Shown piece after piece: positions 1-64,000 of a DNA stretch of 64,000 nucleotides. The notes beneath the pieces were generated by a model. That model saw nothing but the letters and a program-made list of their open reading frames with translations, did no database searches and was not told the DNA's origin. Where the stretch lies: NCBI GenBank assembly GCA_026874595.1, contig CM049315.1, forward strand, positions 58,960,889-59,024,888, written 5' to 3'. Position 1 is the first letter of the stretch; the number at the start of each line of letters is the position of its first letter. Made by a program: the position numbers and the translations under genes. The stretch is from Sipunculus nudus (taxonomy: Eukaryota > Annelida > Sipuncula > Golfingiida > Sipunculidae).

Positions 1-123
1 TGCCCTAGAGAGATCTAAGCCTATGCAAACCTAATCTTATTAAGGGGAAAAAAATTGCTAAAACCATAATTTGTCCTATTTTCAGCTGTGTCCTAACTAT
101 ATTACATTACCTGTACTATCGGT

Positions 124-390
124 ATACCTTGAATTCTGGCATGCAACTTGTGACATCCCGGTTTTAGTCTGTATACAATATGGCAGCCCCTTGAGTGGTT
201 AAAGAGTTTTTGTGATGTCAAGGTTTGATATTGGCATTGAGATACAACAGGAAATTCTTCTGGGAATCTATCTGCAGAGAGTGCAGAATAGACTTATAGC
301 TATTAGGTAGAAGCCAGAGGTGTGCTTTGGGGACGACTGTTCCCTCATCAACAAATTGTAATAGGGTTTCAGAATCAGTGAAAAAATTTG
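124..390. repeat. Dispersed repeat, copy 1 of 2
   Basis: This segment shares a diverged but collinear series of motifs with 48984-49235: CTTGTGACATCC, then GTTT(T/C)AGTCTGT, GTCAAGG, TAGAAGCC(A/G)GAGG, and GGGGA(C/T)GAC followed by CCCTCATC. The two copies lie about 49 kb apart in the same orientation. I see no coding potential, promoter boxes or terminal repeats, so the class is unknown. It may be a decayed SINE/LINE fragment or an old local duplication. The match is by eye; the exact borders are uncertain. Confidence 0.6.
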
Positions 391-3256
391 AGTGGAAACA
401 TGACAGCCTAACTGATGAAAACATCGTTTTACCACACCCAGTTATCTTGTACAGTACATCCAGCAGTTGCTGTCATGTGTCACGTTTTAGAAATACTTTG
501 GCCTTTAGTAATTGCTGTTTTATCCTGGATGTTAGTGGTCTGATTTCTTTTGAGAAAAAAAAAGTGTTTTAGGTACATCTCTTTTATAAAGGGCATGTGT
601 AGAGAGAGATTGCCGCTAGCGTTTCATTACTGCTAGCATACTGAATATGGCTGGTGGTAGGTGAAATGTTTCTTTTATACCTAGTTATTGTTTTTATGTC
701 ATCTTGCAACATTGTTCACTGCTGTTTATAATCCATCATGAACACACACACGCACAGACAGACGTCAGATACAAACCTGTAGCTTCCATGTGAGAACTCA
801 AGCAGCCTTCGTTGACATGGTGACCTGCTGGTGTAACCGGCCAGAGGTTTTCTGTTATTCACTGTTATTTTATTTCACATTTTGTACTTTATTGAATATT
901 TAGCAACAAGTTGTTGAATAACTGCACATGATATGTATCAAATTTTTTTTAACTTCAGGTAACTACACTGCATTTTTCATTTCTTCCCAGTATTTTTCAG
1001 TATAGTGTAGGTGGCATATTTGCATATTCCGGTATCCTGTTCTGTTTCTGCCCCCTAAGTTCAAAGAATCATTCGAAATGGGAAAACATCCTTTTCCTGG
1101 TTGTGCATACAGAAATGGTTAGATTTGCACCAACCTCAGTTCAAGTCATGCCCCAACCTCTAGTTAATGTTGGTTGACATTGACAGTGAACTGTTCGTAT
1201 ACACAACAAGAATAATGCATTTACCACTTTTATTGTTGATTAGTTCTGTGGCAATGTCAGTCTGCAAGAGCATGAATTAATGCAAGTTTGGGAGTGGGAA
1301 TGGATTAGGTCTACAAAGATGCATAGTGGTACCAACTGCACACAACCTGAAAGTGGCATAGTTTGTCCATCTCTATGATTCTCTGGATTAGAGGCCAATT
1401 ATTTTTTTTATCAGTTTAACCATTCTGTGTACCAGAATGGTTAACCATTTAAGGGTTATTTATATTTTGCAAAGCATAAGTCATACAGGATCATTCAGTT
1501 AGTCTTTAATAAATATACAAGTAATGTTTACAAACTGCTTTATCATTTTGTAGACCCTGTGGTCACTGTAAATCAACATACCAAATGATCACTTGTATGC
1601 CCCTGTTGATTGCTTGTTTCACACGTATGGGGCTTGTTGACAAATGCATAAATATTCATAAAAAAAAGAGACAGCATAAATATTCATAAATAAAAAAGAA
1701 ACCTGCCTATGATCATGTGCCAAGAATGATTGCAAGTTTGTGATGTTGACTTGTTGCATTACAATGTACAGCCTGGATGAATTTGGACAAATTTAGCTCA
1801 AGTCTGCTGGTTCGTTATTTGTGTGCGAAAACAAAATAATACATGTATTTTCTGAACATTTAGATTTATACAATGGTAGCTACAGCTGGTAGCTTTGTTT
1901 CTTGCAGAATTGTTTGTATATGAGCGTTGATAGTCAGCACAAATATCACCCCTCAAGTGGTCTCATGTTAAAACGTTGATATGAATACTGCCATTCTTTT
2001 TTGTCTGTATGTAGATATAAATTTTATTCAAAATTAGTGACAATTTGTACATTTCGTCTTTTTTAATATTTTTATGGTATAATTACACAAGAACTGATTT
2101 TCACACACATGGACACACAAGTACAGTGTACACATTATTTAAAGGGGTTTCCTCTTGAATTTATTGGAACCAGGAAACAGGTTTATGAGTACAGATATCC
2201 AAAAATAGAGACGTACTGTGGTTGGCTGTTTGTTCACCAGGATTTAAAATTTTCGATGATGGCAAAAAACAAAACCTTTGTGAATAAGGTGCGTACACAG
2301 TTGAAGAGTCGTTTATATTTTATTGCTTTATTGGTATCTCCTGTGCATTAATTTATCCAAGCTTGGAGCGTCGTAACATCTTTAATGTTAGCCATAAATT
2401 CAAAGAACGATAATATAAATGGTATCTATATTTTAAATTATCGGTCAATAATTAGGGCAAATTTCCACTCACAATTTTCCCTTGTGTTTGTCAGATTTTT
2501 AACAATTTCTGACACATATAAAATAATTCTTATAAAATGGATATATTTTGCGTTTATTTGTGTATGGCTAGATTACAGAAGTGTAACTCTAACAAAATGC
2601 AGAAAAAAATGACAAAAATTTTACCCCACAAATATAAAGGCTGGCAAAGTATGTCAAATTAGTCCATTATTTGGCAGATTTATAGTTATGCTGATATGCG
2701 TTGACCAGTTTTTGCCCATTGGCTTTCTCTTACCAGGGCAAGTTTGTATATTTTGACACCAGAAACTTCAAATTGGCAGTGCAGACAAATATGGGAAGAT
2801 CTTTGCAAACAGAAGAATCTGTTAGTGTAACCTCATTTCTGCAAGCTGGATGTATGATTTTATCTTTGTTCTCAGTTCTGACATAACCAATATTATGCAC
2901 ACTTTCAGTGAAGTCTCTTAGTTTTAAGTTAAATATCTTAATTTAGAAACTATATATACTTGTTGTCTATAAGGTCTGCCATGCTGAACAGTTAGAAATG
3001 GTAGAAAGCACAGAGTTGTAAATTATGGTAATATTCACGAGTTCAAGGTCATGTTTAATGCAGGGGCTATACATACAGAGGCAGATAATTTTAAGATCAC
3101 AAAAGCATGTTTACCTAATTCAGCAGCATCAAAGGATTGTTTTTAGGAATATGCTTCATTTTATGGTTCATAAGACCACTAGTGCTTAATTGACGGAACC
3201 TTATGATCTCTTATGTATGATAGTAGAGTAGTTGTGATGTGGAGGGGCTGTAAATT
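391..3256. other. Upstream non-coding sequence
   Basis: AT-rich sequence. The open frames (up to about 81 codons) lack coding character and I recognise none. Near 1640-1697 a short stretch (CATAAATATTCATAAA) is duplicated in tandem. I see nothing else in it. The left end could belong to a neighbouring gene's intron or to intergenic DNA. Confidence 0.5.
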
Positions 3257-3280
3257 GGGGGGGGGGGGGGGGGGGGGGGG
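3257..3280 (+). repeat. Poly-G tract (24 G)
   Basis: An uninterrupted run of about 24 G. It is a mononucleotide microsatellite, able in principle to form G-quadruplexes, and a likely site of assembly or length error. Confidence 0.9.
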
Positions 3281-3951
3281 TGTTAGACTCCAAGTGACTT
3301 CAGATCTTGGGAACAAGTGCCCAATAAGTAAAAACATAAAAAGGTTTTAACACATAGATTAGTCCAAGTTACATACAGGGAAGGATGGATAAGGAATATT
3401 TTATGAACATACGGCATTATATTTTCATTATTGACAATACATTGTGTATGAATGTGAGCGTGTTTAAAGCACTAAAGAGGTTAGTGCTCAGCGTGTTAGT
3501 GTGTAGAAGTGGCAACAGATGGCGATACAGGTTCATACAGTCTGTCTCAAACTATTTCTGTTTGATATTTCTCGCTGTCATTGTATATATACCGTAGCAA
3601 TATAACTGCATTATTTTCGCGACAAGAAAGTTATTTTTCAATATTAATGCCTGATACCCTATGTGTCCGTGAGGGACCATTCCCCTCTGCTTTGCCCTGA
3701 GTTGCGTCTGTATTTTGAGCTCCGTGTAATGTGTACATAAACCTACCATGCTGTGTCGCACTGGCGCTCGTTCGATGCTAAGAAGCATTAAAATATGTTA
3801 ACTGTGAGCACTGTGTTTTGTTTTTGTGTGATCAGCAGAGACAGATCTATACCCTCCGTATGATGATTCTCCATTCAGAGCCTTGGGACGAAAACATTGA
3901 ATTCTTTCAGAGTGTGTGCGCGTGTTTCAGGAGAGCACTGTACATGCGAGC

Positions 3952-4000
3952 ATGAGTTCACCTGACTTTGAACATGTAACGAAAAGAAAAGTACAGGAAA
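3952..4000 (+). CDS. Candidate orphan first coding exon (unassigned)
   Basis: An ATG with A at -3 opens a 16-codon frame (MSSPDFEHVTKRKVQE plus one base) that runs directly into a consensus donor GTAAGT at 4001. The 300 bp upstream are richer in CpG than the surroundings, as a promoter would be. I do not recognise the peptide. It leaves one codon base at the junction. Joined to the FCHSD exon at 7863 it would read out of frame and stop within 13 codons; joined to 41545 it also stops. It is therefore either the first exon of a different gene whose next exon I could not find, a non-coding 5' exon, or chance. A protein search and RNA-seq junctions would settle it. Confidence 0.3.
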
Positions 4001-4265
4001 GTAAGTCTTTGTTTGCCCCCCCCCCGACCCACAAATAATGATAAAAAATAATATAAACGTTTCTGTTTAGTGGTCGACCTAATTTTTAGCGGATCTTTTT
4101 TTTATTGTGAACGAGTCTTAAGTATTCTTGATGTTTGTGCTCTTGCTTCGACCCCTTCAAACAAAAATTTTTAAAAGAAAAAGGGCTTAGTTTTTCTTAT
4201 ATGGCACTATTTCAAGAATTTCATTTTTTTTTCTATTTTTTAAGCTTTGCAAATGTGTACTATTT

Positions 4266-6133
4266 TTAGCTCAGCTGACTATAAGTCATATGAGCTATAG
4301 GCGTAGTCCATTGTCCGTCGTCCGTCCGTCTGTCCGTAGATGTGTCACTTTTTGAAACCGTAAGACCTAGGAATCCAAAATTCGGCATAATGTTAGATGT
4401 CCTCAAGATCTTCTACCAAGCCAAATACTGGGTCTTTGCGTCTTTGTTCCTTTGAGAAAACCCTCAATTTTTTATTAAAAACCTATTTTCACACTTCAGG
4501 ACTGCCTAATATCAAAACCACTCATCTGTTTTTCCTCATATTTACCATGAATATTCCTCTATATAGTTCCTATGTACATGCCAGAAATTATGTCAGTATT
4601 ATATAATTTAAAAAAATTATGAGCCCAAACATGCATTTTGTAAAAAATCAGGAAAGATATTTCATCACTTAACACAAAACATGTTAAAGCTATGGACTTT
4701 TTTTCCAGTAATATTACTTTAATTAATCAAAATTAAATTGTATACCCAAAATTAGATCAAAATCTTTTAAATTATTTAAAATATTAACAAAAATAAAAAA
4801 TTGGTACCTTAAATTTTGCCTAACTTTGACCACGGCATGTTTTTTTTTCTTGTAAGTACTGTGGATTTAATTTTCACAGCATGTTTTTGTTAGCATTTTG
4901 TCTGTTAACACCAAAAATTTGAAACCAGTTGATCAAAAACTGTAGATTTTATTCAAGTTTTCAAGCACCTTGTATAACATATTGCTTACATCAAGCTAGA
5001 GTTATGCAGTTTGCAAGAGCTCAGCTCCCCAGCTTCAGCTCTCAGTTCCTAAAATTTGGCATACAATTAGATGTTTCCAAAATCCCTTACCATGCCAAGA
5101 ATTTGTTCACTAGGACTTAATACCTTTGAGATATTAATGAAAAACTTCATTTTTCCATTAAAAACCCATTGTTACACTTCAAGACTGCCTAATATCAAAA
5201 CCACTGATCTAACTTTAATCATATATAATATACATTTTTCTATACATTCTCTATGCACATGCCAGGAATTATGTTAGTATTGCGTAATTGTTTTAAGTTA
5301 TGGGCCCAAACATAATGCACTTTGTAAAAAATCAAGAAATATATTTTCTCCCTTAACAAGAGGATTGCTGAAGCTAGAGATTTTTTGTCAGTGATGTAAC
5401 ATTATTTAATCAAGATTCAATTGAATACCCAAAATTAGTTCAGAATTTTTTTAAATTTTATAAGTTATTAGTATAAATATAAAATTAGTACCTTAAATTT
5501 TGCCCAAATTTGACCATGGCACATTTGTTTCCTGTGAGCACTGTTGATATAATTTCATATCATGCACACATAAGGATTTCAGCTTTTTAGTTTAGAAAGC
5601 TGAAAGAAATTTGCCAAAAATTGTAGCTTTTATTGATGTTTTTATGAGACCATGTCAGACCTTGGCTCTCACCAGCCCCTCTAGAGTCACCTGTATGTTG
5701 ACCTTGTTGATCTTTTAGCAAATTATGCACGCCTGAGGTGAGGCACACACTGGGGCAGCCAGGCAGCTTATGGCCAGCCACAGTTGATCCAGGTGTCCAA
5801 CCCAACTTATCTAGTAGTTTTAACCAACAACATAACAATAAACAATAAATTAATAAATATAATTAATAATATTAATAAATTTTTATTGGTTTTTAATAAC
5901 AAATTAAAGAAAAATAGAAAAGGAATTTGTTAGTTGATAATAACAGGAAATTAACTCCCAGTTACTGATGATATAAGAATCTTGTATCGATGGATAGAAT
6001 GTCACGTATTCCAAATAATACCATGCAGTCACCTATGGTATTTTTCAGTTCAATTTTAATGATAAAAAATATAAATCATTATTCATTACTAATCATTTGG
6101 GATCATATGAAGGAAATAAATGATAGACAAATA
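4266..6133 (+). mobile_element. Helentron-like hairpin element, 3'-truncated copy
   Basis: Begins with the family's hairpin (TAGCTCAGCTGACT, loop ATA, then an arm AGTCATATGAGCTA) at 4267-4297, followed by a short (CCGT)n stretch at 4314-4337. It then follows the two internal ~680-bp units seen in the copies at 22955 and 25733, including the segment with CAGGTGTCCAACCCAAC. Similarity stops near 6130, after ATGATAGACAAA. The 3' third and the 3' hairpin are missing. Non-coding. The site lies 1.5 kb upstream of the FCHSD first exon. Confidence 0.75.
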
Positions 6134-6849
6134 TTAACGAAGGGCAGGGGGCAAATAATTTTAAATATCTGTTTCCGGGTTTATTTTCTGAAGAAGAAAA
6201 TCCGAATGAGAACGTTTGTCATAAATGATGATAACGACACTCACCAGATGTCACCCTGATCGCTGCCTCAAGAGCGGGAACCACGGCCAGATCCACCTGT
6301 CGCATTTAGTAAATCATGCTGTCATTATACAGTTGCGTGGGCGTCGAAGTTATGAAGTTAAAAGTCCCACCACACAATATCGTTCTCTTTTTTTTCTAAA
6401 GATTTCCAGATGGATAATTTGATCTGGATGTAAACAATTAAATAGCATGCGATGTATTCAACTTTTTTTTAGAATGAGTAATCATGACATAAACTCCCGT
6501 TCCAACTCCTCAATTTCTCTCATTCCGTAAAACAGCCTCACAGTTTCATGAGTCATGCATACAAAAATATTTGACTCTTCTCTACATAAGATACATATCA
6601 CATTACAGGCACTGCGTGCAAGAGATTTGTAAAATATAAACTTATTCATCGACGGAAAGAGCAGTAAATTTTACAGGATTAAATGGAAGGAGTAGACAAC
6701 TTCTGTGTCACTGTTTATGTCTTAATCATAGCCTCTGTCACTAGTAGTATAGTTTTCTTACAGACCTTGACATAACCACAATGAAATATCCTCTCATTTT
6801 GAGCGATTTTATTTATCCGAAACATACATATGAAAACACATATTAAGCG
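6134..6849. other. Non-coding upstream sequence
   Basis: Unique-looking sequence between the truncated Helentron-like copy and the (TA)n palindrome. I see no exon with plausible splice sites and no repeat. Confidence 0.4.
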
Positions 6850-6987
<138 letters not shown>

Positions 6988-7479
6988 AAAATTAGGCATG
7001 TGCTCGGGGGTTTTCCAGTCTATTAGATTACTGATTATTGCCTTTTAATTCACCTCCCAATTCAAAGGTCATATATTCTGTCAGACAGGTATATACTTAA
7101 CGCTTTTCCCTTATGAAACATTACACTTTAACATTAGCAAGCATTTATGTATACAAAGTATATTAATTAAATCTCCTTAGATATTACTGCAATAGATTCT
7201 AATTATGAAATATTATAAGTTTACCTTAGCTTACTACATCGGAAGTATTATAAATCTGTCCCTGGGCCTGGGTATGAGCTAAAGAGAAAGAAATGGAATA
7301 TTTTTTTCATTACAGATTTGAGTATCTATTAATAAATACTTTGACGCGATAAAATACCACATAAGCCGTTTGAGGTTCATATCAAAACCTTGCTTTTAAT
7401 TAGAATTTTTTTTTGGAAGCAATGCAGTAATTCCAAAGAGTTTGTAATCGCAGTAATCTGGTTTCTATGTGGGAAACCG

Positions 7480-7635
7480 GGAGATCAACTCCAATGCGCT
7501 CTCGTAACCGCGCCTGTTCGTAGAATCCCGGAAGTGTTCGTGTGAATCCGTGGGCCACTGCACATCAACATTGAACATGGAGGGACTACGTCAGGGGTGA
7601 ATGTTAGTATGTGCGAATATAAACAAAATACAATC
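7480..7635 (+). promoter_or_regulatory. Presumed promoter/5'UTR of the FCHSD-like gene with two uORFs
   Basis: This ~150 bp immediately upstream of the start codon is noticeably richer in CG and CpG (GCGCTCTCGTAACCGCGCC, for example) than the surrounding AT-rich DNA. That fits a CpG-type promoter or 5'UTR. No TATA box is evident and the start site cannot be placed. If transcribed, it holds two upstream ORFs. One is ATG 7577 to TGA 7600 (7 codons, A at -3 and G at +4, a strong context). The other starts at ATG 7601, in weak context, and overlaps the main start in another frame, ending after the first splice junction. Confidence 0.5.
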
Positions 7636-7656
7636 ATGCAACCCCCTCCTAGAAAG
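7636..7656 (+). CDS. FCHSD2: FCHSD/Nervous wreck-like protein, coding exon 1 (residues 1-7)
   Basis: ATG with A at -3, then MQPPPRK, then a perfect donor GTGAGT at 7657 (phase 0). From memory, MQPPPRK is the exact N-terminus of human FCHSD2 and of Drosophila Nervous wreck, with the intron at the same place. The family binds curved membranes through an N-terminal F-BAR domain. It also activates WASP/Arp2/3 actin assembly through SH3 domains during endocytosis and, in flies, at synapses. Only the extreme N-terminus is in this window. Invertebrates usually have a single FCHSD/Nwk gene, so FCHSD2 means the family rather than strict orthology to one vertebrate paralogue. Confidence 0.88.
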
Positions 7657-7862
7657 GTGAGTACATCTTACAGGCATTATCTAGCAAATGTGTATAAGCT
7701 GATGTTGCTGTTTATGATGAATGTTGCCAGATTTGTGAGGGGCGTGTGAGAGAGGAGTTTGACAGCGTTACGTTGGTTGTGTGTACATAGGCCTACAGCT
7801 TACGTCGTTCCATTCATTGATTCGGGAACTTGTTTTGACAACATTTCTGTCTTATTTGACAG
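7657..7862 (+). other. FCHSD2: Intron 1 of the FCHSD-like gene
   Basis: A 206-bp phase-0 intron with donor GTGAGT and acceptor TTTGACAG behind a pyrimidine-rich stretch. It is very short compared with introns 2 and 3. I see no internal feature. Confidence 0.85.
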
Positions 7863-7960
7863 GTCAAACCTTCAGTGCAACTGAAAACAGTGCATGTTGA
7901 ACAGCTAAATAAGCTGCAACAAAAATACCAGCAGGAATTGGATATACTTGAAGATATTAG
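7863..7960 (+). CDS. FCHSD2: FCHSD/Nervous wreck-like protein, coding exon 2 (residues 8-40, start of F-BAR)
   Basis: This 98-nt exon lies between acceptor AG (7861-7862) and donor GTGAGT (7961). It encodes 32 complete residues plus two bases of an Arg codon. It starts VKPSVQLKTVHVEQLNKL and ends with QELDILEDI. In vertebrate FCHSD2 and fly Nwk the corresponding stretch has the same spacing of KNI/LH-VEQ-KLQ and the ending CDLLEDMR/CDLLEDIR. This is the first helix of the F-BAR domain: amphipathic, rich in Gln, Lys and Glu, with no stop. The frame continues exactly from exon 1 and the split codon (AG/G) is completed by the exon at 41545. Together these make the assignment firm despite the short length. 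Confidence 0.93.
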
Positions 7961-8697
7961 GTGAGTTTACAGAATCGAAAACTACTTGGCAGACTATCTA
8001 CTATACTATAATACTGTATTCTATAGTAAAAGTAATAGAAGTATAAATGATGATGAAGTTACTTACAATTGATTGATAACTATCATTGCAAATCTGCATC
8101 AGTATCATGCATGCACTTTCATTTATATAGAAAAAAAACAAAGGTAATTTATTGTTAGGTTTGGGAAGAGATATATTCAGGATTATTTCATTTACATATA
8201 CTCTGCCTTTCTGTTTACTTTATTTTTATTATGGATTTTTATTATTTTTATTATCTGTGTCATCGTTTTTAGGTTAAAGGGACCTATTTACGCACCAAGT
8301 ATATCAAATGTACATATAATATTGTGTATTTTCCTTAAAATATGAAAGTATCTCTGAATATTTTGTTCTAAAACTGTTTACTTCTTAACACCAGTGGAAA
8401 AAAGCTTTACTGGGCGTGATCAGTGGCACAAAACATACACATAGCATGCCACCTGGTGGCCATACCAAACAACTTCACAAATCATGATTTTTCAAGATTT
8501 CAATCATTGTTTCATCCTTGTTTCTTATTTCATGTTTCTTCTTCTTATTTGGGAATTGTGATTCGTTTGGTCAAACATTCTTGTTATGGTAAACATGTTC
8601 AGACATATGTGGACTGTGGTTAATTGCACACAGAACAATAACTATTAACATATTTACCTGTGAATTGGAGATATTAAGCCTATGTGTCAGAATAACA

Positions 8698-8935
8698 GGG
8701 GCCTGGACAGTCAAGGGGTGAAACGCTCGGCTCTCTCCGCTGGCAACCTGGGTTCAATCCCTGGTGTCTCCATGATAGTGGGTTGTTGTTTCCCGTCCAA
8801 GGTCGGTGGTTTTCTTCGGGTTCTCCAGTTTCCGCCACCCCTACAGACTACCTGATGCGTTCATCTGAGCCATGGAGAGGGCCTTGATTAGTTTTATAAC
8901 TTTTTGTAAAATGAATAAGTTTATATTAATATGCT
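8698..8935 (+). mobile_element. tRNA-derived SINE, copy 1
   Basis: Begins GGGGCCTGGACAGTCAAGGG and has a pol III B box, GGTTCAATCCC, at 8751-8761 with an A-box-like stretch about 45 bp before it. A ~120-bp body follows (GTGGGTTGTTGTTTCCCGTC...), then an AT tail ending ATAAGTTTATATTAATAT. A second copy at 59903-60130 shares head, B box, body and tail, which fixes the borders. Non-coding and mobilised in trans by a LINE. Confidence 0.85.
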
Positions 8936-9960
8936 TGAAAACTTGTATTCAGCCAAAAAGAGCTAAGAATGTACAATAATAAAGATAATACACATATTAT
9001 TGCAAATGAATAGGAACCTTTATTGTTAGGAGAATAGAAATTAATTAATTTGTGTCATGGTTAATATATATCACAAGAAACCATTCTTGTTTAGCAAATG
9101 TATCCAAACTACTATATAAAATATATATTGAAGGACATTCCAGCACCATGGACATTATCATTGTCTCATAATTGATGACCATCATGACCAACTGTTGTCT
9201 ACATTGTAATTAAAGTATTAAGACAATATGTATATCAGTGATAAATCTAGCAAGCAAATTCCTTCATGATCATTATGCTGTTTATATAACTGCTGGTTAA
9301 TGTGGTTTAAACAATGTGGATGCAGATAACCAGAGGATAACCACAACAGGGTACATATAAATCAGACAAAAACTGGTTATAACAGAAACACAAATAGTAC
9401 TTTAATAGTAATTTGCTTTGGAGAAACAGAGTATAATAATTTACCCTGCACAGTGGTTTAGTCCTGAATAAGATACAAATTACAAATGTACCAGTTCATT
9501 GTCTAGAAGTTCAGTTGAAAGTCTTCCTGTGACAGACTTTGATCTTGCTTGATGAATTCTGGTTTAGGTCTTGTGCAAGGACAATATATTATACTAGTTT
9601 CATTTGAAGTGCACCTTGATTAAAGTCTGAAAATAAAGTGCCATTTGAAATAAAAAGAGAGATTGTAAAATTTCTAACATGATCAGTAAAAGGTGCAAAT
9701 TTACAAAATAAATCATTACATAAAAGAAATATCTGAATATTACTTTTCCATTAGAATTTTTGGTTCTGCTTGGATTAAGTAAAGAATCTGCCTTCGCCAT
9801 ATTACAATTTCATCATATAAATCCTGTGATTTAGGCCTTGACTGGAGTGACTGGATTTTGTCACAATTAAAAATGTATCCATTTATTGTGTACATATAGT
9901 GTACTGTTGCAGTAAAAATTCTTTACTTACTGTTAAAGAAAGTGACATGCTGTACTATCA

Positions 9961-11696
9961 TTGCATCCCCAGACAAAGTTGGGGGATACTATGTTTTCAT
10001 ACCGGTCCCGCCGCCGCATATAAATCTTGTTGGCACAATAACCCAAAAAATATTTCACGGAACTTTACCAAACTTGGTATATGTATAGATATGGGTAAGA
10101 GGACGACGCCTATATAAAATGAGGTCATGACCTTCACTAGGAGAGTGTCCTTGACCTTGAATAGGTCCAATTTTGGGGAAAATCACACAAATTCTTTAAT
10201 ATCTCAAGAAATCTGGCATGGATTTATCCCAAAATCAAGTTTATTGAAGATCATGGATAGGGTTGTCATGTTCAAGAAACTGGTGGCGCCACCTATTATT
10301 CTTTACTTGTTTTCATGCCGTTTAATACCCCCAAAATTGCCACCTTACAGTACTGTGAGCATTATGAGTAAAAAACTAATGGACAGATTTCTTTTATATT
10401 ATGCATATACATAGGTATGGGTTATGGGATGATGTTTATTTAAATTTGGGTCATGATCTTTCCTATGATAGTGGCTTTGACCTTGAATATTGCCATATAT
10501 GGTGAAAATCACACACCTCTTATGATATCTCCAGTGTGGATAGCCATATGGATTTCAAACATGACTTATGTTTGGCCCACCACTAAAGTAAGAACCCTAT
10601 AGGTTCTGGGGTCATGAGGTCAAAGGTCAAGGTCACTGGACTGGCATTTTAAAATATACTGTGGATGCATTTTAAGCCAAACTTTCATCCCAGGTCTTCC
10701 ATCTTGAATATATAGCTCACTTGCCAATAGTGGATGATCCATATAAAATTTGGGGTCACAAGGTCAAAGGTCAAGGCCACAGGAGCTATCTGTCCAAAAA
10801 TTAGTTTCTGGATGATAATTCCTTCTTTTATTGATGTATGGATTTCAAACTTGACTTGTATTTGACCCATTGGAAAAGCAAGACCAGAATTGATTTTGGG
10901 GTCATGAGGTCAAAGGTCAAGGTCACAGGAAACCTCTTTAAAAAGGTTGTGGATGCAATTTCAGCTAAAAAATTCATCTGAGATCTTTCATCTTGCACAT
11001 ATAGTTCACCTGCCAAGAGTGGAAGACCCCTATCAATTTTGAGGTCACAAGGTCAAAGGTCAAGGTCACAGGAGCCATCTGTCCAAAAATTAGTTTCTGG
11101 ATGATAATTCCTTCTTTTATTGATGTATGGATTTCAAACTTGACTTGTATTTGACCCATTGGAAAAGCAAGACCAGAATTGATTTTGGGGTCATGAGGTC
11201 AAAGGTCAAGGTCACAGGAAACCTCTTTATAAAGATTGTGGATGCATTTTCAGCCAAACAATTCATCTCAGATCTTTGATCTTGCACATATAGTTCACCT
11301 GCCAAGAGTGGAAAACCCTTATCAATTTTGAGGTCACAAGGTCAAAGGTCAAGGTCACAGGAGCCATCTGTCCAAAAATTAGTTTCTGGATGATAATTCC
11401 TGCTTTTATTGATGGATGGTTTTCAAACTTGACTTATATATGTCCCATTGGAAAAGCAAGACCAAAATTGATTTTGGGGTCATGAGGTCAAAGGTCAAGG
11501 TCACAGGACACATCTTTAAAACAATCAAGGTCACAGGACCAACATCTTCAACAAGATTGTGGATTGTTAGATGGAAGAAACAATAAATATGCCAAGTGTC
11601 AGTATATGCTGCCAAAATTTGGGGTCTGTTCTTAAAGGGGGGGGGGCTACTATGTCTGGGGATACTCTGGCACCTGCGGTGCCAAGAAATGTCTAG
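9961..11696 (+). mobile_element. Helentron-like repeat with ~144-bp units carrying AGGTCA repeats
   Basis: The two ends share an 11-bp perfect inverted repeat: ATCCCCAGACA at 9965-9975 and its complement at 11653-11663. The 3' end has a perfect 6-bp-stem hairpin, GGCACCTGCGGTGCC (11669-11683), followed nine bases later by CTAG then T. The interior is a run of ~144-bp units in two alternating types (GGTCATGAGGTC and GGTCACAAGGTC), making a ~290-bp higher-order repeat. Seven units contain AGGTCA-A-AGGTCA followed directly by AGGTCA or AGGCCA. There is no Rep/helicase coding, so it is non-autonomous. The ~60-residue minus-strand frames inside are simply one repeat frame recurring. Confidence 0.75.
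10617..11503 (+). promoter_or_regulatory. Seven arrays of direct AGGTCA half sites (DR1 plus DR0)
   Basis: Arrays start at 10617, 10761, 10917, 11050, 11196, 11339 and 11485. Each is AGGTCA-A-AGGTCA, a DR1, and the following half site creates TCAAGGTCA; in the 10761 array this third half site is AGGCCA. DR1 is the element bound by RXR heterodimers and HNF4. TCAAGGTCA is the extended half site of ERR and NR5A/FTZ-F1 receptors. The sites are perfect in sequence but are part of a repeated unit, so use as an enhancer is only a possibility. Confidence 0.5.
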
Positions 11697-12736
11697 TTCT
11701 TTCAATGAAATTTCCTCACAATTTGATTGACTGAGGATAAATTTCAGCGTAGTTGGATCAAATTTGATAAAAGTTAGATCATTAATCCAGCTGGATACAA
11801 GTGTGTCAGTTCTTGTGTGTATTGCACTGTATACATATATAGATATATATGAACAATATAATTGATCAAGGTTGTCTGTGTTGCAGGTAGCCCTAATAAG
11901 TCTCCTGTTTAATAATATTGATCATTTTTTTTGGTGATACCAAAGCAGTAGTATACGTTTACACACATTGTACTGATATCATTCTTCTGCATGGGGTTTC
12001 TAACAGCAGAGGGTTAGACTTACATGTAATGTCAACCTGAAGTGTTCTTACTGGACTGATATGGCTTACTTGAGTCTAGAGACTAGTCATTCAGAAAACT
12101 GCAGTGCAGATGCCATCCTTAATATGACAACAACATTGCTGTACACAGCGGATGGTATTAACATTAGGCTATAACTATGAATGAAGAATTAACACAAAGG
12201 AAAACATATGGATGGACAAACTAGAGTATAAATCCCATCTCTGTAGTGACTGATGACATTTCCTGTGTCTTGCACAGTTTGTCCGTAGTAACCTTTTGTA
12301 TTCAGTGAGATATTCTTAAAAACAATCATGCATGGGATATAACCCATGATGCTAAATTATAACCGGATCTTGTTTAGACATGCTGATTGTAAGAAAGTAA
12401 ATAAATTCTTAAATTTAATACTTAGTTTAGTTTATTCCAAGTACTACACTTCATTCCACCACCTCTGTGTCCACCTCAATTTTCATGATTATTTTCATAC
12501 AATCTACTAAAGCTTACCTTTATTTACCCAAGAGGCAATTCAGACTAATATGGTGATTACCTAACAGCAAATTAATATTCTCCCATGTATGGCTTCCATA
12601 TGATTGATTCAGAAAGACATATGATAGAACAGTTGTATGGTCTTACGACATATCAGTGATAACCTAAGATGACAGACTAAAACTACGTCTAATTCATGAT
12701 TCATAGTGATACCGTGTTATTTGTATCTCATATGTT

Positions 12737-14335
12737 TTTAGCTCAGCTGACTATAAGTCATCTGAGCTATAGTCGTGGTCCTTTGTCCGTCGTCCGTCCG
12801 GCCCTCCCGCCGTCCGTCCGTTAACAGGGCACGTTTTAAAACCATTGGACCTACGAATCCAAAAGTCTGCATACCAATAGATGTCCCCAAAATCTCCTAC
12901 CATACCAAAAATTGGGTCATTAGGACTTCGTTTCTTCGAGATATTAAGGAAAAACCTCAGTTTTCCATAAAAAAGGCATTGTTACACTTCAAAGCTGCCT
13001 AATATCAAAACCACTGATCTGTTTTTGATCATATTTAGTATTCATATTTTTACATACATTTTCTGTGCACATACCAAAAATTAGGTTAGTATTGGATATT
13101 ATTTTGAAGTTATGGGCCCAAATATAATGCAGTTTCTTAAAAATCAGGAAATATATTTGCTCACTTAACATGAGAATTGCTGAGGCTGGAGACTTTTTTT
13201 CAGGAATATAACTTAATTTAATCAAGATTCAATTGTTTACCCAAAATTAGATTTGAATTTTGCAAATTTTTCAAGTTATTAGCATAAATAAAAAATCAGT
13301 ACCTTAAATTTTGTCCTACTTTGGCAATGGCACGTTTTTTCCCTGTAAGCACTGTTGATTTAATTTTCACAGCATATATACATAAGGATTTAATCTTTTA
13401 AAATCTGAAATTTCAAAGGAATTGTTTGAAAAGAGTAACTTTATTCAAGTTTTCATACACCATGTCAAGTGTTGTTTACATCTGGCCCACCTAGTAATAC
13501 AGTCTTCACTTGCATTATGTAACCCACCACAGGCAGCTTGCCTTGGCTTAGCTTGGCCACTACTAGCAGGCTTCCCCTCTGCCCTGCACTCCCCCCCCAA
13601 CTGGTGCATAAACTAGATGAATGTTATAATTTTCTGAATTTTATTTTATTTTTGGCTATGCTACATTTTAGATTTTGTATTGTACCACCAGGGTTACAAT
13701 GATTAAAGTGCACATTTAATTTTGTCCACAAAGTGATGTATTGCTATGAAAGTGTGGATGTTCATCAGAGTGCTCATTAAAGATTTTAATTTGTTTGACT
13801 TATAACTCATGGTTGTATCAGTTGTTACATGATACTGGCTAAATAATCAAAATTTATATTGCTGATCCTTTATTCAGTTCATAAAATTAAACGTTCCCAA
13901 CTCCAGTTTGCTCCTGGTATAATATATTGGGTGTTTTGATCCTTGGATTAATTTTAACACATGTATTAGTTTCATAGTTGAGAATACTTTTCTTTTTTTC
14001 CTGATACCATTTAAAAAAATAAAAATATTTAAATTTTTCCTATTAGTGATGTGGATTTAATGTTCACAGCATGTACACATTAGCATTTCATCTGTTAAAA
14101 TCTGAAATTTGAAACTAATTTATCAAAAACTGTAGATTTTATTCAAGTTTCCAGGTACCAAGTCTTCATTGTTTACATCAGGTCAGTATAAATGCAGTGT
14201 ACTGGGCAGTTATATAACACCTTCAGGTCTGACCTACTGCCACTGTGAGTGTCTGGGTCAGGCTGGGTCAGGCAGTAATTACCAGAGAGCCTCTCTCTCT
14301 TTCTCTCTCTCTCTCTGGCAGTCCAGCTCTCTCTT

Positions 14336-14382
<47 letters not shown>

Positions 14383-14400
14383 CTTTTTCTCTTTCTCTCC

Positions 14401-14439
<39 letters not shown>

Positions 14440-15812
14440 CCTTATTGCCTCCCTTCCTCCCTCCATCCCATTCTGTTGACAGGTACTATAAACTAGATAC
14501 ATTAGCTATAAATGTTGATGCAATTTAGAAATGTGAATCAACTGAAAAATTCACAATCACATGTATGTTATACTGTAAATTTATAGTAACATTTGTAAAC
14601 CTGGATAAAAATTATGTAATGAAAACAAGGAATAAATGCAAATATTGTTAATTTTTTATTGGCTCAGTAGAATGGGGAAAAAAATGATTTGCTTTGTTTC
14701 TCCATCTTTCTGTCTGTTTTAAATATTTAATGTTCATGAAAAAACTTTTTTTTTATAAGCACTGTTGAATTAAATTTCATATCCTGTATGTATATGCAAG
14801 GGTGTTGTAACTCACTCTCACCATCCCCTTCTTCATCCCACTGAGGCTTTGCTCCTTGGCACTGTGAACAATAGTTCTATGGCTATAGCATAAAATTTAA
14901 TAATTAAAGAAAATATCTGCAGAGAGACAGAGGCGTTGTAACTCTGATGATAACACAAATCCCCCCTCCCCATATCAAATCATTGCACCTGTGGAGTGGG
15001 GACTTATGGCAACTGTATACATATCATAAAATTGATAAAAAAGGTTTACCAAGTAATTTGGATCTCATCAGACAAATGTGTAAACTGTTGAACTGTCAAC
15101 AGCTTATCAAAAATGTAATCAATGGAAAGGCATGGTCAGATCTCAAATATTATTTGCAACATTTTCTTCAATCATATAAACCACCCATGGCCCAAATTAC
15201 CTCTTCCTCTCAAACTTTATCTCCATTTCATCATATTTTTAATATTTTAACCTTCTAGGTGGTTCAGTAATGTTGACCATTTGTCCATAGGTACCTATGT
15301 ACATGCCAGAAATTATGTCAATATTGTGTAATATGTAGACGTGAGGGTCATCAAAATAATGTACCTTGTCAAGACCGATCTTGTCAAGATATCATGTCAC
15401 ACAGTCACAAATTCATAAATCCCCTCATCAGCATAGTTAATCATAACCTTGTATCTGTCAAATTGAAAGCTTGCAGTTTTCCATACACTATAGATCCTTC
15501 ATCAAATAGCCTTATCATCATTATACCACTGCTTAATATACTGTCATTGCATTCATATTTGCTCAAATAAATTGTTTTTTTCGACCCCTCTCAAATAAAT
15601 AAAAATTAAAACCACTATATTTTACTCCATATTAATCCATCAGTCAGATTATTTTATATATCATTTACTCACATATTACATTATATTCCTTTATAAAAGC
15701 CCAACATGACCATGATATTCATAAGCTTTTTCTACTCAATATAGTATAACAATGGTGATACATTTATAGTCCAATCATGATCAGCTGAGCGCCGTGACCC
15801 ACGGGTCCCTTG
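12737..15812 (+). mobile_element. Helentron-like hairpin element, complete 3.1 kb copy
   Basis: The 5' end is a 14-bp-arm hairpin (TAGCTCAGCTGACT, loop ATA, AGTCATCTGAGCTA) at 12739-12769, then (CCGT)n at 12785-12822. The 3' end has CAGCTGAGC (15782-15790), complementary to GCTCAGCTG at 12741-12749. It also has the hairpin GACCCACGGGTC (15796-15807) and the end CTTG then TTT. The interior shows the family's repeated segment (CTGCCTAATATCAAAACCAC and others), an added (CT)n block and extra sequence, making it longer than the 2.6 kb copies. Non-coding. A 103-codon frame at 14947-15258 inside it is not recognisable. Confidence 0.8.
14288..14437 (+). repeat. (CT)n microsatellite
   Basis: About 150 bp of interrupted CT dinucleotides within the 3.1 kb element. 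The open frames on both strands here (Ser/Leu and Arg/Glu runs) are by-products of the repeat. Confidence 0.92.
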
Positions 15813-16942
15813 TTTACATCACACATCACCAATTGAACTGACGTCATAATTTTTGCAGCCCTTTCTAGACAAATCAACACAGTCCCAGCATTGCAAAGTA
15901 AATATATTTATTTCATGCCTGTTTGAATCATCATAAATTGCCACATTACTCCTTTGATAAAAGCTAAATTGTAATGGCAAACAAAATAAATTTGAAAGAA
16001 ATAACGCGAAAAATTAAGTGGACAGGGGTGTTGGAACAGAGTATAGTTGCAAGTGGTAAAGCATTGCAAGCATTTGTTATCACATAAAGATTTTTTTATT
16101 GCTATTAATGCTAATTTCAATATGACTCATACGGCCACTGGCACTCTGACATCTCATATGGTTGAAGGGAAAAAACTGCTACCATAACAATAGGGGGTGA
16201 TATCATATTTGCCAGAAAACCCCACACTACTCTGCTGACCACATGCAGGCAATAGTAGAGTGACAGAGGACAAACTCCTGTCACAGCACTTGATGTACAT
16301 ACATAGGCTTGGGAAATCAGGTTTACTGCACTGAGTAAAACATGAGCCAGTGGATGATGAACCCAGCACTCCTCTAAATTACACCGAACAAATTAGATAA
16401 AGAAAGCCCTGACCAGGGGGACCTGTCAAACCCTCCGGAGAGTGCAAAAATATGCAGGTCTCAGTGTGGAATTAATCGAGAGTTTATTAATTTGAAAGAA
16501 AATGATCTATTAAACCCCTGGCCCTTGATCTTCTTGGTAAAACTTTGAGTCAAAATGAGAACAGCCAGACTGATTTATCTGCAGGTGAACCAAGAATTGA
16601 TTTGGTTTGACAAATGCTGACATATGTTTTTCGAGGTGATTTCATCTTTTGGCTATTTCTGTTTTGCATCAAAATGTGTAGTAGTCCTTTGATCAGACAT
16701 TTCATCAATAGTTCACACAGAAGAAGCAATTCATGGATGTAATCATTCTTAGAATACTTTAAATTTGTGCCCATGGATGTTTGAGAATTATAATCTCACA
16801 TTGTGTCACATGCAGAAACAAAGATCAAATAGGTTCAGTTGATACCATCATCCTGCAGAAGATGTTAATGATTATTCTGATAACATTTACCATAAATACT
16901 GATATGAGATGTTTTTAGTGACAACAGAAATTTCCTTAAATA

Positions 16943-18328
16943 CCATAAAATCTCCACTTAAAACCGCACTTCCGATTAAAACCGCACCCAGACTTCGCCG
17001 AAATTCCAGGTGAGACATCGTGAGGGGCTCAAATACTAAGAACCCCCCTTTTAAACCGCACCAACTTTCGCTACGGAATGATTTGACAAAAGACACAATC
17101 AAGCTATCATCTAGAAATGAACACGCGTAGGTTGCGACTCGGCCATTCCTGTCCACTTTTAAATTCCTTGGGCATTTTATTTAAACACATCATAACACTT
17201 TTTTGCAGGGTCACTCAAGCATGAAGTTTGGGAAGACGCAAGGGCCGGTGAACCTCTGCCTGTTTATACAGATTTTATATTCCGTGCCGTATTCTTGTTT
17301 GCTACTGATTTGTCATTATATTTTGGAAAAAACATTCTGCTGATCCATTTCAAGTCACTGTATATATTAATTCTAAAAATTTTTGATGAAACTACCATTT
17401 TCTGGAATTACTCGGAAGATTCAAATCATTTTCATACCGGTTACTTCGGTATTATCATCGTCACATCGTACGTTGACATCGCTCCCTGTCACAATATGCT
17501 GGCGCGTTTGAAAACATCGCTGGTCAACTTAACTAAATATCAAAGTAATTGAAGTTACCTTGTCGAGATACGCACGTATAGGAAACATGACGCTTGATAA
17601 CGAGTGATTTTAAGGTAAAATTAAAGAGGACAGTCGGGGTAAGCAAGTTTTTTTTCCTGAAGAAAGTTTCTGTGTGGGGAGCCATTTTGTCAAGGCAGTG
17701 TTCACGCAAGGCACGCTGGGACGAAATAGGTGGCTGTTCTGTTTACCACCCACCGCGTACAGCCGTTCAAAATATTCTTAGCAGAATACCGGAGCGTTTC
17801 AGCACATGGCGGCACTCAAACTTGATTTTAAAACGATCGTCTGCCATTGTGTGACTCCTTACGATGTCAGCTTTTTATTCATTTTACGTTTTAAAAAAAT
17901 AATCATTGCTAAATAATGCCGCAAATGGGTTTAGGCTTTTATTTCAATTTTGCTTAACCATGCCCAACGAAGTGGGCCGCTGTGTGTTACAGCAGGGTTG
18001 TTGTAAACGTATTATTTGACAATTACCAAAATTTTATAACAAGTTATATATCACACGAAAACCTATCAGCAATATTTAATTTATAAATAACAAATAATCG
18101 TAAATAAAACATTTACACACAGCTCCCATGCATGCGAGACTGCTGCTAAGAACGGCCTTCGAAAGTTGCAATATTATCGCCCACTCGCCGGCCCCAAAAC
18201 GATGTCTGTCAGGAAGATATTCAGGAAACCCTTCTAGTATAAACCGCACAGTGCTTTCAGGAAATCAACCTGATTTCAAGATTTTGAATTTCTTGATTAA
18301 ACCGCGGTTTTAAGTGGAGATTTTACGG
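16943..18328. mobile_element. Tc1/mariner-like (pogo-type?) element, 1.39 kb, non-autonomous
   Basis: Left end CCATAAAATCTCCACTTAAA at 16943 and the reverse complement of the right end (CCGTAAAATCTCCACTTAAA) match over 25 bp with one difference. Both ends are flanked by TA (16941-16942 and 18329-18330), the target duplication of the Tc1/mariner superfamily. Further AAACCGCA motifs lie inside both ends, at about 16977, 17053 and 18240, like subterminal transposase sites. The interior has no DDE/D transposase frame; the best frames are about 85 codons and unrecognised. It is therefore a deletion derivative or a cargo-carrying element. The part at 17640-17870 is markedly richer in CpG than its surroundings. 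Confidence 0.85.
17640..17916 (+). other. CpG-rich internal cargo of the TIR element
   Basis: Base composition here resembles a promoter or first exon rather than the AT-rich element ends. It includes GCCATTTTGTC, CCACCCACCGCGTACAGC and ACATGGCGGCACTC. An ATG at 17806 opens a 36-codon frame starting MAALKLDFKT with no obvious donor site. It could be a captured host fragment or the native promoter region of the parent transposon. I do not recognise the peptide. Confidence 0.3.
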
Positions 18329-19755
18329 TAGTCTCTTTATTATTCTCAGCCTTAGGGCTGGCTCTCGGGAGAAATGTAAATTTATGTCAGTTATTAGCCC
18401 AGATTCAACTAATTTTAATATTGTTTATTAGCACAAGGTGTCAAAGTTATATTGGTCAAAATATGGATATTCATGTAACAGGTAACATTGATTTTGGTAA
18501 CCATACCTAGCCGTAAACATAGTCATGCAATCATAAGCAATAATATAAGCATAACACAGTCTCAATGAAAAGGTATACAATTAAAAGTTTTCATAATTTG
18601 TCTTAGAATATCTTGAAAGTTGCTGATAATCTTTAATTTTAATGTTTTCTTTGTGATAAAAATGACAAGTGGTTTGGTTTGCTGTACTTGTTCTTAAAAA
18701 CTATATTTTAATTTAATGTCACTTTTTGTCAGGACCATCAACAATAATTTTGATTCTTGTCAGAGGCTCAGAAAATAAAAATGATTCATGTCGGAGCCAT
18801 TGATAATCATGACAGTCATAAGACTTGTATAACCTGTTACATAAATTTGTTTATTTAACATCACACCAGCCACAGTGGTCAATTTTTAAACAGAAAGTTA
18901 CTTATTTATACATCACTCATTGTCATGTGATAATGTTCATGCTCAGCTGGTGGACAGTGCCACCTGCAGGTCATGCTCCTAACCTTCAAATAAGATCATA
19001 AATAGTTAACACAGAGTAGTATTGTTCTCTGATCTTTGTTCCTACACACGCACTGTGTCATCTGATCCCATACACAGTGGCAGCTACCCCAAGGACTCGT
19101 GTACTGTCATTTAATCTGGCGTAGGACTGTATTTGCCTCCAACATCTGTGTTTTTTCCTGCTAAATTTAGAGGAACTTGGATTTCATCCAGTTATTGGAT
19201 AGGCGTTCATCCCTTTTGGCTCCTGTGAACTCAAAAGATTGGATGATAGATGAAATTTAGGATTGCACAGGCCTATACAAAGACCTTAACAGTGTTATGG
19301 TAATAATCAAGACATTGGTGTTTGAAGGAAAGAATGTGTAGACGTCTTGATTATGACTCAGATAGTGTTACTTGTCTGTGTCAATAAGGTTCAAAAGCCA
19401 CTGGAGTAGAAAGAGTTCATTACTGGTATACAGCTAGCTGAAAGAAAACCCATTACCACTGATGTTTTCTGTGTCTGTGAGACAGAGCTTGTTATTTAGC
19501 TCTCTCTGTATACCTACAACATATGAGACTACTGGTCAGGCTACTCAGCTTGCATGGCAACACCAATTTGGTCCACAAAAGTGCTTAAAATGCAAAAATT
19601 GGCTTTAGGCACATTAAGGACTTGTAAAATGTGTTATGTACAGGCTACAGGGCTTGATTTTAACCTCAGCTGTTTGATCCCTTAACCTTATCAAATTTTG
19701 TATTTAAGGAACACAATGTATTGCAGAATATGATGGCATAAAATAGCTGAGAAAA

Positions 19756-19809
19756 GCTACAAGAATGAGGTTGAGACTGATGTCGTCAGTGATATCAGAC
19801 TATAAACCC
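19756..19809 (+). repeat. SINE tail fragment shared with 52.6 kb
   Basis: The stretch GCTACAAGAATGAGG, then GAGACTGA and GATATCAGACTATAAACC, recurs at 52559-52647 behind a tRNA-like SINE head. Here I see only the 3' part. The upstream ~60 bp do not show A/B boxes, so this is probably a 5'-truncated copy. Confidence 0.55.
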
Positions 19810-20224
19810 CCTACCTCTCCCTCTCCTGTTTCTTAGATGCACTCCTCAAAATTAAAAACTGAACTATCTGCAGAAAAATAAACATTTACTATATTTGTGA
19901 ATGTTGTGAAAGTGTGGGATGCTGCTTTGTGCATATGTTTCTAATCTCTGTCTGACCTGCAAGGTGACCGAGGGAACACGGTCAATAACAGTCATGTTGC
20001 GGTCAGCTGCTTGCGTTTAACTGCACATAAATGCTGTGATCAATGTCTTATTTTACTGAAGTGCCTTAGATCAATGTAGAGCATAGGGTAGTTAAAAACA
20101 AAAATATAATCCGGACACACTAAAGAAATAAATTGTTGCACGAGGGGCCATTTAGAGGAAAACCCCTGCTCTTGCATTCAGCTTTCTGTCTGTAGTCTGT
20201 ACTTAATTCTGATATTGCCTTGTG

Positions 20225-20480
20225 GGTGCATTTTAAGGGAGACTATAATATGACTAAAAAAATTCATCTTCTTTCACATATAGCTCATCTACCCATAGGG
20301 TTAGAACCCTATTAATTTTGAGGTCAAGGTCACTGGGCACATTTCTTTTCAAAAGATTTTGGACATTTTTTAAGCAAAACTTTTCATCCCAAACCTTCCA
20401 TCTTTCACGAATGGGTCACCTACCAACCAGAATAAATTAATTACGTTTTTGGGGCCACAAGGTCAAGGTCACAGGGGTAT
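20225..20480 (+). repeat. Diverged fragment of the AGGTCA-unit repeat
   Basis: GGGTGCATTTTAAGGGAGAC, then TTCATCTTCTTTCACATATAGC, AGGTCAAGGTCAC and GGTCAAGGTCACAGGGG, follow the unit order of the element at 9961-11696, with deletions. No ends are preserved, so this is an old relic in the same intron. Confidence 0.65.
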
Positions 20481-22344
20481 CATACTGATTTTGAGAATAT
20501 ATATTTGACATACATCTAGTCCATCAATCCTCCATCTCAAAAACAGGTTGGTCTGATATGACCTGTGACTGGGTACAAATTGGAGAATGAAGAAATGGCT
20601 ACACTGCATCACAATACAGTGTGCCTGTAATATAGAGGTTATTTCTGTATTTCTGAACACACTATAAAGGATATTCAAGAGACATCCACAATATAGAGTA
20701 TTTCATGTTTTACTTACATGGTAATATCAAGACTTATAATAACAAAGTAAATACATGAGGTTGTCTCGTGTGCCTGTTCAAGAGAAGTGGTCAGTAATAG
20801 AGGGACCTGTAATGAAGTACCAGTAAACATCAGTATTACCCTTGTGACTACCGTAAATCAGTTTTCTTTTTTGTTTTGACTCTTTGGTTTTTAATAGGTA
20901 AATACCACACCCTGTCTCGTAGTGAAGTTTTAAGTTGTTTGATTTTTGTAGTACTCAAAGTGCCTCACAAGAAAATACAGGTTTTGTTTGTGTCATGGTC
21001 ATGCTGTAAACCACAGGACTGTTGTAGGGTATGAGTTTGCTATAGAGTGGAATATGTTTCTTAATCCTTCTCTAAAGACACTCCTTATACTGTAATAGTG
21101 TTAAAAGGTTAGGTGTGATTATTCTATATGTGTGATAATAGCCAGATCATTGGCAGAGCAAACTTGACCCAAATACCACGGATAACACTCAAGTTTGATA
21201 TGGTTATAAGAGAACAGGTACCCGCAGAATGAATTAACTGATAGATGGCCCAATTAGTTCTTGTCATACTGAAACTTGTGCCAGACTAGGAAAGGAGTGG
21301 TGTGGGGGTAAGGGGGAAAATTCCAGAAAAGGACCTCCCTGAGAAACAATTGCCTGAAGACAATTGTGGCTAGACTTAGCAGAATGGAGAAATTTAGTTT
21401 TGTTTGTTTCCATTCTGATTATATTTGTAAAGGTAATATACCACCATTTTGATTCTGATGTTGATTTGTATAACACCTGACCCAGTGGTATGAACTGGAA
21501 TGCATGAAAAAGAATCAAGTGTAATCCCAATGGGCCATACTGGATCCTGTGTGAGATTTTTTTGTCACTGTGGGCCCAACTGTGTATTTGAAAGGAGCCA
21601 AACTGGATCCTGTGTCAGCTAGTTATTTTTAGTGTTTACATCACATCATTCAAACAAACAGATGTCATATGACTGTTTTTGCATGTAACCAGTGACCTAA
21701 ACTGCCATTAGTGGGATTGCATTTTGTGCTGGGTTGACTTTTACTCAAAATTTTTGTAAAGGTGATTTCTTGAAAGTTTTAGAAGACCTGTATTTAATTT
21801 ATTCCCTTTTTGTAAATTAGTTTATGCCTCAAGATTTCTTTGCAGTATGGCTTTCTATGATGAACTTTTCAGTTTAAAAATATATCCCCCAGCCCCCACC
21901 AAAAAAAAACAGAAACAGGTGGACACCAGCTAGTGGAACAGACCATAGTAAATGTTAGTATAAAATGCCACACATTTAACACAAGAGGTCAGAGTTTGTT
22001 GATGTACTTAACATAATACCAGCATCATACTGGGACTATGATACCAGCATATATATATAAAATATGACACATTATACATGTGATATAAGGAAATGAGTAA
22101 CCTATCATTATCCCTTATGCGGGACATTATGGATCAGTTTGCATAATTTGTGAATCATAAAGACACATTTTGCTGTAGTTTATATCGTTTTACATCATAA
22201 TGGTCTGAAACAGTTGAGCGGTAGCAGTAGGTTTGTGGTCACAAGATTGTCCAGTGCCAGGAGACTACTAAATTCACCGAAGCAATCCGTAATTATTAAC
22301 TATTTATCAGAAAATAACTCAGATGTACTACGAGGTCCATGTTT

Positions 22345-22547
22345 AACTGTAGCTTTTATCATCACTACATCTGACTTACCACAAGTATTGATATATAGGG
22401 TCAATACAGACTTATAACACATTTAATGTAAGGACTTGGTGAAATGGAAAGGAAATTTATAGCCAGCCTGGTCCGCCTATGTGGCATTGTCCAGATGATA
22501 TAGTGTGTACTGGCCAGTCCAATGCAGTGATGATAAAAGCTACAGTT
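22345..22547. repeat. Inverted repeat, 22-bp perfect arms
   Basis: AACTGTAGCTTTTATCATCA (arm 22345-22366) is repeated exactly as its complement at 22526-22547, with about 160 bp between. Similarity continues weakly beyond the arms. It may be a small fold-back MITE relic. Confidence 0.65.
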
Positions 22548-22954
22548 GTATATATTCCATTATTCACTGGAGTAATGGTATATTTATGAAGTATTAGCAT
22601 TACAACTGAATCAGTTAATGCCAACGTATCATAACATATGTTGTTTCCTATTAGACTTTTCAAAGTACAACATTTGTGCAATGAAATACACAATCCATTG
22701 TTTAACCAAGGAGTTAATTTATAGTGTCTGCTTGGTTTAACTAGTGATCTCCACTGACAGAGTAAGTAGGCAGAGGTTTATGTGATTTTCATGGTTTGTG
22801 TGTATTGGTCTGTGCATTATCTTAGAAAGTTGTCCATGAATTATGATGACATTTTTATGGAAAAATTACCCTTGGGACCAAGAACAATGGGAACAGTTTG
22901 AGGATGGGTTGGTAAAATCAAAAATATATACCTTTTTGATCAGGCCAATTTGCC

Positions 22955-25560
22955 TTTTTAGCTCAGCTGACTATAAGTCATCTGAGCTATAGTTGTGGTC
23001 CATTGTCCGTCGTCTGTCCGTCCATCCGTCTGTCCGTCCGTCCCTCCGTCCGTCCGTAGATGTGGCACGTTTTGAAACCGTAAGACCTAGGAATCCAAAA
23101 TTCGGCATAATGTTAGATGTCCCCAAGATCTCCTACCAAGCCGAAAACTGGGTCTTTGCGACTTCGTTCCTTTGAGAAATTAAGGAAAAACCTCAATTTT
23201 TTATTAAAAACCTATTTTCTCACTTCAGGACTGCCTAATATCTAAACCAATCATCTGTTTTTCCTCATATTAACCATAAATATTCCTCTATATAGTTCCT
23301 ATGTACATGCCATAATTTATGTCTGTATTATATAATTTAAAAAAGTTATGGCCCCAAACATAATGCTTTTTGTAAAAAATCAGGAAAGATATTTCATCAC
23401 TTAACACAAAACATGTTAAAGCTATGGACTTTTTTCCAGTAATATAACTTTAATTAATCAAAATTAAATTGTATACCCAAAATTAGATCAAAATCTTTTA
23501 TATTTTTTAAAATATTAACAAAAATAAAAAATTGGTACCTTAAATTTTGCCCAAATTTGACCATGGCACTTTTTTTCCTGTAAGTACTGTGGATTTAATT
23601 TTCACAGCATGTTTTTGTTAGCATTTTGTCTGTTAACACCAAAAATTTGAAACCAGTTGATCAAAAACTGTAGATTTTATTCAAGTTTTCAAGCACCATG
23701 TAACATATTGTTTACATCAAGCTAGTTTCATGCAGTTTGCAAAGAGCTCAGTGCCCCAGCTTCAGCTCTCAGTTCCTAAAATTGGGCATACAATTAGATG
23801 TCTCCCAAATCCCCTACCATGCCAAGAATTTGGTCACTAGGACTTAATACCTTGGAGATATTAATGAAAAACTTCATTTTTTCCACTAAAAACCCATTGT
23901 TACACTTCAAGACTGCCTAATATCAAAACCACTGATCTGACTTTAATCATATATAATATACATATTTTTCTATACATTCTCTATGCAAATGCCAGAAATG
24001 ATGTCAGTATTGCGTAATTGTTTTAAGTTATGGGCCCAAACATAATGCACTTTGTAAAAAATCAAGAAATATCTTTACTCCCTTAACAAGAGGATTGCTG
24101 AAGCTAGAGATTTTTTGTCAGGGATGTAACATTATTTAATCAAGATTCAATTGAATACCCAAAATTAGTTCTGAATTTTTCAAATATTATAAGTTATTAG
24201 TATAAATATAAATTAGTACCTTAAATTTTGCCCAGCTTTGACCATGGCACGTTTGTTTCCTGTGAGCACTGTTGATATAATTTTCATATCATGCACACAT
24301 AAGGATTTCAGCTTTTTAGTTTAGAAAGCTGTTAGAAATTGGCCAAAAATTGTAGCTTTTATTAATGTTTTTGTGAGACCATGTCATAACCTTGGCTCTC
24401 TCTAGCCCCTCTTGAGTCACCTGTATGTTGACCTTGTTGAACTTTCAGCAAATTATGCATGCTTGAGGCAGGCCTCAAACTGGGGCAGCCAGGCAGCTTA
24501 TGGCCAGCCACAGTTGATCCAGGTGTCCAACCCAACTCATCTAGTAGTTTTAACCAACAACATAACAGTAAACAATAAATTAATAATTTTTTATTGATTT
24601 TTAATAACAAATTAAAGAAAAATAGAAAAGGAATTTGTTAGTTGACAATAACAGGAAATTAACTTGCAGTTACTGATGATATAAGAATCTTGTATCGATG
24701 GATAGAATGTCACGTATTCCAAATAACACCATGCAGTCACCTATGATATTTTTCAGGTCAATTTTAATGATAAAAAAGTAAATCATATTATTCATTACTA
24801 ATCATTAGGGATCATATGAAGAAAATTAATGATAGACAAAGATGCAAATTGTGAAATTAGTCAAAAATGAATATATTACATTTATTTTTTTTTTAATATA
24901 AATAAAAGCCATAAACCCAGGTACTTATGATCATTATTTAAATGTGTGAATTTTGTATATTCTGGATTCTCAACATCATTGTTTGGTGAAAACTGAATAA
25001 ATACCAGGCATGGTGCGAATACTTTGCAACTGTATTTAAATACGAATATGAATATGTACTCCATGATAAAATTTCATTCATAAGAATGGGAATTCAGGTA
25101 AAAATGAAAGTATATGAATACCAGTGCAAATACTTTCAAAATGTATTCATGAATGCATTCATTAATATATTCTTTAATATTATTTTTATAATCATTTTAG
25201 TTATATTTTATTTTAAAAAATCATACTATTCTTGTATTATTTTTAATAAAAATTATATTTGGGACAATATTTGTAATTTTTTTTAATAAATAGTTAAACT
25301 CTTATATTATATGTTCTGCTCATAAGTTATATGGCCAAGTCAAAACTGTGTGACAATAGCACTCCATTTGTTAATAAAATAAATGAAATCAATCCTCTTC
25401 CCTGTCTCCAAAGGTACTATCAAAATCATACATAAGCTAAACAACAACAACTCATAATACAGCTTATTTTTTTACCACATAAAACCAGCATGTGCCTCAT
25501 TTCTAAATCATATTTTTTATCATATATAACAACTGAGCGCCGTGACCCATAGGTCCCTTG
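22955..25560 (+). mobile_element. Helentron-like hairpin element, twin copy 1 (2.6 kb)
   Basis: Starts TTTTTAGCTCAGCTG with the family hairpin at 22959-22989, then (CCGT)n to about 23058. Two internal units about 680 bp apart, each with CTGCCTAATATC, AAACCACT... and TATGGGCCCAAACATAATGC or a variant, are followed by a ~1 kb tail. The 3' end has GACCCATAGGTC (25544-25555) and CTTG at 25557-25560, then TTT. The right end (AACTGAGC) pairs with the left GCTCAGC less perfectly than in the other copies. Non-autonomous: no Rep or helicase motif. It is followed, after the 35-bp minisatellite, by a second copy in the same orientation. Confidence 0.82.
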
Positions 25561-25734
25561 TTTGTGGGCTGTTTTGATCTGGCCAATTTGCCTTTTTTGT
25601 GGGCTGTTTTGATCTGGCCAATTTGCCTTTTTTGTGGGCTGTTTTGATCTGGCCAATCTGCCTTTTTTGTGGGCTGTTTTGATCTGGCCAATTTGCCTTT
25701 TTTGTGGGCTGTTTTGATCTGGCCAATTTGCCTT
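25561..25734 (+). repeat. 35-bp minisatellite, five units, between twin elements
   Basis: GTGGGCTG starts at 25564, 25599, 25634, 25669 and 25704, an exact 35-bp period with one base change (AATTTG to AATCTG). Each unit is GTGGGCTGTTTTGATCTGG followed by CCAATTTGCC and a T run. The sequence left of twin copy 1 (GATCAGGCCAATTTGCC) is the unit's second half. The sequence right of twin copy 2 (TTTGTGGGCTGT) is its first half. The units therefore represent the pre-insertion target. A minus-strand frame through it reads a repetitive Lys/Gln peptide, which is an artefact. Confidence 0.93.
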
Positions 25735-28363
25735 TTTAGCTCAGCTGACTATAAGTCATCTGAGCTATAGTCGTGGTCCATTGTCCGTCGTCCGTCCGTC
25801 TGTCCGTCCGTCCGTCCGTCCGTCCGTCCGTCCGTCCGTAGATGTGGCACGTTTTGAAACCGTAAGACCTAGGAATCCAAAATTCAGCATAATGTTAGAT
25901 GTCCCCAAGATCTCCTACCAAGCCGAAAACTGGGTCTTTGCGACTTCATTCCTTTGAGAAATTAAGGAAAAACCTCAATTTTTTATTAAAAACCTATTTT
26001 CTCACTTCAGGACTGCCTAATATCAAAACCACTCATCTGTTTTTCGTCATATTTCCTATAAATAATCCTCTATATAATTCCTATGTATATGCCAGAAATT
26101 AGGTCTGTATTATATAATTTAAAAAAGTTATGGGCCCAAACATAATGCATTTTGTAAATAATCAGGAAAGAAATTTTATCACTTAACACAAAACTTGTTA
26201 AAGCTAAGCTCTTTTTTTCCAGTAATATTTCTTTTATTAATCAAAATTAAATTGTATACCCAAAATTAGATCAAAATCTTTTAAATTTTTTAAAATATTA
26301 GTAAAAATAAAAAATTGGTACCTTAAATTTTGCCCAACTTTGACCATGGCACGTTTTTTTTCTGTAACTGCTGTGGATTTAATTTTCACAGCATGTTTTA
26401 GTTAGCATTTCAACTGTTAACATTAAAAATTTGAAACCAGTTGATAAAAAAATGTAGATTTTATTTAAGTTTTCAAGCACCATGTCACATATTGCTAGTG
26501 TTATGCAGTTTGCTAGAGCTCAACTCCCGAGCTTCAGCTCTAAGTTCCTTAAATTTGGCATACAGTTAGATTTCTCCAAAATCCCCTACCATGCCAAGAA
26601 TTTGGTCACCAGGACTTAATTCCTTTGAGATATCAATGAAAAACTTCATTTTTCCATTAAAAACCCATTGTTACACTTTAAGACTGCCTAATATCAAAAC
26701 CACTGATCTGACTTTGATCATATATAATATACATATTTTTCTATACATTCGCTATGCACATGCCAGAAATGATGTCAGTATTGTGTATTTTTTTTAAGTT
26801 ATGGGCCCAAACATAATGCACTTTGTAAAAAATCAAGAAATATATTTACTCCCTTAACAAGGGCATTGCTGAAGCTAGAGATTTTTTTGTCAGGGATGTA
26901 ACATTAGTTAATCAAGATTCAATTGAATACCCAAAATTAGTTCTGAATTTTTCAAATTTTATAAGTTATTAGTATAAATATAAAATTAGTACCTTAAATT
27001 TTGCCCAACTGTGACCATGGCATGTTTGTTTCCCGTGAGCACTGTTGATATAATTTTCATATCATGCACACATAAGGATTTCATCTTTGTAGTTTAGAAA
27101 GCTGAAAGAAATTGGCCAAATATTGTAGCTTTTATTAATGTTTTTTATGAGACCCTGGTAGACTTTGGCTCTCTCCAGCCCCTCTTGAGTCACCTGTATG
27201 TTGACCTTGTTGACCTTTCATCAAATTATGCACGCTTGAGGCGAGAATCCAGGCAGCTTATGGCCAGCCACAGTTGATCCAGGTGTCCAACCCAACTCAT
27301 CTAGTAGTTTTAACCAACAACATAACAATAAACAATAAATTAATAAATTTTTATTGGTTTTTAATAACAAATTAAAGAAAAATAGAAAAGGAATTTGTTA
27401 GTTTATAATAACAGGAAATTAACTTGCAGTTACTGATGATATAAGAATCTTGTATCGATGGGTAGAATGTCACATATTCCAAATAACACCATGCAGTCAC
27501 CTATGGCATTTTTCAGTTCATTTTTAATGATAAAGAAGTAAATCATATTATTCATTACTAATCATTAGGGATTATATGAAGGAAATTAATGATAGACAAA
27601 GATGCAGTTGATAATATTAATCTAGATTCCTACTGTGTCTAGTGTGTACATTGATGTGAAATTAGTCCAAAATGAATTTTTTACAGTTATTTTTTAATAT
27701 AAATAAAAGCCATAAAACCAGGTACTTATTATCATTATTTAAATGTGTGAATTTTGAATATTCTGGATTCTCAACATCATTGTTTGGTGAAAACTGAATA
27801 AATACCAGACATGGTGCAAATACTTTGTAATTGTATTTAAATACGAATATGATTATGTACTCCATTATAAAATTTCTTGCATAAAGAATGGGAATTCAGG
27901 TAAAAATGAAAGTATATGAATACTCGTGCAAATACTTTCAAAATGTATTCATGAATGCATTCATGAATATATTCTTTAATATATTTTAATAATCATATCA
28001 GTTATATTTCATTTTAAAAAATCAAAAGATTCTCTTATTATTTTTAATAAAAATTATATTTGGGACAATATTTGTAATTTTTTTAATAAATAGTTAAACT
28101 CTTAAATTATATGTTCTGCTTATAAGTTATATGGCCAAGTCAAAATTTGTGTGACAGTAGTACTCCATTTGTTAATAAAATAAATGAAATCAATCCTCTT
28201 CCCTGTCTCTAAAGGTACTATCAATATCATACATAAGCTAAACAACAACAACTCATAATACAGCTTATATTTATTACCACACAAAACCAGCATGTGCCTC
28301 ATTTCTAAATCATATTTTTTGATCATATATAACAGCTGAGCGTCGTGACCCATAGGTCCCTTG
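25733..28363 (+). mobile_element. Helentron-like hairpin element, twin copy 2 (2.6 kb)
   Basis: Collinear with twin copy 1 over its full length. It has the hairpin at 25737-25767, a longer uninterrupted (CCGT)n block (about 25785-25838), the two internal units, and the tail. At the 3' end it has CAGCTGAGC (28333-28341), GACCCATAGGTC and CTTG at 28360-28363, then TTTGTGGGCTGT. It carries about 45 bp near 27604-27655 that copy 1 lacks. Many small differences show that the two copies are not an assembly duplicate of one read. Confidence 0.83.
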
Positions 28364-29092
28364 TTTGTGGGCTGTCCTGTCAGTGTACTATGTTCAGGCA
28401 CTTGATACATTTACACTCATATATGGTTACATACTCTAAAATCTAGTGGGAGTTGGGAAAGTGGGGGGTGGGGGGTGGTGCTTAATTAAAAAATTATATC
28501 TTTTAGTCAAGATCATAGGACATTGGGTCAAGATCAAAAGCAAACAAACAGAAATAACCATAGAACTGATCTGAAATTAAAATAAAAGACACTAATGTAT
28601 TAGGTATGAGGCAGATCCTCCATGTCTGTGTAACATAACTGTAAAATATTGAACAGGTATTGACCTGACTGCCATTTATTGGACATGATCAGTACAGCTG
28701 TGTTAGGGTGGGAGTTGGGGGGGGGAGCCAAGAATTACACCAGATGTTACCATGTATAATGTATTCCTCATTTAATTACCTGTAAAACGCATTACTTTCC
28801 TGTTCCTGCCTGAAAAATTTAAGGGGCCACAAAGTCTAGGCCTTCACTGTAGCATTTTACTGTGTTTAAAGGCAATGGACTAAACCCTGCATGGTTATAT
28901 TAATATAGGTCCCCAGGGCATTGTGGACTGGTTGGTCACTGGTTTTTACCTCACCAGTGCCAGAAAGACAAAATGGGGAAAATCTTGGTGAAACTCAGAT
29001 TTGTTCTAGTGTCTTCATAACATGCAGGTTTAATATCACTTCTGGATTATACAAGCCCTGGCATGCTTTCCGATACCTTAAATCCAGAAGGC

Positions 29093-29209
29093 TTGATAAA
29101 TACAAGATAATAGTATTTAGTTGATAAATACGATATAATAGTACATGTAGTTGATAAATATGATATAATAGTATGTAGTTGATAAATACAATATAATAGT
29201 ATGTAGTTG
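29093..29209 (+). repeat. 28-30-bp minisatellite, four units
   Basis: TTGATAAATAC/TGATATAATAG plus TATGTAG or a variant is repeated four times in tandem, one unit being two bases longer. Non-coding. Confidence 0.9.
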
Positions 29210-30789
29210 TTATCTTTTGGTTACATTCATTCTTGATCAGTAGACAGTGCCACCAACAGGCCATGGACCTAAACTTGTAAAAAAATGTAGGGGCAGTGTT
29301 ATGAAGTCTTTGTAAATCTAACAGTGAGATGCAGGGTTGTCATACAGGCATTGGACTTGAAAGGACTCATTCACCTAGCTACCAAGAATGTTGAAATTTA
29401 CCTGCCATTACCTGTAACCACCAGGGTAAATAAGATGACATTTGAAATTTTCTTGGCAATAAATGATTTTCTATGAATGTATCAACATTAATGCTTTTGT
29501 CATAATTTCTCCAATTATCACTTACAATTTCATAAAATTTAGAAATAGGGTAATCATTCCACTTCAATGATGATGTTATTGTCTGCTTATGATAAATGAA
29601 AATGTTAAGAGATTTTTTAAGGGTTCATTCAGAAAACACAAAATTAATAAAAGGCCCCTTTGTTTTATAGGGGTCCCTTTCTGGGGTTCATTTCGACATC
29701 AACAGCTGAACTGAATTAGAAACTATATTTCTTGCATCCTGAATAATGCAGTGGGAAAACCATAAAAGTGAAATGAGAAAATAAATCCCTGCACAGTATA
29801 ATGAAAATGAAAGGGTTAATTATCACTTTGATAAAACCACAGACTGTGCAAATGAAAACTAATACATTAAGCGGTTTTCATGGCAGGGACTTAATTAACT
29901 GTTTCATATAACCGGAATAAATCACATAGCGGCTGTGTTAGTGTTATCCCATAACATAAAGATGCTGATATTTTACAGAATGATAAGAGTGGTACAGTGT
30001 GGCACGTTTGATTTTATCAGGTGATACAATTTTCTTACACAAAGGTTGCTTAGTGACCACATTTTAAAGATAAAATGCAAGTACTCCTGAATAAACACTT
30101 CATTATGTGTCAAGCTGTTTTTATGCTTGTCTATGACTGGACACATTGTGGTATACCTATGGTCTGTCAGTCTGTCTGTGGGTTAGCTTTAAGTGTCCCC
30201 ATGATAACTGACCATGGCTTTGATGGATTTTTATGATGCTCCCCATAACTACCATAGATCCTCATTTAAGTCTGTACGTCTATTTATAGCCACATCCTGA
30301 ACATGCAAGGTCACTATAAGGAGCTCCAACTAAGGTCCAAATACTCAAAAACTCCCTTAAACCCATTTACTCACTCCACGCCTCTGTCCCTGGACTGAGG
30401 GTAGTGATAATCAGCTGCACATAGCAAAATAAATCAAGACATAGCTGGATTTATGATGACTAAAATAAAAGTATTGATTATTGAGGTAAAATATGTTGCC
30501 AGATTATTGATTATTGAAGTTAAATATGTTGCCAGATTACATTTATTAAATATATTTAATGCTAAAGATTGGGACAGAATATCTGTATTTTACTAATGAC
30601 TTTTGCCCAAGTGACAACTGATGAATACTCCAGCATTTATCAGTTATGGAAAGATTCCCCGAACAATCGTTTAGTTGCATGGTGGTTATGCTAAATGCTT
30701 CTTGTATGCTTCAAAATGCTTCTTTGCATGTACACAAAATTGTTCCATTGTATGAATACTGAACTGAGATTTATATATATGTCGAGGCC

Positions 30790-31085
30790 AAGATTAGAAT
30801 CTGGCCTAATTTAAACTGGGCAAGCCCAGATCAAAATTTTAATTTGGACCGGCCCAGATCAAAATTCTAATCTGGGTAAAACCAGTTTAAACTGGGCCAG
30901 CCCAGGTTAAAATTTTGAGCTGGGCAGGTCCAGATTACAATCCAGTTGTGAAGACTTCAGGATTTGGACTGATTTTAAACTGGGCTGGCCCAGATTAGAA
31001 TTTTGATCTGGGCTGTTTAAGTTTACAATCCTGTGGTGGACTGATTATAAACTTGGCCAGCCCAGATCAGAATCCCAATCTACCG
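30790..31085. repeat. Palindrome-rich minisatellite (CTGGGCCAGCCCAG type)
   Basis: About 300 bp made of recurring, mutually complementary words: CTGGGC, GCCCAG, TTTAAACTGGG, AATCTGG, CCAGATTA and CAAAATTTTAA. Several units are near-perfect palindromes, such as CTGGGCCAGCCCAG at about 30894. Both direct and inverted copies occur, so the segment can form many alternative hairpins. There are no coding features or clean borders. Confidence 0.75.
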
Positions 31086-31865
31086 GAATACTAACCACTA
31101 TAAGGCACTGTCATGTGGGAGCATTCAACAGCCAATATGATGGTTAAAACTGCTAAAAAAGTCAGGTTTACAACTTGCATTAGCTTAGTCAGGGCTCGTG
31201 GTATAATAAATGTAAAACTTTTAATGTTAAAGCTTGAAATGTTTCTCTTTTGTACGATATAAAACTTGTTATAAACGTCTTGATAATTGTCACCAAATTA
31301 TATATTCAAAAACCCTTGCTGTAACATTCAGCTGCCCACTTCATTAGGCATGGTCAAGCAAAATTGAAATAAAAGCCCACTTTAAACTCAGTTGTTTAAA
31401 AAGTAAAATAAATAAAATGCTGACATCTTAAAGATTTGAACCATGGTTGATGATTGTTTTTAAGTTAAGTTTGAGTGCTGCCATGTGCTGAAAAGTCCCG
31501 GTGTTCTGATAAGAATACTGTGAACAGCTGTACATGGTAAATAGAACAGCCACCTATTCAGATCTCAGCCTGCCTTGCTCAAACACTGCCTCAACATATT
31601 ATAACCACACGAAAACTTCCTCAAAAAAATTGTTGACCTTGACCGGTCACTTTAATTTCCCTCAAAAATCATTCTTTTTTTTATGCATCAGGCTTCCGAT
31701 TAGTGCATATCAGGGTTACTCCAGTGGTCTTCTCACAGTTCATTTAAGATAAACTATCTATTCATGGCTGCACAGCGATTTCAGAATAAAAAGTCAAGAT
31801 TTTCAAATTTAATATTCATTTTAAGGCTGCGGCCATAAAAAGGGGATGTTATGCTCTTGTTATTT

Positions 31866-32066
31866 TTAGCTCAGCTGACTCTAAGTCATTTGAGCTATAG
31901 CGATCACTCCTTTACTGTTGTCTGTCTGTCCTTCTTTCTGTCTGTCTGTCCGTTAACAGGGCACAAATTGTAACCACTTAACTTAGAAAAGGTCGGGACT
32001 GTTAGAAGTGGACATTATTTTGTGGTGGTCGTTAAACCAAGATGGTCATCAGGTGAGGTTTTACTG
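31866..32066 (+). mobile_element. Helentron-like 5' end joined to the right half of a Tigger-like MITE
   Basis: The first ~105 bp carry the family hairpin (TTAGCTCAGCTGACT, CTA, AGTCATTTGAGCTA) and a CTGT/CCGT microsatellite, ending in TTAACAGGGCAC. From about 31985 the sequence changes to MITE-like GTGGTGGTCGTTAAACC... ending GGTGAGGTTTTACTG at 32066. It is a composite relic: either the MITE inserted and then lost its left half, or both were joined by a deletion. Confidence 0.6.
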
Positions 32067-33529
32067 TCTTGTTTTGGCCACAGGCAGATACTTGCTTTAG
32101 CAAACAAACTTTAACCTTATGTCAAGAGACAGGTATGAAAATGTAAAAAAGGATTAATCAAATAGTATATTGTTATTTTCTTGTTGGTGGTGTCTAAATT
32201 TAGCCTTAAAAACTAAATATATCCTTATATTAAGCTTTGAAATAATTTCTTTAATTGTGGTGTTGATTTTGTGTTTTCTTGATCCCAGTTACATTTCTGT
32301 TAATTACTGTTAATCAGTACTCATATTGATAACTCAGTTGACACTTCTGTAAATGTACAAGATAAACAATCAGGAGATATATCTATCAGAGCATGTGGTC
32401 AGGTTGATTGACTAGTGGTTGGCTATCATTAAACCACGATGCTACATGTGGTGTGATTCAGTTTGATGTATTGCGGTTGTAATATATTACGATAGCAGCC
32501 ATATATTTCTGAAGCCTGAAGGGTAATGATGAGGCATAATGACTTCCTGTGTAGTTACTGGTCCATCAGACAGTTTGCTGCTGGGTGGGCTCATCTTTTT
32601 ATTGGTTAGCAGTGTTTCTGTTTTGCTCTCCTGAGACTGGCCCTGATGTCAGATGAAATCAGCCGCAAACAATAACACAGCTGCCTATCTGTAGCAATAG
32701 CTGGTTGGCCTCCTCAAGGTTACGTGGAATATATCCTGACAGATCCTCCGGGAGAGGTGTATCTGATGTATCACCTATGTACCTGAATGTCTACCGTTAA
32801 TAGATGTAGTGGCAAAAGAACAAAAATTAGTATTTTGTTCTTTGATGATCATTCACCAGTTAAATTGTTCCTTACATTAAAAATAAGCAGTTTTGCTGCA
32901 GTGTAGTATTTGCTAGAATTACTATATTTATTACCTGTTCTTGCAGTGGGACAGGAGGTCCATGTAACTGGGCTAAGTTTGTGTGGGACAGGTTTTCCAT
33001 GGGCAGAGTTCACAAGTTTATAATAGATGGTGCTGGGATAAACCCTTTGCGAAATTTCCAATTTCCTAGGATTTTTATGGAAACTGACCCCCTTAAGACA
33101 AACTTTGCATTGTTCCAGGCAGTTCAAGACCCAAATGGGTATATCTTAGGTGTGGCCACAGAGACGTTGTGTAGCAACAATTAGGCGCCACTGTGTAAAA
33201 TCAAAGGAAACCTTAAACATGTGTGAAACTATAAGCACTGGTTTTACAGTGCTCTGGTAGAGTCAGATGTTATTTGTCTGTCTATCTGGCTGAATGGATG
33301 GATCCACTAAGGGTTGATTAGATCGTTTGATGGAAAGAGGGAGGTTAGATATGCATCTGTGTCATCTTCTCTTCATTGTCTCTCATCTTCTGTCTTCTTT
33401 CTCAACAAACCATGAAAGGACAGATGGAAAAAAGGACATTAGTGTACAGATGATTGGATGGTTTGATTGATGGAGTGAGAATAGACAAGATTGTGACTGT
33501 ATTTGTTCCCTGAGAAGAATGGTAGCAAT

Positions 33530-33700
33530 AAAGTATTTCTTCTCTTTCAGATAGAGTTTCCAAATAGAAAGTATTTCTTCCCTTCTAGATAGAAAGTATT
33601 TCTTCCCCTCCAGATAGAAAGTATTTCATCCCCTCCAGATAGAAAGTATTTCTCCCCCTCCAGATAGAAAGTATTTCTTTATTTCCAGATAGAAATTTCT
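33530..33700 (+). repeat. ~31-bp minisatellite (CAGATAGAAAGTATTTC), about five units
   Basis: CAGATAGAAAGTATTTC followed by a variable TCCCC/TTCCCCTC linker is repeated about five to six times, with decay at both ends. Confidence 0.9.
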
Positions 33701-35060
33701 TCCCTTTCTTTCCCTCTGGGAAGATAGTGCCTACCCTGAGAATATATGTGTATCCGTATCATCTTCTTTCTCACCAAACCATCAAAGTGCCAGATGTATT
33801 TTTTTTTCATGGAAGCTGCATCAAACTGTGTCAGTCTTTAGAAAAAAACATCCTCAGTCATCATTTTGACCTAGAACTGTAACTGTGTTCTTTTGGAACC
33901 TGGTCAGGGCAGGAAGTCCTTAATGTGAGACATGTGTAGTAGACACTTTACCAAGATGAGTGGCCGGGTCCTCTGTCACACAGCCGTGGAGTGACAGGTA
34001 CTTGCATGCTGTGCCCTGCTCGCTTGTCTTCCTGTGGGCTTGCCATCTTCATGTTAATGTGTTCCTCAGTGATGTGCTCTCCATATGGTGTTGCCATGAA
34101 CTTTGGCTGAAAAAAAAATAATGTATACATCTTTTATTAGGTTCTGTGTAGTGTTTACTCCAACTCGTTCCTCTTCCTGGAGTGCATTGACTTGAGTTTC
34201 TTTTGCATTGTTTGCAGGAAATCTACCTATAAACCTTTAATCTTTAAGGCTTTGATTTTCAGGAACCCAATAATTTGCCTGTACCAATTTATTATCTCAG
34301 TGCTGTTTGCTTAGTTGAAAATAAATCTTATAAGTTGTTGTGATTTTTTCATTGAAATAGAAATATATTTTCTGTGCTTGAAGGAAACTATAATTTTCTT
34401 CTCATCTAATTAAAGCTGATAAGGTTAGTTTGTTGATTGATGTATGTATTGAACAGTCACTGATTTATGATAATAACATTATTAACAACATGCTGTTTTG
34501 AGAATCTGTTAATTTCTAAATTCACATAATAGTTATCATGAAAAACAGCAGATTTTGTGAAAGTTAATTTCAAAACTTCCGATGACTTTCAGGATTGAAA
34601 TCTAACAGATTAACTTGTAATAAAATAAATCTTTTCACAACTCAGTCTATTAACAGTTAAGTTTTGTTACAGATTGTTCTAGTTGATATCATTCTTTTAA
34701 ACTTTTTTTTGTAATGTCATATATGGTTCAATTAATACAGATTCATTCCAGTAACTTGATATTCTGGTTCCCAAGCTTACAGAGGAAAACTTGTACAGTA
34801 TTATTTGTGTATTATGTCTGTGAGTTGTAGTATCTCCAAGTTACATGGGCGTTGACCAAGTCAGTGACTTCTTCATTTGTCTGGGTTTGTAACGAGACCA
34901 GAACGTTTATAGTCTGTGTTTGCTAGTGTTTCTGTCTGGCTGTAACTGTCTGCCAGCTCAAAGAGCAGCAACACAGTACTCTTGCTGCACCTATTAGAGA
35001 TTTTTGCTGTTCTTGACATTGCAAGGCTGTAAATCTGATTCTGCTGGAAGTGGTCCTTTT

Positions 35061-36101
35061 TTAGCCCTCAGCCCTTAGGCTGATGGGCTATTGTCGTCAC
35101 CCCAGCTGTCCGTCCGTCCGTCTGTCCGTCCGGCGTCCGTTAACTTTTACCTTGTGAGCGGGATATCTTGAAAAGGATTCACCGTCAGAATTTTATTTCC
35201 TCGGTAAAGATGTATATCGACAAAATCTCGGTCAAGTTGGAAGATGGGTGACCTTGACCTATTTTTCTACATTTTAGAGCTGATTATAGAAAAACACTTA
35301 GATGCTTATTACTCAGGAACCATTTGGTGGATTTTCACAAAACTTACTATGATTATTGGGACTGATAGTCTGTACCTGCTATACAAGTTTGGTGGCGCCA
35401 CCTACAATTTCTGATTTTAAATGAATTTTTATCCGTTTTTTCAACTTTGGGCTTGTGAGCGGGATATCTCGAAAAGGATTCACCGTAAGAATTTTATTTT
35501 TTCGGTGAAGATGTATATTGACAAAATCTCGGTCAAGTTCGAAGATGGGTGACCTTGACCTATTTTTCTACGTTTTAGAGCTGATTATAGGAAAAACATT
35601 TAGAAGCTTATTTCTCAGGAACCATTGGATGGATTTTCACAATACTTACTATGATCATAGGGACTGATGGTCTGTAACTGCTGCACAAGTTTGGGGGAGC
35701 CACCTGCAATTTCTGATTTTTTATTGAATTTTTCTTGGATTTTTTAACTTTGGCCTTGTGAGCAGGATATCTCTAAAAGGATTCACAATAGGAATTTTAT
35801 TTTCTTTGGTGAAGATGTATATCGACAAAAATCTTGTTCATGTTCAAAGATGGGTGACCTTGACCTACTTTTCAAGGTCACAGAGCTTATAATAGAATAA
35901 AACTTAGAAGCTTATTTTTCAGGAAGCATTTGGTGGATTGTTATGAATCATGGTACATACCTCTCCATTTTAAATTTATAACTGAGACATGTACAGATAT
36001 ACATCCATGTGAGAACAGATATTTAGTACTTGTTACTGTTACCACCTCTAAACACTGTTCTTTTGGCTGAGGGCTTTTGTCAGCTTTTGCTGATATTCTA
36101 G
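35061..36101 (+). mobile_element. Helentron-like element with three ~302-bp units
   Basis: The left end TTAGCCCTCAGCC opens a hairpin (AGCCCTCAGCC, CTTA, GGCTGATGGGCT) and is followed by a (CCGT)n stretch at 35108-35142. The right end carries GGCTGAGGGCT (36065-36075), the perfect complement of AGCCCTCAGCC at 35063-35073. A hairpin TCAGCTTTTGCTGA (36080-36093) and CTAG at 36098-36101, then T, follow. Three internal units begin CTTGTGAGCGGGATATCT or a variant at 35151, 35452 and 35755. Non-coding. The ends are built like those of the 12.7 and 22.9 kb family although the internal sequence differs. Confidence 0.82.
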
Positions 36102-36283
36102 TTAAACTGTGTTTTCATTGGGGTTAAGGCCATGATGATTGTAATATCATGTTTTAAACATCTTATGGACTGACCACTGTCATTACTTTAAGATGAAGAG
36201 AATACTTTATGCTTAATTCAAGCATTCTGATGTATTCTCATGAATATTCCTTTGCTAATCCTTCATACATGCTGCTGGTAAGG

Positions 36284-36595
36284 GCGTTTGTGTAAAGTGT
36301 AATGGTTAAGGTGCGGGGCTCATGGAGAGGTCATGAGTTCTAATCCCGGTCAGACCCCCACCCTGCCAAGACCCTTGGGCAAGGTCCTAACCACAAGTGG
36401 ACCTGTGTCCACCCAGCAGTAGAAATGTAACAGTAGATACTGGGAAGGTAACCTGCAATGGACCAGGGTTCCATCCAGGAGGAGTTTTTAACTCCGGAAG
36501 TCACTTCATACTACAGAGACCATTATAATCTTTGGCCTATTGAGCCAGTTAGGCTCGGGGGTAATAACCCAACAATCTTTACCTTAACCTTACAT
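36284..36595 (+). mobile_element. tRNA-derived SINE, second family
   Basis: The tRNA-like head has an A-box-like stretch (AATGGTTAAGGTGCGGGGCT) and a B box, GAGTTCTAATCCC, at 36335-36347. A central part (CCTTGGGCAAGGTCC, TGTCCACCCAGCAG) follows that looks like a conserved SINE core, then a tail ending in CAATCTTTACCTTAACC. Only one copy is seen in this window. The left border is uncertain by some tens of bases. Confidence 0.75.
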
Positions 36596-38096
36596 GTTAT
36601 TACAGGGGACTAAATAATGTTATACAGATCATTATAGCAATGTCAGCATGAGGGAAGTGGATGACTCTGCCAAAGCTTGATGTTCTCCCGGTCTTATTAA
36701 ATACATCACTTTTTTCTTCAGGACTACTTACTGATTAGATATCTATGAGTTACTTTATAGTAACCTGTAGTGTTATGTACATGAAAAATTGAATGATATT
36801 AAAAGTCTATATAACCTACTTCCTAGTATGGCAGAAATCCAGATTTTATTCAGCTCATACTTGACCCAAGATCTGACTCTTATCCCTAAAATTTCGAAGA
36901 AAAACAAACAGAATTTTTGTGATACCTTGTACACAGACAGTTTGATGGATGGACAGGCAGGCAGAGACAGGCTCTCATTGTTGGGGGAAGAACAATTTTT
37001 GTTGACAGAACTAATTACAATTTAGTCTGAAATGACAAAATAATGCCATAAAGATTATATTAAATTTGATACTTAATACTTTTATACATAACAAATAGAA
37101 TTCTTTTTTTACAACATGATTTATTCTCATATTTCAAATTTCAATAAACATATCTTTTCTGATAACCAGTGTTATGATGAATGAAAGCCTGAAGTTATGT
37201 GGCTTCCGATGTTATACTTTAATCCTGACTGAGACAATAAAGTCTGGTACCAGTAAACTTGGTTGTATCAGTAGTATGGTTATTTTGCACATTTGTGACA
37301 ACACATAGAGTATTCAGCACTAAGACCAAAACATGGAGCCATAAAAGCAGGGTGGTCATTTTATATGGGTGGTCATTTCATGTGGGTTTTACTTTGTATT
37401 CATGAACTTCATCCTGGTCTTAACTCTTTACCGTATAAAGGTGAAAATATTCTGTTACTTTGAAATCATAATTCATAATTCATATTCTGTTTCAGTTCTG
37501 TGGAAAGGAGGGGGGATGTCCCTGTCAGATAAATATTGCAAGGTTACAGAATCATTGACTGAACAGATGTTTAATGAGTCTTTTTGATTCCAACTGATGC
37601 AGATAAGATGAATTGATCACTGAACACAGAGATCTGTTATGAGAGTCAGGTAATATTGCCGTTGTTCTCAGCATAGAGGTGAATATTTCATGAGGTTGTG
37701 AGTTCACCGTGTTTATATCTGATTATCATAGAGATTATCACATCAGTTGTAATCCTCTGGTGTATTACAGACATTTCTTTTGTACGTGTGTAATTAGGTT
37801 CGGTCGTCGGCCAGACGACCAGTGTGAGTCACGGGTATGAAAGATGCAGATCCTGCCGAATGTCATTTGGAATAATACCACTTGTGTGATGCAGGTCAAT
37901 ACCGTCCTCCGGTCCCCTGGCCATCCAAGCCTGAGTCACCATTGGTGTTGGCTTTTTCTCTCCCGGAGTTAGTTTTATATTCAGTGTGGATATTTGTTCA
38001 AATGATTGCTGTCTGTGCATTCAGAGCTATTTACATGCGGGGATAACCCCAAAAGAGGTTTGAGTCAAATGCCAGGAATTTCAGTGCTGGTATATA

Positions 38097-38420
38097 CAGT
38101 TGAACCTCCTTATTATGAACACTGGTGGGACCTTGTTTTTTGTCTTTGATTGAGCCACATCCATATTAGAAATATTACTATCAATATTATTTGAAATAAG
38201 AAAAAATGAATTTCTGAAATAAGAATTTGTATCCAGTATATAGGAAGGTTTCTATAATAGAGATCTGTCAGTTACAGGGAGGTGTCTTTATAAACAGATG
38301 GTCATTTTATGGAATATTCTCTAAAAAAAGGTGTCCATCATATGAAGGTCTGTAAAAAAGGGGTATCAAGCATAGAGATGTGTTTGTAGTAAATAGATTT
38401 CTGTTATAGGGAGATCTTTC
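38097..38420 (+). mobile_element. Tigger-like MITE, left end with decayed body
   Basis: TA followed by CAGTTGAACCTCC at 38097 matches the Tigger/pogo-type end seen at 41022. The body contains decayed motifs (GTGGGACC, GATGGTCATTTTATGG) but no recognisable right end before the minisatellite at 38422. Confidence 0.5.
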
Positions 38421-38421
38421 A

Positions 38422-38580
38422 TTTTATCAAAGAAATAAAGCCTACTAGATCAAGCACTTTTTCCAGGAAAAAAACCTATTTATCAAGGAAATAAAGCCTG
38501 GATTTGGCACTTTATCAAGGAAATAAAGCCTTTAACCAGCACTTTATCAAGGAAATAAAACCTAATGGATATGGCATTTA
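38422..38580 (+). repeat. ~34-bp minisatellite (TTTATCAAGGAAATAAAGCCT)
   Basis: TTTATCAAGGAAATAAAGCC recurs four times with spacers of 12-40 bp, preceded by a diverged first unit. It is directly behind the MITE fragment. Confidence 0.85.
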
Positions 38581-38925
38581 ATTTATCCATATAATCTGCA
38601 TAAAAACAAATGGGGGTTTTCACTGGCCCATGCCATACCCCTCCACCATATATCATGGAAATGTGTGCATAGCTCAACCATTTTGACAAACAAATAACTC
38701 AACAAACAAAGAGAAATGGGTGAAACATAACGTTCAAAGAGAATCCTGCTATACACATAGGTACAGTGATCAAATCAAGAGCTTATTACTGAAAAAAAGT
38801 TCAAGACAGACATGAAACAAGTTATATGGCACACAGAAAAATGGAAAGACTTTGAGAGACAACCAGACAAGCCAAGACCTTACGGTAAAGGAAGGATCTA
38901 TGAGAAACCTCAGCAGATGATTGGA

Positions 38926-38951
38926 GTGGGGGGGGGGGGAGGGGGGGGGGG
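38926..38951 (+). repeat. Poly-G tract with one A interruption
   Basis: About 26 bases of G with a single A. Potential G-quadruplex and sequencing trouble spot. Confidence 0.9.
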
Positions 38952-41021
38952 AGCATTAATATACATGATATTCTGTTTCCTGTTGAATACAGTTGTCCTT
39001 TCCTGAGTTCATATCCTTAGGTCTCATTTAACACTGGTTTAGTTCATTGGTAACAGTTACAATGATCACATATCATGTGTGACAATGCACACTGCTCATC
39101 CAGTTCCTATCTCCTATCTGCTTTTCGCGTTTTGGTTTATTAATATGGAACAAATGCTGTATACTCCATAAAGCTTCTATTGTATTCCTGTTATTAACAT
39201 ACTGGAAAGGAAGTTTTGTTTTACATTGCTAATATGTTGATATTTCATTGTTTTATCATAATATATGTTGATAATTTTATTGATTTGTCTTTTAAAAGAT
39301 CTATAATATATTTAAAGTGGATATTTAAGTGAAGAAGGGTGTGTTGGTAGAGTAGCATTACATGTTATGTTTAGATAGACTTTTTATATATTATACTTGG
39401 TTTGCAGTTCGCAGATACTTGAATTCACTATCAGAATGTTTATCACATTGAGGTCTTGGTCACATGGCTGCTGATTATAAACGTTATATTAAATAAAGGT
39501 CTGCGACTTGGATCAGAAGACCTTGTTCAGAACACAGAATAAACTCATGTAGGATTTAACTGCTGAATCTGTCAAAACATATCTTTGAAACTTGTCACTT
39601 CATCCATGGCCTGTGGAGCTAACCATTATGGTAGCATCCCCTTGAATAAAGAAAATTGATAATAGATCCATGAAGTAAATGTCATGTTAAACCTGTCGAA
39701 GTGTTCTTTCTGATGGCCAGTATAAGTATTTATGAAAAATCACATTGATTTTCATAACTGGACAAAATTTTGAACATTTGAAATTTTTAAATGGTACACA
39801 ATTTTATGCAACCAGTAACAGCAAAAACCACTTTTAACGGACCAATATCAAAATACCTAACGATGTCTCAAAACTATTTTTGTTTTGTACGTTTTTAAAA
39901 TTAAATTAAAATTTTTTATTGAATCAAAATTAAAAAGTTCAATTCACATTAGAAAGAAACATGTTACATGAACTATGAAAAAAAACAGTTTTAGAAAGTA
40001 TCATATAGTTTGACATTAGCCCATCTAAAAGTGCTTTGCTGTTACTGGATGCTTAAAATTGTGTACCAATTAAAAGTTAAAAATTATCAAAAAATTTTGA
40101 AATTTCATAGGAAAATGATTTTGAATTTCCTTAAAACATGTGCCAATAGAAACTGCTGTGTAACAGGTTTAACATTTAATATACTTTATGAGGTATAATA
40201 CACATTTGTATCAGCTTTTGGATTGATTTAAAATTCAGCGGTTTTTGCCAGGGATGCTACAAAAGACTGACAGAACAGTGATGGTCATTCCTGAAACATT
40301 TGATATAGAGCATGGGTCTGTACATCATGACAACCCGCAGTTAAGGACCTCCCACATAGTGGAGGCTTGCATTCTCGAGTTATTTTATAAATAACCAGTA
40401 ATTTTGGTTATTAATGAATTAACCACTTTTCCCCTTTTCTTTATAATATTGACACAGGCCTGAATATTTGGCCTTGATAGAGGTAAATGCCTTGTATACA
40501 GTGCTTCTCTAGTTAATGCTGCTGCATGTATCACTGTGATGTCGGGGTGTGAAGTTTGTGTTGCTGATGGGGTGAGCTTGGAAATGAGGGGGTGGGGTAA
40601 AATGATTGAACCAGATAACACAGACAGATAGCAGACATCCCCGTGGTCGGTAAACAGGACCACCAGCTGTAGAGAGGAAGAAGTACAGACATGGGAGCTT
40701 GAGAAGATACACCTTCATAGAGTAGATCAAGAGATAAACCATACGAGAAACATATGTACTCTACACACATTTACATGAAATTAAGTTATTATGCAGAAGT
40801 GACTGAAATCATACTACGGTAGTTACTGTGTAATTGGGCAGAGTATATAGAAATATGTATATAGAAATGTATATAGAAATTATTGTGATATATCATTGCA
40901 CAATGTGAAAAAAATTAATATTAAATAAATAGTGAAAACTAAGTTGATATAGCACAATGTGAAAAAAACATACATCAAGTAGAATATAAATTAATAAGTT
41001 TTGTCTAGTGGAAGGCAAATA

Positions 41022-41183
41022 CAGTGGAACCTCACAATTACTACCACCTTTGGGACTGACCAAAGTGGTCCTATTTGTGAAATTATTGAGGTTACCTGGA
41101 TCATATATTAGGGACCGAGAATAGTTGTCATGATTGTAAGGTTGGTCGCAGTTGTGGGGTGGTCTCAAGATGGGGTTCAACTG
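41022..41183. mobile_element. Tigger-like MITE, 162 bp, complete
   Basis: Left end CAGTGGAACCTC and right end complement CAGTTGAACCCC are flanked by TA on both sides (41020-41021 and 41184-41185). CAGTNGAACC with a TA target is typical of Tigger/pogo elements. The body contains CAAAGTGGTCC and GGTGGTC words shared with the elements at 45465, 50059 and 63440. Non-coding. It sits 360 bp before coding exon 3. Confidence 0.82.
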
Positions 41184-41216
41184 TACATGGTTTAATTATA
41201 GTCTCTATCTCTCCAT

Positions 41217-41254
41217 CTGTCTGTCTGTCTCTCTCTTTCTCTCTCTCTCTCTTT
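41217..41254 (+). repeat. CTGT/CT microsatellite
   Basis: A short mixed tract, CTGTCTGTCTGTCTCTCTC onward, 290 bp upstream of the exon 3 acceptor. Confidence 0.85.
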
Positions 41255-41544
41255 TCATGTTTAGTGAAATAGTTACTCTTGAAGCTTAGCATTTTCAATA
41301 TGTGTTGTTAATATAGCACCTAGTATGAACTTTTGTCTGTATAACATTACAAGCTACCTGACATATAGAGTTAGTTAGAGGTTCTCTGTCGTACTCATGA
41401 ACAGGTGTCTTAGCTGGGTCAGATCAGGACATGTGTGCTGGTTTGACCTGTATATTGTATTGTATATTCGGTCAGGCCACTGGCCGCGGGCTATTGTAAT
41501 GGTGTTTTGAACTGTCAGTTACCCCATGTTTTGTTGTATTGCAG

Positions 41545-41590
41545 GTTATTCACCAAACAGAGGTCAACAATAGAAAAGGAGTATGGTCAG
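41545..41590 (+). CDS. FCHSD2: FCHSD/Nervous wreck-like protein, coding exon 3 (residues 40-55)
   Basis: This 46-nt exon has acceptor TTGTATTGCAG ending at 41544 and donor GTAAGC at 41591. Its first G completes the Arg codon begun in exon 2. The remaining 15 codons read LFTKQRSTIEKEYGQ, ending in phase 0. FCHSD2 and Nwk have the same pattern here (T/QF-KR-A-E-Y), with an intron after the Gln in the vertebrate gene as I remember it. The exon lies in the F-BAR first helix, where the E-K-Y pattern contributes to the dimer surface. The next exon, expected to start with a G/A-xx-KLxxQY stretch, was not found before the window ends. Confidence 0.9.
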
Positions 41591-44500
41591 GTAAGCATGT
41601 CATTGTGTCTGCCAGTGAATGTGTGTGTGTGACTGTGTTAGTGGTGGGAGTCGGTTCCTTTTTTATAATAGATCATCGGTTTGGACAAACAGATCGATGA
41701 TCGATTTTTAATCAGTTCAGACAAAAATAAAGAAATGTGCAATTATCTGTGAAACTGTCCTCTCTTAACCCAGCCGGCATGCCTTAGTAATTCTACCTGA
41801 CAAAAAGAAGTTTTTGCCTTTTTTTATATTTTCCTTTTATCACAAAGATATGCTATTCAAAGTTTCATTTTAATTAATTATAGTAATCAAGAATTAAACC
41901 ATAGTCCAGGACATCTACTTGCTGGCCCTCATGAATACTGCCGCATATCATTTTAACTTCACCACCAGCTGGGACTTTCATTTCAAAACAATTATGATGA
42001 CTGCCGACATGCATACTGGTTTCACAGGAATGCCAGAAAAATTACAGGCCAATATCATTTTTGGTAAAAATTAAAAAATAAGTAATTGAAAGCTAAAAAT
42101 ATAATTACTCATGCGGCAGCGGCAGTGGCACCTGACATCAGTTGAGGAGAATATTTCTAAGAGAATCTCGCAAAATTGGCATAGACCTGGAGAATCATTG
42201 AGCATTTTAATGCCATACTGCTCATATTTTGCAATGAATATTTTGTTAGAAAACTCTCCACTAATTCTGCAGCTCCCTGCCAGTTCACAGAGGTTTAATA
42301 AGTCCTCCCTTCTCTCATCTACCGTGTCATACTAAGTTATATACGGAGGTTATTTGGGAACACAGGTCATTACATGAAGCGCGGAATGTTTTAAAAAATC
42401 TGGAAGGGTAATTTTTGCCTATAACATAAAGACATTCTGGTAAAAACAATCATGAGTACGATGTAATCGATAGTTGCCTTTTGTAATCGAGCGCTTGAAA
42501 GAGGCAGCAAACCGACTGACTTTAAAAAAAACTCGATGATCGGCCCACCACTAGACTGTGTGTAATTGTAACAAACCAACCCTATTATTACTGGCACCCG
42601 TCTCATGAAATCACAGTAGTAATAATCATATTAGTTAGTAGTTGTAGGAATCATTTGTAAAATCATATTCGATGATTGAGAAAAAAAAAATTAAAGATGA
42701 TTGTTGATTGATTGATTATTTTATGTTCAATCTGTTTTACCCAGAAATTTACTGTGGATTATCATACCAAAATTATTGACCTAGTAAATTTAATCTTAGA
42801 ACTTGTATATCATGCTGCAAGCTCAAGGTCATGGCCAGCTTATTGATACATTTTTGATGCACAAGGTTAAGTTTTAATGCTGTTTTCTGTTTTGTGCCAT
42901 GTCTTTTATATATCTTTGACAAAATAAGAATCTTTTATCTGGATATGAATATGACTTCTTTGGATGAACATTCTAATAATTTATTATCAAATATGCAAAT
43001 ATGCAATTGATTAAATCGGTTATAAAAGAAAAGACCAATCAACGATATAATTGATGAATTTGCACACCACTATTAGATACCATAATAATTATGATAGTAT
43101 TGTTTCAAAAACTCATACCAGACCAATGCTATCACCCCTTTTATGAACACAATAAAGTCTTTAATAATTAAGTAGTAAAAGAGTAGACCATCTGATATAG
43201 CCAACTATAATGTTTTGAACTCTTTTTGAACTGTGTTATGTGTGTGAGTCAGTACATGATTGTCTGTCAGTACTTAGTATACATGAACAGAATTCTTGAC
43301 TTTGAGTGGTTATGGTATATTTATCAGAATTGATTAAACTACCGTAGGTTTGATTTTAAAAATGATGTGTATTAATGTCTTCACTAACTAAATAGTTTAA
43401 TATATACAAAAATCCATGAAAAGCTCAAGGAATGTTTTTTTTATGCAGCAATGCGATCTGAGAAATAACTCATGGCTGAATTTAAGGCCAATCTTTACAA
43501 AATGGGCAAGTTCTAGCCATGCTATATAAGTAATATGCGTTGAAATTTCTGGTGGGTGATTACCATGGTAACCTCAGGGTAAACAATGGAGAAAGCAGAT
43601 GTAGCAGACATTTTAAGACAGAGAAAACAGAATTAAAACAGATGGGATCCATGCAATGGATAAAAGACTCCCAGAACATTAGGCACTTAACTAAAAATAT
43701 AGGCTGTTGAGCTTCAGTTAACAGAGGTTTTCATGGCACGCATACAGTGCTGGCGGACACTCTGGCTCAAGGATGTATTGTTTAGAAAGATAATCTGTAG
43801 CTGTGTGGTTACGCTGCCTGAGCAGTTAGCGGATAAAGTACCATTAAAGGTGTGCGTCCCATGGTGGGAGGAAGCACACCCATCTAAGAGGAGCAAGATT
43901 GTGTGGATGAGGATGGGGCACCATGTGGAGATGGGGATGTTGCATCTGAGGGCCTCTAATTGCAGGCAGCCGGTTTTACTCTGCGTTAAATGACCAGACA
44001 GCAATGTGGGCTTGTGAAAACAATGCCCACATCACTTTCCTGCAGTTCCCAAAGTTTTCATGCTCACAGGATGAGCTATATGGCCAGATAACTGCATTTT
44101 CCTGGTTTTATGAATATGTGGCAAGAATCCAAGCCAAGGCTACGACTGATGTAATAGCTACATCGTTGTAAAACTGCGTACAGTATGTGACCCCTGTGAC
44201 CCCTAACATTGTGTGTTTGTAAGCAGTATGCCATGGAGCTCCATGCCAAACTGCAAGGTTTGTGTTGGTGGTACTTATTCCCTCGTGAAGAAGCACAGTT
44301 TGCCATGTGACCTTTGATCTTCATCTCATTATGTCCAGGTGCATTATGGGTACTTTTTGCCGTGGGGAAGCAGCAGGTTCTTTTTAGCAGCCACTCCAGA
44401 TTGTGGCCCTTGTAGAACCCTGACCAGGTGTGCTTCATAAAAATGAAATTCCGGAACCTGACACACAAGTGCAGCAGCTACAAGGGCTCATCAGGATTGC

Positions 44501-45464
44501 CATACCAATCCAAAAATTCAATTAATCCTCTTGACATCTACATTTCCGATTGAGTGGTTCTGCTTAAAGAAGTCAGTTATCCTTATTAACATAAAGACTT
44601 TTATATGTCATTTAGTGCTTTCACTATGGGAGCCTGTAGGCGTTACAATTTTTTCCAGTTATATACTTGATTTTCCTCCTTGATACATAGTTTACCAGCC
44701 TTGATATACCAGTATTCTCCAGGAAAGTGTGAGATTGACATATTGGCAGGTGGTATGTTCATTTGTCTTCACCTTAAACAGGTTCATTAACTTGGGGAAA
44801 TTACCCCACAAATAGAATGCCACTGTACACATTCATCATGGTACTGTGGTCTTGTAGTGATAGCAAAGTAGTTACACGTAACCAGCCCGGTGCACAAATT
44901 ACAAATTGTTGTCTTCTTTCATTACAGTGTCCAATGTCATGTTAATTTAAATTAAATGATTATATTTATTGATATTAAACCAAAACATAGTTTTTAACAG
45001 ATCTACAACCCTAAATGATATTTTGATTTTCTCTAGTCTTATAGTTATATATTTATGCATGTGTGTATGTCTATATACACTAAAAAAAAAGTTATATTCC
45101 AGTTTAATTTTTCGTGTGAACCTGCTTCACCCTTCAATTCTTGTATCAACATGTTTGTATTCATTCTTACAGACTGTGATTATGCTCAGTAATCACATCT
45201 GTCGGCTATTGTTGTGCGTTATCAACACGTAATCTTTAAATAAAAAGAGCAAGCTTGGGTTAATTTTACATGGGACCGGCAGATTATGAACATATAACTG
45301 ATAAGGGCTGGTACATGGCTAATTAAGAATTTGTATAAATGAAAAAATCAGTCCCTTAATATTCTTTGCATCTAGATAAGCACACTGTGAGAAGATAAAC
45401 ACAGCTGCCACCATGATTTGAAGGTAAAAATCTGTGGTTTATTTTCTCATGTTAAAATCATGTA

Positions 45465-45586
45465 CAGTGGAATCACAAAATTAAGCAAAGTCTGACAAAA
45501 ACGGTGATAAAGAATTGGGACTGAAAAAGTGGTCGTTATTTGAGATGGTCACTAAACTGAGGTGGTCACAAGGCCAGGTTTGACTG
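45465..45586. mobile_element. Tigger-like MITE, 122 bp
   Basis: CAGTGGAATCAC at the left and GGTTTGACTG at the right are flanked by TA (45463-45464 and 45587-45588). The body repeats AGTGGTCG, GATGGTCAC and GGTGGTCAC. Confidence 0.75.
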
Positions 45587-48010
45587 TACTTTGGGATCCA
45601 CAGCTAGTTACTGGACATGTTAACCAGGTGGATAAAGGAATCGTAGCAATATGAAGCCAAATGAGCGGTTATTCATGCTCCCAGCAGCTTGTGACATGCA
45701 TTTAGTTATCAGTGTTATCTGAGATATCTCCCGCAGGTCTGAATCAGATGTCTTATTTCATTAACATTATTAACATAAAAACCATGATTATACTTGTTCC
45801 CACTCATTTAGATGAAGGTTACTGGTTATTTAGTAGCAGCTAACTATATGTACATAATGCATGTACTGTGCTGGTTATTATATTTGTGTAAAAATATCTA
45901 TCTCAGAGACCTCTCTGCAATGGGTAAAATGTTCTCAAAAAGTTGCATGAAGAATACATATAAATATATCAGGTTATATGTTGGTTTAACAATGCAGTTG
46001 TACCCACACCTAGATGATCATGATGACAGTTTGTGAAATGAATCAGTTATTTCCATATAAAAAATGCATTTCCCAAATATATGCATGTATATTACTGGCA
46101 ATAATGTAATTGGACAAATCGTATTTATTTTGGAAAGCCGTCCAAAAACATGATTTGTACAAAAAACTGCATAAATAGTACTTATATATATCAGTTGATT
46201 AGGCAGCTGTGTCCACATATCAATTATTATAACGATTGTTTATTTAACAATTCAGACAATTTGATAACATGATCGTACAATCATAAATATTGTATATGAT
46301 AGTGATTATGGTACTCTAGCTAAATGATGGTTTTGACATAAAGCAGCCATTAAATTAACACATAACTTTCACAGAATAACATTTGCATATACACTGCTAA
46401 CAGTATACAGTGGTTCCCCCATGAATGTTCAGTCACTAAAGAAGTCTTGTATGTGGGCCTTCACACTTAACCTGTAGGGTCATGGCCTTCACAGGTGTTT
46501 ATACGGGATACATATTTATCCAAGCATTCAAGGAGGCTGCACACCTGAGGAATTCCTGTTACCATGACATCCCAAGGTGATGCTGGTGCTCGCTTTATTG
46601 CCATGCTAGTTGCTCCCTCCTTTACTGAAGAGCTTGTATTCATTACGTCTATAAGGAGGAGCAGTTATCAGAGGCAGCCACCTTCACTGGTATAATTTCC
46701 TCCTTCACTAAGAGGACGTGCATGTGTATACCTGGTACAGAAGAGTCTATATAACATATATATATGTTTTCATTCCTGGAATGTCTGAGATGTGCTGGAG
46801 CCTGTCATTTTATTGTTCCCTCTACATTCCTGGTTAGCTTTTGCTTTTATGATTATAGCTATTTGGTCTTTGTGATATTATGATTCTGCTGCTTACGTGA
46901 CTTTTTCTGTTGGCCTTTGACATTTTTTTTTGTTTTATCACCATCTTTGATCATTAGGATGTGTTCTTAGTTCTCTGGGAACACTGTATGTCAGCACCAC
47001 AAGATAACTTATATATTATCTATCCTTAGGTATGAGCTAAGGATATCAAAATTTTATAATTTAATTATGTAATGTTAAGGTAAGTAAAATAAATGTTTAT
47101 TTATCTGAATCAATTGTCCCTTCAATTTTTCTTGAGTCATAATTTTATTTAAAAAGTTTTAATTCCTTTGCAAAATAGGTGTTTCTCTGTATGTGAGCTT
47201 TTGGTAATTTCTTTTTATATCAAATGGTCCATGGTACAGAACTTGCAGTTTTGACATGTTTACTGTGTCAGGATCCATAGGTCAATGGAATGTCTGCCGC
47301 TGTCTGGTTTATAGGTTTGTGTTTAGACTCATAAAAAGTTCTTGTCCTCGTCAGTCCGCTGGTGTAGATAGCCATCTTCTAATATAATGAAAAAGTATGA
47401 TTAAGCCCGCTTGAAATTTTTTTTTTAAATCTTAAAAAAACTTAATTTAAAGTTTATAGTTTTCTATACAATTTATCTCAAAGTACAGTGTGTGAAGCTC
47501 TCGAATAAAAACTCTGACACCACCATCGTAACAATCCACTGGATTCATGTGAGAATTTGAATCACTTATCTTGTGTTGGTTTATGTCGGTGAGTATCAGA
47601 ATGGGCTGTAAGTTCAGGATAGGTCATAATATGTAATTACCCCAGGGAGACCAGTTTACCGTGAGGTGCGGGAGCATTAGTCTGAGTTGATGTACAGCCT
47701 GTCTCAGGTGCATCCTGGGAAGGGACAATGTCAGATTATGTGTGATTGAGGGTTACTGAGGTGACGGACAGATAGCTGCCACGGAAGACACATATCTTAG
47801 GCCACACACAAAAACAAATTATTTGGTTTACAAACTCTTGGGCCAAAAAACATGGAGGAATTTTTTTGTTGCTAAAACTTTACCAATGGAGATAGACTAT
47901 GTGGAATTCTGCCAGCTTACAATAATAGAAAAAATGTGCTTTAATTCATAGAATAATGCACAGGAAGAATATTAAGTTCAGTCTGTTTCCATGATACCTC
48001 TATGCATGAG

Positions 48011-48090
48011 TACAGTAAAACCTCTCCCGACAGCCACGTCAATTTTGCGACCACCTCGTAATAGCAACCCCTTTTTCAAGGTCCCAACTC
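48011..48090 (+). mobile_element. Tigger-like MITE, left part only
   Basis: TACAGTAAAACCTCTCCC followed by GCGACCACCTCG. It resembles the left half of the GGTGGTC MITEs; no right end is visible. Confidence 0.5.
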
Positions 48091-48983
48091 TTTTTTGCTC
48101 TTAATATCTATGCTCTTTACACAGCGCTTTACCTATAGGCCTACTACCTACATGTATATCATAAGCGCTGTTTGTTTTGACCTCATATCCTGAATCACTA
48201 TACCAGAGGGGAGCACTGTATATTGGTCCAATCAGATGAGACCCTGTGCTGGAAGACAAAATGGTTTACCAGCCAAGACAGGAATACATGGAGCCAATGT
48301 TGTTCATTTTGTTTGAGTGACAGCTCATCGCCTTGGAAACAGTTTGAACATGCCACAGACTCAGAGAGAATGGCCCAACATGGGGTTTCTGGGCGGAGCC
48401 TGATGCCTGTCGAGTGTTTGTTGACTGGCATTTGGTTGGCTGCTTGTCACATCAGCAGTTTTGTCAACAGACAGGCCCACCACCTGGTGTTTAAGTGCAT
48501 CATAAACGGTCAAAGTAGGCAGCGGGAAAATCAGGAGCTTCTTTAGAAGCGCAAGATTTCCACTGCCTCCGAAGCGTATTAATATCAGACCTTGCCCAGA
48601 TGACAACCTTGTAACTAAGACCACTATATCAAGGTCACATTGGTGGTTATGTTTTAAGGTTTTTGATGGACTAAGAAGAGACAAGAACACTAGTCAGCAA
48701 AATAACAGAGTTTTTGTTGCTTGTTCTCAAGAACAACTTTATCTGTCATTCTTTAACAGTCATTATTTTCTGTGTGGCCTTATTTTTCAGCAAAAACTAT
48801 ATTTTTAGAGGGTTTCATACAGTATTGTAAATTGGGTAAGTGGAGTCATAAAATTTTATGCTCTGAAGGTTACATGTTGCCAAGCAATATGGTATGTTGA
48901 AACTTTTAAGTACTGCAGAAATTCGTCCAGTTGACTCAGTGACTGTTAGTCAGAAGACTGGCCTCATTTCCAACTAGCAGTAT

Positions 48984-49235
48984 ATATCGTCAATTCCGTC
49001 ATGTGACTTGTGACATCCAGGTTTCAGTCTGTTTGCAAAATGGAAAGGTCATGTGAGGTCAAGGTGTGATAAGGACACAGAATATGATAAGAAGGTACTC
49101 CAAAGACCTTCTCAATGCAGGGACCTGTCTGTTAAGAGTTTGGTGGCTGCTAGACACAAACCTCCCTAGTAGAAGCCGGAGGAATACTCAGGGGATGACC
49201 ACACCCTCATCCTTCAAATAAAAGTAGGATCCTAT
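48984..49235. repeat. Dispersed repeat, copy 2 of 2
   Basis: Matches 124-390 in order: ACTTGTGACATCCAGGTTTC, AGTCTGTTTGCAAAATGG, GTCAAGG, TAGAAGCCGGAGG, GGGGATGACC and CCCTCATCC. Class unknown. Confidence 0.6.
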
Positions 49236-50058
49236 TTGCAGATATTTGGACAACATTTTATTTGTAAAGTTTTTATCTTTGTCATACTCACATAGCAAGA
49301 AATCTGAACTCTTACTGTTGAATAAAAATTATGCAGCATAATTTCTAAATATACTTTGCTGATTAGAAAAAATATCAAGGATATTCATACTCTGAAATTT
49401 TTATTGTATGATTATGCTTTGTAATAACTAAATAGTTTACATTTCCATACATGGTATTATATTTATAGATGACAGCCCACATTTTGTTGATCTGTTGAAA
49501 AATTGCACACTTAAGTTGTGTGTTGGGTTTTAGAGATCACTGATTAATAAAAATATATGGTAACTGAGGAATAAATATATTTTCGTGCATGTTCACATAG
49601 TGCCAGGGTCTGTGGTTTTAGTTGTTGTCGTTTTATTGCTCAGGAGAATGATCCTGAGCTTTGATGGATTCTTCTGTCCAAATGCCAGGTTCATTCCAGT
49701 CTGCTGTCCTGGCTGCTGTCGTATCATCTGCCTGTATAAGCCATGGGAGGCAGATATATTGGCTGGTGTTTGAGGCTGATGATAGGGATGCGGTGGAATA
49801 AATCTGCTTGATACCATTAAAGATGCAGGAAAACAGACATTCCTCCTCCTTCTCTGCCCAGCATCATTTAAGACAAAATAACTGTATATAACCAAGTGTG
49901 AAGGACTTTATTCTTTTATCTGCACAATAACTATATATATTTAAAGTGGCTTTGGATTGATTAATCATAAAAATTGGAAAGATGTTTCAGGAAATATGTT
50001 TTCAGGAGAAATCACATGTTTATCCTATTTTCACATCTTTTTCCTACTTAAAGAATAA

Positions 50059-50199
50059 ACAGTGAAATCTTGGTAACACAACCACCTGCAAGACCAGCCA
50101 GAGTGGTGGTGTTAGTGGGGTGGTCGTCTAAGGGGGGTGGTCATCTTAGTGGGGGTGGTCATCACAGGGGAGTGGTCATTGGGTGAGATTTCACTCTAT
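50059..50199. mobile_element. GGTGGTC-rich MITE (Tigger-like, diverged ends)
   Basis: ACAGTGAAATCTTGG at the left is complemented by GAGATTTCACTCT at the right. The body has at least five GGTGGTC/AGTGGTC words in tandem, more than the related elements. The TA flank is not clear on the left. Confidence 0.65.
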
Positions 50200-51589
50200 A
50201 TCAATGAGCATTTGATTGAACTGTCTATTGAATTTGGATGAATGTAACCAAACATTAAGAATGATAAATTGATATGTTATTTTTTAGCCTCATGCGTTTC
50301 AAAGTTTATAATGCACAGGGCCTGGAATAAGCTAGAGGTCGTTAACTGTAATCATGCAAGCATGGATGTCTGACGTTCTATCACAATTTTGCTGTTGTGT
50401 CTTTTATAAGGCACTGGCATGGATTGAAGCAGGAACCCCTCATTTTGTCTCAACCCCATCACCTTTTTCCTGAGCTTAACTATCATCCTTATTGAGACTG
50501 AAGGTGTCATACTGTGTGTCAATCTTAACACATTCAAGGTCATACATGTGTCTGCACTAAATATGTTGGCAGCTGCAAATTAAACTGATGGCAGAGAAGG
50601 GAATATTAAATAGATACAAATGAAATCAGAGTAATCCGTTGTTTTCATGTGATGGAGCCCAGACAACATCTTGAGGCTTTAGTTAAAACAATATACATAT
50701 AGAGGTTATCACAAAAAATATATATTCACCATATCTCTTGCATAACCAAATAACATTGTCAAATGATGTAAATTACTGTTGTGGTAGATCCACCATATAC
50801 ATGTTTTTCCTTATTTCAAAGGTTTATTGCAGTTATAAATTTCTAGACCGTTAATTAATTAGGAATCCCAAGACCCTGAGGATGAAAACAAAAAGTCTTT
50901 TTATAACTCAGTTCAAGTTAACGACACTTCTTTAACTTGTATTATCTACTTGCCCAGGCAGTTCCACCTGTCACATAATTAAGATACAGAGAAACTGTGT
51001 TGATAACACAGGAAGTGTTCAGCAGTAAATTTATTGAAAAAGAGCAAGGTTCACCAATATATTTACTGGAGGATGACAGGAATGACATTAATATTGCATG
51101 GGGAGCGTTCTGAGGGAACAGTTTCAGTATGAACTCAAGGGAAATTAGTTTCAAGTCAGATTCAATTTAAAAGAAATAATTTAAAGCCTTCTCTCTGTAA
51201 CAGCAATAACCAGGCGGTTCAGTTATAGGGCTTTTCCTAATTGTAAATGTGCATTTATCATTTACTTTTGATGTTATTCATTGATTCCTGGATTCCTGTG
51301 TCTATTAATTTGCCTGACACACCTGTTTTACTTTCTCTTGATGAGGCTTTTTCCTGTTATTTGGTTGGTCCATTCAGTTTATCAGATGCCTTTCACAGAT
51401 GCAGCAATTGTTTTATGGTGTCACCATCAGCTGTTGATTTTCTCTGGAGAAGATGACCTTTTCAAATCTACAGAGAAAGTTTTGTGGTGTCATGGACCTT
51501 TGGCAACTGCCTTACAAGGCCTGTCATATGATGGAAGTGTTCTGGTATACCTACCATCCATCCCACTTTCCGGCCTTTAACTTTTAGTG

Positions 51590-52049
51590 TCACTGCAATA
51601 GCTTACTTGGACTTGAATGGATTTTCACGAAACTCACCATAACTTTTTACCAACAAATAGTCTCACCTGAGTTCGATTATGGGCAACGTCCACTCATATT
51701 TAATAAGGTCACGGGTCACTAGGCCACTTTGTGGTGTCACCGTGATAACTTATGAAGAATATGAAGGATTTTGATAAAACTCATCAGAAATGTTAATCAA
51801 TAAAATATCTCGCTAAGTTCAATTTCCAGCATAATTCATGCATATTTAATGAGGTCAGAGGTCACTGCACTCTGGAGGCACCTTGGTGAGTTACCAAAAT
51901 CCTATGGATTTTCATTTAACTCATTTTACATATTTACTATTAAGGTTTCTCACCTGAATTTCCTTTTCATAAAAATTCAGGCATATCTTATGAGGTCAGA
52001 GGTCACCAGATACACGATGGGTGTAATATTCACGTTTGCGGTGCTCTTG
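51590..52049 (+). mobile_element. Repeat of ~144-bp units with DR1 motifs, 5' end unclear
   Basis: Three degenerate units, each with TTTTCA/GATAAAACTCA..., AATTCA..., CATATTTAATGAGGTC or a variant, carry AGGTCA-N-AGGTCA-like sites. These are at 51706 (second half GGGTCA), 51852 and 51993 (both perfect). The 3' end GCGGTGCTCTTG, then TTTT, has the CTTG|T end of the Helentron-like elements. It appears to be a distant relative of the 9961-11696 repeat. The left border may extend to about 51410, where GGTGTCACC occurs. Confidence 0.55.
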
Positions 52050-52389
52050 TTTTCATTTAAACACCTCAGTGCCAAAGACTGGCAGAGACAGAGCTTGCTC
52101 CTTTCTTTATCTCATTTTAAATCAGCAAATGCAGAAACAGTTTTATGATGTTAATTGTGATCAGTTAGCATCTTTCTTTTTCCATTTATTTTCCTTGATG
52201 ACAGAGATTTTTTTGTGACAATCTGACCATTCTTCACATTTCCTTAGATTTTGGCTTTTATAAACTTCTCAGTCACAAAGATTGTTTTGTATTTGTTTTG
52301 TAATTTTTGTATTATGATGAACAGGTACCTTTCTAATGACAATTTCTCAATGGAAGAGGACAGTGTACCCTAGAGTACACAGTATTGTG

Positions 52390-52647
52390 AAGTGTGGTGG
52401 CGTAATTGATGGGGAGTCAGACTTGTCATTGCAAGGATGTGGATTCGCATCCCATCCTATCCAGGAGTTAATGGGTACTTGGCATGTAGAAAGAATTACC
52501 TTTTAGTACATTTTTTAGTATTTTTGTGGGTGTATATGCACCAGGGAATCAAAAAAAGGCTACAAGAATGAACTGGTCTGAAATAAAGGAAGGCAAAGGG
52601 AAAAGTGGTATGAGACTGACATCAGTGGTGATATCAGACTATAAACC
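52390..52647 (+). mobile_element. tRNA-derived SINE, third family
   Basis: The tRNA-like head GTGGTGGCGTAATTGATGG, with B box GGATTCGCATCCC beginning at 52441, is followed by an AT-rich linker. A tail (GCTACAAGAATGAAC ... GATATCAGACTATAAACC) follows that recurs at 19756-19809. Confidence 0.7.
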
Positions 52648-54572
52648 ATGTGATGCAGAATTTTGCATGCTGAATGCGTGTTGAGAAACTTCACATGTAC
52701 CGGCAAGGCAGCTTGCATGGTTTCTATATGTTGCCTCTGGATACAATGGAGAAACCAGCAAAAATTGCTACATCTAGCGATTCGTTTTGCTGGATACCAT
52801 TCCTATAATTTAGTCAATAGTGATATTGTCTGCATCCCACATTCCATACATAAGGAATCTTAACTTAAGACTTTGTTTAATGAGCGATATGTTGAATCAT
52901 AATTAGAGCTAGTGTTTATTTATTTTGGATATAATTGATGTAATTCTTTAACACCACATGCCAAAATACTTTTATACATGAAAAGGTGTCTTTACTGATC
53001 TTTCATCATCTTGAACTGAGTTGAAAACAGATCAGCAAAACAAATGAATACCCTCCAATCTGTCACCATTGTTAAGCTAACCGTTGACAAATCACACCCC
53101 CTTGGTTGTAACACTATCGGGGTCTATATTCAAACAGGTCACAGCATTATCAAGGTAGTGTTGTAGGAAACTGTCACCGCTTGATAAGTCAAGCCCACTT
53201 CCAGTTGTCAAGGATCAACAGGGTATGAGCCCTTGACTGTAAGTGTAACATACTCAGGTCCCTGTTGTTCTGATAAATAAGAAAACTACTAACTAGTTGA
53301 TGACTTACACTGGCGGATGACTGACACTAGTAGATGACCGACATTCCTTTGACTTGACGACCTTACATGACCGACCATGGTTTTATGACACTTTTATTGA
53401 GATGAAAGATATGCATGGTATACACTTGCTGATCCGTCTATCATAAATGCATGGATTTATCCCAATTATATTAATTAGTAGTTGTAAGAATTGGCTTCAT
53501 GAAGCCCAGGGCAACTTGTCATATATTACTGAATACAATTTTGGACAAGCGTTCTATTTTACTGGATTGCACTAAAATTAGAGATGACTGAGCCACACAG
53601 TCATTCTTACAGCCATTTGATTTTCATACCTGCATGTTCTGCGTTGATCTTGCACTTTTCTGTCCGGCCATGCTTGGTCACTATCAGGACTAAAAACTTT
53701 AAATTTGACATCAAGACAGATATGAGATCTCTTACAAAAAAAAAAAGAATAGCAAAAAAATGCTTCATCCAATAAACATTCTTTTATCTTTAAAGCCAGC
53801 TATTCAAGCACTACCTACCTTTTTATAGGGTTTTTGCGATTTCTGGTTTATTTTGTGTACATATTAATGAACTATAGGTTATTCCTGTGAAGATGAGTTT
53901 ATATTATAATACCACTGTGACAGCTGTATGAGCCTGTTTATCTGGAAGTTGTTAGTAAACAGCAAGGTTGACAAACAGAAGTCAGAATAACCTAGAGTGG
54001 ATGGTTGCATATTAGTGGAGATTGAAAGGTCACTACTTGCAAAATGCTCTTTACAAAACTCTGGTTCGTCAGACTTGCTGCCATGCAGATGTCTTTTTTG
54101 AAGGTGTTTTGATTATCCTGGTGCCCCCCCATGTTATATACTCATGGATATAAACAAATCACACAACCAGCATGCGATGGGATTGATGTTTTTCCGTCCT
54201 GTATTTATAAAAATGTTCAAGGGATTATCTTTAGTTTATGGATGTCAGATATCAGAATAGGTCCCTTTAGAGAATCCATCTGACCTTTCATCAGAATTGT
54301 ATCACCTAGACTACAGTGATATTTATAAGCACGTTATAATGCTGTTAACTAATGAACCTTAACCAATATCCAGTACGCTGGCATTGTTAACTTCAGGTTT
54401 TGCACACAGAAGTCTGTCATGGTATTTGAGTTATTTGTTTTTATACTACTTTGAATACTTGGACATTATGTTATTGTGAGTCATAAAGACCAACTAAATT
54501 TTGACATTTCTTATATCTAAAGGACCCTGTGTGTAAAAATTATCATACTTTGGAGGTAGCCAAAAAATGTTT

Positions 54573-55817
54573 TTATTATGCCCCCGCCACAAAGTGGCCG
54601 GGGCATATAGTTTTACCCATGTCCGTCATTCTGTCCTTCCGTCATTCCGAAATAAAACAGTTGTACAGACTTTTTTTCCCAGTGCCTGTAGATATTGGCC
54701 TGATTTTTGGTGTGTGGGCAGATAATGACCAGTTCCAGATTGAGTTCGCGTTTCGTCCCAGTTGACCTATTTTTTTACGTTTTACGTTTCCTTAACTTAG
54801 AAAATTTCATGAAAAATATAAATTTTCATGACAAATACAAATGTACAGAATTTTTTTCGCAATACCTGCAGATATTGGCCTGATTTTTGGTGTGTGGGCA
54901 GATAATGACCAGTTACAGATCGAGTTCCTGTTTCGTCCATGTTGACCTACTTTTGACCGTTTTACGGCTCCTTAACTTAGAAAATTTCATGAAAAATATA
55001 AATTTTCATGACAAATACACATGTACGGACTTTTTTTCGCAATGCCTGCAGATATTGGCCTGATTTTTGGTGTGTAAGCAGATAATGACCAGTTACAGAT
55101 TGAGTTTACGTTTCGTCCCAGTTGACCTATTTTTGTACGCTTTACGGCTCCTTAACTTAGAAAATTTCATGAAAAATATAAATTTTCATGACAAATACAC
55201 ATGTACAGAATTTTTTCGCAATACCTGCAGATATTGGCCTGATTTTTGGTGTGTGGGCAGATAATGACCAGTTACAGATTGAGTTTGCATTTCATCCCAG
55301 TTGACCTATTTTGTACATTTTACGGCTCCTTAACTTAGAAAATTTCATGAAAAATATAAATTTTCATAACAAATACACATGTACCGACTTTTTTTCGCAA
55401 TGCCTGCAGATATTGGCCTGATTTTTGGTGTTTGGGCAGATATTGACCAGTTACAAATATTGGCCTGATTTTTGGTGTGTGGGCAGATAATGACCAGTTA
55501 CAGATCGAGTTCACATTTCTTCCCAGTTGATCCATTTTTGTATGTTTTACGGCTCCTTAACTTAGAAGATTTCATGAAAAATATAAATTTTCATGACAAC
55601 TACACATGTACGGACTTTTTTTCGCAAAGCCTGCAGATATTGGCCTGATTTTTGGTGTGTGGGCAGATAATGACCAGTTACAGTTCGAGTTCGCATTTCG
55701 TCCCAGTTGATCTACTTTTGACCATATAACACCTTAACTTAAAAAATTTTTCAAAATTTAACAAATGTTTCTAATTTGCCCCAGGTGGGGGCATTCATGT
55801 CGTTCCAACACATCTAG
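54573..55817 (+). mobile_element. Helentron-like element with six ~180-bp units
   Basis: The 5' hairpin ATGCCCCCGCCAC, AAA, GTGGCCGGGGCAT (54578-54606) is followed by a CCGTC/TCCG-rich stretch. The right end GGTGGGGGCAT (55784-55794) complements ATGCCCCCGCC with one mismatch. Next come a bulged hairpin (ATGTCGTT, CC, AACACAT) and CTAG at 55814-55817, then T. Internal units share GATATTGGCCTGATTTTTGG at about 54691, 54871, 55051, 55230, 55409 and 55638, a 180-bp period, with one extra ~48-bp partial duplication near 55455-55503. Non-coding. Confidence 0.82.
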
Positions 55818-58659
55818 TATTTGTATTATATTAGATGGCTAGGCATTTGTCACTTTATCAACATAGAAGTTTAAAAATGTTTAAAACCATGATGGTAACA
55901 AGCAACCAGACATTGATAGAGCAAGTACACAGTGCTGCCTCTTATCTCTCAGATTTACTGCTAATTGTTTGCTGTTGGTGTAGCAGCAGCATACAGCTCG
56001 TGCTGACTGGCAGCACCTGGATCAGGCTGTGTTGTATCTGTGCTTTATCAGCCCTAACTATCAAAATGATGGCCTTGGCCTGGTCTGTGAATTAGTGAGG
56101 GAACTGGTGTACTGAACAACATAATCGTTTTGGCATTAAATTGAATCATGGGTCTAATTTCAAATTTGTACTTACTAATACTAAAACACTGGTTGTCATT
56201 ATGATCAGGCAATATACACAGATGTGAGCTAACTTTCATTGTGGACACTGTCTTCTGGTTCAAAGTGTCTGTTAAACCATCACAATAAAAATGTTATGTC
56301 TGTATTTATTTCACATTCCATGTACTTTTAGTTTAAAGGGTTTACACAAGGATGCTTGAAAAAGACTTTGGCAGACTGTAATGTAGGAATGTTGCTAACA
56401 ATCAAGCATGGTGTCCCAGTGAATGTGCAAGTTGTGTCCGCTGGGTTATGGCATCTTACAGAGAGGATCAGGTTTTTGATAAGGTTTTTCGCTTTTATTT
56501 GGAAAAAGTCTGTAGAATTTCTGTGGTAAAACTTTGTATTCCTGGGAAAGTAGCAAATTCTAGAAAAAAAGAATAAAAGTAAAAAAGGTGAAAAGTATAC
56601 AGAAAATTCCTGGTCATTGACCTATCCTAAAAAAAAAGAAAATTCACTTAATTAAGACCCATTCTTTTAAATCCCCCTACATGCACACACACTAAAGACA
56701 AATGTTCAAGTTCAAGTTCACAATTTGAATTCTCTGTGGACAAATTTCTCTGATCATCTCATATTTGTTCAGATATATGTTAACAGTGTTAATGTATATG
56801 CCACTGGAGTTGATGAAGATTTACACACAGTGGGAAGATGAAACCTCCATCTTATCAGTGATGCAGGTCTTGCCATTGACCCAGCGGCTGAATGTGGACT
56901 TCCAGGCCAAGCAAGAACAGCATCCTCAATCTGTTTGCCCCTGAACCACTTCCAGCCCCACTCCAGTAAACGGATTTCCAGACCAGCACTGTGATACATC
57001 AATACACCTTTCTGCTTCCTGAGTTAATATGGAGTGTTTGTTGCTGGTTTCTCACGAGGATTTGTTTCTGGGATTCGGCTGGATTTTTAGTGCTCTGTCT
57101 GTCACGGCACTGAGCTGTCAGAAAATCATTTATATCTCCTGCTGGAGTGTTCAGAATGTTAGATAACTGGTGTGGCTGGGTCAGCATCACTCAGGCTTCA
57201 CCAGTGCCACAGACACTGTTTTTGCTGTGAGGTCAGCTTGTGCAGTAGCAGTGGTCATGTTACTGCCAAGTCTTAACTATACACGAGTAGCCACAGGGCA
57301 GAGTTTGCTGTTGCAGTGCTTATTTAGCCCTCAGCGTTTCATGTTTAGAGATTGTTGATTAACTGTAGCAGATAATGTATTTCCTCAATAACTTTTCCCT
57401 GTTACTTTTGCAGTGTTTATGAACAACATTTTATCTATCTAAACATTAGAAAATATTGGACTTTAAATCCTTCAAGTACTGCAGGTTTCATGGGGTATAA
57501 ATTAATTCACCATATCTTTTTGCTGATATATATGACACATAGCATATATGTCCATAGTATGTCCTGATAATATATATTCACAATTTTCTCTCATGGAAAT
57601 AGCATATAAATTGGTCAGTATACACTAATGTTCCGTTTAGGTATTTCAGAAGGTCCCTATGGATCATAGGACTCTTTTAAGTTGGATAAATTTTTATTCT
57701 TCTATGATCTCAATGAATCACATAAGATACTTGCAGATGTTAAATTAGGTTATCTGTTGATGTAATTGTTATATTTGGTAGATTCAAACTTCTAAGGTAC
57801 ATGTGAGCTAAGAATCAACGATTAAAGCATATATATTAATGTATAATGTACAGTGTAGTAGCTGGCCATCTGTGTGTCTAGTCAATACCAATCCATGTGT
57901 ATTAGTGGCCGAGTATTATTGGGAACAGATGCTAGGCTCATCAGAACAGTAACTTTTAGTAAACACAGCATCAGGTATAGCTTTTAACACACAACCAGAT
58001 TCTCAGAGCTTCGCCTCTTGTCACTCTACAAGAATGCTAGAAAAAAGTAAACCAGAAATCTGCATTCTAAGGAATGCAAGCCTTTGCCATTTGGGAGATC
58101 TCTAATGTGGGATGCTCCCTAAACCATGGTTGTTTGCATGCACTTATCAGGCCCTTATTCCCAGGTTTATTCATGCATAAGTTACACATGTATTGCGAAT
58201 TTTATTTGATGTTCCTCAATTATGATCATATTCTGAGTCCACACCAAAGATTAATTGTTCCTTCATTGGCTCATTCCCAAAATGTCCTGATAGTTTCATG
58301 AGATTCTGTTCCTGATTGTGAGAGTTATGTTGTGAACAAACACTAAACACACACAAACAGGAATGAACACATACCTTCCTGCCAGAGGCAAAAACAGCAG
58401 TTACAGAGCACATGTACACCTCCACTAATAATTAATGGTGAATATATAAAATTTGATGTTGACCCTGCATCTGGAGTCGCTCACTCCATATTTTAATCAG
58501 TTTAAAACCACTTCCTCAGAATCTGTCTGTCCAAATAAAATACATTTAGATTGATTAATAAAGACAAGAGAGAAAAACACAGGGATATGCTTTGACTGGT
58601 TTTTTTGTTCACCAGGATTCAAATCATATTTGCAAAGGGAAATTTATATAATGAAAATG

Positions 58660-58860
58660 AAACCTTTGTCAGACACGGATCCAGGATTTTTTGCCGAGGG
58701 GGGGGGGGGGTCAACGCTAGTGTAGATAAACATTGGGTGATTATTCCGAGCAATTTACCTGTCATGGTTTATAACTTTATTTCTTGTTGAGAGCTGGGCG
58801 GGGTTTTGACCCGGGGGGGGGGGATCTTGAGCCCCCCCCCTTCCCTGCGCCTGTTCGTGA
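58660..58860. repeat. G-run/C-run repeat, possible MITE
   Basis: A 13-G run at 58698-58710 follows ACACGGATCCAGG. An 11-G run (58813-58823) and a 9-C run (58832-58840) then face each other across eight bases, giving a pure G:C stem. The right side ends CCCTGCGCCTGTTCGTG, loosely complementary to the left. Element borders are uncertain. Confidence 0.5.
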
Positions 58861-59687
58861 ATAAGACAACTCTTTCACACTGGTATCTCAACACACATCT
58901 ATCAACAAAGCAAGGAAATTTCTGCAGAATCCTTGGTGAGTCTTAAAACAGCTATCAGATATGAATGAATAACTTCATTTGTAATATTTACTCAGTGTAA
59001 TAAGAGAGGAGATATTGGAGAATTAGCCAGAGTCAGATGAGAACATATTTCTGATCTCACAATGTGATCCATTGTTGATGTACCCGGTATGTATGAAGGT
59101 TTGTAAATGAGATTGAACCAATATCTGGCCTGAATATTTATTAAAAGACATGTATGTGTTAAGGCTTATAAAACCTACATGAGCCCCAGCTGACTTTAAT
59201 TTACTTTTTAACCCAGTGTGTAACATGCATTCACTGTTAACTGCCCTGGATAACCTTGTTCAGCTTCAGGATGTTTACTCCAGAGAAGATCTGCATTGTT
59301 TTTACAATAAATCTGGTCAGCCACGTTAAAGTGGGCCTGGTAGTAAACAGTAGGTTTGGTTATTTTTATCATCCTTTTTACTGGGCCATCAGCCAGATGC
59401 GATGCTCTAAACACTGTCAATAACTTCCTGTGTCTATTTGAAAGATAAATTGTGACATATGCTGTAATCAGGGGCAGCTGCGGTGTAAGTTAACGCCCGG
59501 TGCTTGTAATGACAGGAAGTGGTGATACCATCTTACAGGATGACAATGTTAGATTGGCCAAAAACACATCTAGTTGAGTCACTGATAATGATGATGTCCA
59601 GAACTTTAATATCCGTCATATGTGAAGCCCCCCAGGTACACCGCACTTCCTGGTTCAGGCACTTGCCAGATTTATTACCTCCACTAA

Positions 59688-59870
59688 AAAATTATCTAGG
59701 AGGTTATGTTTTCTTCCTTGCTTGTTTTTGGTTAACTTTATCATTTTGGTCTGTTTGGAAGTATGTGGTAAAATGGATCAGATTTGAAGATATTTTATTT
59801 GACATTAATTTTAGGGTTTTAAATCGAAAGGAGATCCTGGTCCATATTTATCTAAGGTCCAAATAAAACT
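59688..59870 (+). repeat. 5' fragment of another hairpin-ended repeat
   Basis: TTACCTCC and GGAGGTTA face each other across about 20 bp, followed by TGTTTTC...GTTTTTGGTTAAC, in the style of the hairpin starts of the Helentron-like families. No 3' end is visible before the SINE at 59903. Confidence 0.45.
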
Positions 59871-59902
59871 TGCTTGATGTACACACAAATGTACATTACT
59901 TA

Positions 59903-60130
59903 TGGGGCCTAGACAGTCGAGGAGTAAAATGCTCAGCTCTCTCCACTGGCAACCCAGGTTCGATCCCAGCATGTTTATGAGAGTGGGTTGTAGTTGCCCA
60001 TCCAAGGCCAGTGGTTTCCTCCACCTATACAGTCTGCTTAATCTGAGAATCTGAGCCAAAATCTGTGCCGTGAATAGTTATAATAACTATTTGTACAAAC
60101 CATATAAAATAAATAAGTTTATATTTATAT
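59903..60130 (+). mobile_element. tRNA-derived SINE, copy 2 of the 8.7 kb family
   Basis: TGGGGCCTAGACAGTCGAGG head, B box GGTTCGATCCC at 59957-59967 (the consensus form), body GAGAGTGGGTTGTAGTTGCC, tail ATAAATAAGTTTATATTTAT. Collinear with 8698-8935, with a ~20-bp gap in the body. Confidence 0.87.
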
Positions 60131-63100
60131 AAATAATAGTGGGTAGTAGAAAGATGTACTTTGTGTACTGAAAGTCTTCAAATAAGACCATGATATGTAA
60201 GTATAACATTAACTGAAGAACTCGATTCTGAATCCTCTGGAACTGAACATTGACTTAACAAAATAAATTCAAAATTATAGGAATAGAAATAGTTTATGAC
60301 ATAAATTGAAGCTTACTGTTCTTTTATGTATGAGTCTGTGTGAGACTGTGAATAATGTTTGTTTGTTACAAAGTGTGATGTTTTAGTGAAGCTGTAAGAT
60401 GCATTGGTCTCTTGATTTATCTTCAGGAGGTGTCACAGGATATATATGCATTAAATATCAGACTGATGAACTGGACAGTTCGACCCTGTTCATTTTTGTA
60501 AAATCAATAATGCAATGTATAATACAATTAACACATATTACTTATTTATTACTCGTGTGTAATAGTCAATGCATTATTATTACTTAGGACACAAGAAAGA
60601 ATAAATAGTCCTATTGACTTTGGGGTAAAAAAAATTATGGAGTGAATAGGTGTTTTAATTTTTTTTCTGAAAATTTTACCAGTTAAGACAAAAAGTACAA
60701 CATTTTCAGAAGTAAACAAAATATGCTTTAGTTCTTAAAATAATGTATTCAAGCAAAACAAAGTACAGTCCATTTTCTGTAGTACCTTGATGAACTTTAA
60801 TGGGATCAAAACAAGAGCACAAATATCAGGATTACTGAAGTCTTAATGGTCATTCACAAAAAAATTCTGTACAAAATAAAAGCAGGGATTAAGTAACACA
60901 TCATTTTATTTTTTTGTTTGGCCTCAAGAGACAAACTTGTAGCTGTATATATTTCATCCTGACCTATACACAGGAATGTAATTATCCAGCCAAATCCTAA
61001 ATTACTGTGGTAACAGCATGGTTACTTCATAATAAATAATGTATGGCTCATTTACTGTATGGGTGTATACTGAAAAATGCCATTATTTTTTTGGGTTTCC
61101 TGTTCTGAAATTTAATAGCAAATTGTGCTCATCAGTTTTTCATAAAACATAAAATCATTGTCATACATTTCGGTCTGCTCATTTTCCTTATTCAATAAAT
61201 ATCAAAAAGTGAAGTGTACGATCATTGGACAATTAGCCCTCCGTTATTCAGCATATAAGTCTAAACATGGCAACATTTAATAGAATTACATAAATGTGTG
61301 ATGACTTTAAAATGGGGATACTGTTTGTTTAGAACTTAGTAATTCTGAACACCTAAATTATTCTTATTAGTATAAAACTCAAATTGCTTAGTGATTTAAG
61401 CATAGCGTTTGTCCATAACATTCATCCATCTGATTGTCTGTTAGTCTGTTTGCCACTCTTATTTTGTTACAGTAAATACAATCTTCCCAGAGAAACAACC
61501 ATGAGAATTTCACAACATTTGTTCATCCATTCTCTGGAACCTTGACCTGGGCAACATTGTGATGGTCACAAAATATTTTGCCTTTGTACAGATGCATAGT
61601 AAGATCAGTTTGTCTGAATTAGTGATGATGATAAACAAATCTTTTTTGCTGGAAATAGAAATACTTCTAATTAACGGAAAATTTATATCAGTAATGTAGC
61701 AGAATCTTTACTGAGGTTGGTTGCAGATGTAAAGCTACTATTTGTTTTATTAATTTCTAGGAATAAAAATGCCAACTATCCAGGAAAATAAAATGGAAGT
61801 TTATAACAGTTTTGATGCTGAAGTAAAGCTGATTAATGACCTCTATGGACAATAATCATCAAATAGTCGCTGTCCAATAAATAGGCCACAGCTCAGTCAG
61901 TCAGTAATCAGATAGAACAGTCTGCAAGGAGACATAATTGAATTATACTAGCCTAATCTTAGTGCTCATGTGAATAATAAAATTTATCAATACCATCGCT
62001 CATTATAAAGATGGTGGAAAACTGGTCCTGTAACATTAAGGAGACATTGATCGAATAAAGGAGACAGGGAACCAATCAGGGGCACTGACCCGCCAAATAT
62101 TACGACTGACAGGATGGCAGAAAGTGCCAGCAACAGAGCTGGACACAGCAGGACAGATGGAGGTGTCTGCTATAAGGTTCCTTCACAGACCTGCAGACAG
62201 TGATGTCATGAATGTTAAGCTATATGATACTTTCACTTTGTTTATGGTCCAGAACAAACACAAATTTATGACAAAACATAGTAATCTAATAAACCTTGCA
62301 AAGAAATTTTTTTATCAGACCCTTAAATTGAACCATTTTCTGCAACAGAATTATTGGCTGTGGGAACAATTAACCATGGAATAAAATGGAATATAAGGTG
62401 CTAAAAATGCTATAAATGCAAAAGGAAACTTAAGCTGTAAAGTTTTGGCTAAATATAACAATAATAATAAACTAGTAAAATAATGCATAGAAGAAATAAG
62501 AATGTCAAAATATAAAAAATGCCAGTCTTTAATAACTTTATTCTCTATCATATTAATGCATATTTTTCAGTTTGGAAGATTTAAGGATACTTTGTATGTC
62601 AGCTGCTTACATTGTTTGACAGCATTTGTCGTCTAATGTGAACAGTTCTGTTACATTGCGACTCCTGTAGGGTTCTGGTATTGGATTCCCCAGTATTGAT
62701 CAGGTAAACAAGCGTTATGATTAGAACACTTGCTGGGCTGCCCTGTATAACCTGTGACTGTGTAAACACTAGAACAGCACTGGAGATGAGGGTCCAGTCA
62801 GTCACAGGCATCAAACGGCAGCATGGAGACCAGCCCAGACACTACCAGAATTTAATATTGGTTTATGTGATGTGAACCCACTCTATAAAACTGATTTAGA
62901 TGAATAAAGGATGCCTTATCTTTAAAATTTATCTCTGTGCTTGCTGCTGATGTAAAGTTTGAATCAAGAATTTGTGGTTTTATGCTTGGCTTCTCATTTA
63001 TTCTGTGCACTCCGCACCACTGCACTTAACCACAAGTGGCTTGCTTGACTTTGCCACTGGATAGTAGGTTGCCTGGGGATTTCCCACTACATAACTGTTA

Positions 63101-63439
63101 TACCAATCATAGTTCAAATAACTTAAGTTCATCCGTGTTGATTTTAGTGCTTCACTTCCAGTAGCCAGTCTTGTTTCTGAAATGAGGTTCAACTGACTTT
63201 GAGAGGGCTACCTGTTGTCGAATCCCACAACAATGGCTTGTTCTACACAGTATGTAAATAATATGTAAATTATATGTAGACATAACACAGGCTGACCATG
63301 GTTGTTGACGACTGAAACATATCACATTTTCTTGTTGCCAGATATTTCATGTTATTTATATTTCTGTTTAAATTTGCTGTGCTTGATTATGGACATCTAC
63401 TGGCCTTTCTGTCCCCTTCAACCAGAAAAACAAAATAAT

Positions 63440-63595
63440 ATAGTGGAATCTGTCTGAAAGACCACCCGTTTAATAAGACCACCTGTCTGTTTAGACCACA
63501 ATTGAGTGAACCAAGTGCATTTTACTTGGTTATAATTAATAGGACCACCCTTAAATTAAGACCACTTTCTGCCTTATTTCACAGGGTTCACTGTA
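63440..63595. mobile_element. GACCACC-rich MITE with Tigger-like ends
   Basis: TATAGTGGAATCTGTCTG at the left and CAGGGTTCACTGTATA at the right are inverted matches beside TA. The body repeats GACCACC four times, the complement of the GGTGGTC words in the other MITEs, so this copy lies in the opposite orientation. It also contains a small hairpin (CCAAGTGCATTTTACTTGG). Confidence 0.7.
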
Positions 63596-64000
63596 TATTT
63601 AAGTGTGGTTCCTAACTAATATAACACACTGTCATTAAAAACTACCTGTAATTCCTTAAGTGTATTATGTCATAATTTAATTTCTTCTTCCTTAATTAAT
63701 GTGTGATTTCCAAGATATAAGCTAAATACATCCAAATATGACGGAGGTCTGGGAAATGTCAAGAACATTCTACTGGACTGAATCCAGAATAGTCATGAAA
63801 CCTGTGAAATTTGTCCCAGAGAAAAGGACACAACCCAGAGATTAGTCCTCAGTAAAGTCCAATATGTTCTCAGTTTATGCATTCCTCTGTGGGTTTTTAA
63901 GAGTTCTACTTGATATAATTCATTGTTACTTGCAGTACCACAATTTCATCAGGTAATATGTGACATTCAATTTTAAGTGTTCAGCAAAATGGCAGCACCC

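Follow-up and report, generated by a model that had tools for sequence, protein, structure and literature searches.

Two HINE-like elements in one 35-bp minisatellite of Sipunculus nudus: probably two separate insertions

Two elements of about 2.6 kb lie in the same orientation within a single 35-bp minisatellite of Sipunculus nudus, in a stretch of 64,000 nucleotides of contig CM049315.1 (the window). The arrangement raises the question of whether one element was duplicated in tandem or whether the same array was hit twice. The most probable answer (probability about 0.88) is that the pair represents two separate insertions of different age, made by members of one HINE-type family into units of one local minisatellite. 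This reading builds on element boundaries, empty and filled sites, a separate ancestry and a target motif that could all be established.

Copy 1, the older element, would have entered the T run of the first unit at a time when at least two units were probably already present. Subsequently, copy 2 would have entered the T run of the last unit, very recently and at the same base. The T run would fix the orientation of the incoming element, so that both copies point in the same direction, and each insertion would add two T. Mobilization was presumably provided by a rolling-circle Rep/helicase acting in trans.

The minisatellite and its filled and empty units

Copy 1 (22960-25560, + strand, 2601 bp) is an older HINE-like element that starts with AGCTC and ends with CCTTG, and copy 2 (25738-28363, + strand, 2626 bp) is a very young one. 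The minisatellite between them (25561..25737, +) has a period of 35 and consists of four intact empty sites (T6) with a half unit at each end. Tandem Repeats Finder (TRF), applied to the spacer, placed the array at 25556-25737 with 5.2 copies of period 35 and 97% matches. The 177 bases of the spacer comprise five left and five right halves, which make up the four intact T6 sites. The outermost halves of the array are found to the left of copy 1 (22934..22959, +, TTTTGATCAGGCCAATTTGCC followed by T5) and to the right of copy 2 (28364..28375, +). Since these outer halves flank the elements, the element-free array amounts to six units, in which GATCWGGCC starts at 22938, 25576, 25611, 25646, 25681, and 25716. 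Each unit offers the target CC-TTTTTT-GTGG; four units are empty (T6) and two are filled, where the site reads T5, element, T3.

The original prediction of twin elements of about 2.6 kb flanking a 35-bp minisatellite with empty sites is borne out by the coordinates, TRF and the junction search described below, and its filled T5 plus T3 and empty T6 sites are read at this array as claimed. It also held that an element had entered the T run of a unit, that a minisatellite had been hit and that the empty units reveal the termini. All three statements stand, with the proviso that up to two T are of ambiguous assignment. One base differs at copy 1 (GATCAGG in its left flank, GATCTGG in the array units).

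The unit junction was searched in the assembly (1,426,538,692 bases, up to three mismatches) and gave four matches, all at this array, while the reversed control pattern gave 0 matches in the 1.43 Gb. Chance is excluded. A dispersed-repeat origin of the 35-bp unit is likewise ruled out, because all four junction matches are at this locus. A separate 28-bp tandem repeat (4.1 copies) occupies positions 29093-29209 of the window, about 700 bp to the right of copy 2.

Anatomy and target site of the elements

Judged by their anatomy, both copies can be classed as putative HINEs (non-autonomous Helentrons) that would be close to Cg_HINE of the oyster. The 5′ end carries a hairpin formed by a subterminal repeat and its complement, which was read from the sequence in copy 1 (22959..22989, +). 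In copy 2 (25737..25767, +), on which all folding of hairpins and palindromes was run, it has a predicted fold of -10.6 kcal/mol, which none of 200 shuffles matched (z -5.15). A GTCC microsatellite follows (23005..23057 in copy 1, 25783..25839 in copy 2, both +) and precedes the central tandem repeats in both copies, as in the bivalve Cg_HINE/Pearl type. These central repeats are two diverged units of about 680 bp each, found at 23098..24372 (+) with a spacing of 682 in copy 1, where they belong to the repeat families D1-D3, and at 25880..27145 (+) with a spacing of 671 in copy 2. Near the 3′ end of copy 2, the subterminal inverted repeat CAGCTGAGC (28333..28341, +) is the complement of GCTCAGCTG near the 5′ end; the pair is exact in copy 2 and has one mismatch in copy 1. 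It is followed by the palindrome GACC-CATA-GGTC (25544..25555 in copy 1, read from the sequence, and 28347..28358 in copy 2, both +), which ends 5 bp before the 3′ end of the element, just ahead of CCTTG. The palindrome stretch of copy 2 is a weak fold, on a par with its shuffles (z -0.74), of which 48 in 200 do equally well. The ends of the family read AGCTCAGCTGA and CCATAGGTCCCTTG. No stop-to-stop frame of at least 110 aa occurs within 22960-28363, and an Rfam scan of the window returned nothing at the gathering threshold.

The same combination is reported for Cg_HINE of Crassostrea gigas and for bivalve Pearl elements: a 5′ subterminal inverted repeat with a complementary repeat, a GTCC-type microsatellite at the left (seen in several oyster Cg_HINE elements), central tandem repeats, a 3′ subterminal inverted repeat with a palindrome, and T-rich or TT sites (PMC7492417). 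The likeness to Cg_HINE and Pearl is one of described anatomy, and the central repeats differ, as Pearl has up to six of about 160 bp and the present elements have two of about 680 bp (PMC7492417). HINEs of mites and DINE-1 of Drosophila share the subterminal inverted repeats, the 3′ palindrome, a T-rich site bordered left and right by two or more T and the lack of coding capacity (PMC4067079). The distances from the 3′ end are shorter here than in the mite families: 22 bp versus 38-60 for the 3′ subterminal inverted repeat, and 5 bp (with a weak fold) versus 8-35 for the palindrome (PMC4067079).

The target was defined on 35 copies, namely 37 loci (L002-L038, where L009 is copy 2) minus three dropped for inexact ends (L006, L007, and L008), plus copy 1. 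The left site is TTWTT in 34 of these copies and the right site is TT in all 35. On the left, T occupies positions -1, -2, and -5 in 35/35 copies and -4 in 34/35; at position -3, 29 copies have T and 6 have A. Only 12 of the 35 still have T at -6, which makes the target a sharply delimited TTWTT, as opposed to just a long run of T. On the right, T is found at +1 and +2 in every copy and at +3 in 22. Insertions without a T run had been named in the original prediction as evidence against it, and they were found in part, given the six copies with A at -3 and a target that is TTWTT.

Two further insertions (L018 and L022) are located inside older family members, so that their empty site can be read, and their flanks overlap by exactly TT. 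L010 shows the same count of two additional T by comparison with that stretch of the window copies. A gain of exactly TT was therefore read at the minisatellite (T6 to T5 plus T3), L018, L022, and L010. At two other self-insertions, L005 and L023, no clean TT overlap is seen. The flanks of L005 overlap by five bases against copy 2 and by none against copy 1, and those of L023 leave a gap of three against copy 2; the host copy is diverged in both cases. The two T gained per insertion are either carried at one end of the element or duplicated from the target, and the data are alike for both.

Elsewhere in the window, TTWTT occurs at 18.7 sites per kb, counted on both strands. Because it is this common, the target alone fails to explain two copies in one 210-bp array, or their place in its outermost units. 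The double hit may perhaps be plain luck, given the frequent target and a family that is possibly very abundant. Both elements occupy outermost units, which for two of six units at random has a chance of 1 in 15.

Ancestry of the two copies and the alternatives

The copies were compared with each other and with their relatives in a set of 39 aligned family members. A maximum-likelihood (ML) tree and an AU test were run on 26 chosen rows of the 39, a non-random selection made up largely of the closest matches to the two copies. Copy 1 and copy 2 are 93.9% identical, with 6% of aligned sites different and 19 gap events. Copy 2 differs from L010 (C11:77870378-77873003) by one mismatch in 2626 positions without gaps (99.96%), and its other near relatives are equally close (L013, 99.96%) or nearly so (L011, L012, and L014, 99.8%). 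The copies at 99.96% sit on other contigs. The nearest relative of copy 1 among the 39 is L002, at 95.7%. Private substitutions within this set number 42 in 2569 sites for copy 1 and 0 in 2626 for copy 2. In the ML tree, the end branch of copy 2 has length 0 and belongs to a starred young clade, and that of copy 1 measures 0.022 and belongs to an older clade. Grouping the two as a clade is rejected by the AU test on the 26 rows (p 1.0e-5) and lowers the log-likelihood by 375. As the copies are not sisters, the pair is best understood as two insertions well separated in time. Copy 2, which is free of private changes, may still be segregating in the population. Gene conversion of one copy by the other was considered and rejected: by 250-column block, copy 2 is 99.6-100% identical to L010 throughout, and no block departs from it.

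The alternative that survives best concerns the order of events within the array. Copy 1 could have entered a site of few units, the array between the elements could have grown later, and copy 2 could have struck its newest end. This history is possible, though rather unlikely, and it refines the reading of two insertions more than it opposes it. It would account for the T that units 2-6 share where unit 1 has A, for the outermost location of both elements, and for the low divergence of the array, where, with the T run left aside, the six units show only two substitutions in 180 bases. The count also agrees with an array that dates back as far as copy 1, for which 2.9-4.9 substitutions would be expected and the probability of two or fewer is 0.14-0.45. 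Later growth also requires that copy 1 was followed on its right by an empty unit, and thus at least two units beforehand. The comparison of copy and spacer divergence proposed with the original prediction is accordingly compatible with an array of the age of copy 1, and the array may also have grown after copy 1 arrived.

Two separate insertions also explain the ancestry of the copies better than a duplication within the array, which was the first of two origins named in the original prediction. A single insertion would have been followed by unequal exchange between units, duplicating the filled unit, and the copies would have diverged later. The same position in the unit, the same orientation and the period-35 spacer are what such an exchange would leave behind, but it predicts sister copies, and copy 2 resembles copies on other contigs (99.96%) much more than it does copy 1 (93.9%), with the sister clade rejected (AU p 1.0e-5). 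The exchange survives only if the duplicated copy 2 was later converted from end to end by a young dispersed copy. Such a conversion would give the same sequence and must stop exactly at both ends. This origin is very improbable, and the proposal of the original prediction is not upheld. An assembly artefact, in which one element and its array were assembled twice, is just as improbable, since copies that are 6% and 19 gap events apart and match different subfamilies make a misassembly of one copy into two, considered at the outset, unlikely.

The least probable origin is the second one named there, rolling-circle transposition that missed its stop and made a head-to-tail tandem in one event, with a spacer that expanded afterward. 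Tandem Helitrons from missed termination have been described (PMC4067079), and the genome contains many head-to-tail contacts of this family (see below). The tandem also needs sister copies, and the AU test that rejects them (p 1.0e-5) argues against it. Furthermore, the spacer is host DNA that holds both flanks, which is not expected of a concatemer. Other contacts speak the same way: neighbors at L050 are rejected as sisters, and at L006, L010, and L022 there are closer copies than the neighbor. For other pairs, such as L034, a rolling-circle tandem may apply.

Head-to-tail contacts across the genome

Exact head-to-tail junctions of the family, with at most 60 bases between the searched end motifs, number 250 in the genome (125 on each strand; control 0), and they show that the arrangement, for which the original prediction proposed to test other loci, occurs elsewhere. 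Spacer classes were taken from 100 listed junctions of the 250, all on contigs C1-C6. Forty spacers are pure T (3-7 bases), 11 are short A/T strings (up to 8 bases) and 49 are others; among the others of at least 7 bases (n=48), 42 have TTTTT at the end and the other 6 lack it. The 51 pure-T and A/T spacers of 3-8 bases are about nine times as dense per base of length as the rest of these 100. Abundance is hinted at by flanking sequence, a biased sample in which 106,560 bases contain nine exact 5′ ends. At 100,000 copies, about 214 such pairs would be expected by chance, and the claim is therefore limited to the surplus of very short spacers. Self-targeting above chance, as an explanation of the 250 junctions, was dropped in view of a possibly very high copy number. 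The window itself has five exact 5′ ends of the family (4268, 12740, 22960, 25738, and 31868), all on the + strand and all after TTTTT.

Ten junctions (L043-L052), hand-picked among those with pure-T or TTTATT spacers, were inspected. Only at L050 are both neighbors whole and alike (95.6% identical), and here sisterhood is rejected (AU p 1.7e-53). The neighbors at L049 match in segments (about 90%, with 98% over one segment of 51 bp), those at L051 (2258 and 923 bp) share 615 of 736 aligned bases, and the neighbors at the remaining seven are not comparable end to end. Additionally, neighbors at L006, L010, L022, and L034 were ranked by identity on one 44-sequence alignment. They are 95.1%, 85.7%, and 94.5% identical at L006, L010, and L022, respectively, with other copies closer in each. 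At L034 the neighbor ranks third and second nearest, by differences of 0.1-0.5%. Six pairs can thus be judged: two are non-sisters by AU test (the window pair and L050), three are not nearest by identity (L006, L010, and L022) and L034 may go either way. In the contact pairs with a clear age gap (L010 and L050) the upstream element is the younger; in the window pair, 177 bases apart, the older element is upstream.

Three of these sites have peculiarities of their own. At L034 (upstream of base 1500) and L006 (C9:15650952-15656528), the upstream copy breaks off in a T run, about 43 bp short of its 3′ end, and abuts the start of the next copy; at L034 the missing tail is absent after the inserted copy. 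This truncation resembles the 3′-truncated inner copies of rolling-circle tandems, or else a nested insertion with a deletion. L022 (C4:3213579-3219201) shows stacked self-insertions in which two successive copies are interrupted at the same T run, at element position ~617-623. Four of the 100 listed junctions (C1:89523392, C1:89846174, C5:85004897, which is L053, and C6:18843567, which is L054) share a closely similar spacer of about 58 bp, and the alignment of L053 with L054, at about 88%, extends over almost the whole of the compared stretch. Either these junctions stem from a composite that duplicated or relocated in one piece, or they are part of a larger repeat.

Clusters and tandems of Helitrons, including distantly related ones directly side by side, are already described (PMC4067079), so the phenomenon is not new in kind. 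The tandems attributed to a bypass of termination are head-to-tail as here, and the shortened upstream copies of L034 and L006 are cut near the 3′ end; the window pair differs from such tandems in its separate origins and in a spacer that is a host minisatellite (PMC4067079 and PMC7492417). Among the papers listed in searches of an open-licence library, judged by titles and abstract openings, none deals with Helentron copies striking one minisatellite twice.

The locus is mostly ordinary and carries a lesson on tandem Helitrons. It holds its own empty-site controls, and it illustrates how two unrelated hits by a rolling-circle type transposon can pass for a convincing “tandem duplication”. Missed termination has been the reading given to tandem Helitrons, and the sisterhood of neighbors is a simple check, which a family with 250 contact junctions would allow at large scale. 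Adjacency of copies is not peculiar to this locus, as the family is commonly in head-to-tail contact. A tentative generalization, held at somewhat less than even odds, is that head-to-tail stacks of the Helentron type arise mainly by serial independent insertion at the same T-rich site and not by missed rolling-circle termination. Each insertion would leave TTWTT on its left and add two T, by which the landing site would be kept and stacks would grow upstream. A minisatellite with the target in each of its units would then offer the same process many sites.
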